Assembly (NCBI RefSeq): GCF_018437505.1 | Contig: NZ_CP072467.1 | Location: forward strand, 2,914,001 to 2,978,000 | From: Spiractinospora alimapuensis | GTDB lineage: Bacteria; Actinomycetota; Actinomycetes; Streptosporangiales; Streptosporangiaceae | Direction: 5' to 3' | Length of the DNA: 64,000 nt | Shown here: positions 1 to 64,000 of the stretch, in pieces | Numbering within the stretch: the stretch's first letter is position 1 | Layout: each line of letters starts with the position of its first letter | Program-made: the position numbers and the translations under genes | The notes under the pieces: model-generated | What the model was told of the DNA's origin: nothing | What the model saw: the letters and a program-made list of their open reading frames with translations, nothing else | The model's database searches: none

Positions 1-126
1 CGTGGTCTTCCCGGCGCCGTTGGGCCCGAGTACCCCGCAGACCCCAGCCGGGATTTCCACCGTCACACCGGACAGGGCGGGACCGCGCCGATACCGGTAC
101 CGCACGTCCTTCGCGCTGATGTGCAC
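1..126 (-). CDS. ABC transporter ATP-binding protein (N-terminal fragment)
   Basis: Only the first 42 codons lie in the window; the gene runs off the left edge. The fragment holds an N-terminal strand and a Walker A motif, GPNGAGKT (about residues 34-41), as in ATPases of multidrug or export-type ABC systems that couple ATP hydrolysis to membrane transport. The start is GTG at 124-126, preceded by a GGGAGG ribosome site only about 3 bases away. It lies downstream of the ECF sigma/anti-sigma pair on the same strand, but a strong hairpin at 511-547 separates them, so co-transcription is doubtful. The substrate cannot be told from this fragment. Confidence 0.75.
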   Translation of the reverse strand, partial: MHISAKDVRYRYRRGPALSGVTVEIPAGVCGVLGPNGAGKTT

Positions 127-140
127 GGTCCTCCCTTCGG

Positions 141-520
141 TCAGCGGGGTCGCGGCATGTGGGGAGCCACCGAACGCGGGCGACGAGCGCGGCCGCACCC
201 GGGAGTCCCCCCACGACGACCGAGGTGGACGGCGGTGCGAACCGCGCCGGTCCACCTGGTGCCCTCCCCAGCCTGCCCGGCCGCGAACGCCACCGAACGA
301 CACCAACGCCGGAACGCCACCTTCCGGCGGGCCACCAGCGGGGTCCACGGCATGTGGACCACCAGACGCGGGCGACGGTCACGGCCGCGACCTGGTTCGA
401 CCGGGTCCGGGAGGCGCGAACCCCGCCGGTCCACCTGGTGCCCTCCCCAGTCTGCCCGTCCGTGAACGCCACCGGACGGCACCACTACCGCGACCGCGCC
501 GGGACGCCACCTACGGGGCG
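141..520. repeat. Imperfect tandem duplication, unit about 180-190 bp
   Basis: Two adjacent units share long matching blocks. The block TCCACCTGGTGCCCTCCCCAG occurs at 251 and again at 430; GCGGCATGTGG at 152 is matched by CACGGCATGTGG near 347; and a G(G/A)ACGCCACCT block at 311 is matched at 501. The offset drifts between about 179 and 194 bp, so the copies have diverged by indels. No protein-coding reason for the repeat is seen. Confidence 0.7.
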
Positions 521-547
521 GGCCCCCCGGGGGGGCCCGCCCCGTAG
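511..547. terminator. Strong hairpin, probable terminator
   Basis: A perfect 18-bp inverted repeat (CTACGGGGCGGGCCCCCC and its complement) surrounds a single central base. It lies about 250 bp past the end of the anti-sigma gene and before the ABC ATPase start, all on the minus strand. It has no U-tract, as is common for hairpin terminators in high-GC actinobacteria. Confidence 0.65.
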
Positions 548-793
548 GACTCACCCAGGGCACACCCCACGGCGAACCCACCACCATGGCGCCCACCAAA
601 CGGGCGCGCCACGGACCACGGACCTCAGCTCGCGCACTTCTCCCGTTCCCGACCGGCAACGGGAGCAACGCGCTCGAAGGCGTGGCATCAGGAGTCGAAC
701 CGGGCGACGTCATCACCACGCGCCAGGCCAGGGCGAGGACCAACCCAGGACCACCCTGGCGTTTCTCCGCTGATGGGAACACGTTCTCCCCGG

Positions 794-1675
794 TCACCCC
801 AGGGCACGGGCGGGCCGCGCCACTAGCCGCGCGGCGGCCCCCAGCGCGACCGTGGCGAGGACCAGCACGAGCGCGTGACTCCCCCAGAGAAGCGTCGCCA
901 CCGTTCCCAGACGGGTCGATGCCAAGGCTCCGTGGATCGACGCCACGGCGAGCGCCCACGAGGCGGCGCCGAACACCAGGCCGACGGCGGGCGAGCGCCA
1001 CACCGCTCCGAAGACGGTCAGACTGACGCCGAGCAGGGCGGGTGTCATCCACGCCCCGATGAGGGAGGCGACGGGTTGGCCCGCTCCGGGGAAAGCGGCG
1101 GCGAGGGCCGAGACGGCCAGCCCCAAGCCAAGCACGGCGCCCAGGACGAGTGCCAGTCGGGAGAGCCACACCGCCACGGGCGGAACGAGCATCGTGTACA
1201 GGGCCTCTTGGCGTGGATCCCGCCGTGGGTCGTTCACGGCGACTCCGGCGATCGTGACGATCGCGATGATGGCGGGAACCAGGTACTCCCCGGCGACGCC
1301 GGGTGCGACGAGGAGGGCGAGGGCCAGTGCCGCGAACCCTCCGGCCGTCCCCCACCACAGCGCCCTGGGCACCAGGCGGGCCTGACGCAGCGCCACCGCG
1401 CCGGCGAGCCGCAGCGCCCGACCGGCGGAGATCGTGGGTGCGGGGACCGGGGCCTCGGCGGAGCGCGGCGTGAGGTGTGGTGCGACGAGCGCGTCGAACG
1501 ACGGGACGGCTGGCGGCGTGGCCTCGGCTCGCAGCGCGGCGGCGAGCTGGGCGGTCCCGTCCACCTGGGCGCGGCAGTGGGCACAGGAAGCCAAGTGTTC
1601 CCGCTCCGCGCCGGACAGACGCGCGTCGGCGTGCGCTCCGGCACGGGTGAGCGCCTCCTCGTCCAAGTGCGTCAT
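794..1675 (-). CDS. Anti-sigma factor with zinc finger and membrane domain
   Basis: A 293-residue protein that probably holds the neighbouring ECF sigma factor at the membrane until a signal arrives. The N-terminal cytoplasmic part carries the zinc-finger anti-sigma signature HxxxCxxC (H27, C31, C34). After about residue 85 come roughly six hydrophobic segments, so this is a multi-pass form rather than the usual single-span anti-sigma. It starts one base after the sigma gene stop, implying translational coupling. The signal and target genes cannot be read from the sequence. The zf-HC2 identity is clear from the motif and partner; the regulatory role is inferred from the family. Confidence 0.85.
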   Translation of the reverse strand: MTHLDEEALTRAGAHADARLSGAEREHLASCAHCRAQVDGTAQLAAALRAEATPPAVPSFDALVAPHLTPRSAEAPVPAPTISAGRALRLAGAVALRQARLVPRALWWGTAGGFAALALALLVAPGVAGEYLVPAIIAIVTIAGVAVNDPRRDPRQEALYTMLVPPVAVWLSRLALVLGAVLGLGLAVSALAAAFPGAGQPVASLIGAWMTPALLGVSLTVFGAVWRSPAVGLVFGAASWALAVASIHGALASTRLGTVATLLWGSHALVLVLATVALGAAARLVARPARALG

Positions 1676-1676
1676 G

Positions 1677-2225
1677 TCAGTTCACCCGCTCTCCGGGTAG
1701 CTGGGCCGCCAGCAAGCGTCGTGCCTTGGCCATCCGGCTCTTGACCGTGCCGACCGGAACACCCATCACCTCGGCGATGTCGGCGTAGGGCAACTCTTCC
1801 ACCAGAGCGAACACCACGACCTCACGATGTGTCTCTGGCAACCGACCGATCGCCGCGAGAATTTCCTCCCGGCCGGCGGCGGCCAGGACCTGTGCCTCGA
1901 CGTCGGTCGTGGTGTCCGCGGGCTCCGGGGCCGCCTCGATCTCGACCGTCGGAACCTGGTGCCGCCGCAACCGGTTGTGTGCCTGGCGCCGGGTTACCCC
2001 CAGCAGCCAGGCCCGCACCGAGGCCGACCCCTGGTAGCTGCCCGCGGATGTCCACACGGCGAGCCACGCTTCCTGCAACAGCTCCTCGGCGACCCCGCGA
2101 TCGGAGGTGAGCCGGTACAGCAGCCGCAGCATGCCCCCGGCGTGCCGCTCGTACAGCCCGCGCAGCCCCTGCTCATCCCCGGAGACGACGCGCGCGAGCA
2201 GCTCGCCGTCGCTGTCCACGTACAC
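1677..2225 (-). CDS. ECF-type RNA polymerase sigma factor
   Basis: A 182-residue sigma-70 family protein of the extracytoplasmic-function type. Region 2 (about residues 22-90) recognises the -10 element and contains the typical GVAEELLQEAWLAVW stretch. Region 4 (about 125-175) carries the helix-turn-helix ELPYADIAEVMGVPVGTVKSRM that binds the -35 element. Regions 1 and 3 are absent, as expected for ECF factors. It would direct polymerase to a small stress or envelope regulon when released by the anti-sigma factor encoded one base downstream. No autoregulatory -35/-10 could be defined with certainty. Confidence 0.9.
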   Translation of the reverse strand: MYVDSDGELLARVVSGDEQGLRGLYERHAGGMLRLLYRLTSDRGVAEELLQEAWLAVWTSAGSYQGSASVRAWLLGVTRRQAHNRLRRHQVPTVEIEAAPEPADTTTDVEAQVLAAAGREEILAAIGRLPETHREVVVFALVEELPYADIAEVMGVPVGTVKSRMAKARRLLAAQLPGERVN

Positions 2226-2254
2226 CCCGATTCCGTCGCCATCCGAGCGGAAGC

Positions 2255-3688
2255 CTACTCACCACTCTCCGGATACGCCCACGCCGTAATGAGGTCGTCC
2301 GGCCCCAGCACGGGCAGGCCGTCGCCTTCGCCGGTGCGGGTAACGGCCAGAAGTGGGGTATCGGCATCAGCTCCGGGCATCTTGGATCGGTGCCCGACCA
2401 ACTCCGCGAGGTCACCCGTACCGAACCCCCGATTCTCCCGCCACTTGATGGAACCGAGAAACGTCACTCGCCGTGCGACGGGGCCCCGGTCCGCGCCCAC
2501 GAGATCGATCTCGGGGTTGTTGCTCCGCGTCCAGTACCCACCGACGACCGCTGTCCCCTCGGGCATCAACTCCGGGCGGCGACGCAGGGCCTCCCGCACG
2601 ACCGGCTCGATCGCACCACCACGCCACGTGGTCCACGAGGCGTCGATACGGCGCATGGCCAGGTCGCCACGTCCACGTTCGATGTCCGCGAGAGACTGAT
2701 CCACGAAGGCGAGCCAGAATCTCAGATGTGGGTCCGCCACGAAATAGCGCGTCTCCCGTGAGGGCTTCGTGGACAACGGTGTCACGGCGTCGATGACCCG
2801 CTTGTCGGCGAGGAGATGCAACGCACGTGTCAGTGTCGCCTGCGGCATGTCACCAGCGGCGCGGGCGATGGTGGAAAACGTTCTCTCTCCGGTGCCGATG
2901 GCCCCCAGAACGAGACGAGCGTGGCTCTCCGCGGGAAACTCCGCGGCCAATGTCCGCTCACCACTGACGAGTAGTGCGGAAGTAGGGTCCGCGAGAGCAT
3001 CCCTGAGATAGGCCGCGACCGACGCGCCGCGCGGCCACTCATCGAGGATCAGCGGCAATCCGCCGGAAACAAGGTGTGCGTCGAAGGCCTCCGCCGCCGA
3101 CAGTCCCAGCATCGCCGAAGCGTCGGCTGGAGTGAGAGGTGGAACGACGAGCTCGGTCGCGCGCTGGTGGAATGGCCGCCCGTAGTCATTGAGGGCTTCC
3201 ATCATCGCCAGATCGGAGCCAACACCGATGAGCAGAACTGGAAGGCGGGATAGTTCACGATCAAAGATCTTCTGCAGCGTGCCCTCGAAGCCGGGATCGT
3301 TCGCGATGAGATAGGGCATCTCGTCCAGGACCACAACGCTGGGTCGGTCCGTAGGGAGAACGCGGGCCAAGAGTCGAAGGCTCGCGTCCCACGACTGTGG
3401 CACCTGATCGCGGAAGAGCTCTGCCCCGGGCAGGTCCGAGTCCTCCACGGCCTCGCCGAACAGACGCAGGTCCGTCGCCACCATCGGCTGGGCGGAGGCG
3501 GTGAAGAACACCGATGGCGCCCCCGACCGCTCGACGAACTCTTCGACCAACCGTGACTTGCCGACACGGCGCCGGCCGCGAATCAACAACGCGCGTCCGG
3601 GACGATCCGCGCGCCCTCCCTGCTCGACGCGACTCAACTGGCGCTGCAGGATCGCCATCTCCCGATGGCGACCAAAGAAACCGGACAT
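2255..3688 (-). CDS. AAA ATPase with DUF234-like nuclease-fold C-terminus
   Basis: A protein of about 477 residues of the archaeal-type ATPase/DUF234 family. The N-terminal ATPase has the GR-x-x-E entry motif (residues 6-10), Walker A GRRRVGKS (38-46) and Walker B with LDE (121-123). A winged-helix-like middle region follows. Near the C-terminus an EIDLV...SIKW arrangement resembles the PD-(D/E)XK nuclease fold of DUF234. The cellular role of this family is not settled. I chose ATG at 3688, because the family usually begins close to the (F/V)GR motif and because the frame upstream (to a TTG at 3751) merely translates a DNA repeat. Confidence is high for the family and moderate for the start. 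Confidence 0.8.
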   Translation of the reverse strand: MSGFFGRHREMAILQRQLSRVEQGGRADRPGRALLIRGRRRVGKSRLVEEFVERSGAPSVFFTASAQPMVATDLRLFGEAVEDSDLPGAELFRDQVPQSWDASLRLLARVLPTDRPSVVVLDEMPYLIANDPGFEGTLQKIFDRELSRLPVLLIGVGSDLAMMEALNDYGRPFHQRATELVVPPLTPADASAMLGLSAAEAFDAHLVSGGLPLILDEWPRGASVAAYLRDALADPTSALLVSGERTLAAEFPAESHARLVLGAIGTGERTFSTIARAAGDMPQATLTRALHLLADKRVIDAVTPLSTKPSRETRYFVADPHLRFWLAFVDQSLADIERGRGDLAMRRIDASWTTWRGGAIEPVVREALRRRPELMPEGTAVVGGYWTRSNNPEIDLVGADRGPVARRVTFLGSIKWRENRGFGTGDLAELVGHRSKMPGADADTPLLAVTRTGEGDGLPVLGPDDLITAWAYPESGE

Positions 3689-3706
3689 GAAGACATCCAA
3701 ATATGG

Positions 3707-3736
3707 AACCCTCACCAGTGAAACCCTCACTGGTGA
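3707..3736. promoter_or_regulatory. Nested direct and inverted repeat upstream of the DUF234 ATPase
   Basis: AACCCTCAC occurs twice, 15 bp apart (3707-3715, 3722-3730). Overlapping it is a perfect 9-bp inverted repeat (TCACCAGTG at 3712-3720 and CACTGGTGA at 3728-3736, 7-nt spacer). It lies about 20-50 bp upstream of the preferred start at 3688, so an operator is likely. The binding protein is unknown. Confidence 0.5.
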
Positions 3737-3821
3737 AACCAACTTTCGCAACGGTGGTTCAGTCTAGACCGATCGCTCCGCTGGCCGTGGGTTGTCCACA
3801 GCTTGTTGACGAAGTCCCCGC

Positions 3822-5269
3822 CTACATGGACTCCAGGGTGCGGCCCTTGGTCTCGCGGACGTAGCGCAGGACGAAGAAGAAGGAGAGCACCGCGAAGACC
3901 GTGTAGACGGCGTAGGCGCCGGAGAGGTTCCAGTCCCGCAACTGCGGGAAGCTGACGGTGACGAGCCAGTTGGCGATCCACTGGGTCGCCGTGGCGACCG
4001 CCATCGCGGCGGCGCGCACCCGCAGGGGGAACATCTCGCCGAGCAGTACCCAGACGACGACGCCCCAGGATAGGGCGAAGAAGAGGACGAAGAAGCTGGC
4101 GGAGACCAGGGCGACGATGCCCCACTCGAACGGCAGCGAGGCGTTGTCCCCGGCGACCTCGGCGTTGCTGAACGCGAAGGAGGTGACGGCCAGACCGATC
4201 GCCATCCCGACCGAACCGACGAGGAGCAGGGGCTTACGGCCGACCCGGTCGACGAGTGCGATCGCGATGAACGTTCCCACGATGTTGACGAGGGACTGGA
4301 ACAGGCTGAACAGCAGCGAGCTGTCCTCCTGGATCCCGACCGAGTTCCACAGGGATGTGGAGTAGTAGAAGATGACGTTGATGCCGACCAACTGTTGGAA
4401 CGCCGACAGCCCCATGCCGACCCAGACGATCCCCCATCAGGCCGTAACGTCCCCGGAGGTCCCGCAGCCGCGGACGCACCTCCGAGCCGAGCGCCGCCCT
4501 GATCTCGGCGACCCGACGGTCGACGTCGCCCCCCTCGACCTCACGCAGCACCTGACGCGCCTGGTCGTCCCGGCCGATCCGGACCAGATGTCGCGGCGAC
4601 TCCGGGATGACGAAGCTCAGTCCGATGTAGAGCAGGGCCGGCAGCAGTTCCACCCCGAGCATCCACTGCCACGCTTGGAGCGGCCCCAACTCTCCCAGCG
4701 CGCTCCCGCCGGCGGCGATCGCGATCATGTAGTTGACGAGCTGGGCGAGGGCGATGCCCACCACGATGGCCAGTTGCTGCAGGGACGCGAGCCGCCCTCG
4801 GTAGGCGGGCGGCGAGACCTCGGCGATGTAGGTCGGCGCGATCACCGAGGCGATCCCGATGGCGACACCACCCACGACCCGCCAGAAGGCCAGGTCCCAG
4901 ATGGCGAAGGGCAACGCCGACCCGATCGCGCTCACCGCGAACAGCACACCCGCGATCTGCATGACCCGGATCCGTCCGAGCCGGTCGGCCAGGGGGACCG
5001 GCGACGCCGGCCCCCAACGCGGACCCAATGAGCGCCGCGGCCACCGTGAAGCCGATCAGCGCGGCGGTGGTCTGGAAGTGGGACTGGATCGCGTCGACGG
5101 CCCCGTTGATCACGGAGGAGTCGTAGCCGAACAGGAACCCACCCATCGCCGCGGCGCTCGCGATCAGCAATACGTGCGCGATGGAGCGGTCCCCACGGTC
5201 CCTCGCCCCGATTCCGTCGGCAGCCGCCACGATCGTCCTCACCCTCGCCTCGCCGGTGTTCCCGTCCAC
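3822..5269 (-). pseudogene. Sugar porter (MFS) transporter, two frameshifts
   Basis: Three overlapping reading frames together make one 12-TM sugar porter of about 480 residues. The first frame carries FLFGYDSSVINGAVDAI (TM1), the second the DRLGR loop and the sugar-porter signature PESPRHL, and the third QQLVGINVIFYYS, the GRKP loop and the EMFPLRVR signature. The frame changes at a run of five G at 4992-4996 and again at a run of five C at 4431-4435. Removing one base from each run restores family-consistent protein. The cause is either real decay or two homopolymer sequencing errors. If intact it would be a proton-coupled sugar symporter. It lies after the Fsr-like gene but beyond a hairpin at 5335-5357. 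Confidence 0.85.
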
Positions 5270-5334
5270 GGTCCCGCACGAGCGACGATGTGACCTGCTT
5301 CGACACTGCCTTCACCGCGATTCGCGCCCGGGTC

Positions 5335-5357
5335 GACCCTGGGGCGACCCCAGGGTC
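5335..5357. terminator. Hairpin terminator after the Fsr-like gene
   Basis: A perfect 10-bp stem (GACCCTGGGG and CCCCAGGGTC) with a CGA loop overlaps the last bases of the MFS gene ending at 5356. It probably separates that transcript from the sugar porter. Confidence 0.6.
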
Positions 5358-6597
5358 AGACCGAAAGCGACAGTCGCTCCCGGTTCCGCACCAACACCCA
5401 CGTGGTGACCGCGGCCGCGAGGAACAGGGCGAGGAAGGTGAGGCCCAGGGCGTTGGCGATCCCCCACCGTGTCTGGGCCGCTCCGACCCCGATGTACAGC
5501 ACACCCGCCGCGCCGGGGGCCAAACCCATCAGGACCCCCGAGGCCGCGGCGATCGAGTGCGGGGCGAGTTCCTGAGCCGTCGCCACCAGGATCGGGAAGT
5601 TCGCGTACACCAGGGCTCCGGCCAGGGCCAGCACCACGAAGTAGCCGACACTGCCCACCGGTAGGACGAGTACCGCGTACAACGGTGCGGTCGCGAGCAC
5701 CATCGTGCCGGCGGTGAGCGCGAGACGGGGAACCCGTCCACTCAGCAACCCAGCGGACAGGGAACCGGCCACGGCGCCGAACGAGAACGTCGCGAGGGAC
5801 CAGCCGATCACCGCGTCCCCCGTGGACCGGCCGACCTCGTTGACCAGCCACAGGGGCAGGGCGCTCGTCACCGCGACCACGACGAGACTGGACAGGACCC
5901 CTCCGACGGCCAGGATCGCCACCGGGCCATACAGCAGGCAACGGGCGCACGCGGCCGGACCGGTGGATCGGTGGTCGTCACGCCCGGCCGGCAGCAGCAC
6001 GTAGAGCAGGACCGCGAGCACGACCCCGGGGATCATGAGCCACGGTGTGGCGGTGATCCCGAACTCGGCGACCACCCCGAGCACGATCACCGGTCCGACG
6101 GCGAATCCCAGTTGGCCACCCGCCGCGAAGAGGGAGATGGCGAGCTTCGGTCTGCGGTGCGCCTCCGTCCGCGCGATGACCGCGCCCGCGGGATGCACCG
6201 CGGCCGACCCCAGTCCCCCCACCACGATGAGCAGGAACAGGAGCCAAACCGCGGGGACCACGCCGAACAGACTCAGCAGAACCGCGCTGAGCAACACACC
6301 GATGGAGGCGACGGCACGCCGGTCCACCTTGTCGGTGAGCACGCCCACGAACGGTTGGCTCAGCGAGCCACTCACCCACATCGTGGCGACCAGGGTCGCC
6401 AGCATCGTCTCGCCCAGGCCGAAGCGCTCCTGCACTGTGGGAAGCAGGACCGACACGATGGTGGTCAGAGCGTCGTTGGCCGCGTGGGCCACGCTCAGCA
6501 GCACGGCGGCACCCAACCCGCCGACCACGAGCCTTCGGCGCAGGCTGTGGTCGGCGGGTCGGGTGCGCGGCTGCGTCGGAGTCAACGTGCTACTCAC
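5356..6597 (-). CDS. MFS transporter, fosmidomycin-resistance (Fsr)-like
   Basis: A 413-residue, 12-TM major facilitator. The pattern HAANDALTTIVSVLLP in TM1, QPFVGVLTDK after TM2 and GSAAVHPAGAVIAR in TM4 matches the Fsr subfamily, which expels fosmidomycin and related small compounds. A hydrophilic loop with a run of charged residues (about 205-215) separates the two six-helix halves. It overlaps the preceding AhpD-like gene by four bases (ATGA), so the two are translated together. That pairing hints at export plus detoxification under a shared signal, but the substrate is unknown. Confidence 0.75.
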   Translation of the reverse strand: MSSTLTPTQPRTRPADHSLRRRLVVGGLGAAVLLSVAHAANDALTTIVSVLLPTVQERFGLGETMLATLVATMWVSGSLSQPFVGVLTDKVDRRAVASIGVLLSAVLLSLFGVVPAVWLLFLLIVVGGLGSAAVHPAGAVIARTEAHRRPKLAISLFAAGGQLGFAVGPVIVLGVVAEFGITATPWLMIPGVVLAVLLYVLLPAGRDDHRSTGPAACARCLLYGPVAILAVGGVLSSLVVVAVTSALPLWLVNEVGRSTGDAVIGWSLATFSFGAVAGSLSAGLLSGRVPRLALTAGTMVLATAPLYAVLVLPVGSVGYFVVLALAGALVYANFPILVATAQELAPHSIAAASGVLMGLAPGAAGVLYIGVGAAQTRWGIANALGLTFLALFLAAAVTTWVLVRNRERLSLSV

Positions 6598-7136
6598 GCC
6601 GCGTCCTCACGTCCTCTGGCGTCGTCGGGCTCCAAACCCGCGACGAGGTTGAACGCGCCCGTCATCAGATTGAGGGCCACCAGACCGACGACGTCGGCGA
6701 TGGCGCGCTCGTCCCATCCGTGGGCACGCAGGGTCGAGATGTCGTCGTCGGCGAAGGACGAGGGTTCGGCCAGGACTCGCACCGCGAAGCTGATCAGCGC
6801 CGTCTCACGGGGATCCGTGGAGACACCTTGACGCGCCAGCGCGACGTCGTTGTCGCTGAGCCCCGCGGCCTTGCCCGCCGCCGTGTGCGCCGACAGGCAT
6901 AGAGCGCAACCGATCCACTCCTGCAGCGCCAGGGACACCTTCTCGCTGAGCGCGCGGGGAAGCTTCGCCCGCTTCATGGAGCGCGACAGTTCCAGGTAGC
7001 CGTTCAACAGGGCGGGCGAGTTGGCCATGGTGGCCACCATCGGCCCGACCTGCCCGTTCCTGGCGATGATTCCGCTGAGAAGCTCCGCGGAACGGGCGGG
7101 TGCCTCACTGGGCTCAAGGGCGGTCATGCGCGGCAT
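6594..7136 (-). CDS. Carboxymuconolactone decarboxylase/AhpD-like protein
   Basis: A 180-residue all-helical protein of the CMD/AhpD superfamily. The redox motif ExxxCxxCxxxH is complete (E73, C77, C80, H84), which is typical of alkylhydroperoxidase D-type members that reduce peroxides through a cysteine pair. ATG at 7136 has a good GAAGGAG site six bases upstream; a second ATG three codons later is possible. The stop overlaps the start of the Fsr-like MFS gene. An inverted repeat (7173-7189) just upstream suggests repression by an unlinked regulator. Confidence 0.85.
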   Translation of the reverse strand: MPRMTALEPSEAPARSAELLSGIIARNGQVGPMVATMANSPALLNGYLELSRSMKRAKLPRALSEKVSLALQEWIGCALCLSAHTAAGKAAGLSDNDVALARQGVSTDPRETALISFAVRVLAEPSSFADDDISTLRAHGWDERAIADVVGLVALNLMTGAFNLVAGLEPDDARGREDAA

Positions 7137-7172
7137 CGGGCACTCCTTCGTTCCGACCTCTATACGGTGATG

Positions 7173-7189
7173 GGGTATTTTCTATACCC
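7173..7189. promoter_or_regulatory. Palindromic operator between 7136 (-) and 7257 (+)
   Basis: GGGTAT-N5-ATACCC is a perfect 6-bp inverted repeat with two further TATAC/GTATA boxes nearby (7161, 7195). It sits over plausible -10 elements for both strands (TATAGA or TAGAAA on minus, TATAAA on plus). No regulator gene adjoins it, so the binder is unknown. Confidence 0.5.
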
Positions 7190-7256
7190 TACGGGGGTAT
7201 AAAGCAAGTCCGTCTTCCCCTCGGATCGGGAAGACCACGAGGAAAGGAACGGCCCC

Positions 7257-7463
7257 ATGTCACGAGAGCTGCGTCTCCGGTGGACCTCCCCGTCCACCCG
7301 ACGCGTCCTGGCCACGACAGAGCTCGTGGTTCGTCTGTGTTGTCGCGCCCTGGTCGCCTCAGGGCGAGCGGACCTCAGCGGCCGAGCCTCCCGAGGTACC
7401 TGGTTCCTCCGCGCGGGCGCGACCACGCCCCTCCCCTGCGACCGCGGTGGGAGGCGGGCATAG
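7257..7463 (+). CDS. Possible small basic protein (68 aa)
   Basis: A short frame with an AGGAAAGGAA ribosome-site-like stretch before its ATG, an inverted repeat upstream and a 10-bp-stem hairpin 14 bp after its stop. These make a plausible small transcription unit. The protein is Arg-rich, has an RLCCR cysteine pair and resembles nothing I recognise. Third-position G+C is about 76%, lower than expected for a well-expressed gene here, so it could equally be a leader or a non-coding RNA. Confidence 0.3.
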   Translation: MSRELRLRWTSPSTRRVLATTELVVRLCCRALVASGRADLSGRASRGTWFLRAGATTPLPCDRGGRRA

Positions 7464-7838
7464 CGGCAGTCACTCTGGCCGGGCCGCGCGAGCGGCCCGG
7501 CCCCCCGGAACGCGTGGCGGTCGTCGCGTGCGGCCTCGCCGTCGAACCCGGCATGACAGATCCCGCCCCCGGAAGAACCGCGCGGAGCGCGTCCGTTCCC
7601 GGTGCCACACCGCACCACGCGACGCGGCGGACCGCCACGATCCGCACGACTCCGGCTCCGTCCCAACACCGAATCCGACGGCGAAGGCCTCTCGAGCGGC
7701 CGGCGCGGACCGCACTGGTGGGCCAACGCAGACACGAGCCGAGGAGCACCGCGCTCGACCACGCGGGGACCGCCGCGTGCGGGGCGCTCGCACTGGCGGG
7801 GTGGCGCGGTGCGCGGTGCCGCCCGGGTCGGTGGCGGG
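7464..7838. other. Non-coding stretch
   Basis: 375 bases without a supportable gene. It holds the hairpin at 7477-7502. Frames on both strands lack ribosome sites and give Arg/Pro-rich translations typical of anti-frame reading. Confidence 0.5.
7477..7502. terminator. Hairpin terminator
   Basis: A perfect 10-bp stem (GGCCGGGCCG and CGGCCCGGCC) with loop CGCGAG, 14 bp after the stop of the 68-codon frame on the plus strand. Confidence 0.55.
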
Positions 7839-8813
7839 TCACTGGAGGTCGAGTGACTCCAGAAGGGTGTCGATGCGGTCGACTTCTTCGGTGAGGAAGG
7901 TCGCGTAGTCGTCGCCGGCGAGGAAGGCGTCGTCCCAGTGGTTGGCGGCGAGGGTTTCCCGCCATTGGGGGGACTCGCGGAGGGCTTCGAGGCCGTCGAT
8001 CATCTCGTCGCGGCTCTCCTCGCTCACGGCGGGTGGGGCGATCAGGCCGCGCCAGTTGGTGAACTCGAGGTCGACGCCGGTCTCCTTCAGGGTCGGGGCG
8101 TCGATTCCGTCTATTCGGTCGGGACCGGTGACGGCGAGGACACGGAGTTCGCCGGCGTCGATCGCGTTGCGGTACTCCCCGGCGCCCGCGGACGCCACGT
8201 CGACGTCGTGGCTGCGGATCGCGGCGAGGAGCTCACCGCCGCCGTCGTGCCACACGTAGTCGGCGTCCTCGACGTCCACACCGACGGTTTCGGCGAGCAG
8301 GAGCGCGGACAGGTGGTCGGGTCCAGCGAAGGCGGATCCACCACCGATCCGCACGGTGGTGTCGGGGTCGGCCCAGGCGGCGAGGAAGTCGTCCAGGGTC
8401 TCGAATGGGGATTCGGGGGGAACGAGCCACGCCCCCGGCTCCTCGATCAGGCGAGCCAGGGGCGTCGCGTCGGTGATGGGGTGGGCACTGTCCTCCGTGC
8501 GGGTGACGGCGACCAGGCCCATGCCCATCGCGAGGAGCAGCCGGTCGTCGTGCTGCTCGTACATCAGCCGGGCGAGGGCGGTGGTTCCCGCCCCGCCCGT
8601 CAGGTTGAACACCTCGATGTCGTCGGCGAGCTCGGCCTCGCCGGCCACTGCGGCCACGCTGCGGGCGGTGATGTCGTACCCGCCTCCCGGCGGGTTCGGC
8701 ACCATGATCCGGACCTCGTCCAGGGGGCCCGCCCCCAGTCCGGGAGCGACTCCACACGCGGTGAGCACGGTCACCGCCACGGCGCCGGCGGCGCACCGCA
8801 GCAGGCCTCTCAT
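7839..8813 (-). CDS. tctC: Tripartite tricarboxylate transporter substrate-binding protein (second copy)
   Basis: A 324-residue lipoprotein with a lipobox LTAC (C20) and a TctC/Bug-type fold. The motif NPPGGGYDITAR near the N-terminus and WRGLIAPPAVS near the C-terminus are those of the solute receptors that hand citrate-like carboxylates to TctAB. It starts inside the end of tctA (four-base ATGA overlap), so it is the last gene of the tct operon. It differs clearly from the first-position TctC (11039-12055), which suggests that the two receptors feed one TctAB channel with different substrates or affinities. The actual substrate is unknown. Confidence 0.88.
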   Translation of the reverse strand: MRGLLRCAAGAVAVTVLTACGVAPGLGAGPLDEVRIMVPNPPGGGYDITARSVAAVAGEAELADDIEVFNLTGGAGTTALARLMYEQHDDRLLLAMGMGLVAVTRTEDSAHPITDATPLARLIEEPGAWLVPPESPFETLDDFLAAWADPDTTVRIGGGSAFAGPDHLSALLLAETVGVDVEDADYVWHDGGGELLAAIRSHDVDVASAGAGEYRNAIDAGELRVLAVTGPDRIDGIDAPTLKETGVDLEFTNWRGLIAPPAVSEESRDEMIDGLEALRESPQWRETLAANHWDDAFLAGDDYATFLTEEVDRIDTLLESLDLQ

Positions 8814-10474
8814 GACGTGCCGCGGCCTCCGTCGTTCGTTCCGTCACTGTCGGTCGGGTCGCCCGCGTCGGGAGCGGACTGCGCGTCGGTCGAGTTCACC
8901 GCCGTGACGGAGTTTGCCGACTCGGGCGCGTCCTCGGCTGCGTCGGCGTCCGGTGCGACGGCGATGTCCGTAGCCCCGCTCTGGGCGTTGCCCCCCGTGC
9001 GGCGACGCCACAGGTACCCGATCAGCGGGCTCGCCAGGGAGAGCGCGCCCACCGCCAGGAGTCCGGCGGAGATCGGCTGGCTGAGGAAGATCGACCAGTC
9101 GCCGTGCGAGATCTGCAGCGCCTGGCGCATCGACCGCTCCATCAACCCGCCGAGGATCACCCCGAGGATAAGCGGAGCCAGTGGGAAGCCGTTCTGTCGC
9201 ATCAGGTATCCGATGATCCCGAAGCCCAACAGCAGGAACAGGTCGAAGATGCTGAAGCTCAGACCGTAGATGCCGATGACGCAGAACACGACGATCAGGG
9301 GCAGCAGGATCGCCGGCGGCGTCTTGAGGATCTTGGCGAAGAGGGGGATCAGCGGCAGGTTGAGTACAAGCAGCACGATGTTGCCGATGTACATGCTGGC
9401 GATGATTCCCCAGAACACCTCCGGTCGGTCGCTGAGCATCAGCGGCCCCGGTTGGATTCCCAGCACCATCAGCGCGCCGAGCAGGATCGCGGTGGTCCCG
9501 GATCCGGGGACGCCGAGGGTGAGGAGGGGAACGAAGCTGCCGACCGCGGCGGAGTTGTTGGCCGACTCCGGAGCGGTCAGTCCCTTGATGTTGCCCTTGC
9601 CGAACGTGTGACCGTCCTTGGCGAGCTTCTTCTCCGAGGCGTAGCCCAGGAACGAGGCGACGGTCGCCCCGGCACCGGGCAGCACGCCGATGAAGAAGCC
9701 GAGCAGCGACTGCCGACTGGACACCTTCGTGATACTGCCCAGCTCTTGGCGGTTCAGCCACAGCGAGCCGATGGTCATCGCGTTCATGCCCTGGCTCCGC
9801 CGAACCAGGAGCGCGAACACCTCCGCCAGGGCGAAGAGCCCGAGGGCGACGATGAGGAACTCGATGCCCTCGTAGAGTTCCGGCAGCCCGAAGGTGAACC
9901 GCTGCACCGGGGTGGTGCTGTCGGTGCCCACCAGGGCGATCATGACGCCCACGACGGCGGCGATCAGTCCCTTGACGAGGTTCTGGCCCGACAGTGAGAC
10001 GACCGCGGTGAGCCCGAGCACCATCAGCGCGAAGTACTCGGCGGGTCCGAACGCGACGGCGACGCGGGAGAGCTGCGGCGCGACCAGCATCAACAGCACG
10101 ACACTGATGGTGCCGCCAATGAACGACGCGACCGCCGCCGTGGCCAGGGCCTTGCCCGCGTAGCCCTTGCGGGCCATGGGGTAGCCATCGAAGGACGTCG
10201 CCACCGTACTGGCGACGCCGGGCGCGTTCAGCAGGATCGACGAGGTGGACCCACCGAAGATCGCGCCGTAGTAGACGCCCGCGAGCATGATCATCGCCGT
10301 CGTGGCGTCGAGCCCGTAGGCGATCGGAATCAGCAGGGCGATCGCGCTCATCGGGCCGAGCCCGGGCAGCAACCCGATGATCGTTCCGGCGAGAACACCG
10401 AGGAACACGAACACCAGGTTCTCCGGCGCCAGCGCGATGCTGAACCCGTAGAAGAGTTGGTTGAGGGTCTCCAT
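8810..10474 (-). CDS. tctA: Tripartite tricarboxylate transporter, large membrane subunit
   Basis: A 554-residue integral membrane protein with about 12 hydrophobic segments. It has the TctA signatures GLLPGLGPMSAIALLIP near residue 40 and GxPGSGTTAILLGALM in the second half. It is the channel-forming subunit of the TTT family, which takes up tricarboxylates or other carboxylates using an ion gradient. An extra acidic, Asp/Ala-rich cytoplasmic tail of about 55 residues follows the last helix. GGAG precedes the ATG by about seven bases. It lies 15 bp after tctB and overlaps the second tctC. Confidence 0.93.
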   Translation of the reverse strand: METLNQLFYGFSIALAPENLVFVFLGVLAGTIIGLLPGLGPMSAIALLIPIAYGLDATTAMIMLAGVYYGAIFGGSTSSILLNAPGVASTVATSFDGYPMARKGYAGKALATAAVASFIGGTISVVLLMLVAPQLSRVAVAFGPAEYFALMVLGLTAVVSLSGQNLVKGLIAAVVGVMIALVGTDSTTPVQRFTFGLPELYEGIEFLIVALGLFALAEVFALLVRRSQGMNAMTIGSLWLNRQELGSITKVSSRQSLLGFFIGVLPGAGATVASFLGYASEKKLAKDGHTFGKGNIKGLTAPESANNSAAVGSFVPLLTLGVPGSGTTAILLGALMVLGIQPGPLMLSDRPEVFWGIIASMYIGNIVLLVLNLPLIPLFAKILKTPPAILLPLIVVFCVIGIYGLSFSIFDLFLLLGFGIIGYLMRQNGFPLAPLILGVILGGLMERSMRQALQISHGDWSIFLSQPISAGLLAVGALSLASPLIGYLWRRRTGGNAQSGATDIAVAPDADAAEDAPESANSVTAVNSTDAQSAPDAGDPTDSDGTNDGGRGTS

Positions 10475-10489
10475 CAGAACTCCGCTGCC

Positions 10490-11035
10490 TCAGAAGGGGA
10501 ATGGGCCGCTGGGGAGGACGACGTTGAGCCCCTCCGTCATGCCGAAGTACAGGACCGCCGTGACGCCCGCGCTCACCGCCAAGTTCACCAGGTGACGGCG
10601 GTAGCCGAGGTACCAGGTGGTCAGCACCGTGTAGAGCGTGGTGGACAGCAGGAAGCCCAGGGGGGTGATCAGGGCGATGTAGACCGCGGCGGAAGCGGCG
10701 AACAACGCCAGCTCCAGCCGCGGGTCGGACAGTCTCCCCAACCGCGTCCCCGTCTCGGCGCCCTCGTCCGACGTCCCCTCGGAGTCGGCGACGTTGGACG
10801 CGGCGCCCGATCCCGAGGCGGTCGCGTCCTTACCGGCGCCGCCCTTCTGCAGGAACAACAGGATCGACAGGATGAGCAGCGCGACACCGAGCCAGCGCGG
10901 CAGCGTGGAGGGCTGAACCGGGACCTGAACGGCGGTGAAGTCCGGCATCTGGAACGCCAGCACCAGGTAACCGATCGCGATGAGCCCCAGTGCCACCGCC
11001 ATGACGCGGTTGGAGAAGCGGAAGGGGGTGTCCAT
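10490..11035 (-). CDS. tctB: Tripartite tricarboxylate transporter, small membrane subunit
   Basis: A 181-residue protein with four hydrophobic segments (near residues 15-33, 43-60, 110-140 and 148-170), the usual TctB layout. A hydrophilic loop of about 45 residues, rich in Gly, Ala and acidic residues, separates TM2 and TM3. TctB is required with TctA for transport, but its exact role is unclear in the family. It starts three bases after the stop of the upstream tctC and precedes tctA, as in typical tctCBA operons. Confidence 0.88.
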   Translation of the reverse strand: MDTPFRFSNRVMAVALGLIAIGYLVLAFQMPDFTAVQVPVQPSTLPRWLGVALLILSILLFLQKGGAGKDATASGSGAASNVADSEGTSDEGAETGTRLGRLSDPRLELALFAASAAVYIALITPLGFLLSTTLYTVLTTWYLGYRRHLVNLAVSAGVTAVLYFGMTEGLNVVLPSGPFPF

Positions 11036-11038
11036 GGG

Positions 11039-12055
11039 TCAGTCCTGCTCGTTGACGAGGCCGACCTCGTCCAGGATTTCCAGGGAGTCCTCGTGCACCT
11101 CGTCCAGGAAGGCGCCGAAGTCCGCGCTGTTCATGTAGGAGTCCTCCCAGCCGAGGTTCTCGCGCTCCTCCTGCCAGGCGTCGCTCTCCACCATCTCGGA
11201 GAACAGGTCCTCGTAGTACTCGACCTGCTCGTCGGTGATGTCCGGCGGGCCCATGACGCCCCGCCAGATGTCGAAGGTGTAGTCGATGCCCTCGTCGTTG
11301 AGCGTGGGGACGTCCGGGTGGTCGTCGAGGGTCTCGGGCGCGGAGACGGCGAGCATCCGGGCCTCGCCGGCGTCGACCATCGGGATCGCCTCGCCGACGC
11401 CGGTGACGACGGCCTCGAGGTGCCCACCGATCATGGAGGTGATGGCCTCACCACCGCCGTCGTGCGGGATGTAGTTGACGTCGGTGGCCTCGCCGCCGGC
11501 GGCGTGCACGGCGCCGGCCAGGGCCACGTGGTCCATGCTTCCCGGAGCGGAGCCTCCGCCGATGCTGATGGCCTCGGGGTCGTCGTCGATCGCGTCGACC
11601 AGGTCCTGGAAGGTCTCCAGCTCGGAGTCCTCGGGCACGACGTAGGTCATGTACTCGGTGGCGAGCGCGGACAGCGGCGTGAAGTCGTCGTAGGTGTACT
11701 CCGACTCACCGGACAGCGGCACGAGGATGATGGGCGGGCTGGTGACGAACAGTCGGTGCGCGTCGTCGGGGGTGTTGGCGATGCCGGCCCAGGCGATGGC
11801 GCCGCCGGCTCCCGGCTGGTTCTCGACCTGGATGGAGTCGACCATGTCGTTCTCTTCCAGGACGCGCGCGGTGGTGCGCGCCAACATGTCCCAGCCGCCG
11901 CCGGTGTCCGCGGGGGCGATCAGGTCGATCGGGCGCTCCGGCTCCCACTCGCCGTCGGCGTTGGTCCCACCGCCGTCGCCGCCACACGCGGTGGCGAGCA
12001 CGGCGACCGAGAATCCCGCGACGATGGTGCGACAGGTGCGGGGTGTGCGAAGCAT
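11039..12055 (-). CDS. tctC: Tripartite tricarboxylate transporter substrate-binding protein (first copy)
   Basis: A 338-residue lipoprotein, first gene of the tct operon. It has a lipobox LATAC (C24) and then the TctC pattern IDLIAPADTGGGWDMLAR, IGGGSAPGSMDHVAL and WRGVMGPPDI. The start at 12055 has GGAG six bases upstream, and the signal peptide begins there; the frame is open far upstream only because it shadows the sensor kinase gene on the other strand. The mature protein is very acidic. It lies divergent from the CitA-type sensor, which probably controls it. Confidence 0.9.
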   Translation of the reverse strand: MLRTPRTCRTIVAGFSVAVLATACGGDGGGTNADGEWEPERPIDLIAPADTGGGWDMLARTTARVLEENDMVDSIQVENQPGAGGAIAWAGIANTPDDAHRLFVTSPPIILVPLSGESEYTYDDFTPLSALATEYMTYVVPEDSELETFQDLVDAIDDDPEAISIGGGSAPGSMDHVALAGAVHAAGGEATDVNYIPHDGGGEAITSMIGGHLEAVVTGVGEAIPMVDAGEARMLAVSAPETLDDHPDVPTLNDEGIDYTFDIWRGVMGPPDITDEQVEYYEDLFSEMVESDAWQEERENLGWEDSYMNSADFGAFLDEVHEDSLEILDEVGLVNEQD

Positions 12056-12316
12056 GGGGGTCTCCACGGTTAGGCATGACGTGCAGCACATGCTGCGGGG
12101 CGGTACATACGTAACCAGCGGGAAACGCGCTGGAAAACCGTTGTGATCATTAAGCCGGCAGTGGTGGTAACGGTCCTTGTGGTCGTTGTGTCCATGAATC
12201 CACGGAGGAGCAGGTAGTTGGTGCGATTGGGGGCGCGACGTGCGACGATGACCCTTTCGTCCGACCCGCCCCCGTGATCTCGCCGTAACGGGGGCCCTTG
12301 ACCCAAGGAGCGACCG
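12056..12316. promoter_or_regulatory. Divergent control region between tct operon and CitA/CitB genes
   Basis: 261 bp hold at least two inverted repeats: GCAGCA-CA-TGCTGC (12083-12096) and CCAGCG-N7-CGCTGG (12115-12133). An A+T-richer stretch, AACCGTTGTGATCATTAAG, follows at about 12136. Such sites would suit a response regulator of the CitB class; which one is bound is not known. Confidence 0.45.
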
Positions 12317-13933
12317 GTGCGCCCCCGCCTGACCCTCGCGGGACAGTTCCTCACCCTGCAGCTCACGATCGTGGCCGCGGTCGTCGTCGCCGTCGTCGGC
12401 GTCTCCTTCGCGCAGGCCAGCGAACGTTTCCGGCACGTTGAGGGCCAGGCGATGCTGGCCGTGGCGGAGTCGGCGGCGTCCACCGACGCCATCCGGACCG
12501 GCCTGTCCGACCGCGACCAGGAGGGCATCCTCCAGCCGCAGGCCGAGGCGCTGCGCACCCTGTCCGACGCCGACCACCTCATCGTCACCGACCTGGAGCG
12601 ACGCATCCTGACCTCGGTGAATCCCGGCCTGATCGGGGAGCCGCTGGATCTTCGAGAGAGCACCGTACTCTCCGGCAGCACCTGGGTCGGCGTCATGGAC
12701 GTGAACGGTGAACGGGTCATCGCCGCCCACGTCCCGGTGATCGACGACGAAGGCCGGATCGTCGGACTCGCGGCCGCGGGGCGGACGGTCCCCGGGCCGA
12801 TCGGGCAGCTCATCTCGGCGGCGCCGACCCTCCTGGTGCTCGTCGGACTGGCGACTGTTCTCGGCTTCGTCGGCTCGCTGCTGCTGGCCCGCCGGGTCAA
12901 ACGCCAGACCCTCGGCCTGGAACCGGAGGAGATCGCGCGCCTCGCCGAACACCGCACCGCCATGCTGCACGGCATCAAGGAGGGCGTTCTCGGACTGGAC
13001 CGGCAGCACCGGGTCACCCTGGTCAACGAGGAGGCCGCGCACCTGCTCCGACTCCCCACGGACTCCCTCGGCCGCCCCCTCGCCGACCTCGGCCTGGAGC
13101 CCGACGTACACGAGGCCCTCACCGACCAGGTGCAGGAGCCTGACCGTGTGGTCCTGATCCGTGACCGGCTGGTCACCATGAACTGGATGCCGTTGGAGAG
13201 CAGGGACCGGAGGATCGGCTCGGTCACGACGATGCGCGACCGAACGGACCTGTCCCGCCTCCAGCAGGAGCTGGACCTGAGCCGAACCACGACCGACGCG
13301 CTGCGGGCACAGGCCCACGAGTTCAGCAACCAACTCCACGTGATCACCGGCCTGTTGGGGTTGGAGGAGTACGACGAGGCCACCCGCTACGTCTCCACCA
13401 TCGGCGGGACCCGCACCCAGTGGGCCGACGACGTCTCCTCCTTGGTCGCCGACCCGTCGGTGGCGGCGCTGCTCATCGCCAAGGCCAGCGTCGCCGCCGA
13501 GCTCGGTGTGGAGCTGCGCGTCTCGCCGGGGACCCGCCTCGAACCGCACAGCGCGGAACTCTCCGACGACTTGGTGATGGTCGTCGGCAACCTGGTCGAC
13601 AACGCCCTGGAGGCGGTGCGCGGCGACTCCTCGGCGTGGGTGGAGGTGGAGGTCGAGGACTCCGAGTGGGAGGTGCGGGTACGGGTGTGTGACTCCGGCC
13701 AGGGAGTCCCGGTTGAGCTGGCCGGCGAAGTGTTCCGGCACGGCTTCAGCACCAAACCCGCGGGGGGTACCTACCGTGGGGTGGGGCTCGCCCTAATCCG
13801 GCTGGTGTGCGGCCGACGCGGCGGATCGGCCTCGGTCCACGGGTCGGAGTTCGTCGCCACACTGCCCCACGGCCCCACCGAGGAACGCTTCGGCGACAGG
13901 ACCGTGTCCCTGCCAGGGAAGGAGGCCCCGTGA
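12317..13933 (+). CDS. CitA/DcuS-type sensor histidine kinase
   Basis: A 538-residue membrane kinase. TM1 (about 12-34) and TM2 (about 172-195) flank an extracytoplasmic ligand-binding PAS/Cache domain. A cytoplasmic PAS (about 215-320), the phospho-acceptor HEFSNQLHVITGLL and a HATPase domain with a GxGV(G)L box complete the CitA/DcuS layout. This class senses citrate or C4-dicarboxylates directly. Its divergence from tctCBAC indicates that it reports substrate for that transporter. The start is GTG at 12317 with AAGGAG upstream. The stop overlaps the response regulator start (GTGA). Confidence 0.92.
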   Translation: MRPRLTLAGQFLTLQLTIVAAVVVAVVGVSFAQASERFRHVEGQAMLAVAESAASTDAIRTGLSDRDQEGILQPQAEALRTLSDADHLIVTDLERRILTSVNPGLIGEPLDLRESTVLSGSTWVGVMDVNGERVIAAHVPVIDDEGRIVGLAAAGRTVPGPIGQLISAAPTLLVLVGLATVLGFVGSLLLARRVKRQTLGLEPEEIARLAEHRTAMLHGIKEGVLGLDRQHRVTLVNEEAAHLLRLPTDSLGRPLADLGLEPDVHEALTDQVQEPDRVVLIRDRLVTMNWMPLESRDRRIGSVTTMRDRTDLSRLQQELDLSRTTTDALRAQAHEFSNQLHVITGLLGLEEYDEATRYVSTIGGTRTQWADDVSSLVADPSVAALLIAKASVAAELGVELRVSPGTRLEPHSAELSDDLVMVVGNLVDNALEAVRGDSSAWVEVEVEDSEWEVRVRVCDSGQGVPVELAGEVFRHGFSTKPAGGTYRGVGLALIRLVCGRRGGSASVHGSEFVATLPHGPTEERFGDRTVSLPGKEAP

Positions 13934-14613
13934 TTCGCGTGCTCGTCGTGGACGACGACTTCATGGTCGCGCGCATCCACCGGCGCATCGTCGAGCGTGT
14001 CCCCGGTTTCACGGTGGTCGCCGAGGCGCGCACCGGCGCCGAGGCGTTGGAACTCGTCCGTGGTCACTCCCCCGACCTCGTACTTCTCGACATCTACCTG
14101 CCGGACATCACCGGGATCGAGGTGCTGCGCCGACTGCGGGAGCTGGAGGAGCGGGTGGACGTTCTCGCGGTGACCGCCGCGAAGGACGCCGCGACCGTGC
14201 GCAAGGCACTGCACGGCGGCGTGGTGCACTACGTGATCAAGCCCTTCGAACCGGAGGTGCTGCACGACCGACTCACTCACTACCGCGACACCCGCACCGG
14301 TCTCCTCACCGAGGGCGACCACCACCAGGACGCCCTGGACCGTGTCTTCGGCACCCCGTCTCGGCCCCGGGCCGAGCCCGAGCCGCCGCCACGCACGCCC
14401 AAGGGCCTGAGCCACGAGTCGGTGCAGCTCATCGAGACGGTGCTCCGCCGCGAGGGCGACCTCTCCGCCTCCGAGTGCGCGCAACGCACCGGCCTGTCCC
14501 GGGTGAGCTCCCGCCGTTACCTGGAGTTCCTCGTCGAAGGCGGCAAAGCCGAAGTCCACCTCCGCTACGGCACCGCCGGCCGCCCGGAGCGCCGCTACCG
14601 CTGGAACGGGTGA
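13930..14613 (+). CDS. CitB/DcuR-type response regulator
   Basis: A 227-residue protein. The receiver domain (1-120) has acidic residues D8-D10, phospho-acceptor D54 and the K of YVIKPF. A linker rich in Pro and Glu follows, then a C-terminal helix-turn-helix (about 165-215, LSASECAQRTGLSRVSSRRYLEFL) of the CitB/DpiA type. It would be phosphorylated by the kinase encoded immediately upstream, with which it overlaps by four bases, and would switch on the divergent tct operon. Its end abuts the end of the convergent MetX-like gene with no spacer. Confidence 0.92.
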   Translation: MIRVLVVDDDFMVARIHRRIVERVPGFTVVAEARTGAEALELVRGHSPDLVLLDIYLPDITGIEVLRRLRELEERVDVLAVTAAKDAATVRKALHGGVVHYVIKPFEPEVLHDRLTHYRDTRTGLLTEGDHHQDALDRVFGTPSRPRAEPEPPPRTPKGLSHESVQLIETVLRREGDLSASECAQRTGLSRVSSRRYLEFLVEGGKAEVHLRYGTAGRPERRYRWNG

Positions 14614-15630
14614 CTACCGGGCCAGCAGGTCCTTGAGTGCCTGGTCGATGAAGTTGGTGTCGGTGGAGTGGGCGCCGACGCCGGCGAAGTGTCCCCAGAC
14701 CGACGGAATGGGGCGGAACTCGGCGTTCGGCATGAGGGACGTCTCGTACTCGCTGTCCTCGGGGGTGAAATAGAGGTCGGTCTGGCCGGGCATCACGATG
14801 GCGCGGGCGGTGATGGAGCCGAGCGCGGCCTCGAAGTCGCCGTGGAACCGGTCGTTGGCGGCGACGTTTCCCGTCTGCCAGGTCTTGGCCATGGCGAGGA
14901 GGTTGTTCGGGTCGCGTTCCAGGAAGAACCCCTCCCAGTAGCCGACGAGGAAGTCCTCCAGGGAGGTGAATCCGAGGTCGCGCCACAGTTCCGACCGGTA
15001 GAACGCCTGGGAGACGCCCCAGCCGGCGTAGACGCGGCCCACCGCGCGCAGCGCGCGGTGTGGCTTGGTGGTGTACCAGCCGTCGTCCCAGGCGGCGTCG
15101 GTGTGGATGGCCGCGCGCACCGCCTCCAGGAAGACGTGGTTGTGTGGCCAGCACTTCGCGGTGCCACAGAAGGGCGCGATGCGTTCGACCATGTCGGGGT
15201 ACGCCGCGCCCCACTCGAACGACTGCATCGCGGCCATGGACCACCCAGTGACCAGGGAGACTCGTTCGATGCCGAGCCTCTCGGTGACCAGCCGGTGCTG
15301 CAACCGCACCTGGTCGTGCACGGTCACCAGCGGGAACCGGCTCTGGTTGAACGGCTCGGGAGTGTTGCTCGGCGAGCTGGAGAGCCCGTTGCCCAGCATG
15401 TTGGGCACGATGACGAACCGATCCGCGGGGTCGAGCGCCCGTCCCGGGCCGATCAGCCATTCGTTGTCGGGGTGCTGCCCGGAGTACCAGGTGGGGTAGA
15501 CGACGACGTTGTCCCGCGCGGCGTTCAGTTCGCCGTAGGTCTTGTAGGCGAGCTCGACCCGCGGCAGCGTGAAACCCGACTGCAGCGCGACGTCGTCGAA
15601 CACCGCGATCTCGTAGTCCCGCTGGCCCAT
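14614..15630 (-). CDS. Alpha/beta-hydrolase, homoserine O-acetyltransferase (MetX)-like
   Basis: A 338-residue alpha/beta-hydrolase of the MetX family. The nucleophile elbow is GWSMAAMQ (S131), with a later MPGQTDLYF segment supplying the acid (Asp) and VWGHFAG supplying the His. True MetX uses acetyl-CoA to acetylate homoserine for methionine synthesis. Here the elbow and the lack of neighbouring methionine genes make the substrate uncertain, and many actinobacterial paralogues are simple hydrolases. ATG at 15630 has GAGGAG seven bases upstream. It is convergent with, and directly abuts, the response regulator gene. Confidence 0.75.
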   Translation of the reverse strand: MGQRDYEIAVFDDVALQSGFTLPRVELAYKTYGELNAARDNVVVYPTWYSGQHPDNEWLIGPGRALDPADRFVIVPNMLGNGLSSSPSNTPEPFNQSRFPLVTVHDQVRLQHRLVTERLGIERVSLVTGWSMAAMQSFEWGAAYPDMVERIAPFCGTAKCWPHNHVFLEAVRAAIHTDAAWDDGWYTTKPHRALRAVGRVYAGWGVSQAFYRSELWRDLGFTSLEDFLVGYWEGFFLERDPNNLLAMAKTWQTGNVAANDRFHGDFEAALGSITARAIVMPGQTDLYFTPEDSEYETSLMPNAEFRPIPSVWGHFAGVGAHSTDTNFIDQALKDLLAR

Positions 15631-15878
15631 GCGTCCACTCCTCAACGTCGACCGGAACACACCGCGTGGGGCGGACGGCCCCGTGCCATCGCACGACACC
15701 GTCGCAGGTGATCCGTCCCCGGCCTACGGCCACGCAAAACCCCGCACCCGTTCGGCGCGGGAGGCACTCGCCTCTCCGACACATTCAACGGACAATCCGC
15801 TGGTCGGGACCATTGGCGTGTGTCCACAGATCCGGCGCGCGGCTTGTCCCGGGTAGCCAGTCGAGCGATCCTGGATGC

Positions 15879-17333
15879 ATGGACTTCTCCAGTACCGCAT
15901 CCGCACCGAGGTCGGTGCGCGCTGAGCTCGCACGGGCTCTGGCGCGCGTCGCCGAGCTCGACCCGTACGGGGTGGAGGAGGCGGAACTGGTGGGTGTGGT
16001 CACCGACTGCGCCAAACTGGCCGCCGCCACCGCCGGTATGAAACTGGCGGCGGTCGCGGAGTTGGCCCGGCGGTTCGACGAGCACGAGCACGGGGCTCTC
16101 GCGTCGGGCGCGGAATGCGCTGGAGCGGAGGTCTCGCTGGCGCTGCGCCTCACCCCGGCCGCCGCGGACCGGCTTGTCGTTCTGGCTCAAGGTCTCGCGG
16201 ATCGGCTGCCCGCTACCGCGACCGCGCTACGGGGCGGGCGCATCGGTGAGGACAAGGCGCGTGTGCTGGTGGAGGAAACCATCAATGTCTCCCCAGACGT
16301 GGCCCAGCGGGTCGAAGAACGGGCGCTGTCCTTCGCGTCACGCCTGACCGCCCCCCGCTTCCGCCGACGGGTGCGCGTGCTCGTCATAGAGACCGATCCC
16401 GACGGCGCGGCCCAGCGACGCGACGCCGCTGTCGCCGAACGACGGGTAGGCATGTGGGACGACGGCGAAGGCACTACCACCCTCGCCGGTTCCAGCCTTC
16501 CCGCTGGGCCCGCGATCGAGGCCTACCACCACCTCGACGCGATGGCGCGTCAGCTCCACCGCACCGAAGCCGACCTCATGCGCCAGCCGCGAACCCTGGA
16601 ACAGGTTCGCGCTGACCTCTTCCTCGACATGATCCGTGGTCGCTCCCCGAGGCCATCCCCACACGAGGACGGTTCTTCCGCGCCAGCGCGAGTCGATCTC
16701 CCGGCCACCAACGACGACACGCATTGGCCAGGAGATCCCCCGGCCAGCACCGGGGAAAGCCTGCTCCCAGCCGACACCCACCACCCGCCCCCCACCCCTG
16801 TTGGACGGCTCCACCTCACGATCCCCTTCGACACGCTCATCGGTGAAGGACAGGCGCCCGGGGAAGCCGCCGGCTACGGACCCCTCCTCGCCGACGTCGC
16901 CCAACACCTCGCACAACGCGCTCTCGCCTCGCCCCGGTCCACGCTGGCGTGCTGGACCGTCACCGACGAGCATGGCGGCGCCGTCGCCCACGGCACCACC
17001 AGTTATCGGCCCAGTACCCGGATGCGCGCTGAAATCCTCGCTCGGCACGCGAACTGCGCGTTCCCGACCTGCGGCCAGCCGGCGACCCGTTGCGATCTGG
17101 ACCACACCACCCCGTACGACAAGGGCGGACCGACCTGCCCCTGCAACCTCGCTCCCCTGTGTCGCCGGCATCACCGCCTCAAGCAACACCTCGACTGGCG
17201 CATCACCCACCCGGCTCCAGGGCATCTCACCTGGAAGACACCCACCGGGGCCGTCCATACCGCTCAGCCCAGGGCGATATCCACGCGCTACGCCTCTCCC
17301 CGGGACCCCCCACCCACATCACGCGCCCCGTAA
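15879..17333 (+). CDS. DUF222 and HNH endonuclease-domain protein (13E12-repeat type)
   Basis: A 484-residue protein with an N-terminal DUF222 helical domain (about 15-330) and a C-terminal HNH nuclease motif. In the latter, CAFPTCGQPATRCDLDHTTP supplies zinc cysteines and the catalytic DH, followed by NLAPLCRRHH. This family is highly copied in actinobacteria (the 13E12 repeats of mycobacteria) and is often treated as selfish or mobile-associated, though its biological role is unproven. The start is ATG at 15879, with a weak GGA upstream and a competing ATG four bases earlier in another frame. It is convergent with galK. Confidence 0.88.
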   Translation: MDFSSTASAPRSVRAELARALARVAELDPYGVEEAELVGVVTDCAKLAAATAGMKLAAVAELARRFDEHEHGALASGAECAGAEVSLALRLTPAAADRLVVLAQGLADRLPATATALRGGRIGEDKARVLVEETINVSPDVAQRVEERALSFASRLTAPRFRRRVRVLVIETDPDGAAQRRDAAVAERRVGMWDDGEGTTTLAGSSLPAGPAIEAYHHLDAMARQLHRTEADLMRQPRTLEQVRADLFLDMIRGRSPRPSPHEDGSSAPARVDLPATNDDTHWPGDPPASTGESLLPADTHHPPPTPVGRLHLTIPFDTLIGEGQAPGEAAGYGPLLADVAQHLAQRALASPRSTLACWTVTDEHGGAVAHGTTSYRPSTRMRAEILARHANCAFPTCGQPATRCDLDHTTPYDKGGPTCPCNLAPLCRRHHRLKQHLDWRITHPAPGHLTWKTPTGAVHTAQPRAISTRYASPRDPPPTSRAP

Positions 17334-17343
17334 GAGCGCCCGG

Positions 17344-18525
17344 TCACTCGCGCAGCGAGCGTGCTCCGGGGGACGGAGTGGGGGTGAACGAGGTGGGGGG
17401 CGTGAAGGCCCTCCGGGCGAAGGCGTCGCGGACCGCGGCGGTGCACCGTGGGGCCGTGCCCGACTCCACGAGGGAGATCACGCATCCGCCGAAGCCGCCG
17501 CCTGTGATTCGGGCTCCCAGTGCGCCGGCCGTCAGCAGCGCGTCGACGGCGGTGTCGACCTCGGGGACGCTGACCTCGAAGTCGTCGCGCAGGGAGACGT
17601 GGCTGGCGGTGAGGAGCGGACCGATCGCGCGGGTCCGTCCCTGACGGAGGAGGTGCACGGTCTCCAGCACTCGCGCGTTCTCGGTGACGACGTGCCGGAC
17701 CCGTCGGCGGAGGCGGTTCTCGGGGAGGGCCGCGAGCGCGCCGGGGAGGTCGGTCGGGTCCACGTCCCGCAGCGCGGGAACACCGAGCAGCACCGCCGCC
17801 CACTCGCACGTCCAGCGCCGTTCGGCGTACTCGTCGGTGACGAGCCGATGCGGGGCGCGGGTGTCGATGACCAGGAACTCGGTGTCGTCCTCCCCCGGGG
17901 CCAGGGGCACGGGCGTGGTCTCGAGGGAACGGGCGTCGACCAGCAGCGCGTGCTGGTCGATCCCCAGCAGGACCGCGAGTTGGTCCATGATGCCGCAGGG
18001 CATCCCGACGAAGTCGTTCTCGGCGCGCTGGGCGGTCCGGGCCGTGGCGTGTGGGTCGAGGTCAAGGCCGTAGAGGTCCGAGGTGGCCCGGGTGACCGCG
18101 CACGTGAGCGCGGCCGAGGAGGACAGGCCGGCCCCCAGGGGCACGGCACTGTCGACCAGGATCTCCATCCCACCCACGGGGTGGCCGGCCCGGACGAGAT
18201 CCCACACCACGCCGGCCGGGTAGGCCGCCCAACCCCGCACCGTCCCCGGCGCGAGCTCGGGGGCAGTGGTGTCCAGAGTCCCGTCGGCCTGGCGGGAGCG
18301 GATGGTCAGGGTGTCGTCGCCGGTCGGGGCGGCGGCGACGGTGAGCAGGTGCGGCAGGGCGAAGGGGAGCGCGAACCCGTCGTTGTAGTCCGTGTGCTCG
18401 CCGATCAGGTTGATGCGCCCGGGCGCCGCCCACAGGGCCTCGGGTTCCCGGCCGAAGACGGAGCGGAAGTCCGCCGCCAGCACCGCACCACGACCGCCGG
18501 CGTCGTTGTCGTCATCCCCGGTCAC
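17344..18525 (-). CDS. galK: Galactokinase
   Basis: A 393-residue GHMP kinase that phosphorylates galactose to galactose-1-phosphate, the first step of the Leloir pathway. It carries the galactokinase signature GRINLIGEHTDYNDG (36-50), the ATP loop PLGAGLSSSAAL (around 129-140) and the third GHMP motif ITGGGFGGC. The start is GTG at 18525 with GAAGG eight bases upstream; it begins inside the end of galE (14-base overlap), so translation is coupled. It is the last gene of the gal operon. Confidence 0.95.
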   Translation of the reverse strand: MTGDDDNDAGGRGAVLAADFRSVFGREPEALWAAPGRINLIGEHTDYNDGFALPFALPHLLTVAAAPTGDDTLTIRSRQADGTLDTTAPELAPGTVRGWAAYPAGVVWDLVRAGHPVGGMEILVDSAVPLGAGLSSSAALTCAVTRATSDLYGLDLDPHATARTAQRAENDFVGMPCGIMDQLAVLLGIDQHALLVDARSLETTPVPLAPGEDDTEFLVIDTRAPHRLVTDEYAERRWTCEWAAVLLGVPALRDVDPTDLPGALAALPENRLRRRVRHVVTENARVLETVHLLRQGRTRAIGPLLTASHVSLRDDFEVSVPEVDTAVDALLTAGALGARITGGGFGGCVISLVESGTAPRCTAAVRDAFARRAFTPPTSFTPTPSPGARSLRE

Positions 18526-19522
18526 AACTGACGCCTTCGTATCCAGCGCGGTCGCCGCCGCCAACGTCGCGTCGGGACCGGTTCCGCTCGAAGTTCCAGG
18601 CGTCGCCGATGGTTTCCTCGAGACCGCGGCGCGGCGTCCAGTCCAGCTCCGCCCAGGCGCGGTCGTTGCTGGCGACGAGGACCGCCGGATCGCCGTGGCG
18701 ACGCGGACCGGCCACCGACGGGAGCGCTTCTCCGGTGACCCGACGGACGGCGTCGAGGATCTCGCGGACGGTGTGCCCGGTGCCGCTCCCCAGGTTGATC
18801 GCCCGGAACCGGCCGGGCTCGGCGCGGTCCAGGGCCCGCAGGTGGGCGTCGGCCAGATCGACGACGTGCAGGTAGTCCCGGACGGCGGTTCCGTCCCGAG
18901 TGGGGTAGTCGGTTCCGTGGATCCGGGCGGGTTCGGTCCCCTCGTAGGCGGCGCGCAGCAGGCTGGGGATCAGGTGGGTCTCCGGGGTGTGGCGCTCGCC
19001 CAGGCCGCCCCAGGCGCCGGCGACGTTGAAGTACCGCAGGCTCACCACGCCGAGGTCGTAGGCCTCGGCCCAGGACGACACCATGTGGTCCACGGCCAGT
19101 TTGCTGGCGCCGTAGGGGTTGGTGGGGACGGCGGGGTCGGTCTCCCGAATGGGGGTGGACACCGGGTCTCCGTACACGGCGGCGGTGGACGAGACCACCA
19201 GGCGACGTGTCCCCCAGCCGGCGGTCGCGTCGAGGAGGGCGAGGGTGCCGGCCACGTTGGTGCGCCAGTACGCCTCGGGGTCGGTCGTGGATTCGCTCAC
19301 CAGTGACTTCGCCGCGAGATGCACCACCGCGTCGACGGGGCCGCGCACGGTCTCGCCCGCGTCGCGGACGTCGGCCCGGACCAGCGGGACTCCCACGGGC
19401 ACCGCGTCGGCGTGCCCGGTGGAGAGGTCGTCGAGGACGACGACGTCGTGCCCGGCCTCGGCGAGGAGCTTGGTGACCACGCTGCCGATGTATCCGGCGC
19501 CCCCGGTGACGAGGACTCTCAT
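18512..19522 (-). CDS. galE: UDP-glucose 4-epimerase
   Basis: A 336-residue extended SDR enzyme that interconverts UDP-galactose and UDP-glucose. The NAD-binding motif GGAGYIG lies at residues 7-13, the catalytic Ser/Thr in VVSSTAAVYGD (about 109-119) and YxxxK at Y137/K141. It starts four bases inside galT and overlaps galK at its end. ATG at 19522 is directly followed by the dinucleotide-binding strand, so the start is secure. Confidence 0.95.
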   Translation of the reverse strand: MRVLVTGGAGYIGSVVTKLLAEAGHDVVVLDDLSTGHADAVPVGVPLVRADVRDAGETVRGPVDAVVHLAAKSLVSESTTDPEAYWRTNVAGTLALLDATAGWGTRRLVVSSTAAVYGDPVSTPIRETDPAVPTNPYGASKLAVDHMVSSWAEAYDLGVVSLRYFNVAGAWGGLGERHTPETHLIPSLLRAAYEGTEPARIHGTDYPTRDGTAVRDYLHVVDLADAHLRALDRAEPGRFRAINLGSGTGHTVREILDAVRRVTGEALPSVAGPRRHGDPAVLVASNDRAWAELDWTPRRGLEETIGDAWNFERNRSRRDVGGGDRAGYEGVSCDRG

Positions 19523-20637
19523 GACAGCGCCTCCCGCAGCCGCGTGGCGATCGTCTCCGGTGGAACGTCGTTGACGAACACACCCATGGCGGCCTCCGAT
19601 CCGGCGAGGTACTTGAGTTTCCCCGGCGCGCGGCGCACGGAGAGGAGCTCCAGGTGGAGGTAGGCGAGGTCGCGTTTGGTACGGACCGGCGCCTGGTGCC
19701 AGGCCGACACGTAGGGCATGGGCAGGTCGAACAGCCGGTCCATCGCGCGGAGGACGGAACGGTAGAGGACGCTGAAGTCGTCCCGTTCGGCGTCGGTCAG
19801 CGCGGGGAGGTCCGGGACCCGCCGGTGGGGGTAGAGATGGACCTCGACCGGCCAACGCGCGGCGGCCGGGACGAACGCCGTCCAGTGCTCGGTCGTCCGC
19901 ACGACGCGGAGTCCGGCGAGCCGTTCGGCGTGCAGATTGTCGGCGTAGAGGTTGCGACCGGTCCGGTCCTGGTACTCCGTCGCCGAGTCGAGGGCGCGGG
20001 TGGTGCGGGGGGTGACGAAGGGGTAGCCGTAGATCTGGCCGTGGGGGTGGTGCAGGGTCACCCCGATCTCCGGCCCCCGGTTCTCGAAACAGAACACCTC
20101 CTCCACCGCGGGGCTCGCGGCGAGAGCCTGGGTGCGGTCGGCGAGGACGTCGACGATGGTGCGGATCCGCCGCTCGGGCAGGTCCGCGACGGACGCGTCG
20201 TGGTCCGGGGTGAAGCACACGACCTCGCAGCGGCCCCGCGCGTGGCCACGGGACGACACCAGTTCGCCGACGTCGGGGAGGGAGGTGTCCGGGGCGGCCA
20301 TCAGGGCCGGGAAGCGGTTCTCGAAGCAGACCACGTCGTAGGTGGACGCCGGGATCTCGCTCTGGTTGTCCGCGCTGGACGGACACAGGGGGCAGGAGTC
20401 GGAAGGGGGTAGGTGTGTGCGCTCCTGCCGGTGGGCGGCGATCACCACCCACTCGCGGCGGAGGGGGTCGAACCGCATCTCCGGGGCGGTGGGGCGGTCC
20501 TCCGCCGCGCGCCGGTCGACGGGGACGGCGGGCTCCGCACGTGCCCCCGCTTCCCCCGGCCGGCCGCCGCTCGGTGCGGTCTCGTCGTAGTAGAGGATCT
20601 CGCGGCCGTCGGCCAGGGTTCCCGTCGTCTTCCTCAC
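19519..20637 (-). CDS. galT: Galactose-1-phosphate uridylyltransferase
   Basis: A 372-residue HIT-superfamily enzyme that exchanges UMP between UDP-glucose and galactose-1-phosphate. The active-site HPHGQ is present (H197, H199, Q201), and the zinc-type CPLC (C82, C85) is preserved. An N-terminal Pro/Ala-rich stretch of about 50 residues precedes the conserved FDPLRREWVVIAAHR. GTG at 20637 overlaps the stop of the DeoR gene (GTGA), so regulator and enzymes form one operon in the order deoR-galT-galE-galK. Confidence 0.95.
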   Translation of the reverse strand: MRKTTGTLADGREILYYDETAPSGGRPGEAGARAEPAVPVDRRAAEDRPTAPEMRFDPLRREWVVIAAHRQERTHLPPSDSCPLCPSSADNQSEIPASTYDVVCFENRFPALMAAPDTSLPDVGELVSSRGHARGRCEVVCFTPDHDASVADLPERRIRTIVDVLADRTQALAASPAVEEVFCFENRGPEIGVTLHHPHGQIYGYPFVTPRTTRALDSATEYQDRTGRNLYADNLHAERLAGLRVVRTTEHWTAFVPAAARWPVEVHLYPHRRVPDLPALTDAERDDFSVLYRSVLRAMDRLFDLPMPYVSAWHQAPVRTKRDLAYLHLELLSVRRAPGKLKYLAGSEAAMGVFVNDVPPETIATRLREALS

Positions 20638-21455
20638 GGCTCGTCCCGTTCCCCCTGGTCGTGCTGGTCCCCGTTCCCACGGTCCGGATCGGCGAGGATC
20701 ACCCGGTCCACGTGGCCGCTGAGCGCGTCGTGGGCCTCGTCGTCGAGTCCGGTGTCGGTGACGAGGACGTCGCAGCGGGACAGCGGGGCGATGGTGCTGA
20801 TACCGACGGTCTGCCACTTGGTGTGGTCCGCGACGACGATGAGGGTGCGGGCGGCCTCGACGAGCGCGGCGTTCGTCTCCGCCTCCATCAGGTTCGGCGT
20901 GGTGAAGCCGGCGCGTTCGGTCATCCCGTGCACGCCGAGGATCAGGACGTCCAGGTGGAGGTTACGCAGCGCGGCCACGGCGATCGGGCCGACGAGCGCG
21001 TCCGACGGGGTGCGGAAGCCGCCGGTCAGTGCCACCGTCTGATCCGGCCGGGAGGCGCGGTAGAACACCTCGGCGGCCTGGAGGCTGTTGGTCACCACCG
21101 TGAGGCCCGTGGTGTCGCGGAGGTGATGGGCGACGGCGCGGGTCGTCGTCCCGGCACTGAGCCCGACGGCACTGCCCGGCTCGACCAGCCGGGCCGCCTC
21201 ACGGGCGATCGCGTCCTTCTCCCGCTCCTCGCGCGTGGACTTCACCGCGAACCCGGGTTCCTCCGTGCTGGTGACGTGCGGAGCGACGGCTCCGCCGTGC
21301 ACCTTACGGATCGCGCCGCGGGACTCTAGCGCGTCGAGGTCCCGGCGGATGGTCATGTCGGAGACGGAGAGACTCTCCACCAGGTCGGTGACCCGTACTC
21401 CCCCGGACCGGCGCACCTGGTCCAGGATCAGCTCGCGCCGCTGCGCAGCCAGCAT
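20634..21455 (-). CDS. DeoR-family transcriptional regulator of the gal operon
   Basis: A 273-residue repressor. The N-terminal winged helix (about 6-57) includes LSVSDMTIRRDLDALESRG, the DeoR signature. The C-terminal sugar-phosphate sensor domain has GTTTRAVAHHL and the LILGVHGM motif. It is the first gene of the gal operon and probably represses it, and perhaps the divergent ABC system, until a galactose-derived phosphosugar appears. ATG at 21455 has GGAGG upstream. Direct and inverted repeats at 21478-21504 are the likely operator. Confidence 0.9.
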   Translation of the reverse strand: MLAAQRRELILDQVRRSGGVRVTDLVESLSVSDMTIRRDLDALESRGAIRKVHGGAVAPHVTSTEEPGFAVKSTREEREKDAIAREAARLVEPGSAVGLSAGTTTRAVAHHLRDTTGLTVVTNSLQAAEVFYRASRPDQTVALTGGFRTPSDALVGPIAVAALRNLHLDVLILGVHGMTERAGFTTPNLMEAETNAALVEAARTLIVVADHTKWQTVGISTIAPLSRCDVLVTDTGLDDEAHDALSGHVDRVILADPDRGNGDQHDQGERDEP

Positions 21456-21477
21456 CCGTCCTCCGGAATGGTAGATC

Positions 21478-21504
21478 GTGTTCGAATGTGTTTGAAACAG
21501 TTTC
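21478..21504. promoter_or_regulatory. Probable DeoR operator
   Basis: Two 10-bp direct repeats, GTGTTCGAAT and GTGTTTGAAA (21478-21487, 21488-21497), run into a GAAAC-A-GTTTC inverted repeat (21494-21504). They lie 23-50 bp upstream of the regulator start. Repeated TTTGA-like units are usual for DeoR-family sites. Confidence 0.55.
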
Positions 21505-21584
21505 CCATCGCGACCTCGACTGTCAACTATCTCCGCAACTGGGCTGTTCCGACCAGCGATCACGTTCAGTTTTGGTGAGAAACG

Positions 21585-21614
21585 TTGACATCACCCGCGT
21601 CTGGTGCGGATGAT
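21585..21614 (+). promoter_or_regulatory. Promoter of the sugar ABC operon
   Basis: A consensus -35 TTGACA (21585-21590), an 18-bp spacer and a -10-like GATGAT (21609-21614) lie 53 bp upstream of the binding-protein ATG. Confidence 0.5.
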
Positions 21615-21624
21615 GTGGTTTCCA

Positions 21625-21638
21625 GTGACCGTGGTCAC
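21625..21638. promoter_or_regulatory. Palindrome in the sugar ABC leader
   Basis: GTGACC-GT-GGTCAC is a perfect 14-bp palindrome just after the predicted transcription start, a position suited to repression. Confidence 0.4.
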
Positions 21639-21666
21639 ATGACCGATCTGCAGCGAGGGGCCCACG

Positions 21667-22956
21667 ATGCGCAACATCAGTCCTGCCCTGGGGGCACGGT
21701 GGAAGGTGGCCGGAGCGGCCGCGCTCGTGGGGGTCCTCGCGGCGACAGCCTGTGGCGGCGACGGTGGCGGGGGCGACGACAGCGAGGTCGAGGTCTTCTC
21801 CTGGTGGACCGGTGGCGGTGAGGCGGCGGGACTCGACGCCCTGATCGAGGAGTTCGAGGCCAACAACGACATCTCCTTCGTGAACGCCGCCGTGGCCGGT
21901 GGTTCCGGCACCAACGCCCAAGCCGTCCTCGAGGGACGCCTGCAGAGCCAGGATCCACCGGACTCCTTCCAGGGCCACGCCGGCGCCGAGCTCCGTGACT
22001 ACATTGAGGCCGACTACCTGGAGCCACTCGACGACTTCTTCGAAGAACAGGGCCTGAACGACGCCTACCCGGACCAGCTGCTGGACCAGGCGAGCTACGA
22101 GGGCAGCGTGTACTCCGTCCCGGTGAACATCCACCGGTCCAACGTGCTCTGGTACAACCCCTCCGTGCTGGAGGACGCCGGGCTCGACCCCGAGGCCCCT
22201 CCGGAGAGCGTCGAGGACTTCGTCGCGGCGTTGGAGCAGGTCGAGGAGGAGACCGACGTCATCCCCCTGTCCGTCGGGGCGCAGTGGACCGTGGACCACC
22301 TGCTGGAGAGCGTCCTGCTGGGTTCCTTGGGCACCGAGGCCTACAACGCCCTCTGGGAGCCGGACGCCGACTGGAGCACGGCCGAGGTCAGCGACGCGTT
22401 GGACGACTTCGCGACCATCATGGAGTTCACGCAGGAGGAGTCGGACGCCGAGGACTGGCAGGAGCCCTCACAGCGGATCGTGGACGGCGAGGCCGCGTTC
22501 AACATCATGGGCGACTGGGCCGCCGGCTTCTTCGACGAGCTGGAGATGACCCCCGGCGAGGACTACATGTGGGCCGCGTCGCCAGGAACCGACGGCACCC
22601 ACATGTGGCTGTCGGACAGCTTCACCCTGCCGGTCGGCGCACCCAACGAGGGCGCGGCACTGGAGTGGCTGGAGTTCGTGGGCAGCCAGGAGGGCCAGGA
22701 CATCTTCAACCCCCTCAAGGGCTCGATCCCCGCCCGGACCGACGTCGACCCCGCGGCCTACGCCGACAGCGAGTACCTCACCTGGGCGCTCGAGGAGTGG
22801 GAGTCCTCCGAACTGGCCGGGTCGTTCTGGCACGGGGTCACCGTCGACAACCGGTGGAAGAGCGACATCGACACCGCACTGGGCCTCTACCTGCAGGACG
22901 ACGACCTGGAGACGCTGCAGGAGCAGCTCGCTCAGGCCGCGCAGGAGACCGAGTAG
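21667..22956 (+). CDS. Sugar ABC transporter substrate-binding lipoprotein (CUT1)
   Basis: A 429-residue extracellular binding protein with lipobox AATAC (C29), followed by a Gly/Asp-rich linker. The family-1 fold is shown by VFSWWTGGGEAAGLDALIEEF at the start and IMGDWAAGFF in the middle. It would capture a mono- or oligosaccharide and deliver it to the two permeases encoded downstream. Divergence from deoR-galTEK suggests galactose or a galactoside. The protein is strongly acidic. A GAGGGGCC ribosome site precedes the ATG. Confidence 0.9.
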   Translation: MRNISPALGARWKVAGAAALVGVLAATACGGDGGGGDDSEVEVFSWWTGGGEAAGLDALIEEFEANNDISFVNAAVAGGSGTNAQAVLEGRLQSQDPPDSFQGHAGAELRDYIEADYLEPLDDFFEEQGLNDAYPDQLLDQASYEGSVYSVPVNIHRSNVLWYNPSVLEDAGLDPEAPPESVEDFVAALEQVEEETDVIPLSVGAQWTVDHLLESVLLGSLGTEAYNALWEPDADWSTAEVSDALDDFATIMEFTQEESDAEDWQEPSQRIVDGEAAFNIMGDWAAGFFDELEMTPGEDYMWAASPGTDGTHMWLSDSFTLPVGAPNEGAALEWLEFVGSQEGQDIFNPLKGSIPARTDVDPAAYADSEYLTWALEEWESSELAGSFWHGVTVDNRWKSDIDTALGLYLQDDDLETLQEQLAQAAQETE

Positions 22957-22993
22957 TGGACCGCCCGTCCTGTCGGGGAGGGGAGACCTGCCG

Positions 22994-23890
22994 GTGAAGC
23001 GGGCACGCGCGTGGCTGCCAGGCCTCCTCCTCGTCTCCCCCTCCATCCTGTTGATCGGTGTCTTCGTCTACGGACTGATCGGCTGGAACTTCCGACTGGC
23101 CCTCAGCGACCAGCACAACCCCATCGACGACGGGGACTTCGTCGGGTTCGCCAACTTCGTGGCGCTGTGGCAGGAGGCGCGCTGGCCCGCCGCCGTCGGC
23201 AACGCCGTCGTGTTCACCGTGGTGTTCGTGGGCGGCGCCCTGGTGATGGGGTGGCTCCTCGCACTGCTGCTCGACAAGGGGATCAAGGGCGAGTCCACGT
23301 TACGCACCATCTACCTGGCGCCGATGGCGGTGTCGTTCATCGCGACCGGTGTGGTGTGGCGGTGGCTGATGAACCCGGCGCCCGCCGACCGCGCGACCGG
23401 GTTGAACGCGCTCTTCGTCAACCTCAACCTGGACTTCCTGGTCAACAGTTGGTGGACCGCGCCGAACTTCGGCATGGCCGCGATGGCGCTCCCGGCGATC
23501 TGGCAGCTCTCCGGCTACATCATGGCGCTGTTCCTGGCCGGGTTCCGTGGGGTGTCGGAGGACCTGCGGGAGGCCGCCCGCGTCGACGGGTGCTCGGAGT
23601 GGCAGGTGTACTGGCACGTCGTCATGCCGCAGCTCCGCCCCGTCACCCTCTCCGCCGTGATCATCCTCGGGCACATGTCGTTGAAGGTGTTCGACCTGAT
23701 CATCGCGATCGCCGGGAAGCAGATCGTCGCCGACGTCCCCGCCGTCTACATGTGGGACATGGTCTTCGAGGTGCGTGACCCCGCCAAGGGAGCCACCATC
23801 GCCGCGTACATGCTGATCGCGGTGGCGGCCTTCGTCATCCCCTACCTCGTGTGGAGCATGCGCAAGGAACGAAGCGAGGGGCGGGCATGA
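22994..23890 (+). CDS. Sugar ABC transporter permease (MalF-type)
   Basis: A 298-residue inner-membrane permease with six hydrophobic segments. Its EAA loop, EAARVDGCSEWQVYWHVVMPQL (about 191-212), docks on the ATPase. The start is GTG at 22994 with GGAGGGGAG upstream. It overlaps the next permease by four bases. No ATPase is encoded in the cluster, so it presumably uses a shared MsiK-like ATPase encoded elsewhere, as in other actinobacterial CUT1 systems (family knowledge). Confidence 0.9.
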   Translation: MKRARAWLPGLLLVSPSILLIGVFVYGLIGWNFRLALSDQHNPIDDGDFVGFANFVALWQEARWPAAVGNAVVFTVVFVGGALVMGWLLALLLDKGIKGESTLRTIYLAPMAVSFIATGVVWRWLMNPAPADRATGLNALFVNLNLDFLVNSWWTAPNFGMAAMALPAIWQLSGYIMALFLAGFRGVSEDLREAARVDGCSEWQVYWHVVMPQLRPVTLSAVIILGHMSLKVFDLIIAIAGKQIVADVPAVYMWDMVFEVRDPAKGATIAAYMLIAVAAFVIPYLVWSMRKERSEGRA

Positions 23891-24750
23891 CCATCACCAC
23901 CAGCGGAGCGACCCGGCCGGTCGGCGGGGGGCGTCGGGCCACGGCGGCCCGCACGGCCAAGTTCGTGGTGCTGTTCCTTGTGGCCGCGGTGTTCCTCCTG
24001 CCGATGTACGTCCTGCTGGTCACCAGCTTCAAACCCTTCGAGGAGGCCACCGCCTCGGCCGCGTGGCTCCTGCCCCGGAACTGGAGCCTGGAGGCGTGGA
24101 CCGTCGCCTGGCGGGAGCTCGCGCCCGGGCTGTGGAACAGCGTGAAACTGGTGGTGCCCAGCGCCGTCATCTCCGCGGTACTGGGCTCCATGAACGGCTA
24201 CGTCCTGGCCAAGTGGCGCTTCCCCTACGCCGACGTCGTGTTCACGCTGTTCCTGTTCGGGATGTTCATCCCCTACCAGGCGGTCATGATCCCGCTGCAG
24301 CAGCTCATGATCTCCGCGAACCTGATGGGCGGCCTGTTCCCGGTGATCCTCGCGCACGTCGTGTACGGGATCCCGATCTGCACCCTGATCTTCCGCAACT
24401 ACTACGCGAGCGTCCCCGACGGCCTGATCGAGGCCGCCCGCGTCGACGGGTGCGGCATGCTGCGCACCTACGCGTCGGTCATCCTCCCGATCTCCGCCCC
24501 CGCCTTCGCGGTCACGTTGATCTGGCAGGTCACCCAGGCCTGGAACGACTTCCTGTTCGCGGTGTTCCTCACCGGCCCCAACAGTTGGCCGGTCACCGTC
24601 CAACTCAACAACGTCGCCGGCGCGATGACCGTCGCCTACAACCAACAGATGGCCGCCGCCATCCTCGCCTCGCTGCCCACCATCGTCATCTACCTCATCC
24701 TGGGCCGCTACTTCATGCGCGGCCTGATGGCGGGATCGCTCAAGGGGTAG
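23887..24750 (+). CDS. Sugar ABC transporter permease (MalG-type)
   Basis: A 287-residue permease with six hydrophobic segments and the EAA loop EAARVDGCGMLRTYASVILP (about 181-200). It pairs with the MalF-type permease to form the sugar channel. ATG at 23887 overlaps the upstream stop (ATGA). Its last 11 bases overlap the end of the convergent DUF2306 remnant. Confidence 0.9.
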   Translation: MTITTSGATRPVGGGRRATAARTAKFVVLFLVAAVFLLPMYVLLVTSFKPFEEATASAAWLLPRNWSLEAWTVAWRELAPGLWNSVKLVVPSAVISAVLGSMNGYVLAKWRFPYADVVFTLFLFGMFIPYQAVMIPLQQLMISANLMGGLFPVILAHVVYGIPICTLIFRNYYASVPDGLIEAARVDGCGMLRTYASVILPISAPAFAVTLIWQVTQAWNDFLFAVFLTGPNSWPVTVQLNNVAGAMTVAYNQQMAAAILASLPTIVIYLILGRYFMRGLMAGSLKG

Positions 24751-25300
24751 GCGCCGGGCGCGCCGCCCGACGCCTACGGCCACCGTCGCGCTCCAGCCAC
24801 CACTGGGAGATCACGAGCGAGAACGCGAGGCTGAGCCAGATGTTGATACTCGTCGCGCTCTGCAACATCAGTTCGTCGCTTCCGGCGTAGACGGTGTCCA
24901 CGACCTGGGCGAGGCTGATGATCGCCGGGATCGCGAAGATTCGGCTGACGATGATGGACATCGTCAGCACGAAGCTGCGGATCATCCACCGCCGGTGCTC
25001 GTCGAACCGCCGCGCCCGCGCGGCCAGGAACCCGCGCAGGGTGACGAAGAGCCACAGCAGCGCGATGACGATGTTGCCGACCATGGTGGATGGCCCGAAC
25101 GGCGTGTGCAGGCCGATGTACACGGCGGTCACTCCGGCCGGCACGACCCCCGCGAGGACGTAGACCCGCCCCGTGATCCGGTGTCCGCGGCGGTGACGCC
25201 GACGAAACCACGGCCAGATCTGGAAACAGCAGGTCACCATGGCCACGGTCCCGGTGAGGACATGGGTGACCAGGAGCGGGTAGTAGACCCACCGCGGCGG
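24740..25300 (-). pseudogene. DUF2306 membrane protein, 5' truncated
   Basis: The frame encodes the C-terminal part of a DUF2306 protein: a segment YPLLVTHVLTGTVAMVT, the HRRGHRITGRVYVLAG loop and HRRWMIRSFVL, with about five membrane spans. Family members have roughly 60-70 more N-terminal residues with a further span. Homology stops near 25285 and no start codon with a ribosome site lies there; upstream residues are Arg/Pro-rich noise from the opposite-strand TetR remnant. I read it as a decayed gene joined head-to-head with that remnant. The function of the family is unknown. Confidence 0.65.
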
Positions 25301-25305
25301 GACAC

Positions 25306-25788
25306 CCGCCCGAGGTCGACGGATTCGACGACTGGCGGCTCGCGGTGAACCACTGGGCCGGCGAGCTGTGGACCGTCTTCCAGCGGCGCCCCTGGCTGCT
25401 CCGCATCCCCTTCGACCGCCCCCCCTTGGGCCCGAACCAACTGACCTGGCTGGACCGCCTCCTCCAGTGCCTTCAGACCGCTGGGCTGCGTGGCGAGGAG
25501 TCGATGGCGTCCGGCCTCTTCCTGATCTCGGCGATCCGAGGCCTCGCCCTCGTCGACACCGATCTGGGCCGCTCGTCTCAGCACACCGAGGCGCCAACCG
25601 ATACGTCAGGCATCCTCGCCCAACTCGTCGACCACGCCACCTTCCCTGGCCTCGCGAAGGCGATCGCCCACACCGAACAGGCGACCGCCCCCCTCACCCC
25701 CGACTCCCCCATCCCCGTCCAACTCCGCTTCGGCCTCGACCGCTTCTGCGACGGCGTGGAGGCCTGGGTGAAGAACGCCCGCTCCTGA
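25306..25788 (+). pseudogene. TetR-family regulator, N-terminal DNA-binding part missing
   Basis: The frame encodes a TetR C-terminal ligand-binding domain: LWTVFQRRPWLLRIP, PPLGPNQLTWLDRLL, GLRGEE and IRGLALVD. The helix-turn-helix (about 70-80 residues) is absent. Family similarity begins near EVDGFDDW (25312), right at the break in the DUF2306 gene on the other strand. A GTG at 25345 could start a 147-residue protein, but without DNA-binding ability. It is most likely the regulator that once sat divergent to the DUF2306 gene. Confidence 0.65.
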
Positions 25789-26147
25789 GCGGCGGCGACA
25801 GGACGGATCCGAGACGCGCACGAACGGCGAGCACCGGGTGGATCACCGTTCGGTGCCTCACCCGCCATCCCTACTTTTTCGCCACAGGGATCGACGACGG
25901 CCGCGGTGACGCAGCCTCCGCCCCTGGGGAGGGCGCGAATCCGGATCCTCCGCGTTGGTTTCCGACACCCGAGAATCCCTTATCAAACCGTGAATTCGCT
26001 AAACGCGAATTCGTTACTGATCCACTGTTCTACTGGCCCTCGGGAGGGCGCCACCGGGGGGCGCGAGCGGCAGCCATGGGAGTGGGGCGCCGCGCGGCGA
26101 GATTCTTCCACCGACGCAGGCCACCAGCAGTCAGGGAAGAGCACGCT
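25789..26147. other. Intergenic stretch upstream of the HsdR_N-type gene
   Basis: 359 bases with lower G+C than the surroundings near 25870-26035. It holds an inverted repeat at 25992-26012 and a short GCGCC...GGCGC hairpin near 26050-26067. No gene is seen. Confidence 0.5.
25992..26012. promoter_or_regulatory. Inverted repeat with two GAATTC sites
   Basis: GAATTCGC-TAAAC-GCGAATTC: a perfect 8-bp stem with a 5-nt spacer, in an A+T-rich stretch 136 bp before the nuclease-like gene. It is a probable operator or promoter element. Confidence 0.45.
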
Positions 26148-27257
26148 ATGGAATTCCACGAGCGCCTCGGTGCGATCGCCGCCAAGATCCGCAGTCAGCG
26201 GGACACGATCCAGACCGAGGAAGCGACGAAGAACGCGTTCATCATGCCGTTCATCGCCCAGGTCCTCGGCTACGACGTCTTCGACCCCCGAGAGGTCGTT
26301 CCGGAGTTCACCGCGGACGTGGGGGTGAAGAGGAACGAGAAGGTCGACTACGCCATCATCCACGAGGGCGAGGTCCAGATCCTGGTCGAGTGCAAGAAGT
26401 CGACCGAACCGCTGAGCACCGAGCACGCCGGACAGCTCTTCCGGTACTTCGCGGTCACCAACGCGCGCATCGCGGTCCTCACCAACGGCATCACCTACGA
26501 GTTCTACACGGATCTCGACTCACCGAACCGGATGGACGAGAAACCGTTCCTGATCGTCGACCTCCTGTCACTCGACGAGACGCTCCTCCCGGAGCTGAGG
26601 AAGCTCACCAAGGAGGCCTTCGACCTGGACTCGGTCATCAACGCGGCCGAGCAACTCCGGTTCCTGGGCTCGATCAAGCGGACCCTCGCCGCACAGTTCC
26701 GGGAGCCCGAGGAGGAGTGGGTCCGCTTCTTCTGGAAACGCGCCACGGACGGGTCACTGACCAAACGACGTCTCGAGCAGTTCACGCCGCTCGTCGCGGA
26801 GGCGGCGTCCCAGTTCCTCAACGACCAGGCGAACGAACGTCTCAAGGCCGCGCTGGGCGCCGGCCAGAGTCCACCGGCCGACCACGAGGGGGACGGCGAG
26901 ACCGACGACACGGACACCGGGAGTGAGTCCCACGGCGAGGACGCGGAGGGAACGGACTCCGAGATCGTCACCACGCTGGAGGAGCTGGAGGGCTACCGCA
27001 TCGTCAAGGCGATCGCCGGGCTGGAGGTCGCCCCGGGGAGGATCACCTACCGCGACTCCAAGTCGTACTTCGCGGTGCTGGTGGACGACAACAACCGCAA
27101 ACCGGTGGCCCGTCTGCACTTCAACGCCAAGACACGCAGACACCTCGGGACGTTCGACGCCGAGAAGAACGAGACCCGGCACTTGATCTCCGGGCCGGAG
27201 GACATCTATCTCCACAGCGACGCGATCCGCGCGGCCGCCCGGACCTTCGGCGGCTGA
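26148..27257 (+). CDS. Solitary HsdR N-terminal (PD-(D/E)XK) domain protein
   Basis: A 369-residue protein resembling the nuclease domain of type I restriction subunit R but without the helicase motor. The catalytic pattern is D67 (KVDYAII), E81-x-K83 (LVECKK), preceded by a helix with TEEATKNAFIMPF and followed by QLFRYFAVT. An acidic linker (about 245-275) leads to a C-terminal domain with ITYRDSKSYFAVLVDDNNRKP, like those of single-gene versions of this family. No HsdM or HsdS lies nearby, so restriction is not implied; these solitary proteins have no settled role. The start is ATG at 26148. A strong hairpin overlaps its stop. Confidence 0.8.
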   Translation: MEFHERLGAIAAKIRSQRDTIQTEEATKNAFIMPFIAQVLGYDVFDPREVVPEFTADVGVKRNEKVDYAIIHEGEVQILVECKKSTEPLSTEHAGQLFRYFAVTNARIAVLTNGITYEFYTDLDSPNRMDEKPFLIVDLLSLDETLLPELRKLTKEAFDLDSVINAAEQLRFLGSIKRTLAAQFREPEEEWVRFFWKRATDGSLTKRRLEQFTPLVAEAASQFLNDQANERLKAALGAGQSPPADHEGDGETDDTDTGSESHGEDAEGTDSEIVTTLEELEGYRIVKAIAGLEVAPGRITYRDSKSYFAVLVDDNNRKPVARLHFNAKTRRHLGTFDAEKNETRHLISGPEDIYLHSDAIRAAARTFGG

Positions 27258-27305
27258 GGTGAGGGGTGGGGCAAGGCCCCCGTGCCATGCCCCACCCCTC
27301 ACCTC
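27256..27305. terminator. Strong bidirectional terminator
   Basis: A perfect 18-bp stem (GAGGTGAGGGGTGGGGCA with its complement) and a 14-nt loop. It overlaps the stop codons of both convergent genes (HsdR_N-type and VOC). Confidence 0.8.
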
Positions 27306-27715
27306 TCGTCGGTCGCGTTCATCTCCACGAAGTGCGGGTTGTACATGACGCCGAGGACGTTGCCGAAGGGATCGAGGAAGGCCGTGGTGATGAAGCCTTC
27401 GCCCCGGTCCTTGAGCGGCTCGATCTCGGTGCAGCCCAGGGCGACCAGGCGTTCGTGGGCGGCGTGGACATCGTCGACGTGCCAGTACATCACTGTGCCA
27501 CCCGGGCCAGGGGACAGGGTCTCCGGGCGGTAGCGGCTGTCGATCAAGCCCAGCTCGTCCTGGTTGTCGCCCACCCGGAACTCGTAGTACCCGACCTTCC
27601 CCCCTACTCCGGGCACCGAGAAGTAAGGTTCGATGCCAAGCAGATCCGCGTACCAGCGCTTCGCGGCCTCCAGATCATCGGCCCAGTAGCTGACCGTGGC
27701 CATTCCTCGCAGCAT
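27299..27715 (-). CDS. VOC (glyoxalase/bleomycin-resistance) family protein
   Basis: A 138-residue vicinal-oxygen-chelate fold protein with two beta-alpha-beta-beta-beta units: VSYWADDLEAAKRWYADLLGIEP in the first and VMYWHVDDVHAAHERLVALG in the second, ending with DPFGNVLGVMYNP. Members bind metals and act as glyoxalases, dioxygenases or drug-binding proteins; the reaction here is unknown. ATG at 27715 has a GGGGGAG site six bases upstream. Single gene, convergent with the HsdR_N-type gene. Confidence 0.85.
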   Translation of the reverse strand: MLRGMATVSYWADDLEAAKRWYADLLGIEPYFSVPGVGGKVGYYEFRVGDNQDELGLIDSRYRPETLSPGPGGTVMYWHVDDVHAAHERLVALGCTEIEPLKDRGEGFITTAFLDPFGNVLGVMYNPHFVEMNATDER

Positions 27716-27948
27716 GGGTTTCTCCCCCGGGTCGTGCGTCAGGGACGTCACGGACGGTAGACGTGATCGCGGACGATGAGTGTCCGCGATCTGGGCCCCG
27801 CTCGCCCCTCGCTCCTCCTTCCTGCGTCCTACCCGCGGAAACGCCCGCGCACATGGGTCGGCCGGGACATCTGTCATGCCCAACGGATGACAGCGAGCCC
27901 TGCCACGGGTGGCTCCAGGACGGGAGGATGGTGATCGAGGGAGGCACC

Positions 27949-28110
27949 ATGTCCGAACAGCCCCAGAAGCGACGACGCTATGGTCTGACCGGCGTCGTCA
28001 TGGTCGTGTGCGGAGCGTTCTTCGGCCTGATCATGGGCGACCTCGTAGTCGGCGCCATCTTCGGTGCCGCATTCGGTGCCGCGATCCTGCTGCTCTACCC
28101 GAAGACGTGA
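27949..28110 (+). CDS. Small glycine-zipper membrane protein (53 aa)
   Basis: A 53-residue protein with a basic N-terminus (QKRRRYG) and one or two glycine-rich hydrophobic spans (GVVMVVCGAFFGLIMG and VVGAIFGAAFGAAILLL). The GxxxG spacing suggests helix packing or oligomer formation in the membrane. GAGGGAGG five bases before the ATG supports this start. The function is unknown. A hairpin follows 12 bases after its stop. Confidence 0.6.
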   Translation: MSEQPQKRRRYGLTGVVMVVCGAFFGLIMGDLVVGAIFGAAFGAAILLLYPKT

Positions 28111-28121
28111 CGCGTTGAGCG

Positions 28122-28167
28122 CGTGGGGAACCCCCGAGGGCAGCTATTCCCCCGGGCGTTCCCCACG
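28122..28167. terminator. Bidirectional hairpin between convergent genes
   Basis: A 10-bp stem (CGTGGGGAAC and GTTCCCCACG) encloses a 26-nt, G/C-rich loop. It lies between the 53-codon gene and the DCC gene and reaches into the latter's last codons. Confidence 0.55.
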
Positions 28168-28539
28168 GGGAAGCTGGCAGGCGGGAGTCGCTCCGGGCAG
28201 CCGGTGCCGGTTGGCGGCCACGAGCCGATAGCCGAGCTCCGCCACGTCCCGCACAACCGGCGCGCGCAGCAGGAACCCCAGCGCGTGCCATCCCCGACCA
28301 CGGGTGTGCCGGAGGAGCTCACCGACGGCCGCGGCTCCACTGTGGACGTCTCCCCTGGGTCCGACCCACAGCACCGCCCGGCGTGCACGCGCGACGCTGA
28401 CACCCATCGTGGCCAGGTCGGCGTCCTGCCAGGCCCGCACGGTGGTGCGCACAGGAAGGCGGTCGACGACGAACCACACGCAGCGCGTACAGAAGCCGCA
28501 GTCGCCGTCGTACAGAAGCACCGGCTCGTGGGTGGTCAT
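28144..28539 (-). CDS. DCC-family thiol-disulfide oxidoreductase-like protein (DUF393)
   Basis: A 131-residue protein with the family's N-terminal motif YDGDCGFCTRC (residues 10-20), whose Cys14 and Cys17 are the proposed redox pair. The later GFLLRAPVVRDVAELGYRLVAANRHRL is also typical. The biological partner of DCC proteins is largely unknown. I chose ATG at 28539 with AAGG nine bases upstream; an in-frame GTG seven codons earlier is possible. Confidence 0.8.
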   Translation of the reverse strand: MTTHEPVLLYDGDCGFCTRCVWFVVDRLPVRTTVRAWQDADLATMGVSVARARRAVLWVGPRGDVHSGAAAVGELLRHTRGRGWHALGFLLRAPVVRDVAELGYRLVAANRHRLPGATPACQLPRGERPGE

Positions 28540-28590
28540 GGGATACACCTTCCCACCCACCTACCACCGACGCTCGGGGACTCGGGATCG

Positions 28591-29331
28591 TCAGGCGTTC
28601 GCGCCCCCGTCCACTGTGATCGCGCTCCCGGTGATGGTCGCCCCACCTGGACCGGCGAGGTAGGCGACCGTCGCGGCGACCTCGTCCGCGGTGTTGTAGC
28701 GCCCCAGGGCGGTGAGGTACCGCTGGTCGTCGGCGCCGGGCCCGTCCGCCGGGTTCATGTCGGTGTCGGTGGAGCCGGGGTGCACGACGGTCGCTGCGAT
28801 CCCGCGCGGCCCAAGATCACGGGCGACCCCACGCGTGAACCCCACCAGCGCGGCCTTGCTCATCGAGTACAAGCTGGTCCCCGGCCCGGGAGCACGCTCT
28901 GCCAGGTTGCTCCCGATACTGATGATCCGCCCTCCGTCCGTCATCCGCCGGGCGGCGGCCTGCGTCGCGACGAACACGCCGCGCACGTGGACGGCCATGA
29001 TCCGCTCGTAGTCGGCGAGCGTGAAGTCGTCGATGTCGCCGTAGGTGAAGATGCCGGCGTTGTTCACGAGGATGTCGAGGCGTCCGAAGGCGTCGACCGC
29101 GTGGTCCACGGCGGCCACCACCTGCTCCGGCTCCGCGACGTCCGCGCGCACCGCCACCGCGCTCCCGCCCTCGCTCTCGATCCCCGCGACGACGCCCTTC
29201 GCCCGCTCCTCGGCCGTGTTGTAGGTCAGGGCCACACTCGCTCCCTGGGATGCCAGTCGGGTGGAGATCGCCGCGCCGATACCGCGGCTTCCGCCGGTGA
29301 CCAGCGCGACTTTGCCCTGTAGTGAAGTCAT
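28591..29331 (-). CDS. SDR-family oxidoreductase
   Basis: A 246-residue classical short-chain dehydrogenase. Cofactor motif TGGSRGIG (12-19), NNAG (90-93), catalytic S141 and YxxxK (Y155, K159) are all present. It resembles 3-oxoacyl-ACP reductase-like enzymes of secondary metabolism or detoxification and probably uses NADPH. It is divergent from a TetR regulator with a palindrome between them, so it is the likely regulated target. The substrate is unknown. Confidence 0.88.
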   Translation of the reverse strand: MTSLQGKVALVTGGSRGIGAAISTRLASQGASVALTYNTAEERAKGVVAGIESEGGSAVAVRADVAEPEQVVAAVDHAVDAFGRLDILVNNAGIFTYGDIDDFTLADYERIMAVHVRGVFVATQAAARRMTDGGRIISIGSNLAERAPGPGTSLYSMSKAALVGFTRGVARDLGPRGIAATVVHPGSTDTDMNPADGPGADDQRYLTALGRYNTADEVAATVAYLAGPGGATITGSAITVDGGANA

Positions 29332-29348
29332 CGTTCATCCTCGATTTC

Positions 29349-29364
29349 TGTGTCGATCGATACA
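29349..29364. promoter_or_regulatory. TetR operator between SDR and tetR genes
   Basis: TGTGTCGA-TCGATACA is a 16-bp palindrome with one mismatch per half, centred in the 80-bp divergent gap. A TAGCAT -10-like box for tetR lies just to its right. Confidence 0.6.
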
Positions 29365-29411
29365 TAATTGCTAGCATGGGTGTGGCGGACAGGTCAACGT
29401 GAGGAGGTCGA

Positions 29412-30053
29412 ATGAGCGGACGTGGGCGCCCCCGGCAGTTCGACCGGCGTGCGGCCCTGCGCACGGCCATGCTCCTGTTCTGGGAACACGGCTATGCCGG
29501 AACCTCGATGAGCATGCTCACCGCGTCCATGGGAATCACGTCGACGAGTCTCTACGCGGCCTTCGGCTCCAAGGACGAGTTATTCCGGGAGGCGATCCGG
29601 CTCTACGACTCCCCTGACAGCTCACCGACCGAACGCGGGCTCAGGGAGCCCTCCGCCCGTGGGGCCGTCGAGGCGGCCCTGCGTGGCAACGCCGACGCCT
29701 ACGTGGACCCCGACACCCCACCCGGTTGCATGGTGGTGCTCGCTGGCCTCAACCTGGGCTCGGGCCAGGAGCACATCGGCCGTTTCCTCGCGCAGAACCG
29801 CCGGGAGGTCCGGGCCCGGATCAGCGCGCGGATCCAGCGCGGCGTCGACGAGGGAGACCTCCCCGCGAGCTCGGACCGCGACGCCCTCGCGGCCTATGTG
29901 ACAACCGTGATGCACGGCCTGTCCATCCTGGCCAGGGACGGCTGCGGACGCGACGAAGCACACCAGGTCGTCGACAGCGCGATGGTCGGCTGGGACGCAC
30001 TCATTCGCCAGTACGAGGAGGGCACGGTAGCGGCCCGCCAACCAGCGGAGTGA
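29412..30053 (+). CDS. TetR-family transcriptional regulator
   Basis: A 213-residue regulator. The N-terminal helix-turn-helix (about 8-55) includes MLTASMGITSTSLYAAFGSKDELF, and the C-terminal domain has GCMVVLAGLNLG and MHGLSILARDG, typical of the AcrR/YcdC-like subgroup. It is divergent from the SDR gene, with a 16-bp palindrome in the shared gap, so it most likely represses the SDR gene and itself until a small ligand binds. Confidence 0.88.
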   Translation: MSGRGRPRQFDRRAALRTAMLLFWEHGYAGTSMSMLTASMGITSTSLYAAFGSKDELFREAIRLYDSPDSSPTERGLREPSARGAVEAALRGNADAYVDPDTPPGCMVVLAGLNLGSGQEHIGRFLAQNRREVRARISARIQRGVDEGDLPASSDRDALAAYVTTVMHGLSILARDGCGRDEAHQVVDSAMVGWDALIRQYEEGTVAARQPAE

Positions 30054-30080
30054 CCAGCCGGACGGCGACGGGGAGCCGCC

Positions 30081-30713
30081 TCAGCCGAGTCGGATGTGAG
30101 TGGCGCTCGTCCACGCACGCCGGAGGCGCCCCAACAGCGGCCCGTCGGTGTTGGGGGCGAGCCCCAGCCCGGCGGACGCGGCGACGCGGTCGGCGACCTC
30201 GGCGACGGTGAGACCATCAGTCCACACGTGCTCCGCGAACTCCGGCTCGGCCAGCCGCTCCAGGCAGGTGTCGAGCTTGGTGACCGCGAAACTCTCCCAG
30301 CGCAGCGGAGCGCCCCGGCCCGCGAGCAGTTCGGCGGCCCGTCCCCCCGCGCGCCCGTTCAACCGCCGCAGCACCGTGTGACGCTCCGCGAGCAACGCGA
30401 CGTGACGCACCGTGTGGCCACGGTGGCGTAGCCGGTCGATGATCTCCTCGAAGTAAGCTGGCTCGACGAGTGTCATCGGTGCGATGACGGGCGCCTTCCG
30501 TGTCGTCAGCACCCGGTCCAGTACCTCGAACACGCCCTGGCGCCAGGCCGGGAACTCCTGGAAGTCGGGGCTCGTCCCCCGGGGCATCATCCGTCGCAGT
30601 CCGAACCCGACGTCCTCGGGGTCACAGACAACGCTGCCGGCGAGTCGCCGACGCAGCTCGTAGGCGGTCTGTGTCTTTCCACCGCCGAACGGCCCGTTGA
30701 TCCATAACAGCAC
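30081..30713 (-). CDS. TmrB-like ATP-binding protein
   Basis: A 210-residue P-loop protein. The opening LLWINGPFGGGKTQTAYELRR, the segment CDPEDVGFGLRRMMP, and VIAPMTLVEPAYFEEII closely follow the layout I recall for Bacillus TmrB, the ATP-binding protein that gives resistance to tunicamycin. The Walker A is GPFGGGKT (7-14). A C-terminal extension of about 25 residues is extra. Whether it protects against tunicamycin-like nucleosides here is inference; it could be a general nucleotide kinase-like protein. The start is GTG at 30713. Confidence 0.7.
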   Translation of the reverse strand: MLLWINGPFGGGKTQTAYELRRRLAGSVVCDPEDVGFGLRRMMPRGTSPDFQEFPAWRQGVFEVLDRVLTTRKAPVIAPMTLVEPAYFEEIIDRLRHRGHTVRHVALLAERHTVLRRLNGRAGGRAAELLAGRGAPLRWESFAVTKLDTCLERLAEPEFAEHVWTDGLTVAEVADRVAASAGLGLAPNTDGPLLGRLRRAWTSATHIRLG

Positions 30714-30845
30714 ACACGCAGGCTACCGATCGGTCAACGAGGAGAGTCCCCCGGAACGGACGGGGCCGCCGCACCGGGGGTACCGGGCTCCGCACCGGGT
30801 ACCAATCCGACAGTTCCGGTGTTCCCGTCCCCCGCGAGGTGACCC

Positions 30846-31865
30846 GTGCGCGCAGCAGTACTCGAGGACGTCCGCCGCGTCGTGCTCCAGGAACGTTCCG
30901 TTCCCCAACCCGGGCCACTCGAGGTCCAGATCAAGGTCCTCGCCGTGGGTGTGTGCGGGTCCGACGTCCACTTCTATGAGCACGGCCGAATCCAGGACCT
31001 GGTGGTGGAGAAGCCCCTCGTCCTCGGACACGAGGTGTCGGGGGTCGTGACGGCGCTCGGCTCCGCCGTGAGCCGCGTCGACGTGGGACAGCGGGTCGCC
31101 CTCGAGCCCGGTGTTCCGGACTTCACCTGCGCGGAGTGCCGTGCCGGGCGGTACAACCTGTGCCCACGGATGCGGTTCTTCGCCACTCCCCCGGTCGACG
31201 GCGCTTTCGCCGAGTACGTCGTGCTGCACGAGGCGATGACCTATCCCGTCCCCGACCAGCTCACCGACGATGCCACGGCGCTCCTGGAACCCCTGTCCGT
31301 GGGCATCTGGGCGAGCCAGAAGGCCCGCGTGACGACCGGTGACCGGGTACTGGTGAACGGCGCGGGCCCCATCGGTCTCTTGGCCGCCCAGGTGGCGCGG
31401 GTCTTCGGCGCGTCCGAGGTGGTGGTCGCCGACGTCAACACCGAGCGGCTCGGCGTGGCCGACTCCCTGGGGGCGGACACCGTCGACGTGGGGACCACCG
31501 GCCTCGCCGCGTCGGGGTTCGAACCCACGGTCCTGCTGGAGTGCTCCGGCAACGTACCGGCCACCGTCGCCGCGGTACGTACGGTTGCGCGCGCCGGCCG
31601 CGTGGTGCTGGTCGGCATGGGCGCGGACGAGGTGCCGCTCCCCCTGTCGAAGGTCCAACAGTACGAACTGGAGGTCACCGGCACCTTCCGCTACGCCAAC
31701 ACCTGGCCCACCGCGATCGACCTCGCGGCCACCGAACGCGTCGCCCTCGACCCACTCGTCACCGGCCACTACCGCCTCGACCAGGTCGAGGACGCCCTCA
31801 CCAGCGCGTCCCACGACCCGTCCGTCATCAAGTCCGTGGTTCTTCCGCCACGATTGAGTCCGTGA
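30846..31865 (+). CDS. Zinc-dependent polyol (sorbitol/L-iditol-type) dehydrogenase
   Basis: A 339-residue medium-chain dehydrogenase. The catalytic zinc site is shown by CGSD (about 37-40), GHEVSG and a Glu downstream; the NAD-binding motif is GAGPIGLLAAQ. The lobe that holds the structural zinc in related enzymes reads TCAECRAGRYNLC and lacks the first cysteine (Asp in its place), so the second zinc may be absent. HFYEHG after CGSDV is typical of sorbitol/xylitol dehydrogenases. No sugar transporter adjoins it, so the substrate is unproven. GTG start at 30846. Confidence 0.85.
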   Translation: MRAAVLEDVRRVVLQERSVPQPGPLEVQIKVLAVGVCGSDVHFYEHGRIQDLVVEKPLVLGHEVSGVVTALGSAVSRVDVGQRVALEPGVPDFTCAECRAGRYNLCPRMRFFATPPVDGAFAEYVVLHEAMTYPVPDQLTDDATALLEPLSVGIWASQKARVTTGDRVLVNGAGPIGLLAAQVARVFGASEVVVADVNTERLGVADSLGADTVDVGTTGLAASGFEPTVLLECSGNVPATVAAVRTVARAGRVVLVGMGADEVPLPLSKVQQYELEVTGTFRYANTWPTAIDLAATERVALDPLVTGHYRLDQVEDALTSASHDPSVIKSVVLPPRLSP

Positions 31866-32104
31866 ACGAGGACCGAGTCGAACTCTCCGTGGCCCAGACA
31901 CCAGATCGCTCCGCTGATCGGATGCATGAGGCTGGCGATGGTGGCGAGGCCAGCTACGGGACGCACGGGGACGTCAGGGAGGACTACGAGGCGATGATCG
32001 ACCAGGAAGGCGGGCGGATCGCCGCGGCGCGACTGCGGGAGATTCACTCCGGCGGTGTCGAACTCGTGTCCGCCGAGCATGTCGCCAGGGATCTTGGGCT
32101 GTGA
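31862..32104 (+). CDS. Small acidic protein upstream of Uma2 (80 aa)
   Basis: An 80-residue protein that begins at a GTG overlapping the dehydrogenase stop (GTGA) and ends overlapping the Uma2 start (GTGA). The C-terminal half (YEAMIDQEGGRIAAARLREI, then VELVSAEHVARDLGL) looks helical. I do not recognise a family. Double overlap implies coupled translation, and the small-protein/nuclease-fold order recalls antitoxin-toxin pairs, but nothing in the sequence proves that. An in-frame ATG at 31922 would give a 60-residue form. Confidence 0.6.
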   Translation: MNEDRVELSVAQTPDRSADRMHEAGDGGEASYGTHGDVREDYEAMIDQEGGRIAAARLREIHSGGVELVSAEHVARDLGL

Positions 32105-32694
32105 CTGTCGAAACACGCACTCACGGCTCGAGAGGGGACGGGGAGACTTCCTTGCGCGCCGTCGCGGACCGCTTGGCCGATGTACTCCCCACCGGCTTCC
32201 GTGTCGAGGTGCTCGGAGGAAGTCTCGTCGCGTCCCCCGCTCCGTCGAACAAGCACAACGGTGTCGTGCGTCGGGTCATGTTGCAGGTAGAGCGGCAACT
32301 GACTCCAGATCGCATGACCTATCAGGTCTCTTCTGTTGGCTTCGGCGGTGATGACGGCGATCTCGCGATTCCCGACCTCGTCGTCCTGCCGAGCAAGGCC
32401 GAAGAGGAGGACGAGTGGCTGAACTCGCCGGACGTGGTCGAGTTCGTACTGGAGGTCGCGTCCCCTGGAAACCCCGCCACTGACGTCACGGTGAAACCAC
32501 AGGTGTACGCGTCGATGGGGATTCCCATCTATCTGCTGATCGATCCCCGCCGCGGGTCCGCCGTGTGCCGCTCGGATCCGCGGGACGGGCGATACCAGGG
32601 GATCCACCACTTTCGGTACGGTGCGGTGATCCCTCTGCCCGACCCGCTGGAGGACGTGCGCATCGAAACCGACGCACTGCCGCGCTACACGTGA
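32101..32694 (+). CDS. Uma2-family (DUF820) nuclease-fold protein
   Basis: A 197-residue protein of the Uma2 family with a PD-(D/E)XK-like fold. The pattern SNKHNGVV, the acidic IPDLVVLPSK, the Glu of VEFVLEVASPGN and KPQVYASMGIPIYLLIDPR are all in order. Members are abundant in cyanobacteria and some actinobacteria; the activity is mostly untested. The GTG start overlaps the stop of the preceding 80-residue gene. It is likely co-expressed with it. Confidence 0.8.
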   Translation: MTVETRTHGSRGDGETSLRAVADRLADVLPTGFRVEVLGGSLVASPAPSNKHNGVVRRVMLQVERQLTPDRMTYQVSSVGFGGDDGDLAIPDLVVLPSKAEEEDEWLNSPDVVEFVLEVASPGNPATDVTVKPQVYASMGIPIYLLIDPRRGSAVCRSDPRDGRYQGIHHFRYGAVIPLPDPLEDVRIETDALPRYT

Positions 32695-32727
32695 ACCCCT
32701 GACTCCCCACCGCCCTAGGCTGACGGT

Positions 32728-33723
32728 ATGCGGGCGGAGCGGTTGGTGGCGTTGTTGTTCACCTTGCAGAGCCGGCGGGGGGCGACCGTCGCGGAGTTGG
32801 CGGGGGCGTTGGACGTCTCGGAGCGGACGATGCATCGGGACCTCGCCGCGTTGCGATCGGCGGGGGTCCCGTTGTGGACCGAACCCGGGCGACATGGCGG
32901 GGTGCGGCTGGTCGATGGGTGGCGCAGCCAGCTCGACGGACTGACCGCGCGGGAGGCGGTGGCGCTGTTCGCGATGGGCGCCCCGGGGGCGCTCGGCGAG
33001 CTGGGCCTGGGCACCGCCGTCTCGGCGGCGCACGCGAAGGTGTCGGCGTCGCTGCCGGCGGGGCTTCGAGGACAAGCCCAGCAGATGGCACACCGGTTCC
33101 ACCTGGACGCACCGGGCTGGTTCGGCTCCCACGACGACGTCGAGCACCTCACCACCTTGGCGCGCGCCGTGTGGAACCAACGACGTGTCCGGGTGAGCTA
33201 CCGACGTGGCGAACACACCGTGGAACGGACCTTGGAACCCCTCGGCCTCGTCCTGAAGGCGGGCGTCTGGTACCTGGTGGCCGGGGTGGCGGACAGCGTC
33301 CGCACCTACCGCGTCGCGCGGATCGAGTCGGGCGAGGAGCTCGACAGCACCTTCGAGCGCCCCGACGACTTCGACCTTCCCCGGTGGTGGCGCGCCTCCT
33401 CGGCCCGGTTCGAGCGCTCGATCCATCGCCTCCACGCCCGGATCCGGCTCTCCCCCGAAGGGAGGCGGCGGCTCCCGCTGTTCCTCGACCAGGAGATCGC
33501 GCTCCCGGCCCTGGACGACGCCGTCGCTCCCGACAGCGAGGGCTGGACCACCGTCGAGGTCCATTTGCAGCGCGAGGACATCGCCGTGAGCCAACTCCTG
33601 CCGCTGGGACCCAACGTGGAGGTCCTCGCTCCGCACTCCCTGCGGGTCGCGTTCGCCGACACGGTGCGCCGGATGGGGCTGATCCACGCTGCACCTGCCG
33701 CACCCGCCGCACCCGACTCCTAA
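32728..33723 (+). CDS. WYL-domain transcriptional regulator (YafY type)
   Basis: A 331-residue regulator. The N-terminal winged helix (about 1-60) has LAGALDVSERTMHRDLAALRSAGVPL; the WYL domain (about 140-225) includes VSYRRGEHTVERTLEPLGLVLKAGVWYLVAG, with the name-giving W-Y-L; and a WCX C-terminal domain follows. Proteins of this class bind nucleic-acid ligands or small molecules, and some control DNA-damage or phage-defence genes. Its target is not evident. It is convergent with the SDR gene; two G/C hairpins lie between. Confidence 0.88.
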   Translation: MRAERLVALLFTLQSRRGATVAELAGALDVSERTMHRDLAALRSAGVPLWTEPGRHGGVRLVDGWRSQLDGLTAREAVALFAMGAPGALGELGLGTAVSAAHAKVSASLPAGLRGQAQQMAHRFHLDAPGWFGSHDDVEHLTTLARAVWNQRRVRVSYRRGEHTVERTLEPLGLVLKAGVWYLVAGVADSVRTYRVARIESGEELDSTFERPDDFDLPRWWRASSARFERSIHRLHARIRLSPEGRRRLPLFLDQEIALPALDDAVAPDSEGWTTVEVHLQREDIAVSQLLPLGPNVEVLAPHSLRVAFADTVRRMGLIHAAPAAPAAPDS

Positions 33724-33789
33724 CCCCCGAACACGTCGCCGCGCCGCGTTGGTCGGGGGTGGGTGGTGTTGGCCGCGCTGTAGCGGGTC

Positions 33790-33842
33790 GGGGTGCACCC
33801 CCACTGGTTGGAAGTGGAGAAATCCCGGTGGGGGTGTCCCCC
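33790..33842. terminator. Tandem hairpins between convergent genes
   Basis: GGGGTGCACCCC (33790-33801, perfect palindrome) and GGGGG-TGT-CCCCC (33830-33842) lie between the WYL gene and the SDR gene. They probably stop both transcripts. Confidence 0.5.
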
Positions 33843-33847
33843 GTACG

Positions 33848-34777
33848 TCAGCGGTAGCCGGTGGTGTCGGCGGGCTTCCCCTGTGCCTCCACCTCGGTGA
33901 CGTAGCGCCAGGCGTCGGGACGGCTCCCGTCGACGTCGTCGATGTCGTAGATCCGCGCCAACTGGCCACTGTTCAGGGTCTGTCCGGAGAACCGCCGCCG
34001 ATCCGGGTCGGAGGCCAGCGCCACCACGCCGCGCCCCACGAACGTCGGCGACTCCGAGATGGCGAAGTGCGGAACCCGCGTGAGCGCGTCGCGCCACGTC
34101 GCCTCGGTGACGCCGTAGTGGTCCAGCATCGCCTCGGACCGCAGCCAGCCAGGCGTCACCGCGACCGCGGTGGTGCCGTACGGTTCGGTCTCGGCCGCCT
34201 GCGCGATCGCCAGCGGGTGCGACGCCGCCTTGGCCAGGTAGAACGCGAGCGTGGTGCCCGTCCGGTAGTGCTGGTTGTACTCGGCGGTCCCGTCGGTCAT
34301 GTCGACCACCAGCCCCCCGGGCTGGCGAATCACCAGCGGCAGCAGGAAGTGACTCGTGATGACGTGGGACTCGATTCCGCTACGGATCATGCGCAGGCTG
34401 GCCTCCAGGGAGTGCTCCCAGACGGGGGTGTCCCACTCCATCGCGAAGTCCGCGCCCCACACGCCGTCGACCAGGATGTCCAGCCGCCCCTGCTCCGCGT
34501 CGACGCGCTCGGCGAGCTGGCGCACCTCCTCGGGGACGAGGTGGTCGACGCGCACCGCGTGCGCCGTCCCTCCGGCCGCCTCGATCAGTCCCACCGTGCC
34601 GTCGATCGACTCCTGTCGCCCGATCTCCGACTGTTCCCCCGCACCGCTACGTCCGGTCACGTAGACGGTCGCCCCGGCCCGCCCGAGCTCGACGGCGATG
34701 GCGCGGCTCGCCCCCCGCGTCCCGCCGGCCACGAGCGCGACCTTGTCCTTGAGTTGACTGGTGATCTCTCTGTCCAT
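33848..34777 (-). CDS. SDR-family oxidoreductase, atypical active site
   Basis: A 309-residue short-chain dehydrogenase. The cofactor motif is GGTRGASRAIA (18-28), altered from GxxxGIG, and the WGADFAMEWDTP insertion resembles the DHRS1-like subgroup. At the catalytic position the expected YxxxK reads F-Y-L-A-K, so the Tyr is displaced by one residue; activity could be reduced or use the neighbouring Tyr. The start is ATG at 34777, chosen because KDKVALVAGG follows it; the open frame upstream has no family similarity. The substrate is unknown. Confidence 0.8.
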   Translation of the reverse strand: MDREITSQLKDKVALVAGGTRGASRAIAVELGRAGATVYVTGRSGAGEQSEIGRQESIDGTVGLIEAAGGTAHAVRVDHLVPEEVRQLAERVDAEQGRLDILVDGVWGADFAMEWDTPVWEHSLEASLRMIRSGIESHVITSHFLLPLVIRQPGGLVVDMTDGTAEYNQHYRTGTTLAFYLAKAASHPLAIAQAAETEPYGTTAVAVTPGWLRSEAMLDHYGVTEATWRDALTRVPHFAISESPTFVGRGVVALASDPDRRRFSGQTLNSGQLARIYDIDDVDGSRPDAWRYVTEVEAQGKPADTTGYR

Positions 34778-34910
34778 GGACAACACCGTGGCAGCGAACC
34801 CTGTCAGGACGCGGCAGTGTTTCCCCGCGATTCTTAAATGTCGCGCGGCGCTGTCCGTGACGCCCGCCCCGGCTCCGTTCGCGCCCACGACGCGCGGATA
34901 GGGTCGCGCC

Positions 34911-36431
34911 ATGCGGCCCCCCTTCCGCCTCAGACGGCTGACAGCGACCGAACGCCGGGTCGCACGCGCGTTTCTCGCCCGTGAGCGGGTCGACCTGCGG
35001 CGCGGCGACGCGCGGGACGACCCCGCACGGGCGGGAACCTGGCCCCGGAGCCGGACCGTACGCGCGTCCGTGCTGGCGGAACTACTCGCGACCGACGGCG
35101 ACGCCCCCGGGCAGGGCCCCAGCCTGCAGCTCTACGGCGCGCGCATCGTGGGACTACTGGACCTGCGCGACGCCACGATCACCGGAGAGCTACGGCTCGC
35201 CGGGTGCGCCGTGGAGGGGGAGATTCGACTGGTCGACGCCACCACCCGCTCCGTGCGGTTGAACGACTGCTGGATCAGAAGGATCAACGCGACACGGTGC
35301 GCTGTCAAAGGGGTGTTCAGCCTGGACTCCTCCACCGTGTCGCAAGGCGTGCGGCTCGACAACGCCCACATCACCGGAGTACTGCGGATCAACAACGCCA
35401 GTCTGCGCGCGCCCGACCACGTCAGCCCACGCGCACGCCCAATGTCGGTCAGCGGTCGCCCCGAGGAGCCGCTCCCGTGGGGGCTGTTCGCCGGGGGGTT
35501 ACAGGTGGAGGGCGGGACGTTCCTCCGCAACAGCACGATCCAGGGCGTCCGTGTCCCCGGGTCCACCCTGACCGGCGGTCTGCACCTGGAGAGGTCCACG
35601 CTGACCGGTGTGGGGGAGCAGGCGCTCCGAGGCGACGACATGCGGGCCGGGATGATCAGTCTCGAGCACACCACGGTGAACGGCACCGTGCGGCTCCGTG
35701 GGGCGCACATCGACGGCACCCTGCTGTTCCGGGAGGCACGCATCTCCGCGTCGGACCGCGCGGTACACCTCAGCCACGCCCGGGTGGACCAGCTCATCTT
35801 CACACCGGCGTCCGTCACGGGCCGGGTGAGCTTCGCGAGCTCGCACTTCGGCGTGCTCTACTCCCACCCGCACTCCTATCCCGACGTCGTCGACCTGACC
35901 GACACTGTGTACGTGTCCCTCCGGCCCGCGTGGCCGCTGCGCGACCATCTCTCGTGGGTGTCCCGTGGCCCGCACGGCTACCGCCCACAGCCCTACCAAC
36001 AACTGGCCGCCTGGTACCGGAGCAACGGTCAGGACCAGCTCGCGCGGCGGGTCCGGCACGCGCGGGTCCGCCAGTGGCGCGGCACCCTCCCGCTGCCCAG
36101 CCGGATGTGGGGCCACCTACTGGACGCTCTGGTCGGCAACGGCTACCGCCCGTGGATGGCGGGAGCCTGGAGTGCCCTCCTGCTCGCGGTGGGAACGGTC
36201 GTGTTCCACCTGGTGCCGCCCACCCAGATCGACCCGGACCACCAGCGGACGTTCAACCCGTTCATTTACACGCTGGACCTGCTGGTTCCGGTGAGCGTCT
36301 TCGAGCAGCGCGGTGCGTGGGACCCCACCGGAGGCACCCAGTGGCTGGCGTGGGTGGTCATCGCCGCCGGCTGGGTGCTCGCCACCGCGCTCATCGCCGG
36401 AGCCACCCGCACCCTGCGCCCAGGAGATTGA
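34911..36431 (+). CDS. Beta-helix membrane protein (pentapeptide-like repeats, C-terminal TM)
   Basis: A 506-residue protein. Residues about 70-320 form irregular repeats of the form A-x-(I/L)-x-G-x-(L/V)-x-L (for example GARIVGLLDLRDATITGELRL), suggesting a right-handed beta-helix. After a linker (GYRPQPYQQLAAWYRSNGQ), three hydrophobic spans follow (about 415-432, 455-465 and 480-500), ending in a short tail. Proteins of this layout occur in actinobacteria without known function; some are labelled membrane-associated oxidoreductases, for which I see no motif. It is convergent with the lipoprotein gene. Confidence 0.65.
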   Translation: MRPPFRLRRLTATERRVARAFLARERVDLRRGDARDDPARAGTWPRSRTVRASVLAELLATDGDAPGQGPSLQLYGARIVGLLDLRDATITGELRLAGCAVEGEIRLVDATTRSVRLNDCWIRRINATRCAVKGVFSLDSSTVSQGVRLDNAHITGVLRINNASLRAPDHVSPRARPMSVSGRPEEPLPWGLFAGGLQVEGGTFLRNSTIQGVRVPGSTLTGGLHLERSTLTGVGEQALRGDDMRAGMISLEHTTVNGTVRLRGAHIDGTLLFREARISASDRAVHLSHARVDQLIFTPASVTGRVSFASSHFGVLYSHPHSYPDVVDLTDTVYVSLRPAWPLRDHLSWVSRGPHGYRPQPYQQLAAWYRSNGQDQLARRVRHARVRQWRGTLPLPSRMWGHLLDALVGNGYRPWMAGAWSALLLAVGTVVFHLVPPTQIDPDHQRTFNPFIYTLDLLVPVSVFEQRGAWDPTGGTQWLAWVVIAAGWVLATALIAGATRTLRPGD

Positions 36432-36499
36432 GCACACCGGGTCGGAGCACCGCCCGTGAATGACGGGTGCCCGGAGTCCCTGACCCACACGGAGCGCTG

Positions 36500-37831
36500 T
36501 CAGGCGATGGCCACTCCTTCGATGGTGCCGACGGGGCCTAAGGTCACGTCGGTGACAGTGGTACCGGGAGTGATCGGAAGCATCGCGTAGAACTCGCGTG
36601 ACGTTTCCCCGTGCAGGTTGGTGGACCCGCCGTCCACTCCGGCGGTGGAGCTGCAGAAGCAGTAGGGCTGATCCCTGTCGTCCGGGGGGTGGACCCGGAG
36701 CGGGTGGGCGGTGCGGTCGCCGTCGGGGTCGCTGAGCGTCACGGCGTGCGTGCCGTGATAGCGGAACTCCCCCCAGCGAACGGAGGAGAGGTCGAGGCTC
36801 ACCCGGACGTCGTTCGCGTTGGGGTTGTGGATCGCGTAGGTGAGCAGCGCCGTGCTCGGGGTGATCGCCTCGAGAGCGGTGAGCTGGATATCGACCTCGG
36901 CGTCCTCGTTGTCCCCGGCGGGACCGGTGACAGCGGCCTCCTCCACCGCGATCCCCTCGCCCCGCTCGGAATCCCCGTCGGCCAGTTCGTCCTCCTGCTC
37001 CTGGACTGGGTCTCCGGCGACCTCCGTACCACGGGGCACGCTGATGGTCACCCGACGGTTGAGCGCCCGCCCGTCCTCGTCGCCGTTGCTGGCGATGGGC
37101 TCGGCGGATCCGAACCCCTCGGTCTGGTAGTCGATGTCGGACTCGATGACGGACTCCAGTTCGGCCACCTCGGGTTCCGCGTCGGGGGCGTCGCTGGGCG
37201 GGGTGTACTCCAAGCCGTCCGGGGCGCCGTCCTCGATGGGCACGTTGACGAACGGCAGGGCCACGTGCGTGACGACGGTGAGTGCCTCCACGTTCTCCGG
37301 GGGCGCCGCCAACACGGCGTAGCCCTCCCAGGTGTCGCCTTCGGAGGTGAGGTAGGAGTTGTCCGAGGAGCTGCACAGGCACGCGTCCCCGTCGCCCTCG
37401 TAGTACGGCCGGTGCAGGGTCCGGCCGTCCTGGTCGAGCCAGGCGATTCCGGAGAAGTAGTCCCACGAGTAGTCCTGGGACTCGCCGAACCCTTCGGCGA
37501 GGTGGGAACTCGTGTGTAGGTCGTTGCCTTCCTCGCTCGTCACCGTCATCTGGGCGACCATGTGTTCGTCGTCGACCCGGTGCAGGCTGACCTCCGCCAC
37601 GCCGCCGTGGAGTTTCCAGGGGTTGGTCTCCCTGCTGGCCACAGCTTCACCTGTCGCATCGACCGGCTGCGCGGCCTCGTCGCCCCGCTCCCCGGCGGCC
37701 TCGCCGTTCTCCGTGCCTTCGCCCGGTTCGGCGTCGTCCCCCAGTCCGAGGAGGCCGCACCCCGCCGTCAGGGTCGCGGCGGCGGTCATCGTCGCGAGGA
37801 AGGTCAGGGGGCGACCAGCACGCGTCAGCAA
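36500..37831 (-). CDS. Lipoprotein with duplicated domain and OmpA-like remnant
   Basis: A 443-residue secreted lipoprotein with lipobox LTAGC (C25) and an acidic linker. Two related halves follow. Residues about 80-205 contain DQDGRTLHRP...CLCSSSD; residues about 313-443 contain DPDGDRTAHP...CFCSST. Each has a CxC pair (151/153 and 391/393). Between them, residues 238-263 (EGFGSAEPIASNG, then GRALNRRVTI) match the end of the OmpA peptidoglycan-binding domain, but only about 26 residues of that domain remain. It is probably a cell-surface protein that once anchored to peptidoglycan. Function unknown. Confidence 0.7.
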   Translation of the reverse strand: MLTRAGRPLTFLATMTAAATLTAGCGLLGLGDDAEPGEGTENGEAAGERGDEAAQPVDATGEAVASRETNPWKLHGGVAEVSLHRVDDEHMVAQMTVTSEEGNDLHTSSHLAEGFGESQDYSWDYFSGIAWLDQDGRTLHRPYYEGDGDACLCSSSDNSYLTSEGDTWEGYAVLAAPPENVEALTVVTHVALPFVNVPIEDGAPDGLEYTPPSDAPDAEPEVAELESVIESDIDYQTEGFGSAEPIASNGDEDGRALNRRVTISVPRGTEVAGDPVQEQEDELADGDSERGEGIAVEEAAVTGPAGDNEDAEVDIQLTALEAITPSTALLTYAIHNPNANDVRVSLDLSSVRWGEFRYHGTHAVTLSDPDGDRTAHPLRVHPPDDRDQPYCFCSSTAGVDGGSTNLHGETSREFYAMLPITPGTTVTDVTLGPVGTIEGVAIA

Positions 37832-38198
37832 TCAGGCTCCTCACGCAGCGCCCGCGGCGGGCACGCACAGCTATGACATCTCCACTCCAGGAACATTTAT
37901 CACATGGATGATCTGCGTGCTATGCCGTTAATAGGCCCCGGAAGATCACAATTCGCCGTAAACGGGGGTATGTCGTCGCGCCCATGCCGCGTTTCGTCCC
38001 GTGGCCGAGTGCGTGCCTCGAGGGGCACCGTACCCACGTGATCCGTGGCCCGTGCCTGCCGCGAAGCCCACACCGATCACCCACGATCACGTCGCGTCCC
38101 GGACACAACACCCATTCGGCAGAATCGGGAGACAGAGAGGCACTGCATGGTGTGGTGTTGGCGATGCACACGTCCCTCCTATAGTTCGGAGTCACAGC
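37832..38198. other. Intergenic region upstream of the DHA kinase gene
   Basis: 367 bases divergent between the lipoprotein and the kinase. A -35/-10-like pair for the kinase, TTGGCG (38158-38163) and TATAGT (38180-38185, 16-bp spacer), lies just before its ribosome site. An A+T-rich stretch near 37885-37935 probably holds the lipoprotein promoter. No gene is seen; the kinase frame is open upstream to 38001 but has no family match there. Confidence 0.45.
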
Positions 38199-39908
38199 AT
38201 GAAGAAGATCTTGGACACCCCCGGTGAGGCGGTCGGCGACTTCATCGAGTGTCTGGTGTCCCACTCCGACGGCCTCGCCAAGGTGCGAGGCTGGAACGTC
38301 GTCGCCCGGGCGGACAGCGGCACCACGAACTCCGGGCAGGTCGCCGTGCTCTCCGGAGGTGGATCGGGGCACGAACCCGCGCACGCCGGCTACGTGGGGC
38401 CCGGGATGCTGAACGCCGCCGTGCTGGGACCCGTGTTCACCTCGCCGTCGGTGGACGACGTCCTCGCCGGGATCCGGGCGACGGCCGGGGCCGCGGGGGC
38501 GCTGCTGGTGGTGAAGAACTACACCGGGGACACGCTCAACTTCGGACTCGCGGCCGAGATGGCCAAGGCCGAGGGAATCCCCGTGGAGACGGTCATCGTC
38601 CAGGACGACGTCGCGATCGAGGCGGCCTCCCGGGTGGGAAGCCGGGGGATCGCCGGGACGGTCCTGGTCCACAAGGTCGCGGGGGCGGCCGCGGCGCGGG
38701 GACTGCCACTCGAGGAGGTCGCCTCGATCGCGCGCGGGTTCGCCGCGAAGGTCGCCAGCATGGGGGTGGCGACCGCGCCGTGCGTGCTTCCCGGAGCGTC
38801 GGCTCCCAACTTCGAGCTGGAGGACGACGAGGTCGAGTGGGGCCTGGGCATCCACGGTGAGGCGGGACGGGAACGCGGAACCATGGTGCCCGCCCGCGAA
38901 CTCGCCTCGGTCCTGGTGCGGGCGATCACCGCGCGGGCCGAGCTGGGAGCCGGTGCCAGGACCGCGGTCCTGGTCAACGGCCTGGGAACGACGACCCCGA
39001 TGGAGCTGGAGATCACCGCCGGCCGAGTCCTTTCCGCGCTTCGGTCCGAAGGAGTGGAAGTCGAACGGCTCTGGGTCGGTACGTTCCTCTCGGCGCTCGA
39101 CATGGCGGGGTGCTCCGTCTCGATCGTGGACGTCACGGACCAGGAACTCGAACTTCTCGACGCCCCGACCGACGCCGCCGCGTGGCCCCGGGCCACCGGT
39201 CGCGTTCCCGACGCCGAACGCTCTGAGCTGCCCGTCCCCGAGAACGGCGGCGCGACGCGGTCGACGGGGTCCCGCGCCGGGGCCGACATGTCCCGGCTTC
39301 TCGACGCGGTGGGCGCAGCGGCCCGCGCCGTCCTGGAGGCGGAGGACCGCCTCACCGAACTCGACCGCAACGTCGGCGACGGCGACATGGGAACGAACCT
39401 GGCCCGCGGCGCTCGCGTTCTCCTCGAGCAGGCCGACACGCTGGCGAAGGAGAGCACCGAGAAGGCGCTGCTCCTACGTGTGTCGGAGGTGCTGCGCAAG
39501 GAGGTCGGCGGCACGTCGGGACCGCTGTACTCGCTGCTGGTGTTGGGCGCCAGCGACCGACTTTCCTCCGACAAGCCCGACGCCGCGACCTGGGCGGAGG
39601 CGTTCGCCGCCGGAGTCGCGGCCGTCCAACGCATCGGCGGTGCGCGGGTCGGCGACCGCACCATGATCGACGCCCTCCGCCCGGCGGCGGACGCCCTGGC
39701 ACGGGAGGTGGCGGCGGGGACCGACCCGGCGGCGGCCCTTCGCCACGCCGTGGACGCCGCCGACCAGGGCGCGCGGCACACGGCCGAGGTCCAGGCGTCC
39801 CTGGGCCGGAGCAGCTATCTCGGCGAGCGGGCCGTGGGTCACCCCGACCCCGGAGCCGTCGCCGTCGGAATCTGGCTGCGCGCCCTGAGCGACCAAGTCT
39901 CCGGGTAG
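38199..39908 (+). CDS. ATP-dependent dihydroxyacetone kinase (DhaK-DhaL fusion)
   Basis: A 569-residue fused kinase that phosphorylates dihydroxyacetone (and perhaps glyceraldehyde). The DhaK domain (about 1-330) has GGGSGHEPAHAGYVG and the covalent substrate His in GLGIHGEAG (H219). The DhaL domain (about 365-565) has the ATP/Mg loop DGDMGTNLARGA and GGTSGPLYS. Fusion of both on one chain is the mark of ATP-dependent rather than PTS-dependent enzymes. ATG at 38199 has GGAG seven bases upstream. It feeds glycerone phosphate into glycolysis. Confidence 0.93.
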   Translation: MKKILDTPGEAVGDFIECLVSHSDGLAKVRGWNVVARADSGTTNSGQVAVLSGGGSGHEPAHAGYVGPGMLNAAVLGPVFTSPSVDDVLAGIRATAGAAGALLVVKNYTGDTLNFGLAAEMAKAEGIPVETVIVQDDVAIEAASRVGSRGIAGTVLVHKVAGAAAARGLPLEEVASIARGFAAKVASMGVATAPCVLPGASAPNFELEDDEVEWGLGIHGEAGRERGTMVPARELASVLVRAITARAELGAGARTAVLVNGLGTTTPMELEITAGRVLSALRSEGVEVERLWVGTFLSALDMAGCSVSIVDVTDQELELLDAPTDAAAWPRATGRVPDAERSELPVPENGGATRSTGSRAGADMSRLLDAVGAAARAVLEAEDRLTELDRNVGDGDMGTNLARGARVLLEQADTLAKESTEKALLLRVSEVLRKEVGGTSGPLYSLLVLGASDRLSSDKPDAATWAEAFAAGVAAVQRIGGARVGDRTMIDALRPAADALAREVAAGTDPAAALRHAVDAADQGARHTAEVQASLGRSSYLGERAVGHPDPGAVAVGIWLRALSDQVSG

Positions 39909-40299
39909 GAACGGGGCCGGTCAGGACGGCGTACCGCCGGGCCATCCGGCGGTGACTCCCCTGTCCTAGGAGCGACCGGAAACGCTGTGTTTCCACGACG
40001 CGTCCCTCGGCTGGCGGCTCCGCGTCCGCCAGCCGAGGTCGGTGCGGGCCTCACGTCACGCTCGTCGGACGACCCGCGGTACGCGGGGCCTGGCGTCACC
40101 GCCATAGTGCCGGCACCGGCCGGGGACCATGCGCCCACCGTCGCCGCCCTCGCCCGAACCCCGGACACGCCCTTCGGTGACCACGCCCGCGGAGGTGTCG
40201 GTTGGGGTCAGGCCGCCCACTTCGGGTCGCATGGCGGACTTCTGGGGGTAAACACACTGGTCAGCACTAGGCGGGCGGTTTTCGGGGAATGACCAGGAC
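39909..40299. other. Intergenic stretch with terminator
   Basis: 391 bases without a gene. It holds the hairpin at 40005-40038. A GGGGGTAAACACACTGGTCAG stretch near 40246-40266 may belong to the next promoter. Confidence 0.5.
40005..40038. terminator. Strong hairpin terminator after the DHA kinase gene
   Basis: A perfect 13-bp stem (CCTCGGCTGGCGG with its complement) and an 8-nt loop, about 100 bp beyond the kinase stop. Confidence 0.7.
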
Positions 40300-40803
40300 G
40301 TGGAGACGAATCAGCCAACACCCGCCGATGTTCCGCCGGAGCGGTACGCGGAGATCGATCGCCTCGAGCCTCTGGTGGGGCGATGGAGCATCGAGACCGT
40401 CCTTCCCGAGGGGCAGGAGCCCAGTGGACAGGAACCGGCGGCCTGGACGACCTTCGAGTGGTTGTCGGGCCGGTTCTTCCTGGTGCAGCGGTGGGCCGTC
40501 GACCTACCGGAGGCACCGGACGGGATCGCGGTGATCGGCATCGAACCCACCAGCATCGGTGGCCCGTTCACCGGACCGCTGTTCACCCAGCGCTACTTCG
40601 ACTCCCGTGGGGTGCACCGTGTGTACGCGATGACCCTCGACGACGGGCTGTGGCGGCTGTGGCGCGACTCGCCCGGCTTCGCGCAACGGTTCCGTGGCGA
40701 GTTCTCCGCTGACGGCGACTCGATCGAGGGCGCCTGGGACAAGTCCGCCGACGGCGTGACGTGGCAACGCGACCTCACCTTGCGCTACCGCCGCGTGGGC
40801 TGA
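40300..40803 (+). CDS. DUF1579-like hypothetical protein
   Basis: A 167-residue soluble beta-rich protein. EIDRLEPLVGRWSIETVLPEG, TTFEWLSGRFFLVQRW and YAMTLDDGLWRLWRDSPGFAQRF follow the lipocalin-like layout of DUF1579 and related proteins, whose function is unknown. GTG at 40300 is the likely start, with AGGA close before it; a GTG or ATG a few codons away cannot be excluded. It stands alone between the kinase and the gluconate permease. Confidence 0.6.
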   Translation: METNQPTPADVPPERYAEIDRLEPLVGRWSIETVLPEGQEPSGQEPAAWTTFEWLSGRFFLVQRWAVDLPEAPDGIAVIGIEPTSIGGPFTGPLFTQRYFDSRGVHRVYAMTLDDGLWRLWRDSPGFAQRFRGEFSADGDSIEGAWDKSADGVTWQRDLTLRYRRVG

Positions 40804-40867
40804 CCCTCGTCACCTGCGGCAAGATCAACGGGCGCCTGATACGCGTGTTTCCCAGATCACACCGGGG

Positions 40868-40897
40868 GTTGACGTGCGCCACACCCCCGCTCTACTG
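40868..40897 (+). promoter_or_regulatory. Promoter of the GntP-type permease
   Basis: TTGACG (40868-40873), an 18-bp spacer and TACTGT (40892-40897) form a good -35/-10 pair. The long A+T-rich leader that follows (about 40898-40970) holds TTCCG half-sites and the palindrome at 40937. Confidence 0.55.
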
Positions 40898-40936
40898 TTC
40901 CGTTATTCGATTTTCTAATTCCATAGTGTGAAAAGC

Positions 40937-40950
40937 AGAAACGAGTTTCT
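40937..40950. promoter_or_regulatory. Palindrome in the GntP leader
   Basis: AGAAAC-GA-GTTTCT is a perfect 14-bp palindrome about 40 bp after the predicted -10. It is a candidate operator. Confidence 0.45.
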
Positions 40951-41102
40951 TTCGTTCCCCATTTTCCCCGGGCGCATCCCGTCCCAGCCGGATCTCGGTG
41001 CGCGGGCCCGGGCCTGGTGTGGCCCGGCAGCGTCGCCGGATCCACGCCCGACCAGTCTGCCGTCGCACTCCCCGGCGCGGCTCCCCCCGAGAGGACTGGA
41101 AC

Positions 41103-42533
41103 GTGGAAGAAACGATCACGAACAACCCATTCGTCGCCCTCATCGGCTTCGTCGCCGTCATCATCGTTCTGCTGTTCCTCATCGCCAAGTTCAAGTGGCA
41201 CGTGTTCATCGCGCTGCTCGTCCCGATCGTCCTGCTGAGCTTCGCGCCGACCATCGACCGCACCGTCTTCATCGAGGCCTTCGAGGTCGGCTTCGGGCGC
41301 ACGATCCAGTCCATCGCCGTCGTCATCGTGCTCGGCACCCTCATCGCCGAGGCACTCCGCAACAGCGGCGCCGTCGAGCGCATCACCCAGTCGATGCTGC
41401 GGGTGGTCGGCAAACGGAACATGGCACTGGCCCTCACCCTGGCCGGCTTCGTCATCGGTCTCGCCGTCTTCTCCGACGTCGGCTACATCATCCTCAACCC
41501 ACTGGTCCACGTCGCCGCCCTACAGACCGGCGTGACCATGAGCTTCATGGCCACCGGTCTCGTCGGCGCCATGCAGCTCACCCATGCCGTGGTCCCACCG
41601 ACACCCGGCCCGCTGGCCGCGGCCGCCGTGGTCGAGGCCGACATCGGGCTGATCATCCTGTACGGGTCGATCGTCACCATGATCGGTTCACTGGCGGGGT
41701 GGGTCTACGCGCGGATCGTCGGTCCCCGTGTCCCCTCGCCCCCATCGGAGAAGTACCTGGCCCACGCCAACAAGGACGGGTGGCACATCGGCGCCGCCGA
41801 TCCGTCGGAGGACGACGCCGACGGGAAGGCGGCGGACACCAAGACCGAACGACGCCCGCTCCCGTCGCTCGGTCTGTCCTACGCGCCGGTGATCGTGCCG
41901 TTGCTGTTGATCGCCGGCAGCAGTGTCGCCGACTTCCTACTGCCCGAGGACCACCCCATGCACGGCATCGCGATGCTGGTGGGGTGGCCGGTACTCGCCC
42001 TGGGAATCGGGGTATTGCTCGCGTACTTCCTGGCCTGGCGCACCCGTTGCTACGAGGGGCCGGAGACCCTGAAGGACACGTGGGTGGAGAACGCGCTGCG
42101 CTCCTCCGCCATGATCATCATGGTGACGGGGTTGGGCGGCTCCCTCAGCCAACTGCTGCAGGCCACCCCCGCGGTGGACTCCATCGCCGAACAGACCCTC
42201 GCCTGGGGCATCCCCGCGATCGTGCTCCCCTTCCTGATCGGGGTGCTCGCCAACATGGTCACCGGATCCACCACGGTCGGCGTGATCACGGCGGCGTCGA
42301 TCACCGCGCCGATGATGGGGACCCTGGGGCTCTCCCCCGAGGCCACCATGCTGTCCGCGGCCTGCGGGTCGGTCATCATCAAGTACTTCAACTCCAGCTA
42401 CTTCTGGGTCTGCACCACACTGTCGGGCATGACGCTACGCGCCGCACTCATCTCCTACGGTGGCGTCACCTTCGTCGGCGGCACGTTCTCCATGCTCGGG
42501 GTCGTGGGCCTGTGGGCGATGGGCGCGATCTGA
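41103..42533 (+). CDS. GntP-family gluconate/hydroxy-acid:H+ symporter
   Basis: A 476-residue permease with about 12-14 hydrophobic segments of the GntP/GntT family. The stretches LAVFSDVGYIILNPLV, THAVVPPTPGPLAAA and GSTTVGVITAASITAPM are characteristic. Relatives carry gluconate, glycerate or other hydroxy acids with protons. A hydrophilic loop (about 210-260) rich in Asp and Lys splits the protein. The aminotransferase and the FAD/Fe-S dehydrogenase downstream suggest glycerate, glycolate or a similar hydroxy acid as substrate. GTG start at 41103 with GAGAGG upstream. Confidence 0.9.
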   Translation: MEETITNNPFVALIGFVAVIIVLLFLIAKFKWHVFIALLVPIVLLSFAPTIDRTVFIEAFEVGFGRTIQSIAVVIVLGTLIAEALRNSGAVERITQSMLRVVGKRNMALALTLAGFVIGLAVFSDVGYIILNPLVHVAALQTGVTMSFMATGLVGAMQLTHAVVPPTPGPLAAAAVVEADIGLIILYGSIVTMIGSLAGWVYARIVGPRVPSPPSEKYLAHANKDGWHIGAADPSEDDADGKAADTKTERRPLPSLGLSYAPVIVPLLLIAGSSVADFLLPEDHPMHGIAMLVGWPVLALGIGVLLAYFLAWRTRCYEGPETLKDTWVENALRSSAMIIMVTGLGGSLSQLLQATPAVDSIAEQTLAWGIPAIVLPFLIGVLANMVTGSTTVGVITAASITAPMMGTLGLSPEATMLSAACGSVIIKYFNSSYFWVCTTLSGMTLRAALISYGGVTFVGGTFSMLGVVGLWAMGAI

Positions 42534-42555
42534 GGCCGACCCCACGCCGACGACG

Positions 42556-42589
42556 GTGGGGGGTGCCGGACGGATCCGGCACCCCCCAC
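42556..42589. terminator. Strong terminator between permease and aminotransferase
   Basis: A perfect 14-bp stem (GTGGGGGGTGCCGG with its complement) and a 6-nt loop lie between the convergent genes. Confidence 0.75.
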
Positions 42590-42599
42590 TCGCGCGTCG

Positions 42600-43772
42600 T
42601 CAGGACGGCGTCGCGGTGTCCGCGAGGTACTCCAGCGCCGCGGTGACGCCGCCACTGCGGTGCGAGATCCCGGCGACCCGAAGCCCCGCCTCGACGCCCG
42701 CGAGCGTTCCCAGGAGCGCCGCGTCGTTCAGACTGCCGAGGTGGCCGATTCGGAACACCCGCCCCGAGAGGCGCGAGAGTCCCGCGCCGAGGGAGATGTC
42801 GAAGTGGCTCAGGATGGCGGCGCGCAGGGCGTCGGCGTCCTGGCCGTCGGGCATGACCACCGCGGTGAGGACCGGGCTGTGCTCCTCGGGGACGCGGCAC
42901 TGGGTCTCGAACCCCCACGTCCCCACCGCGCGGCGGGTGGCCTCGGCGTGCCGCCGGTGGCGCGCGTACACGGAGTCCAGTCCCTCCTCGTGCAGCATCG
43001 CCACGGCCTCCTTGAGGCCGTAGAGCAGGTTGGTGGCCGGAGTGTAGGGGAAGAAGCCCTTGGTTCCGGCCTCCAGCATGGGCGCCCAGTCCCAGTAGGA
43101 CCGATTGAGCGAGGCCCGGTGTGCGGCCTCCCTGGCCTTGGGGCTGATGGCGTTGAAGCTGAGCCCCGGTGGGAGCATCAGTCCCTTCTGTGAACACCCC
43201 ACCGTGACGTCGACCCCCCACTCGTCGTGCCGGTAGTCGACGGAGCCGAGCGAGGAGATCGTGTCCACGAGCAACAACGCGGGGTGGTGAGCCCGGTCCA
43301 TCGCGGCGCGCAGGTGCGGGAGCCGGCTGGTGACACCGGTCGAGGTCTCGTTGTGGACGATGGCGACGGCCTTGATCAGGTGCTCGGTGTCCTCCCGGAG
43401 ACGCCGCTCCAGCTCTTCAGGGTCCGGACCGCTGCGCCAGTCGCCGGGAACGAGGGTGACTTCCAGGCCGAGGTCGTGAGCGACGCCCGCCCACAGGGTG
43501 CCGAAGTGACCGGTCTCGAACATCAGCACCCGGTCACCGGGTGAGAGCGTGTTGACGAGTGCGGCCTCCCACGCCCCCGTACCCGACGCCGGGTAGAGAA
43601 CGACGTCGCCCTCGGTACGCACCACGGAGCGGAGTCCGTCCAGCGCGGCACGGCCGAGGTCGGCGAACTCGGCGCCGCGGTGGTCGATCGTTGGATAGCT
43701 GATGGCGCGGAGTACGCGGTCGGGGACGTTGGTTGGTCCCGGGATCTGCAGGAAGTGCGAACCGCCCGACAT
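42600..43772 (-). CDS. Class V aminotransferase, serine-glyoxylate type
   Basis: A 390-residue PLP enzyme of the alanine/serine-glyoxylate aminotransferase group. IPGPTNVPDRVLRAI opens the protein, D170 (LLLVDTISSLGS) supports the pyridine nitrogen and K196 in GCSQKGLMLPPGL forms the Schiff base. It would convert glyoxylate plus serine (or alanine) to glycine plus hydroxypyruvate (or pyruvate). It is convergent with the GntP gene and divergent from the FAD/Fe-S dehydrogenase, so the three probably serve glycolate/glyoxylate or glycerate use. Confidence 0.9.
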   Translation of the reverse strand: MSGGSHFLQIPGPTNVPDRVLRAISYPTIDHRGAEFADLGRAALDGLRSVVRTEGDVVLYPASGTGAWEAALVNTLSPGDRVLMFETGHFGTLWAGVAHDLGLEVTLVPGDWRSGPDPEELERRLREDTEHLIKAVAIVHNETSTGVTSRLPHLRAAMDRAHHPALLLVDTISSLGSVDYRHDEWGVDVTVGCSQKGLMLPPGLSFNAISPKAREAAHRASLNRSYWDWAPMLEAGTKGFFPYTPATNLLYGLKEAVAMLHEEGLDSVYARHRRHAEATRRAVGTWGFETQCRVPEEHSPVLTAVVMPDGQDADALRAAILSHFDISLGAGLSRLSGRVFRIGHLGSLNDAALLGTLAGVEAGLRVAGISHRSGGVTAALEYLADTATPS

Positions 43773-43788
43773 TGACTCTCCCCTCGGA

Positions 43789-43810
43789 TTCCGAAAAACG
43801 GAAAACCGTT
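43789..43810. promoter_or_regulatory. Overlapping palindromes upstream of the aminotransferase
   Basis: TTCCG-AAAAA-CGGAA (43789-43803) and AACGG-AAAA-CCGTT (43797-43810) are both perfect and lie 17-38 bp upstream of the aminotransferase start. TTCCG-N-CGGAA sites are known for some IclR-type regulators; no regulator gene is adjacent. Confidence 0.5.
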
Positions 43811-44015
43811 GTCGATCTACGAAAGTCTTGGCCGTGCGGGGCTACCTGTCAAGGGGTCACACCTTCGCCTCACCACGGACCTTGCGTCGAGAGCGCGCGG
43901 ATGAGTGACGAAAAAACCGGGGACCCAGGTTTCGCATTACAGACTATTGCTCTTGCGATACGGAACTGCCTACAGTCGACAGGAACCAGTCGCACAGTAC
44001 TCGTGGAGAGTCTCC

Positions 44016-46970
44016 GTGGCACTGCCCTCCCCCCGCACTCAGCATGACGGCCCCAGGGACGACCTCGCCGAGGAACTGCGCCGCTCGGTCGCCGGAGAGG
44101 TGCGGTTCGACGCCTACACCCGCCATATGTACGCCACCGACGCGAGCATGTACGAGATCGTGCCCCTGGGGGTCGTCCAGCCTCGGGGAAGCGACGACGT
44201 CGTAGCGGTCATGGAGACGGCGCGCGACTTCGGGGTCCCGGTACTCCCTCGCGGAGCGGGCACCAGCCACTGTGGCCAGACCGTCGGTCAAGCGGTGGTC
44301 CTCGACTTCTCCACCCACATGCGCCACGTCCTGGAGCTGGACGCGGAGGCGGGCGTCGCCCGCGTGCAGCCGGGCCTGGTCCAGGACGAGCTGAACGCCG
44401 CGGCCGCCCCCCACGGCCTGTTCTTCGCCCCCGACACCTCCACGAGCAACCGGGCCACGCTCGGCGGGATGATCGGCAACAACTCCTGCGGGTCACGCTC
44501 GGCCGCCTACGGCATGACCATCGACCACGTGCGCTCCCTGGCGGCCGTGTTGGCGGACGGATCCCACGTGCGACTCGGGCCGGTGGCCCCGTCGGTCGCC
44601 GACGCCAAGGCGGCGCAGAACGACCTGGAGGGGCGGCTCTACCGCGAACTCCCCCGCCTGGCGGCCCGCTGCCGCTCCGCCGTCGAGGCGCAGTCGGGAA
44701 CGTTCTGGCGCCGCGCCGGCGGCTACCGGATGGACCGGCTGGTCGCTGACCCCTTCGACCTCGCCGCGTTCACGGTGGGCTCCGAGGGCACGCTCTCACT
44801 GGTCACCGAGGCCGAGGTGACGCTGACCCCGAAACCCGCCGCGACGGTGATGGTGGTCGGTCACTTCACCACCACCACGGAGGCCATCGCCGCGACGGAC
44901 GACGCGATGGCGGCCGACGGGTCCGCGATCGAGCTGGTCGACAACTTCATCCTCGACCTGGCCCGACAGTCGCCGCAGCACGGGCATCTGGTGCGGCGGT
45001 TGGAGGGGGATCCGCGCGCCCTGTTGTTCGTCGAGTTCTACGCCGACTCCGTGGCCGAGGCCGAGGCGGGTGCCGCGCGGCTCACCAAACTGTGGCAGGA
45101 CCACGGACACGGTTACGCGGCTCCCCGTGCCACGACGGCCGCGGAGCAGCAGCCGTTCCGGGCCCTGCGCAAGGCGGGCCTTGGGCTGTTGATGCGCGCG
45201 GGCAAGCCGTCCGAGCGGTCGGTGGCGTTCGTGGAGGACACGGCGGTGCCGCCCGAGCACCTCGCCGAGTACACGACCAAGTTCGCCGAGATCCTGGACC
45301 GCCACGGCCTGCGTGCCGGCTTCTACGGTCACGCCTCGGCGGGATGCCTGCATGTGCGTCCGTTCATGGACCTGAGCCAGCCCGGCCAGGTGGCGACCAT
45401 GCGTGCGGTCGCCGAGGAGGTCTGTGAGCTGGCCCTGTCCTACGGTGGCGTCAACTCCAGTGAGCACGGCGACGGGCTGGTGCGCAGCGAGTTCAACGAG
45501 CGGATCTTCGGGGCGGAACTGTATGGGGCGTTCCGGGAGGCCAAGGCCCTGTTCGACCCGGACAACCTGCTCAACCCAGGCAAGATCGTGGACGCACCAC
45601 CCATGACGGACAACCTGCGGACGCCGAAGATCCCCACGGCCGTCCCGCTCACCACGCACTTCGACTTCTCCGAGCACGGGGGGATGCGGGACACGGCGGA
45701 CCGGTGCCAACGCATCGGAGCGTGCCGGAAACCGGCCGGTTCGGGCGGCACCATGTGCCCGTCGTTCATGGCCACTCGCGACGAGGAGGACTCCACGCGC
45801 GGGCGCGCCCTCACGCTGGTCCAGGCGCTGTCGTCCCCGGACCCGAAGGCCGCGCTGGCGGACGAACGCGTCAACGAGGTCCTCGACCTGTGCCTGGAGT
45901 GCAAGGCGTGCAAGAACGAGTGCCCCATGTCGGTCGACATGGCCACCTTCAAGAGTGAGGCTCTGGCCGCGCACCACGAGGAGCACGGGACCCCCGTACG
46001 CAGCCGACTCTTCGGTCGGATCCGCCAGCTCAACCGGTGGGGGTCGTGGGGTGCGCCGCTGTCCAACCTTGTCGCCAACCTGCGGCCGGTCCGCGCCCTG
46101 CTGCACCGGTTCGTCGGTGTCGAACGTCAGCGCCCCCTCCCCCACTTCGAGCGCGGGAATTTGGTGCGGTGGTTCCGGCGCCGGAACACCGCCCCGGCCG
46201 CCGAGCCGAACGCGCGGGAGGTCGTGTTCCTCGCCGACTCCTTCACCACCTTCACCGAGCCACACGTCGGCCGGGCGGCGATCGAGCTCCTGGAACACGC
46301 CGGGTACCGCGTCCGGCTGGCCGAGGACGTGTGCTGTGGCCGGGCCCAGATCTCCAAGGGGCTGCTGAAAGAGGCCAAGGCCACCGCGAACACCCTGGTC
46401 ACACGACTTGCGGAGGACGTCGAGCGCGGGGCGACCATCGTCGGGTGTGAGCCGTCGTGCGTGGCCACCCTGAAGGACGAGCACCAACAGTTGGTCGGCG
46501 GCGAGCGGGCGGCGGCCGTGGGCGCCAGCGCGACGCTCGTCGAGGACCTCCTCGCCGAGGCGCTCGACGACGGGCGCCTCACCGTGCCCGAGGGAGCCGA
46601 GGCGGGCGCGTCCGACGTCCTCTTCCACGGGCACTGCCACCAGAAGGCCGCGCTCGGCACCACCGCGACCATGCGGATCCTGCGGCACGTCGCCGGGGGC
46701 TCCGTCACCGAACTCGACGCCGGATGCTGCGGCATGGCCGGATCCTTCGGCTTCGAGACCGAACACTACGACCTTTCCATGACCATCGGCGGACAGCGCC
46801 TGTTCCCCGCGATCAACCGAGCGCCGGACGCCGCGGTGTGCGCCACCGGGACCTCCTGCCGCCAGCAGATCGCCCACGGAACCGAGCGCGAGGCGCGCCA
46901 CCCCGTCGAGCTGCTGCACGAGGCCGTGTTCGGCGCGCGCACGGAGGCGACCGAAGAAATGGCGGATTAG
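44016..46970 (+). CDS. FAD-linked oxidase and Fe-S oxidoreductase fusion (GlcD/GlpC-type)
   Basis: A 984-residue fused dehydrogenase. An FAD-binding type-4 domain (about 40-230, with LPRGAGTSHCGQT and GGMIGNNSCGSRS) and an FAD-oxidase C domain (about 230-520) form the hydroxy-acid dehydrogenase half. Then come two Fe-S cysteine clusters (CRKPAGSGGTMCP and CLECKACKNECP) and two CCG domains (DVCCGRAQ and DAGCCGMAG). This layout is that of D-2-hydroxyacid (D-lactate, D-2-hydroxyglutarate or glycolate) dehydrogenases that pass electrons to the respiratory chain. GTG at 44016 with GGAG upstream is the likely start. Substrate unproven. Confidence 0.9.
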   Translation: MALPSPRTQHDGPRDDLAEELRRSVAGEVRFDAYTRHMYATDASMYEIVPLGVVQPRGSDDVVAVMETARDFGVPVLPRGAGTSHCGQTVGQAVVLDFSTHMRHVLELDAEAGVARVQPGLVQDELNAAAAPHGLFFAPDTSTSNRATLGGMIGNNSCGSRSAAYGMTIDHVRSLAAVLADGSHVRLGPVAPSVADAKAAQNDLEGRLYRELPRLAARCRSAVEAQSGTFWRRAGGYRMDRLVADPFDLAAFTVGSEGTLSLVTEAEVTLTPKPAATVMVVGHFTTTTEAIAATDDAMAADGSAIELVDNFILDLARQSPQHGHLVRRLEGDPRALLFVEFYADSVAEAEAGAARLTKLWQDHGHGYAAPRATTAAEQQPFRALRKAGLGLLMRAGKPSERSVAFVEDTAVPPEHLAEYTTKFAEILDRHGLRAGFYGHASAGCLHVRPFMDLSQPGQVATMRAVAEEVCELALSYGGVNSSEHGDGLVRSEFNERIFGAELYGAFREAKALFDPDNLLNPGKIVDAPPMTDNLRTPKIPTAVPLTTHFDFSEHGGMRDTADRCQRIGACRKPAGSGGTMCPSFMATRDEEDSTRGRALTLVQALSSPDPKAALADERVNEVLDLCLECKACKNECPMSVDMATFKSEALAAHHEEHGTPVRSRLFGRIRQLNRWGSWGAPLSNLVANLRPVRALLHRFVGVERQRPLPHFERGNLVRWFRRRNTAPAAEPNAREVVFLADSFTTFTEPHVGRAAIELLEHAGYRVRLAEDVCCGRAQISKGLLKEAKATANTLVTRLAEDVERGATIVGCEPSCVATLKDEHQQLVGGERAAAVGASATLVEDLLAEALDDGRLTVPEGAEAGASDVLFHGHCHQKAALGTTATMRILRHVAGGSVTELDAGCCGMAGSFGFETEHYDLSMTIGGQRLFPAINRAPDAAVCATGTSCRQQIAHGTEREARHPVELLHEAVFGARTEATEEMAD

Positions 46971-47011
46971 CCGAGGAGTCCGGGAGACGCGGCCAGACGC
47001 CGTCGTCGGGG

Positions 47012-47032
47012 CGGGAGGCGTGCCGCCTCCCG
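47012..47032. terminator. Hairpin between convergent genes
   Basis: CGGGAGGC-GTGCC-GCCTCCCG: a perfect 8-bp stem, 41 bp after the dehydrogenase stop and just before the quinone-reductase-like gene end. Confidence 0.6.
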
Positions 47033-47041
47033 TATCCCTCA

Positions 47042-47965
47042 CTACCTGGTGGTGAGCACGATCTTCCCCTGGAGGTGTCCGGTCTCGGACTGCCGGTGGG
47101 CCTCGGCGGCGTCGGCGAGGTCGTAGGAACCGGCGATGGCCACCTGGAGGGCGCCCTCCGCGTAGAGATCCGCGAGTCGGCGCAACCTGCTCGGGGATCG
47201 TTGGCTGCGGAGGGGCTGGACCCCGTATTCGTCGACGAGGTCGAAGGAGGTGATCGTGCCGATTCGACGGCGATCGGCCACCAGTTCGACCGAGGCCCGC
47301 AGCGCGTCGGGTCCGGCGGCGTCCAGTGCCACGTCCACACCCCGGGGAGCGACGCCACGCACCCGTTCCACGAGCCCTTCGCCATAGCTCACTGGGGTCG
47401 CCCCGAGCGAGCGCAGGTACTCGTGGTTGCGTGGGCTCGCGGTGCCGATCACCGTGGCCCCGCGGTGCACCGCCAACTGCACCGCGTAGGTCCCCACTCC
47501 GCCGGCGGCGGCGTGCACGAGCAGCGTCTCCCCTTCGGACACACCCAAGCTCTCCAGCGCCGTATCCGCCGTCTGCCCCGACGCGGACAACACACCGGCG
47601 ACCTCCCACGGCACGGCCGCCGGCTTGGCCACCATCTGGTCGGCGGAGACCACGGTGTACTCGGCATAGCAGGTCATCATGGCCCAGCCGATGACCTCGT
47701 CACCCACCGCCCACTCGGCGACGTCGTCCCCGACCGCGTCCACCACCCCGGCGAACTCGTTGCCCAGGGTCCGCGGAAACTCCTTGGGCGCCCACGGCAC
47801 CTCGCCTCGCCGCACGGCAGTGTCGATCGGCTGCACCCCGGCGGCCCGCACCGCGACCCGCACCTCCCCCGGCCCCGGTTCGGGAACAGGAAGCTCGGCG
47901 ACCTGGAGCACCTCCGGCGAGCCAAACCGATTGAACACTGCCGCACGCATCGTTGTGTTGGTCAT
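47042..47965 (-). CDS. Zinc-free alcohol dehydrogenase/quinone oxidoreductase-like protein
   Basis: A 307-residue medium-chain reductase. RAAVFNRFGSPEVLQVAELPVPEPGPGEV begins the GroES-like domain; the NADPH motif is HAAAGGVGTYAVQLA. The zinc-binding cysteines of alcohol dehydrogenases are absent, which places it with NADPH:quinone reductases. ATG at 47965 is preferred; an in-frame ATG five codons later and a TTG upstream are alternatives. It lies downstream of the acyl-CoA synthetase on the same strand, 57 bp away. Confidence 0.85.
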   Translation of the reverse strand: MTNTTMRAAVFNRFGSPEVLQVAELPVPEPGPGEVRVAVRAAGVQPIDTAVRRGEVPWAPKEFPRTLGNEFAGVVDAVGDDVAEWAVGDEVIGWAMMTCYAEYTVVSADQMVAKPAAVPWEVAGVLSASGQTADTALESLGVSEGETLLVHAAAGGVGTYAVQLAVHRGATVIGTASPRNHEYLRSLGATPVSYGEGLVERVRGVAPRGVDVALDAAGPDALRASVELVADRRRIGTITSFDLVDEYGVQPLRSQRSPSRLRRLADLYAEGALQVAIAGSYDLADAAEAHRQSETGHLQGKIVLTTR

Positions 47966-48022
47966 GACCCCACCCTGATTCCTCAAGTTCGGTGGAAGTC
48001 AAGCGGGCGGAGGAGGTGCCCC

Positions 48023-49549
48023 TCACTCGGATGGCGCGTCCCGGAGCTCCCGTTTGAGGATCTTGCCGGAGGCGTTGCGGGGGAGGGACTCGACGAGGTG
48101 GACCGACTTGGGGACCTTGAAGGGGGCGAGGTGGTCCCGCACGTGCTTGACGAGCTGGTCGGGGAGGGTGGTCGTGTCCGCGTCGTCGCGGGGGACGACG
48201 TAGGCGGTCACGGCTTCGATCCACCGTTCGTCAGGGATGCCGACCACGGCGGCCTCGCCCACTCCGGGGTGGGTGTAGAGGGCGTCCTCGACCTCGCGGG
48301 AGGCGACGAGGATTCCGCCGGTGTTGATCACGTCCTTGATCCGGTCCACGACCTCGAGATATCCGGCCTCATCGACGCGCACCAGGTCGCCCGAGTGGAA
48401 CCAGCCGCCCCGAAAGGCCTCCGTAGACTCCTCGGGCTTGTCCCAGTAGCCCTCGCAGAGCTGCGGCGAGCGGTACACGACCTCGCCCAGTTCACCGGGA
48501 GCGACGTCCGCGCCCTCGTCGTTGACGACCCGGAGTTCCACGAAGAGCGCGGCCCGCCCGGCGGAGGTGGGGCGCGCGTCGTGTTCCTCGGGGCGAAGGA
48601 TCGTGGCCAGCGGGCCGATCTCGGACTGGCCGAAGCAGTTGTAGAACCCGAGCTCAGGCAGCGCGGACCGGAGCTTCTCCAGCACGGGTCCGGGCATGAT
48701 CGAGGCGCCGTAGTAGGCCTTGCGCAGGCTGGAGAGATCCCGACGCGTGAAGTCCGGGTTCCCCGCGAGGGCGACCCACAGGGTGGGTGCCGCGAAGAAC
48801 GCCCCGTGACCGTCCTCCTCGATACGGCGCAGCACGTCGGTCGGGTCCGGGGTCTCCACGATGGTGTTGCGGGCGCCCACCGCGAGCCACGGCATCAGGA
48901 AGACGTGCATCTGCGCACTGTGATACAGCGGCATGGCGTGCAGCGGGGCGTCGTCCTTCGTCAGGTCGAGACCCACCAGGCAGGAAAGGTACTCGTGCAC
49001 CAGAGCCCGATGCGTCATCATGGCGCCCTTGGGCCGCGAGGTCGTGCCCGAGGTGTAGAGGAGCTGCACCAGGTCGGTGTCGACCACCGCCACATCGAGG
49101 TCGGGAACCGGTCCGGCCGAACTCACCTCCAGCAGGGATCCCGGTTCGTCGCGTAGCGCGACGACGTGCACCGAGGCCGTCCCGACCTCGTCCACCGCCG
49201 GCCGCAGCGGCGGGTCGACGAGCACCATCGAACTGCCGGACTGTTCGAGCAGGTAGGAAAGCTCCGCCCCGCGCAACGCGAAGTTGATCGGTACGTGCAC
49301 CAGTCCGGCGCGGGCACAGGCGAGGAAGCCGATCAGGTAGGCGTCGGAGTTCTTGCCGTACGCGGCGACCCGGTCCCCGGCGCTCGCTCCGAGGTCGAGC
49401 AGATGCCGGGCCACGCGGCTGACCGCCGCGTCGAGTTCCGCGTAGGTCCAGGCCCGGTCCTGGAACAGCACGGCCGTGTCCCCCGGCGCACGGGCCGCAC
49501 TGCGACCGACGATGTCATCGACTGTGCTGGATCTGGTCGAACCCGTCAT
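48023..49549 (-). CDS. Acyl-CoA synthetase (AMP-dependent ligase)
   Basis: A 508-residue adenylate-forming enzyme. The P-loop LLYTSGTTSRPKGAMMTH (163-180), YNCFGQSE, GWFHSGDLVRVDEAGYLEVVDRIKD and the catalytic Lys in LPRNASGKILKREL are all present. It activates a fatty or aromatic acid as acyl-AMP and then acyl-CoA. The size and motifs fit medium- to long-chain fatty-acid ligases of the FadD type. ATG at 49547-49549 has AAGGGAAG about 12 bases upstream. Substrate unknown. Confidence 0.92.
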   Translation of the reverse strand: MTGSTRSSTVDDIVGRSAARAPGDTAVLFQDRAWTYAELDAAVSRVARHLLDLGASAGDRVAAYGKNSDAYLIGFLACARAGLVHVPINFALRGAELSYLLEQSGSSMVLVDPPLRPAVDEVGTASVHVVALRDEPGSLLEVSSAGPVPDLDVAVVDTDLVQLLYTSGTTSRPKGAMMTHRALVHEYLSCLVGLDLTKDDAPLHAMPLYHSAQMHVFLMPWLAVGARNTIVETPDPTDVLRRIEEDGHGAFFAAPTLWVALAGNPDFTRRDLSSLRKAYYGASIMPGPVLEKLRSALPELGFYNCFGQSEIGPLATILRPEEHDARPTSAGRAALFVELRVVNDEGADVAPGELGEVVYRSPQLCEGYWDKPEESTEAFRGGWFHSGDLVRVDEAGYLEVVDRIKDVINTGGILVASREVEDALYTHPGVGEAAVVGIPDERWIEAVTAYVVPRDDADTTTLPDQLVKHVRDHLAPFKVPKSVHLVESLPRNASGKILKRELRDAPSE

Positions 49550-49644
49550 CCCAGCCCGCTTCCCTTGAGTTCCGCCACGGCGGCCGCCTGTCTGGAAGCC
49601 AATCGTGTGTCGGCCGAGGGGGTTTTGACAATAGGGCGGCGCGG

Positions 49645-50202
49645 CTACGCGCGGTGTTGCCGGGAACGCAGGCGTTGGGTCACCAGCCAGGCCGCGGTCG
49701 CGAGCACGATGAGATTGAACAGGATCTGCACGGTGACAAGAATCCGGGCGAGCTGTCCCTCCGCGTGCACGTCCCCGTAGCCCACGGTCGCGAGCGTGGT
49801 GACCGTGAAGTACAGCGCGTCCGTTCGAGTGTGCAGGTCGACGAACTGCTCGGGCCGTGCCCGCGCCATCACGTAGTCCGCGAGGGCGAACAGCACGACC
49901 CCGAACACCGTCACCACCGTGAGGCCCTGGAACGGCAGGTTCCCCGCCGTCGTCCACTCCTGCCGCCGCGCCGCCCGCGCGACGACGAGCACGACGAACC
50001 CGATCCCCAACACGAACCCCACCGCGCGCGCCCAGATGGCCCACTTCGGCATCCCCGTGTCCAACGGCAGCACGTAGTACAACACCAGCACGCCCACCAC
50101 CCCCGCGGCCGTACTCCCCCATCCCCGCACGTCGCCCCCCACCACCGTTCCCCAGGTCAGGTGGGCAGTGTCGCAAGGCGGGCCCGCCTCAAGCGCGCGC
50201 AT
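49645..50202 (-). CDS. Two-TM potassium channel family protein
   Basis: A protein of about 185 residues with two N-terminal spans, a third span, then a pore loop with the selectivity filter TVGYGD and a final span, as in bacterial ion-channel-2 proteins. The pore reads ALYFTVTTLATVGYGDVHAEGQ. The start is uncertain: ATG at 50202 lies in a plausible place, but a GTG further in (at VRGWGSTAAG) has a better G-rich ribosome site, and the frame also extends to 50259. It would pass K+ or Na+ across the membrane. No ligand-binding RCK domain is attached. Confidence 0.8.
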   Translation of the reverse strand: MRALEAGPPCDTAHLTWGTVVGGDVRGWGSTAAGVVGVLVLYYVLPLDTGMPKWAIWARAVGFVLGIGFVVLVVARAARRQEWTTAGNLPFQGLTVVTVFGVVLFALADYVMARARPEQFVDLHTRTDALYFTVTTLATVGYGDVHAEGQLARILVTVQILFNLIVLATAAWLVTQRLRSRQHRA

Positions 50203-50500
50203 CCACGGCGTGGCGATTATGGGAATGCTGGAAACCCAATCACGCGGCGTCCAACGCACGCGTCATGACACCATGCAGTTCCTCGGTGTGTTGCACCTGC
50301 ACAGCACTCTGCTCAGAAGCGCCTCTGGCGTGTGCCGCCTGCCGATCGAGTGCCCGTTCTCGCCCATGGCCGAAAGGTGAGACCGTACCCGCTATCCCCG
50401 ACGCCGCCGCTTCCAGGGCCGTTCCTCACGTCATGTGGGCAGTCACAAGCCGGATCTGGACAGCCGGGGAAACACCCCGAAGGTGATGCGGCGGCCTGGC

Positions 50501-50920
50501 TCACCGCTCGCGCGGCACGAGGTCGAAGTACCCCATCGTTTGAGACTTGACGACGTGAAAATGCCTCCGGTCGAGTGTGGCGATTCGCCGCACCCGCATA
50601 CGCTCGGCGAGAGTGACAACCGAAGCGTCAGTGCCCCCGAGGGGAAGAGCACTGTAGGTACCGACGAGTGCGGACATGCGCCGCCAGTCGCTTCCCGTGA
50701 GGTCCGAGACCTGAATATCCCCCTCGGCGAGGGAACCCAAGAACTGGGACTCCGCCAGCGGACCGAGCTGTCGGTCGATGAGGTAACACGCCTCCGCGAC
50801 TACGAGGGGACTCGTAAACAATGGACCCGGCTCATTCTCGATGACCGCTACGCATGCCTCATGCCACGGATCCGCCTCATCGGCGGCAGCGAGGATAACC
50901 CCCGTGTCGAGGATCAGCAC
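50501..50920 (-). CDS. VapC-type PIN-domain ribonuclease toxin
   Basis: A 139-residue PIN-domain protein. The acidic metal-binding residues are in place: D5 (LILDTGV), E43 (VVAEACY), D98 (GGTDASVV) and D117 (ATLDRRHF). VapC toxins cut tRNA or rRNA when freed from their antitoxin. It overlaps the VapB-like gene upstream by seven bases, the usual antitoxin-first order. Confidence 0.88.
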   Translation of the reverse strand: MLILDTGVILAAADEADPWHEACVAVIENEPGPLFTSPLVVAEACYLIDRQLGPLAESQFLGSLAEGDIQVSDLTGSDWRRMSALVGTYSALPLGGTDASVVTLAERMRVRRIATLDRRHFHVVKSQTMGYFDLVPRER

Positions 50921-51156
50921 CCGGCCTGGTCCCTCCCGAAACCCTCCGCCAGCATGTCATCGGCCTCGGCGGCGGAACGACCGGACGTGGACCTACCCAG
51001 ACCGACGAATCCAGGGCGGTCACGTCGAATGTGCGGGGCTGGAAGGTGCTCCAGCACTAGCTCGCTAACAACCTCGTCCATCGTGACGCCACGTTCCGAC
51101 GCGAGAGCCGCGGCTCGTGCCGCGATCTCGTCAGGCAGAGTCACCACCACGCTCAT
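50914..51156 (-). CDS. VapB-like ribbon-helix-helix antitoxin
   Basis: An 80-residue protein. MSVVVTLPDEIAARAAALASERGVTMDEVVSELV has the strand-helix-helix layout of CopG/RHH antitoxins, and the acidic, Arg-rich tail would wrap the toxin. It probably neutralises the downstream PIN toxin and represses its own promoter. Confidence 0.82.
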   Translation of the reverse strand: MSVVVTLPDEIAARAAALASERGVTMDEVVSELVLEHLPAPHIRRDRPGFVGLGRSTSGRSAAEADDMLAEGFGRDQAGC

Positions 51157-51208
51157 GTACCCAGAATAGCCGTTCGCCCGGCGGGATTCACTCCGCGCCT
51201 ACGGGGCG

Positions 51209-52156
51209 TCACCCCTGCGGGGACGTCATCACCGGGCGGGCGAGTTCGATGTTGTGGGTGTCGAGGGCCTGCTTGAGGTGGGCGAGGAGTTCGCGGCCTT
51301 GGGCCCATTGGGAGCCGGGTCTGGTCTTGGCGATGACGCGGATGGTGAGGACGCCGTTGGTGATGGAGACGACGCCGTTGACCGTCGGGGGTTCGAGGAG
51401 TTCCTCGGGGGCGCTGGCGACCTCGCTGTAGGTTCCGGAGGCCTCGGCGAGGACCGCGCTGGCCTCCCGGACGTCGACCGTGGCGGCGAGGGGGATGTCC
51501 ACGACTGCGTTCGCCCAGTCCTGGCTCATGTTGCCGACGCGGAGGATCTGGCCATTGCGGACGTGCCACAGGCCGCCGTTGAGGTCACGGATCTTGGTGA
51601 CGCGCAGCCCCACCTCCTCGACGGTCCCGACCGCCTCGCCGACGTCAACCACGTCACCCACGCCGTACTGGTCCTCGACGAGAATGAACATGCCCGCGAG
51701 GAAGTCCTGGACCAACCCCTGCGCACCGAAACCGATCGCGAGACCCAGGACACCGGCGCTGGCGAGGATCGGGCCGATACTGATGCCCACCTCGGACAGA
51801 ACCATGACGATGGCGACGCCGTAGATGACGATCGAGGCGAGGTTGCGCAGTACGGAGCCGAGTGTTCCCGCGCGTGCCTGGCGACGCGCGGCGGCCGGCG
51901 TTCCGTTGCCTCCGGCCAGCTTGCCGAAGGTACTGTTCCCGAGCTTCTCCCGGGAGTCGACCACGTGCTTCACCAGGCGGGTGATCACGCGGCCGAGGAT
52001 CGCGCGCAGCAGCCCGGCCAGAACAAGGATCACCACGATGCGCACGCCGACGGTCAGGTAGTCGCCGTAGTTGGCGAGCCAGCTGTCGGGTTGAGCGAGT
52101 TGGGTGAGCTCGGCCATGGTGGGCGCTTGGATCGAGGGGTCGGTGGCCAGGAACAC
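51209..52156 (-). CDS. Small-conductance mechanosensitive channel (MscS family)
   Basis: A 315-residue protein with an N-terminal span (about 38-60), a second and third hydrophobic region (about 105-165) and the MscS pore helix with GLAIGFGAQGLVQDFLAGMFILVEDQYGVGDVV. The C-terminal beta domain (KIRDLNGGLWHVRNGQILRVGN) is complete. It releases solutes during osmotic downshock. ATG at 52156 fits. A hydrophilic insert (about 72-100, Arg/Gly-rich) follows TM1. Confidence 0.92.
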   Translation of the reverse strand: MFLATDPSIQAPTMAELTQLAQPDSWLANYGDYLTVGVRIVVILVLAGLLRAILGRVITRLVKHVVDSREKLGNSTFGKLAGGNGTPAAARRQARAGTLGSVLRNLASIVIYGVAIVMVLSEVGISIGPILASAGVLGLAIGFGAQGLVQDFLAGMFILVEDQYGVGDVVDVGEAVGTVEEVGLRVTKIRDLNGGLWHVRNGQILRVGNMSQDWANAVVDIPLAATVDVREASAVLAEASGTYSEVASAPEELLEPPTVNGVVSITNGVLTIRVIAKTRPGSQWAQGRELLAHLKQALDTHNIELARPVMTSPQG

Positions 52157-52360
52157 AGGCCCTCCTTAGGAAAACAAGGGTGGCGGCTCGACGCTGGAGG
52201 CGGCGGAACGGGGGACCCAAGGGGGTCGTGGACCGCCCGCTACGGAAGGAGTCAACGCGGGCACTGTCCGCCATAGTGCCATAAACCGTGCACCCGCAGG
52301 TCCAGCGCCGAACACTACCCTCGGAACGGATCGCCGGGAACACTTTCCCGCGATCCGGGG

Positions 52361-53071
52361 CTAGAGCCCGGCCGCGTCGGCCAGCTCCTCCAAGGAGGAG
52401 AAGTGGTGGTCGGGACGCGTGATCTTCGTCGCCGCCGGCGTCGCCCCGCTGCCGGCCTGTCCCTTGCGGCGCTCGATCCAGCAGGTCTCGTAGCCGAGGC
52501 CGACCGCGGCTCCGATGTCGTGGAACTGGCTCTGCGCGACGTGCATGATGTCACTCTTGCGGTATCCGTGTGTGCTCTGCCGCCCCAGGCAGTAGGCGAA
52601 CATCCGCGGGTCGGGCTTGTTCACGCCCACGTCCTCGACGGTCACGGTGTCGTCGAACGGGTTCCCCAGGGTCTCGGCCATGCGGGCGACGGCCCAGTTG
52701 TCGGTGTTGGTCAGCGCGACCAGGCGGAACCTGCTTCCCAGGCGCCGTAGGGCGGCGACGGCGTCGGGGAAGGCGGGCCAGTCGGCGATGGAGGCCGTCA
52801 GTCCGGACACGTCCTCGCCCGTGACGGGAATTCCGAGCTCGCCGGCCAGCCGCCGATAGATGGGCGCGAGCATCTGTGTAAAGGGCATCTCCGGTGTCTC
52901 ACGCTGCTGCACCCCCTCCGCCCGCCCGAACGCCGCCAACAGCGCACGGTCGTCACCCCGATAACCGGCGCGGGCCGCCAGCGGCCGGATGTACGTCAGG
53001 ATTCCCGTCTCGAAGTCGATCAGGGTGCCGACCACGTCGAAGGTCAACACGCGGTGGTCAGAGATGCTCAT
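52361..53071 (-). CDS. HAD-IA hydrolase, haloacid dehalogenase-like
   Basis: A 236-residue HAD hydrolase. The nucleophile motif is FDVVGTL (D12), motif II is ALTNTDNW, and the later KPDPRMFAYCLG and VAQSQFHDIGAA match the L-2-haloacid dehalogenase-like group, whose members dehalogenate or dephosphorylate. GGAGGAG directly before the ATG at 53071 fixes the start. The upstream palindrome (53091-53104) matches the operator of the nearby TetR gene, so it is probably in that regulon together with the EamA exporter. Confidence 0.88.
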   Translation of the reverse strand: MSISDHRVLTFDVVGTLIDFETGILTYIRPLAARAGYRGDDRALLAAFGRAEGVQQRETPEMPFTQMLAPIYRRLAGELGIPVTGEDVSGLTASIADWPAFPDAVAALRRLGSRFRLVALTNTDNWAVARMAETLGNPFDDTVTVEDVGVNKPDPRMFAYCLGRQSTHGYRKSDIMHVAQSQFHDIGAAVGLGYETCWIERRKGQAGSGATPAATKITRPDHHFSSLEELADAAGL

Positions 53072-53090
53072 AACTCCTCCATGTATATCC

Positions 53091-53104
53091 ATACCGGTTG
53101 GTTT
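53091..53104. promoter_or_regulatory. TetR operator copy 1, upstream of the HAD gene
   Basis: ATACC-GGTT-GGTTT: the same 4-bp-spaced inverted repeat as at 54164-54177 with one mismatch. It overlaps the EamA gene stop codon (53103) and lies 20 bp before the HAD start. Confidence 0.65.
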
Positions 53105-54095
53105 ACTGGGGGAAACGTGTGGGTGTCCCGCCGCTCGTGACGGTGGGGCTCGCCGCCCCGAGTGGGACCTCCGGCGCCTGGTGAACCTCAGCGGGGGCGT
53201 TTGCACTGACGCGGTCACTCCTCGACGCCCGGCCGGGCAGCATGACCAACACCACCGCGAACGCGCTCACGACGAGGCCCAGCAGCCCCGACAGGGACAC
53301 GGGCGTGGCGAACATGAACCAGGACCACAGCACGGTGACCGGAGGGGTGAGGTAGAGGAGGCTGGACACGCGGCCCACTCCCATCCGCGCGAGACTGGCC
53401 CAGTAGAAGCCGTAGCCCCCGATCCCGGACAGGACCACGACCCACACGACCGCGAACCAGAAGCCGGAGGTCGCCGGCGGAACGAACCCCCCGGTCGACA
53501 GCGAGAACCCCGTGAAGATCGCCGCGCTGACGGCGCACTGGATCGCCAACGCCTCGGGCAGTCCCACCCGACTCTCGTAGCGCCGTTCGACCAGGGTGCC
53601 CGCGACCAGCGACAGCATGGCCAGGCCGGGGAGCGCGAAGGCCCACGCTGGGGCTCCCGACACGCCAAGGTCACCGGACACGACCAACGCGACTCCACCG
53701 ATCCCGAGGAGCAGGCCGACAACCTGCCGGCCACGTACGCTCTCGCCGAGGAACACGGCCGCGGCCGCTGCCGCCACCAGGGGCTGCAGTGCGGCGATGA
53801 GCGCGCTGGTTCCCGCGCTGACCCCGTTGCTGGCGGCGGCGACGACTCCGTAGAGGTACCCCGCCTGCGCCAGGGCGCCGACCACCGTGTGCAGCACCAG
53901 ACCACGCGTCGCGATCGGACGCCGCCGGCAGACGACCACCACTCCGAGGACCAGGGTCATCAGGATCATTCGCCAGGCCAGAACGGTCTCGGGCGCCGCG
54001 GCGTCCCTCGCCAGCTCTGCACCGATGAACCCGGAGCTCCACATCAGCACGAATCCCGTGCCGAGCAGTACGCCGATCCCGCGTGTCAATGCCAT
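53103..54095 (-). CDS. EamA/DMT-family transporter
   Basis: A 330-residue protein with ten hydrophobic segments in two EamA repeats (WSSGFIGAELARD in the first, LYLTPPVTVLWSWFMF in the second). DMT exporters remove metabolites such as amino acids or drugs. A hydrophilic tail of about 40 residues follows the last span. It is divergent from a TetR gene with a perfect operator between them, which suggests induction by its own substrate. Its stop lies inside a second copy of the same operator. Confidence 0.88.
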   Translation of the reverse strand: MALTRGIGVLLGTGFVLMWSSGFIGAELARDAAAPETVLAWRMILMTLVLGVVVVCRRRPIATRGLVLHTVVGALAQAGYLYGVVAAASNGVSAGTSALIAALQPLVAAAAAAVFLGESVRGRQVVGLLLGIGGVALVVSGDLGVSGAPAWAFALPGLAMLSLVAGTLVERRYESRVGLPEALAIQCAVSAAIFTGFSLSTGGFVPPATSGFWFAVVWVVVLSGIGGYGFYWASLARMGVGRVSSLLYLTPPVTVLWSWFMFATPVSLSGLLGLVVSAFAVVLVMLPGRASRSDRVSANAPAEVHQAPEVPLGAASPTVTSGGTPTRFPQ

Positions 54096-54163
54096 CCCCT
54101 CTCACCGGTCCGCCCACTCCCCCACGGGGGCAGCTTCACCGGACTCTCAGGAGCGAGGTAACC

Positions 54164-54177
54164 ATACCGGTTGGTAT
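54164..54177. promoter_or_regulatory. TetR operator copy 2, between EamA and tetR
   Basis: ATACC-GGTT-GGTAT: perfect inverted repeat in the divergent gap, just upstream of the tetR ribosome site. Confidence 0.7.
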
Positions 54178-54211
54178 ACTCGCAGTGGAGTTCCGATGAG
54201 AGGTGGGTCTC

Positions 54212-54790
54212 ATGCGCACGAAACCGGGGGGACTGACCCCGGCCGCCACCCGCGTCCTCGCGGTGGCCAGCGATCTCTTCTACACCCGTGGAATCAACAC
54301 GGTCGGCATGGAGCTGATCGCCGAGGAGGCCTCGGTGACCAAGAAGACGATCTACGACCGGTTCGGGTCGAAGGAGAACCTCGTGGTCGCCTATCTCCGC
54401 GCGCGGGACGAGCGATGGCGGCACTGGTTGCTGGACCGACTGAACCAGTTCGACAACCCCCGCGACCGCGTCCTGCACACGTTCGACGCGCTCGGCGAAT
54501 GGATGGGGGAAACATCGACGCATGGTTGCGCCATGGTCAACGCCTTCGCGGAACTCACCGACCCCGGGCATCCCGGACGGCTCGTCGTGACCTCCCAGAA
54601 GGAGTGGACACACACGCTGTACCGGGACCTCGCGCGAGAGCTGGGGACCGCGAACCCCGACGCCGTCGCGGAGACACTGTTAGTGCTCCACGAGGGCGCC
54701 GTCATCACGCACGCAGTGGTCGGCCGCGCCGACGCGACAGAGACAGCGCGCCGGGCGGCCGAGCGGCTCCTCCCGGAGGGGGCGTCCTGA
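54212..54790 (+). CDS. TetR-family transcriptional regulator
   Basis: A 192-residue regulator. The N-terminal helix-turn-helix is IAEEASVTKKTIYDRFGSKENLV (about 34-56); the C-terminal domain has TSTHGCAMVNAFAEL and LLVLHEGAVITHAV. Its likely operator, ATACC-N4-GGTAT, occurs between it and the EamA gene and again before the HAD gene. ATG at 54212 is preferred over a GTG nine bases earlier, because GAGGTGGG then sits at a workable distance. Confidence 0.9.
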   Translation: MRTKPGGLTPAATRVLAVASDLFYTRGINTVGMELIAEEASVTKKTIYDRFGSKENLVVAYLRARDERWRHWLLDRLNQFDNPRDRVLHTFDALGEWMGETSTHGCAMVNAFAELTDPGHPGRLVVTSQKEWTHTLYRDLARELGTANPDAVAETLLVLHEGAVITHAVVGRADATETARRAAERLLPEGAS

Positions 54791-54805
54791 GCTCGGGACG
54801 AGGGG

Positions 54806-55810
54806 TCAGGCGTCGAACACGCTCCACTGGGCGTCAGCCGAGGCGATGAAGTCCTGGGGGTAGCCGGCGGTGAACGGGGAGGCCTCGTTCAGGATCCGCA
54901 TCGCCTCAGGGGTGAGCGTGATCCCCGAGGAGCCCACCACGTCGAGGAGTTGGGCCTGGGTGCGGGAGCCCACGATCGGCATGACCGAGGCGTTACGTCC
55001 CCGCAACCAGGCGAGCGCCACCTGGGCCGGCGTGGCACCGATCTCGTCTGCGACGTCCTGGACGGCCCGCGCCGCTGTGCGGTGGGCGGGGGTGACGTGG
55101 TCGGCGGTGAACCTCGTGCTGTCGGCGACCTCCCCGGAGGCGGTGAGCTTGCCCGAGAGGCGACCGCCGGCCAGGGGGCTCCACGCGGTCACGCCGATGC
55201 CCAGGTGCTCGGCCATGGGGAGCAGGTCGCGTTCCACCTCACGTTCGAGCAGGTTGTAGTGCACCTGGAGTCCGACGAACGGGGTCCAGTCGCGCCACTC
55301 GGCGAGGGTGTTCGCCCGGGCGACGACCCAGGCCGGGGCGTTGGAGATCCCCACGTACAGGATCTTTCCCTGGCGAACCGCGTCGTCCAGGGCGCGCATC
55401 ATCTCCTCGAGCGGGGTGTGCTTGTCCCAGATGTGCACCCAGTAGACGTCGACGTAGTCGGTACGGAGTCGCCGAAGGCTCTGCTCCAGCGACAACCTCA
55501 GGTTCTTACGGTGGCCGCCGGCCACGTTGGGGTCATCGCTGTCGTTCGCCCGCGGTGGGACGTACTTCGTGGCGACGACGAAGGAGTCACGCCGCTTCTC
55601 CAGCGCGGCACCCACGACGCTCTCGCTCTCGCCGTAACTCGGCGCGGTGTCGATGACGTTTCCGCCCGCCTCGGCGTAGGTGTCGAACAGCGCGGGGGCG
55701 GTGTCGTCGGGATCGCCCTCGTAGTACCCCATGGCGCCCAGCCACAGGTCCGACACACGGAGCCCACTGTCGCCCAGCAGGCGGTAACCCAGTTTCGGTT
55801 GATCTGCCAT
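54806..55810 (-). CDS. Aldo/keto reductase
   Basis: A 334-residue (beta/alpha)8 NADPH-dependent reductase. SDLWLGAMGYYEGD, the Asp/Tyr of DTAPSYGESESVVG, the Lys of VATKYVPP and the His of VYWVHIWDKHTP form the catalytic set. It belongs to the broad AKR family that reduces aldehydes and ketones; the substrate is unknown. ATG at 55810 with AGGA eight bases upstream; the longer open frame to 55948 has no family match. Confidence 0.88.
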   Translation of the reverse strand: MADQPKLGYRLLGDSGLRVSDLWLGAMGYYEGDPDDTAPALFDTYAEAGGNVIDTAPSYGESESVVGAALEKRRDSFVVATKYVPPRANDSDDPNVAGGHRKNLRLSLEQSLRRLRTDYVDVYWVHIWDKHTPLEEMMRALDDAVRQGKILYVGISNAPAWVVARANTLAEWRDWTPFVGLQVHYNLLEREVERDLLPMAEHLGIGVTAWSPLAGGRLSGKLTASGEVADSTRFTADHVTPAHRTAARAVQDVADEIGATPAQVALAWLRGRNASVMPIVGSRTQAQLLDVVGSSGITLTPEAMRILNEASPFTAGYPQDFIASADAQWSVFDA

Positions 55811-55952
55811 GCCCCGATCCTGACCCCCGGAAGACACCGACACCACCCCGTAGCGTGACCCTGGCGGGGCCACCCTGAGCCCGCGGATCACGCCACCGGT
55901 CGCGTGGACCGGCCGTCGCGACACACCCCGCGTGCCAGCGGGGATCACGCCG

Positions 55953-56342
55953 TCACACCTCGCGGTTGGTCGGGATCACCGCGCAGATCGCGTGGCGTCC
56001 CGCGGTGGCCCGGACGACGTAGCGGTAGGACTCCCCTCCCCGCTCGGTCCCGCCGGCGTCGGAGTAGGACCACCTGACGTCGACCGAGGTCAGGGTGGGC
56101 GTCAACTCCTCCACGGCCGTCAGGGTCGGCGCGGCGACGGCCATGCCGGGGCCGCCGAAGTGTTCCGTGGCACCGCTGAACGCGGTGGTCGCGGCGTCCC
56201 GGTCCGACATCGCGAGGCTCTGGTCATCGCCGAGCGCGAAGGTCGGATAGGCGTAGCAGTCCGCCAGTCGGTTGATGTCCCCCGTTGCGAGGGCGCCACC
56301 GTAGTCGTCGAAGAACCCCCGCAGGCCATCGTGCTCTCCCAT
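55953..56342 (-). CDS. NTF2-like (SnoaL/DUF4440-type) protein
   Basis: A 129-residue alpha+beta cone protein: FFDDYGGALATGDINRLADCYAYP and the C-terminal strands VDVRWSYSDAGGTERGGESYRYVV. The fold is used by cyclases, isomerases and small-molecule binders; no catalytic set can be assigned. It follows the VOC gene on the same strand 21 bp away. Confidence 0.7.
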   Translation of the reverse strand: MGEHDGLRGFFDDYGGALATGDINRLADCYAYPTFALGDDQSLAMSDRDAATTAFSGATEHFGGPGMAVAAPTLTAVEELTPTLTSVDVRWSYSDAGGTERGGESYRYVVRATAGRHAICAVIPTNREV

Positions 56343-56363
56343 GCACCCGGCCCCCCTCTGCGA

Positions 56364-56720
56364 TTACCCGTCTTCTGGGTTATTACCCCAGTTGACGACG
56401 TCTACGGTCCGCCCGTCCGGATCGGTGTAGGTCCCGTCGTCGTTGGGGCGGAGCGCGGAGCTCGGGGGCGCGTCGAGCGCGAGCCCCAGCCGCATCCGCC
56501 CGGTGGCGCGCTCGGGCGAGGTGGCCGGGTACAGCTCCATCACGCAGCCGTCGGAGAGCACCGCCGCATAGTGTCGCGGCCCCCTCCCATGCTTCTCGGG
56601 GACGAAGGTGAGGCCGAGGGACGAGTAGAAGGCGTGGCACTCCTCCAGGCGGGTGGTGTACACGACGAGGAGCCGCACCGAGCTGCCCGAGCGGCGCCGG
56701 ACGGATTCGTCGGGGGTCAC
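56364..56720 (-). CDS. VOC-family protein
   Basis: A 118-residue glyoxalase-fold protein. LLVVYTTRLEECHAFYSSLGLTF is the first unit, and DGTYTDPDGRTVDVVNWG ends the second. GTG at 56720 overlaps the stop of the ArsR gene (GTGA), so the two are translated together. Members of this shape often bind a metal or a small ligand. It may act with the ArsR regulator. Confidence 0.75.
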   Translation of the reverse strand: MTPDESVRRRSGSSVRLLVVYTTRLEECHAFYSSLGLTFVPEKHGRGPRHYAAVLSDGCVMELYPATSPERATGRMRLGLALDAPPSSALRPNDDGTYTDPDGRTVDVVNWGNNPEDG

Positions 56721-57109
56721 TCGTCGCTCCCGTCCCGTGGTGGCGGCGTGACGGCCGCGCCGGCGTGGATCGCGCTCAGCAGGCCGGGGAACCGGGCCTC
56801 CAGGTCGTCCCAGCGGAGACGTACCTCTGTACCGTTGGGCCGCTGTGCCACGAAGATCACTCCCGACTCGCGCAGGACCCGGAAGTGGTGGGTCCGGCCG
56901 GCCTTGCCCACCGGCAGCTCGAACCAGGGGTAGGGGAAGGCGCTGTCCCGGGGCTGGTTGACGAGCATGGCGACGACGCGCAACCGGTTGGGCTCGGCGA
57001 TGGCGCACAGCACTTCACGCAGGTCCAGCTCAGCCCGCTCGGGGTGGTGAATTTCCGGCGGTGTGGCCTGGGCTGTTGGGGAGACAGGGGGCATGGGAGC
57101 GATATCCAC
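56717..57109 (-). CDS. ArsR-type helix-turn-helix regulator
   Basis: A 130-residue winged-helix protein. LREVLCAIAEPNRLRVVAMLVNQPRD is the ArsR N-terminal helix pair, HHFRVLRESGVIFVAQRPNGTEVRLRWDDLEARFPGLL the recognition helix and wing. No clear metal-binding CxC set is seen, so it may sense an organic ligand. It is divergent from the DUF4242 operon; two matching palindromes lie between. GTG at 57109 or ATG at 57094 could be the start. Confidence 0.8.
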   Translation of the reverse strand: MDIAPMPPVSPTAQATPPEIHHPERAELDLREVLCAIAEPNRLRVVAMLVNQPRDSAFPYPWFELPVGKAGRTHHFRVLRESGVIFVAQRPNGTEVRLRWDDLEARFPGLLSAIHAGAAVTPPPRDGSDE

Positions 57110-57119
57110 TTCTCGTCAG

Positions 57120-57137
57120 GTATGACGGTCACCATAC
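57120..57137. promoter_or_regulatory. ArsR operator copy 1
   Basis: GTATGAC-GGTC-ACCATAC, an 18-bp near-palindrome (5 of 7 half-site pairs match). Confidence 0.6.
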
Positions 57138-57156
57138 GCTGTAGCTGAATCGTCGG

Positions 57157-57174
57157 GTATGGTAGCGACCGTAC
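57157..57174. promoter_or_regulatory. ArsR operator copy 2
   Basis: GTATGGT-AGCG-ACCGTAC, an 18-bp palindrome (6 of 7 pairs match), 37 bp from copy 1 with the same half-sites and spacer length. Confidence 0.65.
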
Positions 57175-57208
57175 TCCAGATACCCGATTGATTTAGTTGG
57201 GAATTCGC

Positions 57209-57736
57209 ATGGCCCTCCAGCTGATCGAGCTCACCCCCGACCGGGCGGACCGTGCCGCCGCCGACGCCCTGATCGAGTCCGCCGCCAAGGCCCTCAGCGC
57301 CGGAAACGCGGAGCTCGTCGAGGCCCAGGTCCCCAGTGACTTCGGCCGGGTCTTCCTGATCGCGGAGGAGCGGGCCGACTCGGCCGCCGCCGACGCGCTC
57401 AACACCGCCAGTATCACCTTCGACGACATCGCCGAGGTGCGCCTCGTCGGCGCCGACCTCGAGACCGTCAAGGCGAGCAAGGGCTCGGCCCAGTATCTCG
57501 TGGAGTGGGACCTCCCGGAGGGGCTGAGCATGGACAAGTACCTCGCCCGCAAGGCCGAGAAGTCCCCACTGTACGAGAACGTGCCCGAGACTCAGTTCCT
57601 GCGCACCTACGTGCGTGAGGACATGGGCAAGTGCCTCTGCTTCTACGACGCTCCCGACACCGAAGCCGTGGAGCGCGCCCGCCAGGTCGTCGACACCCCG
57701 ATCGACCGCCTGCACGAGCTGAGCCAGCGGGACTGA
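57209..57736 (+). CDS. DUF4242 (nickel-binding-type) protein with doubled domain
   Basis: A 175-residue protein. The C-terminal half (about 95-170: SAQYLVEWDLPEGLSMDKYL, FLRTYVREDMGKCLCFYDAP, DRLHEL) matches DUF4242, a ferredoxin-like fold for which a nickel-binding Streptomyces member is known. The N-terminal half (LQLIELTPDRADRAAADALI) looks like a divergent second copy. First gene of the operon that encodes the flavoenzyme and ABC transporter. ATG at 57209 with GGGA upstream. Its role there is unknown; metal binding is inference. Confidence 0.7.
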   Translation: MALQLIELTPDRADRAAADALIESAAKALSAGNAELVEAQVPSDFGRVFLIAEERADSAAADALNTASITFDDIAEVRLVGADLETVKASKGSAQYLVEWDLPEGLSMDKYLARKAEKSPLYENVPETQFLRTYVREDMGKCLCFYDAPDTEAVERARQVVDTPIDRLHELSQRD

Positions 57737-57768
57737 GCAAGCCACCCCCCAGTAAGGCGAGGACAACG

Positions 57769-58836
57769 ATGACGACCATCAGCACCCAGACACGCGTTCC
57801 CGACAACGACGGCGAACTCGTCACGTGGTTTGCCGAACGGGCTTCCGACGTCGACCGCAACGGCGCCGACGTGCGGGACGGACTGCGGTGGTTGGGCCAG
57901 CGTGGACTGCTGGACACCGCGGCCCCGCACTCCTGGGACGGCGGCCTGCTGCCCCTGCTCGGCACGGTCGAGAGCGTCGCCCGCGCCTGTCTGAGTTCCG
58001 CGTTCTCGCTGTGGGGGCAGCGGATGGTCATCGAGTACCTGAGTCGGGCCCCGGGGACGCCGTACGTCTCCGGGCTGCTCGACCAGCTCCGCACCGGCGA
58101 GATCACCGGCTCCAGTCACATGGCGCCCGCGCTGAAGGAGATCTCCGGCGTCGGCGACGTGGTGATCACCGCGCGCCGCACCGACGGCGGCTACGTCCTC
58201 AACGGGCCGATCCCCTGGGCGTCGAACCTGTTCCCCGACGCCGTCGTGGTCCTCCCCGCCCGCCTGAGTGATTCCTCGGACGACGACTCCGACCGGATCA
58301 TCGCCACCGTGCGAGTCGGCGCTCCCGGGGTGCGGATCCGCGACTACCCCGAGCTCATGGCGCTGAACGCGACCGCCTCCTCCTCCGGCACCCTAGAGGA
58401 GGTTTTCGTCGCCGACGAAGCCGTGGTGTCCACCGACCTGAGTGCGTTCTGCTCCCAGGTCCGGCCCACGTTGCTGCTGGTCCAGACCGCGTTCTGCACC
58501 GGCCTGACCACCGCCTCCCTGGCCCAGGCGCGTGAGTCGCTGTCCTCCTCGGACTCCATGTTCGACGACGACCTGGACACCCTCGAGGGCGAGCTGGCCG
58601 GGCAGCGGGAACGGCTCGGGGCGTTGGCCACGACCCCACCGCAACCGCGCGCCGCCACCCAACTCCGGCTGGACGCCGCGCTCCTGGCACAGTCCGCCAC
58701 CCGCCTGGAGGCCACCGCCAAGGGCGGCGCGGGATACATGGCCAAGAGCGCCACCAGCCGTCGACTGCGCGAGGCCGCGTTCCTGCCGGTCCAGTCGCCC
58801 ACGGAAGGACACCTACGGTGGGATCTGCGAAACTAG
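57769..58836 (+). CDS. Acyl-CoA dehydrogenase-like flavoprotein
   Basis: A 355-residue protein of the acyl-CoA dehydrogenase fold: GQRGLLDTAAPHSWDGG, TGEITGSSHMAPALK, the flavin-region DGGYVLNGPIPWASN and the C-terminal GGAGYMAKSATSRRLREAAF. Relatives next to SsuABC-like transporters include sulfur-compound monooxygenases of the SfnB/DszC type, so FMN- or FAD-dependent oxidation of an imported compound is possible. No catalytic Glu typical of true acyl-CoA dehydrogenases could be pinned down. It overlaps the ABC ATPase gene by 19 bases. Confidence 0.8.
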   Translation: MTTISTQTRVPDNDGELVTWFAERASDVDRNGADVRDGLRWLGQRGLLDTAAPHSWDGGLLPLLGTVESVARACLSSAFSLWGQRMVIEYLSRAPGTPYVSGLLDQLRTGEITGSSHMAPALKEISGVGDVVITARRTDGGYVLNGPIPWASNLFPDAVVVLPARLSDSSDDDSDRIIATVRVGAPGVRIRDYPELMALNATASSSGTLEEVFVADEAVVSTDLSAFCSQVRPTLLLVQTAFCTGLTTASLAQARESLSSSDSMFDDDLDTLEGELAGQRERLGALATTPPQPRAATQLRLDAALLAQSATRLEATAKGGAGYMAKSATSRRLREAAFLPVQSPTEGHLRWDLRN

Positions 58837-59612
58837 AGGTCCGGTCGGGCCACAAGTCCTACGGGCACCATCCGGTTCTGCGCGGTGTCGACGTCAGCAT
58901 CGACGCGGGACGCACCCTGGTGATCCTCGGTGCGAGCGGCTCCGGAAAGTCGACCCTGCTGCGGATCCTGGCCGGCCTGGAAGACCTGGACTCCGGCGAC
59001 CTCCTGCCCGGTGGGTCGGAACTCGCCACCGGCATGGTGTTCCAGCAGGCGTTGCTGCTGCCCTGGCTCACCGTCCGCGAGAACATCGCGCTCGGCTTGA
59101 GCTACCGCGCCAACCGGGGTCGGGTGAACGCCGGACGAGCGGCGGCCAACGGCGGAACATCCACGACCGTCGGCACCTCCGCCGGCACCAGCGTCACCAT
59201 CGACTCCCTGCTGGACTGGCTCGGACTCGTCGACCTGGCCGACACCCTGCCCGCCCAGCTCTCGGGGGGACAGGCGCAGCGCGCCGCCATCGCCCGCGCG
59301 TTGGCGATCCGCCCCGACGTGCTGCTGTTGGACGAACCGTTCAGCGCGCTCGACCCCCTGACCCGCGCCTCCCTGCAGGACCGGCTGCGCACGGTGATCG
59401 TGGAGCTCGGGCTGACCGTCGTCCTGGTGACACACGACGTCGGCGAGGCCGTCTACCTGGGCGACGAGATCGCGCTGTTGGACGCCACCGGGGCCATCGG
59501 GCACCGGTGGGACGGCGCGCCCGGCGACCGGGACTCAGATCGGGGCCAGGAACTCCAGGAACAGATCCTCGACCGCTACGAGGCCGTGCTTCCCGCAGGC
59601 GCCACGCGATGA
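58818..59612 (+). CDS. ABC transporter ATP-binding protein (SsuB/TauB type)
   Basis: A 264-residue ATPase: Walker A GASGSGKST (38-46), Q-loop MVFQQ, signature LSGGQ (148-152) and Walker B VLLLDEP (168-174). It powers uptake with the permease and binding protein downstream. A Gly/Thr/Ser-rich insert of about 30 residues (98-128) between Q-loop and signature is unusual for this family. GTG start at 58818 lies inside the flavoprotein gene. Confidence 0.92.
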   Translation: MGSAKLEVRSGHKSYGHHPVLRGVDVSIDAGRTLVILGASGSGKSTLLRILAGLEDLDSGDLLPGGSELATGMVFQQALLLPWLTVRENIALGLSYRANRGRVNAGRAAANGGTSTTVGTSAGTSVTIDSLLDWLGLVDLADTLPAQLSGGQAQRAAIARALAIRPDVLLLDEPFSALDPLTRASLQDRLRTVIVELGLTVVLVTHDVGEAVYLGDEIALLDATGAIGHRWDGAPGDRDSDRGQELQEQILDRYEAVLPAGATR

Positions 59613-60775
59613 GCGTCAACCGCCGCACCCTCCTCGGCGGGGGGATCGGGCTCGGGCTGGCCGCGGGGCTCGGCGCCACCGCCGCGGGGCTGCGCCCCTC
59701 CGACGCCGCCTCGGCGTCCTCGGCGCTGCGCATCGGCTACCTGCCGATCACCGACGCCGCCCCCCTGCTGGTCGCACACCAGCGCGGGCTGTACGAGGAC
59801 TTCGACGTTCCCGTGGCCGAACCCGTCCGGTTCCGGAGCTGGGCGGAGCTCGCGCAGGCGTTCGTGGCCGGACGGGTCGACGTGGTCCACCTCCTCGCCC
59901 CGTTCGCGGTCCAGCTCCGGTACGGGATGGGCGCGCCGGTCCGACTCATCGCGTGGAACCACACCAACGGTTCGGCCATCACTCTCTCCGACACGATGTC
60001 GGGGCTCTCGGACCTGGCCGGTCAGACCTTCGCCATCCCCTACTGGTGGTCGATCCACAACATCCTGTCCCAGGACCTGTTCCGCGAGTCCGGTCTGCGC
60101 CCCGTGGTGCGCAAGACCCCGTCGGCGAGTGACGGTGAGGTCCGCGTCGTGGTGATGAGCCCCAGCGACATGCTCCCCGCGATGTCCAACGGCGTCATCG
60201 CCGGATACTCCGTCGCCGATCCGTTCAACGCGATGGCCGAGGTGCGCGAGGTGGGCCGGATCCACCGCTTCCTCGGTGACCTGTGGCGGAACCATGCCTG
60301 CTGCGCGGTGGTGATGCGGGAGGACACCATCGACGGGGACCCCGGCCTGGTGCAACGGTTCACCAACGCCCTCACGACCGCGCAACTCGACATCAACGCG
60401 GACCGGCCGGCCGCGGCGACCGCCCTGACCGAGGGCTACCTGCCCCAGCCGGAGCCCGCGATCGCCCGAGCCCTGACCTACCCGACGGAGGAGTACGCCG
60501 ACTCCGGTGCGGTGCTGCGCCCCGACTGGCACGGCAACCAGATCGGTTTCGCGCCGTTCCCGTTCGCCGACTACACCGAGAACCTGGTGGACGCGATGGG
60601 ACGCACCCTGGTCGACGTCGACACGCGCTTCCTCGACGACCTCGACCCGGCCGACGTCCACGCCGACCTCGTGGACGACACCTTCGCCCGCGAGGCGATC
60701 GAGGCGTCGGGCTCCCCCGCCGCGTTCGGACTTCCCGACTCCCTCACCCGCACCGAAGAAGTGGACATCACATGA
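59609..60775 (+). CDS. ABC substrate-binding protein (SsuA/NrtA-like)
   Basis: A 388-residue binding protein of the NMT1/THI5/SsuA group: RIGYLPITDAAPLLVAHQRGLYEDF and FAIPYWWSIHNILSQDLF are characteristic. Instead of a lipobox it has a twin-arginine start (NRRTLLGGG, R5-R6), so folded export by Tat is likely. ATG at 59609 overlaps the ATPase stop. The group includes binders for sulfonates, nitrate, taurine and pyrimidine precursors; the ligand here is unknown. Confidence 0.9.
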   Translation: MSVNRRTLLGGGIGLGLAAGLGATAAGLRPSDAASASSALRIGYLPITDAAPLLVAHQRGLYEDFDVPVAEPVRFRSWAELAQAFVAGRVDVVHLLAPFAVQLRYGMGAPVRLIAWNHTNGSAITLSDTMSGLSDLAGQTFAIPYWWSIHNILSQDLFRESGLRPVVRKTPSASDGEVRVVVMSPSDMLPAMSNGVIAGYSVADPFNAMAEVREVGRIHRFLGDLWRNHACCAVVMREDTIDGDPGLVQRFTNALTTAQLDINADRPAAATALTEGYLPQPEPAIARALTYPTEEYADSGAVLRPDWHGNQIGFAPFPFADYTENLVDAMGRTLVDVDTRFLDDLDPADVHADLVDDTFAREAIEASGSPAAFGLPDSLTRTEEVDIT

Positions 60776-61572
60776 GCGGCACACCTGAGGGCACACCACG
60801 GAGGCTGCTGCTGGTCCTCGTGCCGATCCTGGTGGCGGTCGCCCTGTGGTGGCTACTGACCTCCGTCATCGCGTCAGGCCACGTGGTGCTGTCCGGCTTC
60901 GCCCCACAGCACGCGTTCCCCGCCCTATGGGAGTTCGCCCTCCACGGAACCCTCTTCTCCGACACCCAGGCGAGCCTGTGGCGTCTCCTGCTCGGGCTCG
61001 GCATCGCCACCGCGGTGGGTGTGCCGCTGGGGCTGACCGTGGGGTTGATTCCAGCGGCCGAGCGGGCCACCCAGCCTCTCTTCCACTTCCTGCGGATGAT
61101 CTCCCCGTTGTCGTGGGCGCCGGTGGCGATCGCGGTATTCGGCATCGGACACCAGCCGGTCTACTTCCTGGTGGCGGTCGCCGCCGTGTGGCCGATCGTC
61201 CTGAGCACGGCCGCGGGCGTCCGGGCGATCGACCCCGGGTTCCTCCAGGTGGCCCGCTCCCTGGGTGCCACCTCCACCGAAGTGCTGCGCACCGTCATCC
61301 TGCCGGCCGTGCGCACCCCCATCCTGACCGGCCTACGCCTGGCGCTGGGTACCGCGTGGATCGTCATCGTCCCAGCCGAGATGCTCGGCGTGGACTCCGG
61401 CCTCGGCTACGCCATCCTCAACGCGCGCGACCAGCTCGCCTTCGACGAACTCATGGCCGTCATCCTGTGGATCGGCCTCCTCGGCTACCTCATGGACGCC
61501 CTCTTCCGCGCCCTGCTCACCCGCTCAGTCCCGGCCGCCCAGCGCGAGTCCGCGCCGCAACCGGTGGGGTGA
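60772..61572 (+). CDS. ABC transporter permease (SsuC-type)
   Basis: A 266-residue permease with six hydrophobic segments and the EAA-like loop ARSLGATSTEVLRTVILPA. ATG at 60772 overlaps the binding-protein stop (ATGA). It completes the operon DUF4242-flavoprotein-ATPase-binding protein-permease. Confidence 0.92.
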   Translation: MSGTPEGTPRRLLLVLVPILVAVALWWLLTSVIASGHVVLSGFAPQHAFPALWEFALHGTLFSDTQASLWRLLLGLGIATAVGVPLGLTVGLIPAAERATQPLFHFLRMISPLSWAPVAIAVFGIGHQPVYFLVAVAAVWPIVLSTAAGVRAIDPGFLQVARSLGATSTEVLRTVILPAVRTPILTGLRLALGTAWIVIVPAEMLGVDSGLGYAILNARDQLAFDELMAVILWIGLLGYLMDALFRALLTRSVPAAQRESAPQPVG

Positions 61573-61697
61573 GGCGGACTGGGACGGACAGCCTCGTCCA
61601 CTCCGGAACTTCGCCTTCGAACGTCACCGCGAGACGGCCCTACTTCGGGGGAGAGCCGACTGCCCCGGTTACCGCGCACGTCGCCGTCGGCCTCGAA

Positions 61698-62309
61698 TCA
61701 CTGAGGGACGGTCGGAGCGGGCAACGGTGCGATCTCACGGTGGAAGAACTCCAGGACGGGCTCGGCCTCCGCGAACAGCGACGCCATCGCGACGCGCACC
61801 GCGGTGATCCCGTCAGGGTCGTCGATGTGCCGTGCCTCCATCGGTGTTCCGTCGGATTCCTGTACCACGTGGTACAGGACATGCTCACCGAGGAGCACCA
61901 AATCTGGGAGGGGTCCGAAACGCTCACGGTCCGCGACGCGGCCCGCTTCCAGGACCCGCAGCGGAAAACCTTCCTCCGCCAGGATTCGGAAGTACTGCAT
62001 CTCCCACTGGACATAGGGCGTGACCGGCTTCTCGACGATGCGCAGCCGACGGATCTCGACACCCCGTTCGCGCAGTGAACTAGCTTCGGCGCGGGCCCCG
62101 ACGCGTTCCTGTTCGTTCAGGACGAGCGAGCGCTCCCAGTCGCCGGCGACGAACGCCTCCCAACTCGGGTCGCCGTGCTCCTGGTACGTCTGGCCACGTT
62201 CCAGCTTCCACAGCACACCCGTGAGCTGGGCGAATTCGGCGGCGAAGTCCTCGTGGTAGGCGGAACGGTCGAGCCGTTTACCCACCATCTCGGGGATTCG
62301 CTCAAGCAT
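61698..62309 (-). CDS. DUF6879-family protein
   Basis: A 203-residue protein. LWKLERGQTYQE, SWEAFVAGDWERSLVL and YVQWEMQYFRILAEEGFPLRVL follow the DUF6879 pattern, common in actinobacteria beside small cysteine-rich or DUF397 proteins and XRE regulators. The function is unknown. It starts eight bases inside the preceding small gene, so the pair is coupled. Confidence 0.8.
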   Translation of the reverse strand: MLERIPEMVGKRLDRSAYHEDFAAEFAQLTGVLWKLERGQTYQEHGDPSWEAFVAGDWERSLVLNEQERVGARAEASSLRERGVEIRRLRIVEKPVTPYVQWEMQYFRILAEEGFPLRVLEAGRVADRERFGPLPDLVLLGEHVLYHVVQESDGTPMEARHIDDPDGITAVRVAMASLFAEAEPVLEFFHREIAPLPAPTVPQ

Positions 62310-62568
62310 CGCGAATGTCCGGCTTGGCCGCGCTCAGCATGTTGCCCGGAATGACGACAAGCCGTTCATCCTCGCCGATCCGTGCGTCATCTGGCAGGCG
62401 CTCCCGGAGATCGTTGGTGAGATCGCGCCCGATGACGGCGATGTCCCCAGTTCGGCCGCAGTCTTTCCCAACCATCGGACAAGCCGGGCATTGGCGTCCG
62501 CTTCCCAGGCACACACCACGGGAGCCTCCACGTCCACTCACTGACGGAACACACCAGCGTTTCACCAT
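62302..62568 (-). CDS. Small cysteine-rich protein upstream of DUF6879 (about 88 aa)
   Basis: A short protein with CPACPMVGKDCG in its N-terminal half, then TGDIAVIGRDLTNDLRERLPDD and ERLVVIPGNMLSAA. Small proteins of this general shape usually precede DUF6879 genes. The cysteines could hold zinc. Start uncertain: ATG at 62568 or GTG at 62541. The first 20 residues fit poorly, so a shorter form is likely. Confidence 0.6.
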   Translation of the reverse strand: MVKRWCVPSVSGRGGSRGVCLGSGRQCPACPMVGKDCGRTGDIAVIGRDLTNDLRERLPDDARIGEDERLVVIPGNMLSAAKPDIRDA

Positions 62569-62605
62569 CCGTCTGGAGCGACAAGCGAACGGCCGATAGC
62601 CCTTT

Positions 62606-62986
62606 GTGTCTCTTCGGTTAGCGAGACAGCAGGCACGGGAGCGAGAGTCAGGACGGGTCTACAGCGCATCGCCTTGGCGGCGAGCCGCCGCTTTCCTCCT
62701 CCGGATGGCGCTAGAGGAAGGGCTGCGTCGCTACTGGAACCGGGTTTGTCCGGACCTCAACCGATGTGCACCGCACGTTCGCTCCCTCTGCCTGGAGTTC
62801 TACGGCGGAGCGGGACTCGCCGGACGGTGGTCCTCATGCTGGATTTCCTTGAGCCGTGCCTGCCATTATCACGGCTACGCCCTCACTCCCAGCGCGGTCG
62901 AGATGCATAACCGTCACGACGAAGTCGCCGAGATCCTTCGCGAGTTCTCCCGCGCGGTTGGGGTGGCCCCGTCAGCCACGAAGTAG
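62606..62986 (+). CDS. Hypothetical protein with HEPN-like RX4H motif
   Basis: A protein of up to 126 residues, helical. FLLRMALEEGLRRYWNRVCPDLN and LSRACHYHGYALTPSAVEMHNRHDEVAEILREF resemble small actinobacterial helical proteins; the RACHYH stretch fits the RX4H motif of HEPN RNases. That is suggestive only. Start uncertain: GTG at 62606 or ATG at 62705, neither with a clear ribosome site. Divergent from the DUF6879 pair. Confidence 0.45.
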   Translation: MSLRLARQQARERESGRVYSASPWRRAAAFLLRMALEEGLRRYWNRVCPDLNRCAPHVRSLCLEFYGGAGLAGRWSSCWISLSRACHYHGYALTPSAVEMHNRHDEVAEILREFSRAVGVAPSATK

Positions 62987-63220
62987 AGGTAGCCACGACA
63001 GCGCTGGCCACCGCTGGGCGGATGCGGGAGTAGCGGCCACCCGCACGAGGGAGCAGGCGTCGACGGACATGTCGGCGCCCCTTCTATCGACTAGCGTCTC
63101 TCGCTGTCCAGTGTCGGCCTCGGTAGGGGCCTTCCTCGGGGGTGGCCCACGCGGACAATGGGAGGCCGACGGTTGTTCCCGCGGTCCGGTCAGCCCGACC
63201 CACTCGTGAGCTGACTCGCC

Positions 63221-63949
63221 GTGGAACTCAATCGCCTTGCTCCCCGTCCACGAGAGGCCCGTGCCGACATGCGATCCGAGAAGCCAATCGTCATCGAGTT
63301 GCGCGGCGTCACTGCCCCCCTTACCCACTTCGTGAGCGTCGGGCTCCTCCTGTACGTCCTGCTCGCGGCTACGGGAGCCTCGGCGGTGTTCTTCTTGGAG
63401 AAGCTCGGGGTGATCATGGACGACGTCGGCGCCGGTTGGACGGATCTCCGCACGTGGGGCCTGGGGCTGGCCACTGTCGTCCTCATTCCATTCTCCGTCG
63501 CCATGGTGCGCCTGGCGGTGGTGCGAGCTCCCCGGCAGTTGGCGCGTCGTGAGTGCGTGATCTCCAGCGAGGGGATCGAACTGATCCGACACCGCAAGCG
63601 GTGGTCCCCCGAGATGCGCCTCAATCTGCCGTGGAGCGACATACATGCGATCACCACGAACATCGAGTTCCTGAGTCGCCGGCACGCCCGCCGAACGCAC
63701 CGGCATCGAACGATGCTCATCGCCCTGCGCAAGGAGATACCGAGGAACGGAGAGTTCCAGGTCATCCCCAAGGGTGGGCCCATCCCCCGAGCCCACAGGT
63801 CCCACTGCCGGGTTTTGGTCAGGGGCATCAACCTCGGCCTTCGGGGTGCGAAGAACCGGGACATGCTGGCGATAGCCGAGGCCATCGAACGCATACGTCC
63901 GGGGCTGTTCCAGCGCGGCGTCAACAAGAGGGAGTGGTTCCCCCAATAG
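63221..63949 (+). CDS. Membrane protein with two spans and a PH-like C-terminus
   Basis: A 242-residue protein. Two hydrophobic spans (about 38-60 and 77-97) are followed by a basic cytoplasmic domain with CVISSEGIELIRHRKRWSPEM and LPWSDIHAITTN, a pattern seen in small bacterial PH-like membrane proteins. The function is unknown. GTG start at 63221; an ATG at 63269 is possible. Confidence 0.6.
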   Translation: MELNRLAPRPREARADMRSEKPIVIELRGVTAPLTHFVSVGLLLYVLLAATGASAVFFLEKLGVIMDDVGAGWTDLRTWGLGLATVVLIPFSVAMVRLAVVRAPRQLARRECVISSEGIELIRHRKRWSPEMRLNLPWSDIHAITTNIEFLSRRHARRTHRHRTMLIALRKEIPRNGEFQVIPKGGPIPRAHRSHCRVLVRGINLGLRGAKNRDMLAIAEAIERIRPGLFQRGVNKREWFPQ

Positions 63950-64000
63950 CCCCCCTCACGGCGAGGTTCTTCTATCTCGCTCCGGTGCTGAGTGGGTGGT

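Follow-up and report, generated by a model that had tools for sequence, protein, structure and literature searches.

In this study, a 64,000-nucleotide stretch of the genome of Spiractinospora alimapuensis (hereafter the window) was analysed. Five genes on its plus strand encode a DUF4242 protein, an acyl-CoA-dehydrogenase-like flavoprotein, an ABC ATPase, an NrtA-type binding protein and a permease, and they stand next to a divergent group of three genes. The features of the locus are as follows.

55953-56342, minus strand: NTF2-like protein (weak match)
56364-56723, minus strand: VOC/glyoxalase-like protein (weak match)
56717-57109, minus strand: ArsR-like winged-helix protein, divergent from the operon
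57113-57137 and 57150-57174, no strand: candidate operator, made up of two 25-nt repeats and their dyads, in the divergent promoter region
57209-57736, plus strand: DUF4242 (PF14026) protein, 175 aa, with the Pfam domain at residues 96-170 and a C142-x-C144 motif
57769-58836, plus strand: flavoprotein of the acyl-CoA-dehydrogenase fold, 355 aa (profile, PDB and fold matches)
58818-59612, plus strand: ABC transporter ATPase of the NitT/TauT type, GTG start (profile matches)
59609-60775, plus strand: substrate-binding protein of the NMT1_2/NrtA type with a twin-arginine-like leader, homologous to the pANL binding protein (very likely SrpL)
60772-61572, plus strand: ABC permease in the same position as the pANL permease (very likely SrpM)

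The overlaps from the flavoprotein gene through the permease gene are 19, 4 and 4 nt, the gap between the DUF4242 and flavoprotein genes is 32 nt, and the divergent ArsR-like and DUF4242 genes are 99 nt apart. Reading of the sequence thus confirmed the operon as it had originally been predicted, divergent from an ArsR-like gene. The Pfam scores were 75 bits for PF14026 (cut-off 28.5), 103 bits for ABC_tran in the ATPase and 79 bits for BPD_transp_1 in the permease, and the binding protein belongs to NMT1_2 (PF13379) with 149.4 bits against a cut-off of 24.7. The proposed Tat export of this protein is consistent with the leader SVNRRTLLGG, which was read by eye. A riboswitch scan of the window operon found none. 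The two repeats at 57113-57174 are 72% alike and may serve as an operator, judging from their sequence and position.

The labels of the divergent group are weak, with HTH_5, Glyoxalase and DUF6841 at 11.7, 15.5 and 12.9 bits, respectively, all under the Pfam cut-offs. The ArsR-like protein scored 20.9 bits against the ArsR/SmtB metalloregulator model NF033788 (cut-off 55), and no ELCVCDL-type metal box was seen in it by eye. The ArsR, VOC and NTF2 genes were rejected as members of the system, as they adjoin the operon in 0 of 52 other loci. Control by ArsR, which had been claimed, is suggested by position in the window genome, but no ArsR gene lies beside the other 52 loci.

The original prediction had proposed a search for the same five-gene order in other genomes, and the order is conserved. 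The DUF4242 gene adjoins the flavoprotein gene in all 24 other DUF4242-type loci with mapped architecture, of which 20 are complete, 3 are cut by contig ends with the same order, and 1 (L065) has no ABC genes, with a Xan_ur permease coming next. Because members of Actinomycetota, Cyanobacteriota and Thermomicrobiota share this order, it is more than chance; the five genes are a real gene set, common to many bacteria. The phylum-wide genome search counted at least 8 of 396 and the class-wide search at least 8 of 394, with 5-17 candidates scored per genome. Within genus g73 the flavoprotein was present in 42 of 118 genomes, and its surroundings were mapped in 26 (8 DUF4242, 18 OsmC).

A small cysteine-bearing partner accompanies the flavoprotein in 51 of 52 loci, with an OsmC or AhpD-like protein taking the place of DUF4242 in other loci. 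The conserved cysteines are C142 and C144 in 25/25 DUF4242 copies, one cysteine in 22/22 OsmC proteins and a CxxC motif in 5/5 AhpD-like proteins; we counted them in favour of sulfur scavenging. The binding protein of locus L097, a different, long-branch protein, was omitted from the conservation count, and 13 near-copy rows were omitted by hand from the first tree and 8 more from the second.

The nearest PDB relatives of the binding protein, by sequence and by fold, are 3un6, NrtA and CmpA, a likeness that we also counted for sulfur scavenging. The system resembles NrtABCD and CmpABCD in this respect, whereas the window permease lies below the NtrB permease cut-off (132.8 of 209 bits). Cys232 of the binding protein, within an H-[AP]-C-C motif, aligns with chain residue K240 of NrtA, which we take to be K269 in full-length numbering, a nitrate ligand. 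The motif is not unique, because NrtA-like proteins encoded next to two other OsmC forms have it too. Of all NCBIfam models, SaoP, from the SaoX/SaoP/SaoA transporter set, matched the permease best (152 bits), and SaoX ranked second on the binding protein (54 bits), but both scores are far under the cut-offs of 295 and 300, respectively.

The flavoprotein had no Pfam match above cut-off (PF02771, Acyl-CoA_dh_N, 13.6 of 22.9 bits; PF02770, Acyl-CoA_dh_M, 13.2 of 33.3 bits), and the proteins that it matched in profile and PDB searches are flavoproteins of the acyl-CoA-dehydrogenase type. The structure models, built from 7-row alignments, had mean pLDDT values of 77.9 and 72.5; the latter is the flavoprotein, which the fold search placed among acyl-CoA dehydrogenases with no single function picked out. 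In the alignment to 3nf4, the position of the EGT-motif glutamate is serine, which was counted for sulfur scavenging; in other acyl-CoA dehydrogenase subfamilies the catalytic base sits elsewhere. Flavin reductase or rubredoxin-oxidoreductase genes lie beside some OsmC forms. For the flavoprotein, we consider a role as flavin-dependent oxygenase or oxidase more probable than one as acyl-CoA dehydrogenase.

Plasmid pANL of Synechococcus elongatus PCC 7942 carries all five genes, ordered as in the window and in a single direction, with identities to the window proteins of 49% for DUF4242, 43% for the binding protein and 29% for the flavoprotein. Whereas the window copy faces the ArsR-VOC-NTF2 group, genes for cysteine synthase and gamma-glutamyltransferase immediately precede the pANL copy, and the plasmid also bears srpI, the cysteine desulfurase CyD, epsC and a second cysK. 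In an excerpt of PMC13125312, srpL is a TauA/NrtA-type binding protein and srpM a TauC-type permease, both filed under nitrate uptake, a heading that was counted against sulfur scavenging. By product type rather than locus tag, the pANL operon very likely holds srpL and srpM of the sulfur-regulated-plasmid series. The system had been called undescribed, which is too strong for the operon because srp names very likely apply to the S. elongatus copy; it is already partly known through this sulfur-regulated relative. Literature searches found no description of the chemistry of the operon, of thiocyanate uptake with such genes, or of the gene combination.

Other copies also have sulfur genes nearby. 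On a Pseudonocardia plasmid, the operon belongs to a sulfur island that also holds a sulfonate ABC set, a monooxygenase of the NtaA/DmoA family, a hydroxyethylthiazole kinase and a rhodanese-like gene. A sulfurtransferase gene follows the flavoprotein gene in the OsmC-form loci L126 and L135, and a SAM riboswitch was found in 1 of 19 loci scanned (L035), approximately 4.6 kb from the operon and outside its leader. The suggested sulfur role is supported by the surroundings and srp names of the pANL copy, the Pseudonocardia island and this riboswitch. Cyanase adjoins 10/24 OsmC forms, including 8 of the 18 fetched OsmC-form loci of genus g73 and others in Marinobacter and Acetobacter, and its carriers fall in two separate flavoprotein clades; these cyanase neighbours, like the sulfurtransferase genes, were counted for sulfur scavenging. 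It adjoins 0/25 DUF4242 forms, for which an obligate pairing with cyanase was rejected, and 0/6 AhpD-like forms.

A nickel-binding role had also been considered. PF14026 takes in the nickel-binding SCO4226, as part of PMC4186839 describes, and 3un6, the PDB entry nearest to the binding protein, was solved with zinc; both would suit the import of nickel or another metal complex. However, the DUF4242 protein scored 20.3 bits against the SCO4226 equivalog NF033706 (cut-off 125), and in the ungapped register of the profile match three of the four nickel ligands, D43, S46 and E74, are replaced by R, M and R, with His76 the sole one kept (His in 21/25 DUF4242 copies). The protein further differs from SCO4226 in its CxC motif and its unassigned N-terminal half. 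An internal duplication was not shown (hhalign of the N half with the C half, 1% probability), and searching the PDB with the DUF4242 profile yielded only chance-level matches. The nickel reading is unsupported and was rejected on family score and ligand positions, and we regard a metal-complex importer as extremely improbable. OsmC and AhpD are thiol-peroxidase families, and the pANL region includes a catalase-family gene, so that a stress module could be imagined in which OsmC, AhpD-like and DUF4242 proteins act as reductants of peroxides or oxidised thiols, with the transporter serving to recover a thiol. This is very improbable: a binding-protein importer stands beside the flavoprotein in every complete DUF4242 and AhpD-like locus, and the available part of PMC10687435 does not call PA2328-PA2331 mutants NaOCl-susceptible.

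A classical Ssu/Sfn-like system, with alkanesulfonate-type import and flavin-dependent desulfonation to sulfite, shares with the window system a NitT/TauT-type transporter, a flavin enzyme and a role in sulfur supply; the Pseudonocardia copy adjoins sulfonate genes, and the best family match of the flavoprotein is SfnB (TIGR04022). Yet this match reached 28.5 bits against a cut-off of 430.9, the aliphatic sulfonate transporter models TIGR01728, NF008420 and NF008470 gave 70.3, 166.2 and 118.2 bits against cut-offs of 163.5, 395 and 347, respectively, and all Ssu, Tau and SfnB models scored far under cut-off. The window system differs from SsuABC/TauABC/SfnB also in its cysteine-bearing partner, and some carriers of the window-type operon have no NIR_SIR. 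Among 19 carrier genomes, PAPS_reduct is missing in 4 and NIR_SIR in 3 (two of them 91-93% complete), absences that we counted for sulfur scavenging, and in 2 more NIR_SIR is one long NirB-sized frame of 893-917 aa. Sulfite would not be assimilable by the usual route in those carriers because NIR_SIR is missing or solely NirB-sized. As sulfonates also leave the cyanase and sulfurtransferase neighbours without explanation, their import is weakened and appears unlikely. The window genome has PAPS_reduct and NIR_SIR matches, which, like the ABC-free locus L065, were counted against sulfur scavenging. Alternatively, cyanide or a nitrile would be imported and oxidised to cyanate, with the sulfur genes as coincidental neighbours. 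The two cyanase-bearing clades and the closeness of the binding protein to NrtA/CmpA fit this reading, as does the listing of P. aeruginosa PA2328-PA2331 as raised with endogenous HCN (an excerpt of PMC10687435, citing Frangipani 2014), which we also counted for sulfur scavenging. By annotation, PA2327-PA2331 appear to comprise an AhpD-like protein, a flavoprotein, an ATPase, a binding protein and a permease. PA2330 and PA2331 are activated by quorum sensing (part of PMC8863103); their tie to HCN could therefore be indirect, or a sign of sulfur shortage. Moreover, in a mutant of PA2504 the transcripts of PA2328-PA2330, annotated as NrtA-like protein, ATPase and acyl-CoA dehydrogenase, drop along with those for sulfur assimilation (part of PMC8466066), which was counted for sulfur scavenging. 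This, the pANL context with its srp naming and the sulfurtransferase neighbours speak against the cyanide reading, and cyanase, which had no match in the window genome, is also missing in 7 of the 9 genera that the 19 carrier genomes represent and present in the other 2; we consider the cyanide reading quite unlikely.

We believe that the system probably scavenges sulfur from a small sulfur-bearing anion. The original prediction of import and oxidation of a specific organic, perhaps sulfur, compound or a metal complex therefore keeps its conserved uptake-plus-flavoenzyme operon and its sulfur context, and loses nickel. The binding protein, permease and ATPase would import the anion, the flavoprotein would oxidise it, and the conserved cysteine(s) of the small partner (DUF4242, OsmC or AhpD-like) would accept the sulfur-bearing intermediate or reduce it. 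The sulfur would thus leave in reduced form, as sulfane or sulfide, and enter cysteine synthesis. Thiocyanate is our best single guess for the substrate, and a tentative one; SCN- would then yield cyanate and sulfane sulfur. The absence of cyanase from the window genome and from 7 of 9 tested carrier genera was counted against thiocyanate. A widespread thiocyanate assimilation, with an SCN- ABC importer, a flavin enzyme forming cyanate and sulfane sulfur, a swappable sulfur-carrying thiol partner and an optional cyanase or rhodanese-type sulfurtransferase, is conceivable and somewhat doubtful.

The genes of this operon are at present annotated just as nitrate/sulfonate transport and acyl-CoA dehydrogenase. 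If the proposal is true, a sulfur-acquisition system in at least five phyla would gain a function and one substrate, and PF14026 (DUF4242) would gain a role besides nickel binding. The interchange of OsmC, AhpD-like and DUF4242 proteins would be explained, and sulfur supply would be linked to cyanide/cyanate metabolism.

The five genes (DUF4242, an acyl-CoA-dehydrogenase-like flavoprotein, ABC ATPase, NrtA-type binding protein and permease) lie in a genome of 5.86 Mb on a single contig, with the following surroundings in the window:

57209-61572 (+): the five-gene operon
61698-62309 (-): DUF6879 protein (112 bits), opposite strand, just 3' of the operon
54203-55948: TetR-like regulator (by eye) and aldo/keto reductase (238 bits), adjoining the NTF2-like gene
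50501-51156 (-): two small overlapping genes, by eye a PIN-type toxin and its antitoxin

The overlaps between operon genes noted before (19, 4 and 4 nt) were borne out when the window sequence was re-read. Pfam matched DUF4242 (PF14026), the ABC ATPase, the binding protein (NMT1_2) and the permease; the flavoprotein fell below the cut-offs. Divergent ArsR-like, VOC-like and NTF2-like genes, all three weak matches, begin 99 nt upstream, and within this interval lies a pair of dyad-bearing 25-nt repeats, a candidate operator. The original prediction had the cluster under ArsR control; the ArsR, VOC and NTF2 genes recur in none of the 52 mapped loci.

The operon is real and conserved. In a scan of genome contigs, six flavoprotein relatives (five in Pseudonocardia and one in an actinomycete MAG) were found, and DUF4242 and the ATPase were beside all six; genome searches gave more carriers in other families and classes. 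The flavoprotein model found carriers in at least 8 of the 396 genomes sampled across the phylum, and the DUF4242 model in at least 8 of the 394 sampled from the class. In a set of 120 relatives, most from the same family, flavoprotein matches below 1e-50 were limited to the window's own genome and two others (G097 and G080); in the other genomes matched at 1e-3 (63 in total), the hits resemble general acyl-CoA-dehydrogenase paralogs. The distribution is thus patchy and the gene set conserved, which suggests horizontal spread.

A small cysteine-bearing partner adjoins the flavoprotein in 51 of the 52 loci (DUF4242 in 24, OsmC in 22, AhpD-like, of the carboxymuconolactone decarboxylase family, in 5), L061 being the exception; the loci were selected for carrying either DUF4242 or the flavoprotein, and they are weighted heavily towards near-copies from one genus, g73. 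The predicted gene order was complete in 20 of the 24 DUF4242 loci. Three others (L036, L055 and L062) are cut off at a contig end. The remaining one, L065, has no ABC genes; there, at 8188-11417 in a 2.0 Mb genome (G760), DUF4242 and the flavoprotein are followed by a Xan_ur permease. Among OsmC loci, one on an Acetobacter ascendens plasmid (L136, 4329-10918) carries OsmC, flavoprotein, rubredoxin-oxidoreductase, CmpA/NrtA-type transporter and cyanase genes, all in one direction. The g73 OsmC-(cyanase)-flavoprotein clusters (L057-L059, L104-L118) are followed by a zinc-finger anti-sigma-like gene in 18/18 and an FNT formate/nitrite-type channel in 15/18 (labels by sight).

In the flavoprotein tree, partner types group together and OsmC requires two changes. 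In a second tree a single OsmC change is all that the best-supported branches require, but none (0%) of the 200 bootstrap trees showed just one. A partner swap thus took place, probably more than once. Across partner types, the binding proteins remain 37-60% identical to the window's over near full length, whereas the flavoproteins drop to 22%, so the imported substrate may be common; the binding protein of L097 is a different protein, set apart in the tree. DUF4242 keeps C142 and C144 in 25/25 copies, the AhpD-like proteins keep CxxC in 5/5 and OsmC keeps one cysteine in 22/22, from which we infer a common thiol role, as sulfur acceptor or reductant. A nickel role for DUF4242 is unsupported: ligands D43, S46 and E74 of SCO4226 are replaced by R, M and R, and H76 alone is kept.

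The nearest relatives of the window flavoprotein are SfnB and acyl-CoA-dehydrogenase-type models and structures. Its EGT-motif Glu is replaced by Ser, and flavin reductase or rubredoxin-oxidoreductase genes stand beside some OsmC forms, which favours an oxygenase or oxidase. Most DUF4242 operons have no reductase of their own at the locus; L037 has one nearby.

The surroundings of the relatives point to sulfur. The Synechococcus elongatus plasmid pANL carries the complete operon downstream of cysteine synthase and gamma-glutamyltransferase genes, along with srpI, CyD, epsC and cysK; srp stands for sulfur-regulated plasmid-encoded (excerpts of PMC8049743). In the excerpted text of PMC13125312, srpL (TauA/NrtA-type binding protein) and srpM (TauC-type permease) are filed under nitrate uptake, and their transcripts decrease together with srpD and sulfate-uptake transcripts. 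We take these to be the two pANL operon genes from the product types and the single tblastn place of the binding protein in the pANL record, a match made by these features and not by locus tag. A Pseudonocardia plasmid copy sits within a sulfur island. Near the Pseudonocardia spinosispora operon lies a SAM riboswitch (L035, 4635-4733 (-), 56.6 bits), 3' of which are genes resembling, by eye, two LLM-type monooxygenases. Pseudomonas aeruginosa PA2328-PA2330 (NrtA-like, ATPase, acyl-CoA dehydrogenase), likened to the operon by annotation and not sequence, go down with the sulfur regulon (excerpts of PMC8466066). The operon therefore likely scavenges sulfur. A conserved uptake operon stands as predicted; it is not wholly new, because a relative is sulfur-regulated by name.

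In 19 carrier genomes, all with DUF4242 and the flavoprotein, PAPS_reduct had no match in four (G080, G776, G760 and G482), and NIR_SIR had none in G080, G231 and G482 (93, 95 and 91% complete); G776 and G760 have one NirB-sized NIR_SIR frame each, and the window's own genome has both domains. If the operon feeds sulfur to carriers without NIR_SIR, it should yield reduced sulfur, not sulfite; these may take up amino acids instead.

Cyanase lies beside OsmC forms in 8 of 18 fetched g73 loci and in Marinobacter and Acetobacter, whose forms fall in one clade and both have a rubredoxin-FAD oxidoreductase gene. A sulfurtransferase adjoins the flavoprotein in Rhodobacterales OsmC forms. PA2328-PA2331 are listed as going up with endogenous HCN (PMC10687435), but quorum sensing also activates PA2330 and PA2331 (PMC8863103). 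Sulfur regulation, cyanate lyase, sulfurtransferase, cyanide and the NrtA-type binding protein together fit a reaction in which imported SCN- would be converted to OCN- and S0. Against this, cyanase had no match in the window's genome or in 7 of 9 carrier genera, and none stood beside DUF4242 or AhpD-like forms in the collected loci. We know of no precedent for a flavoprotein acting on thiocyanate. Even so, thiocyanate is our best testable guess for the substrate.
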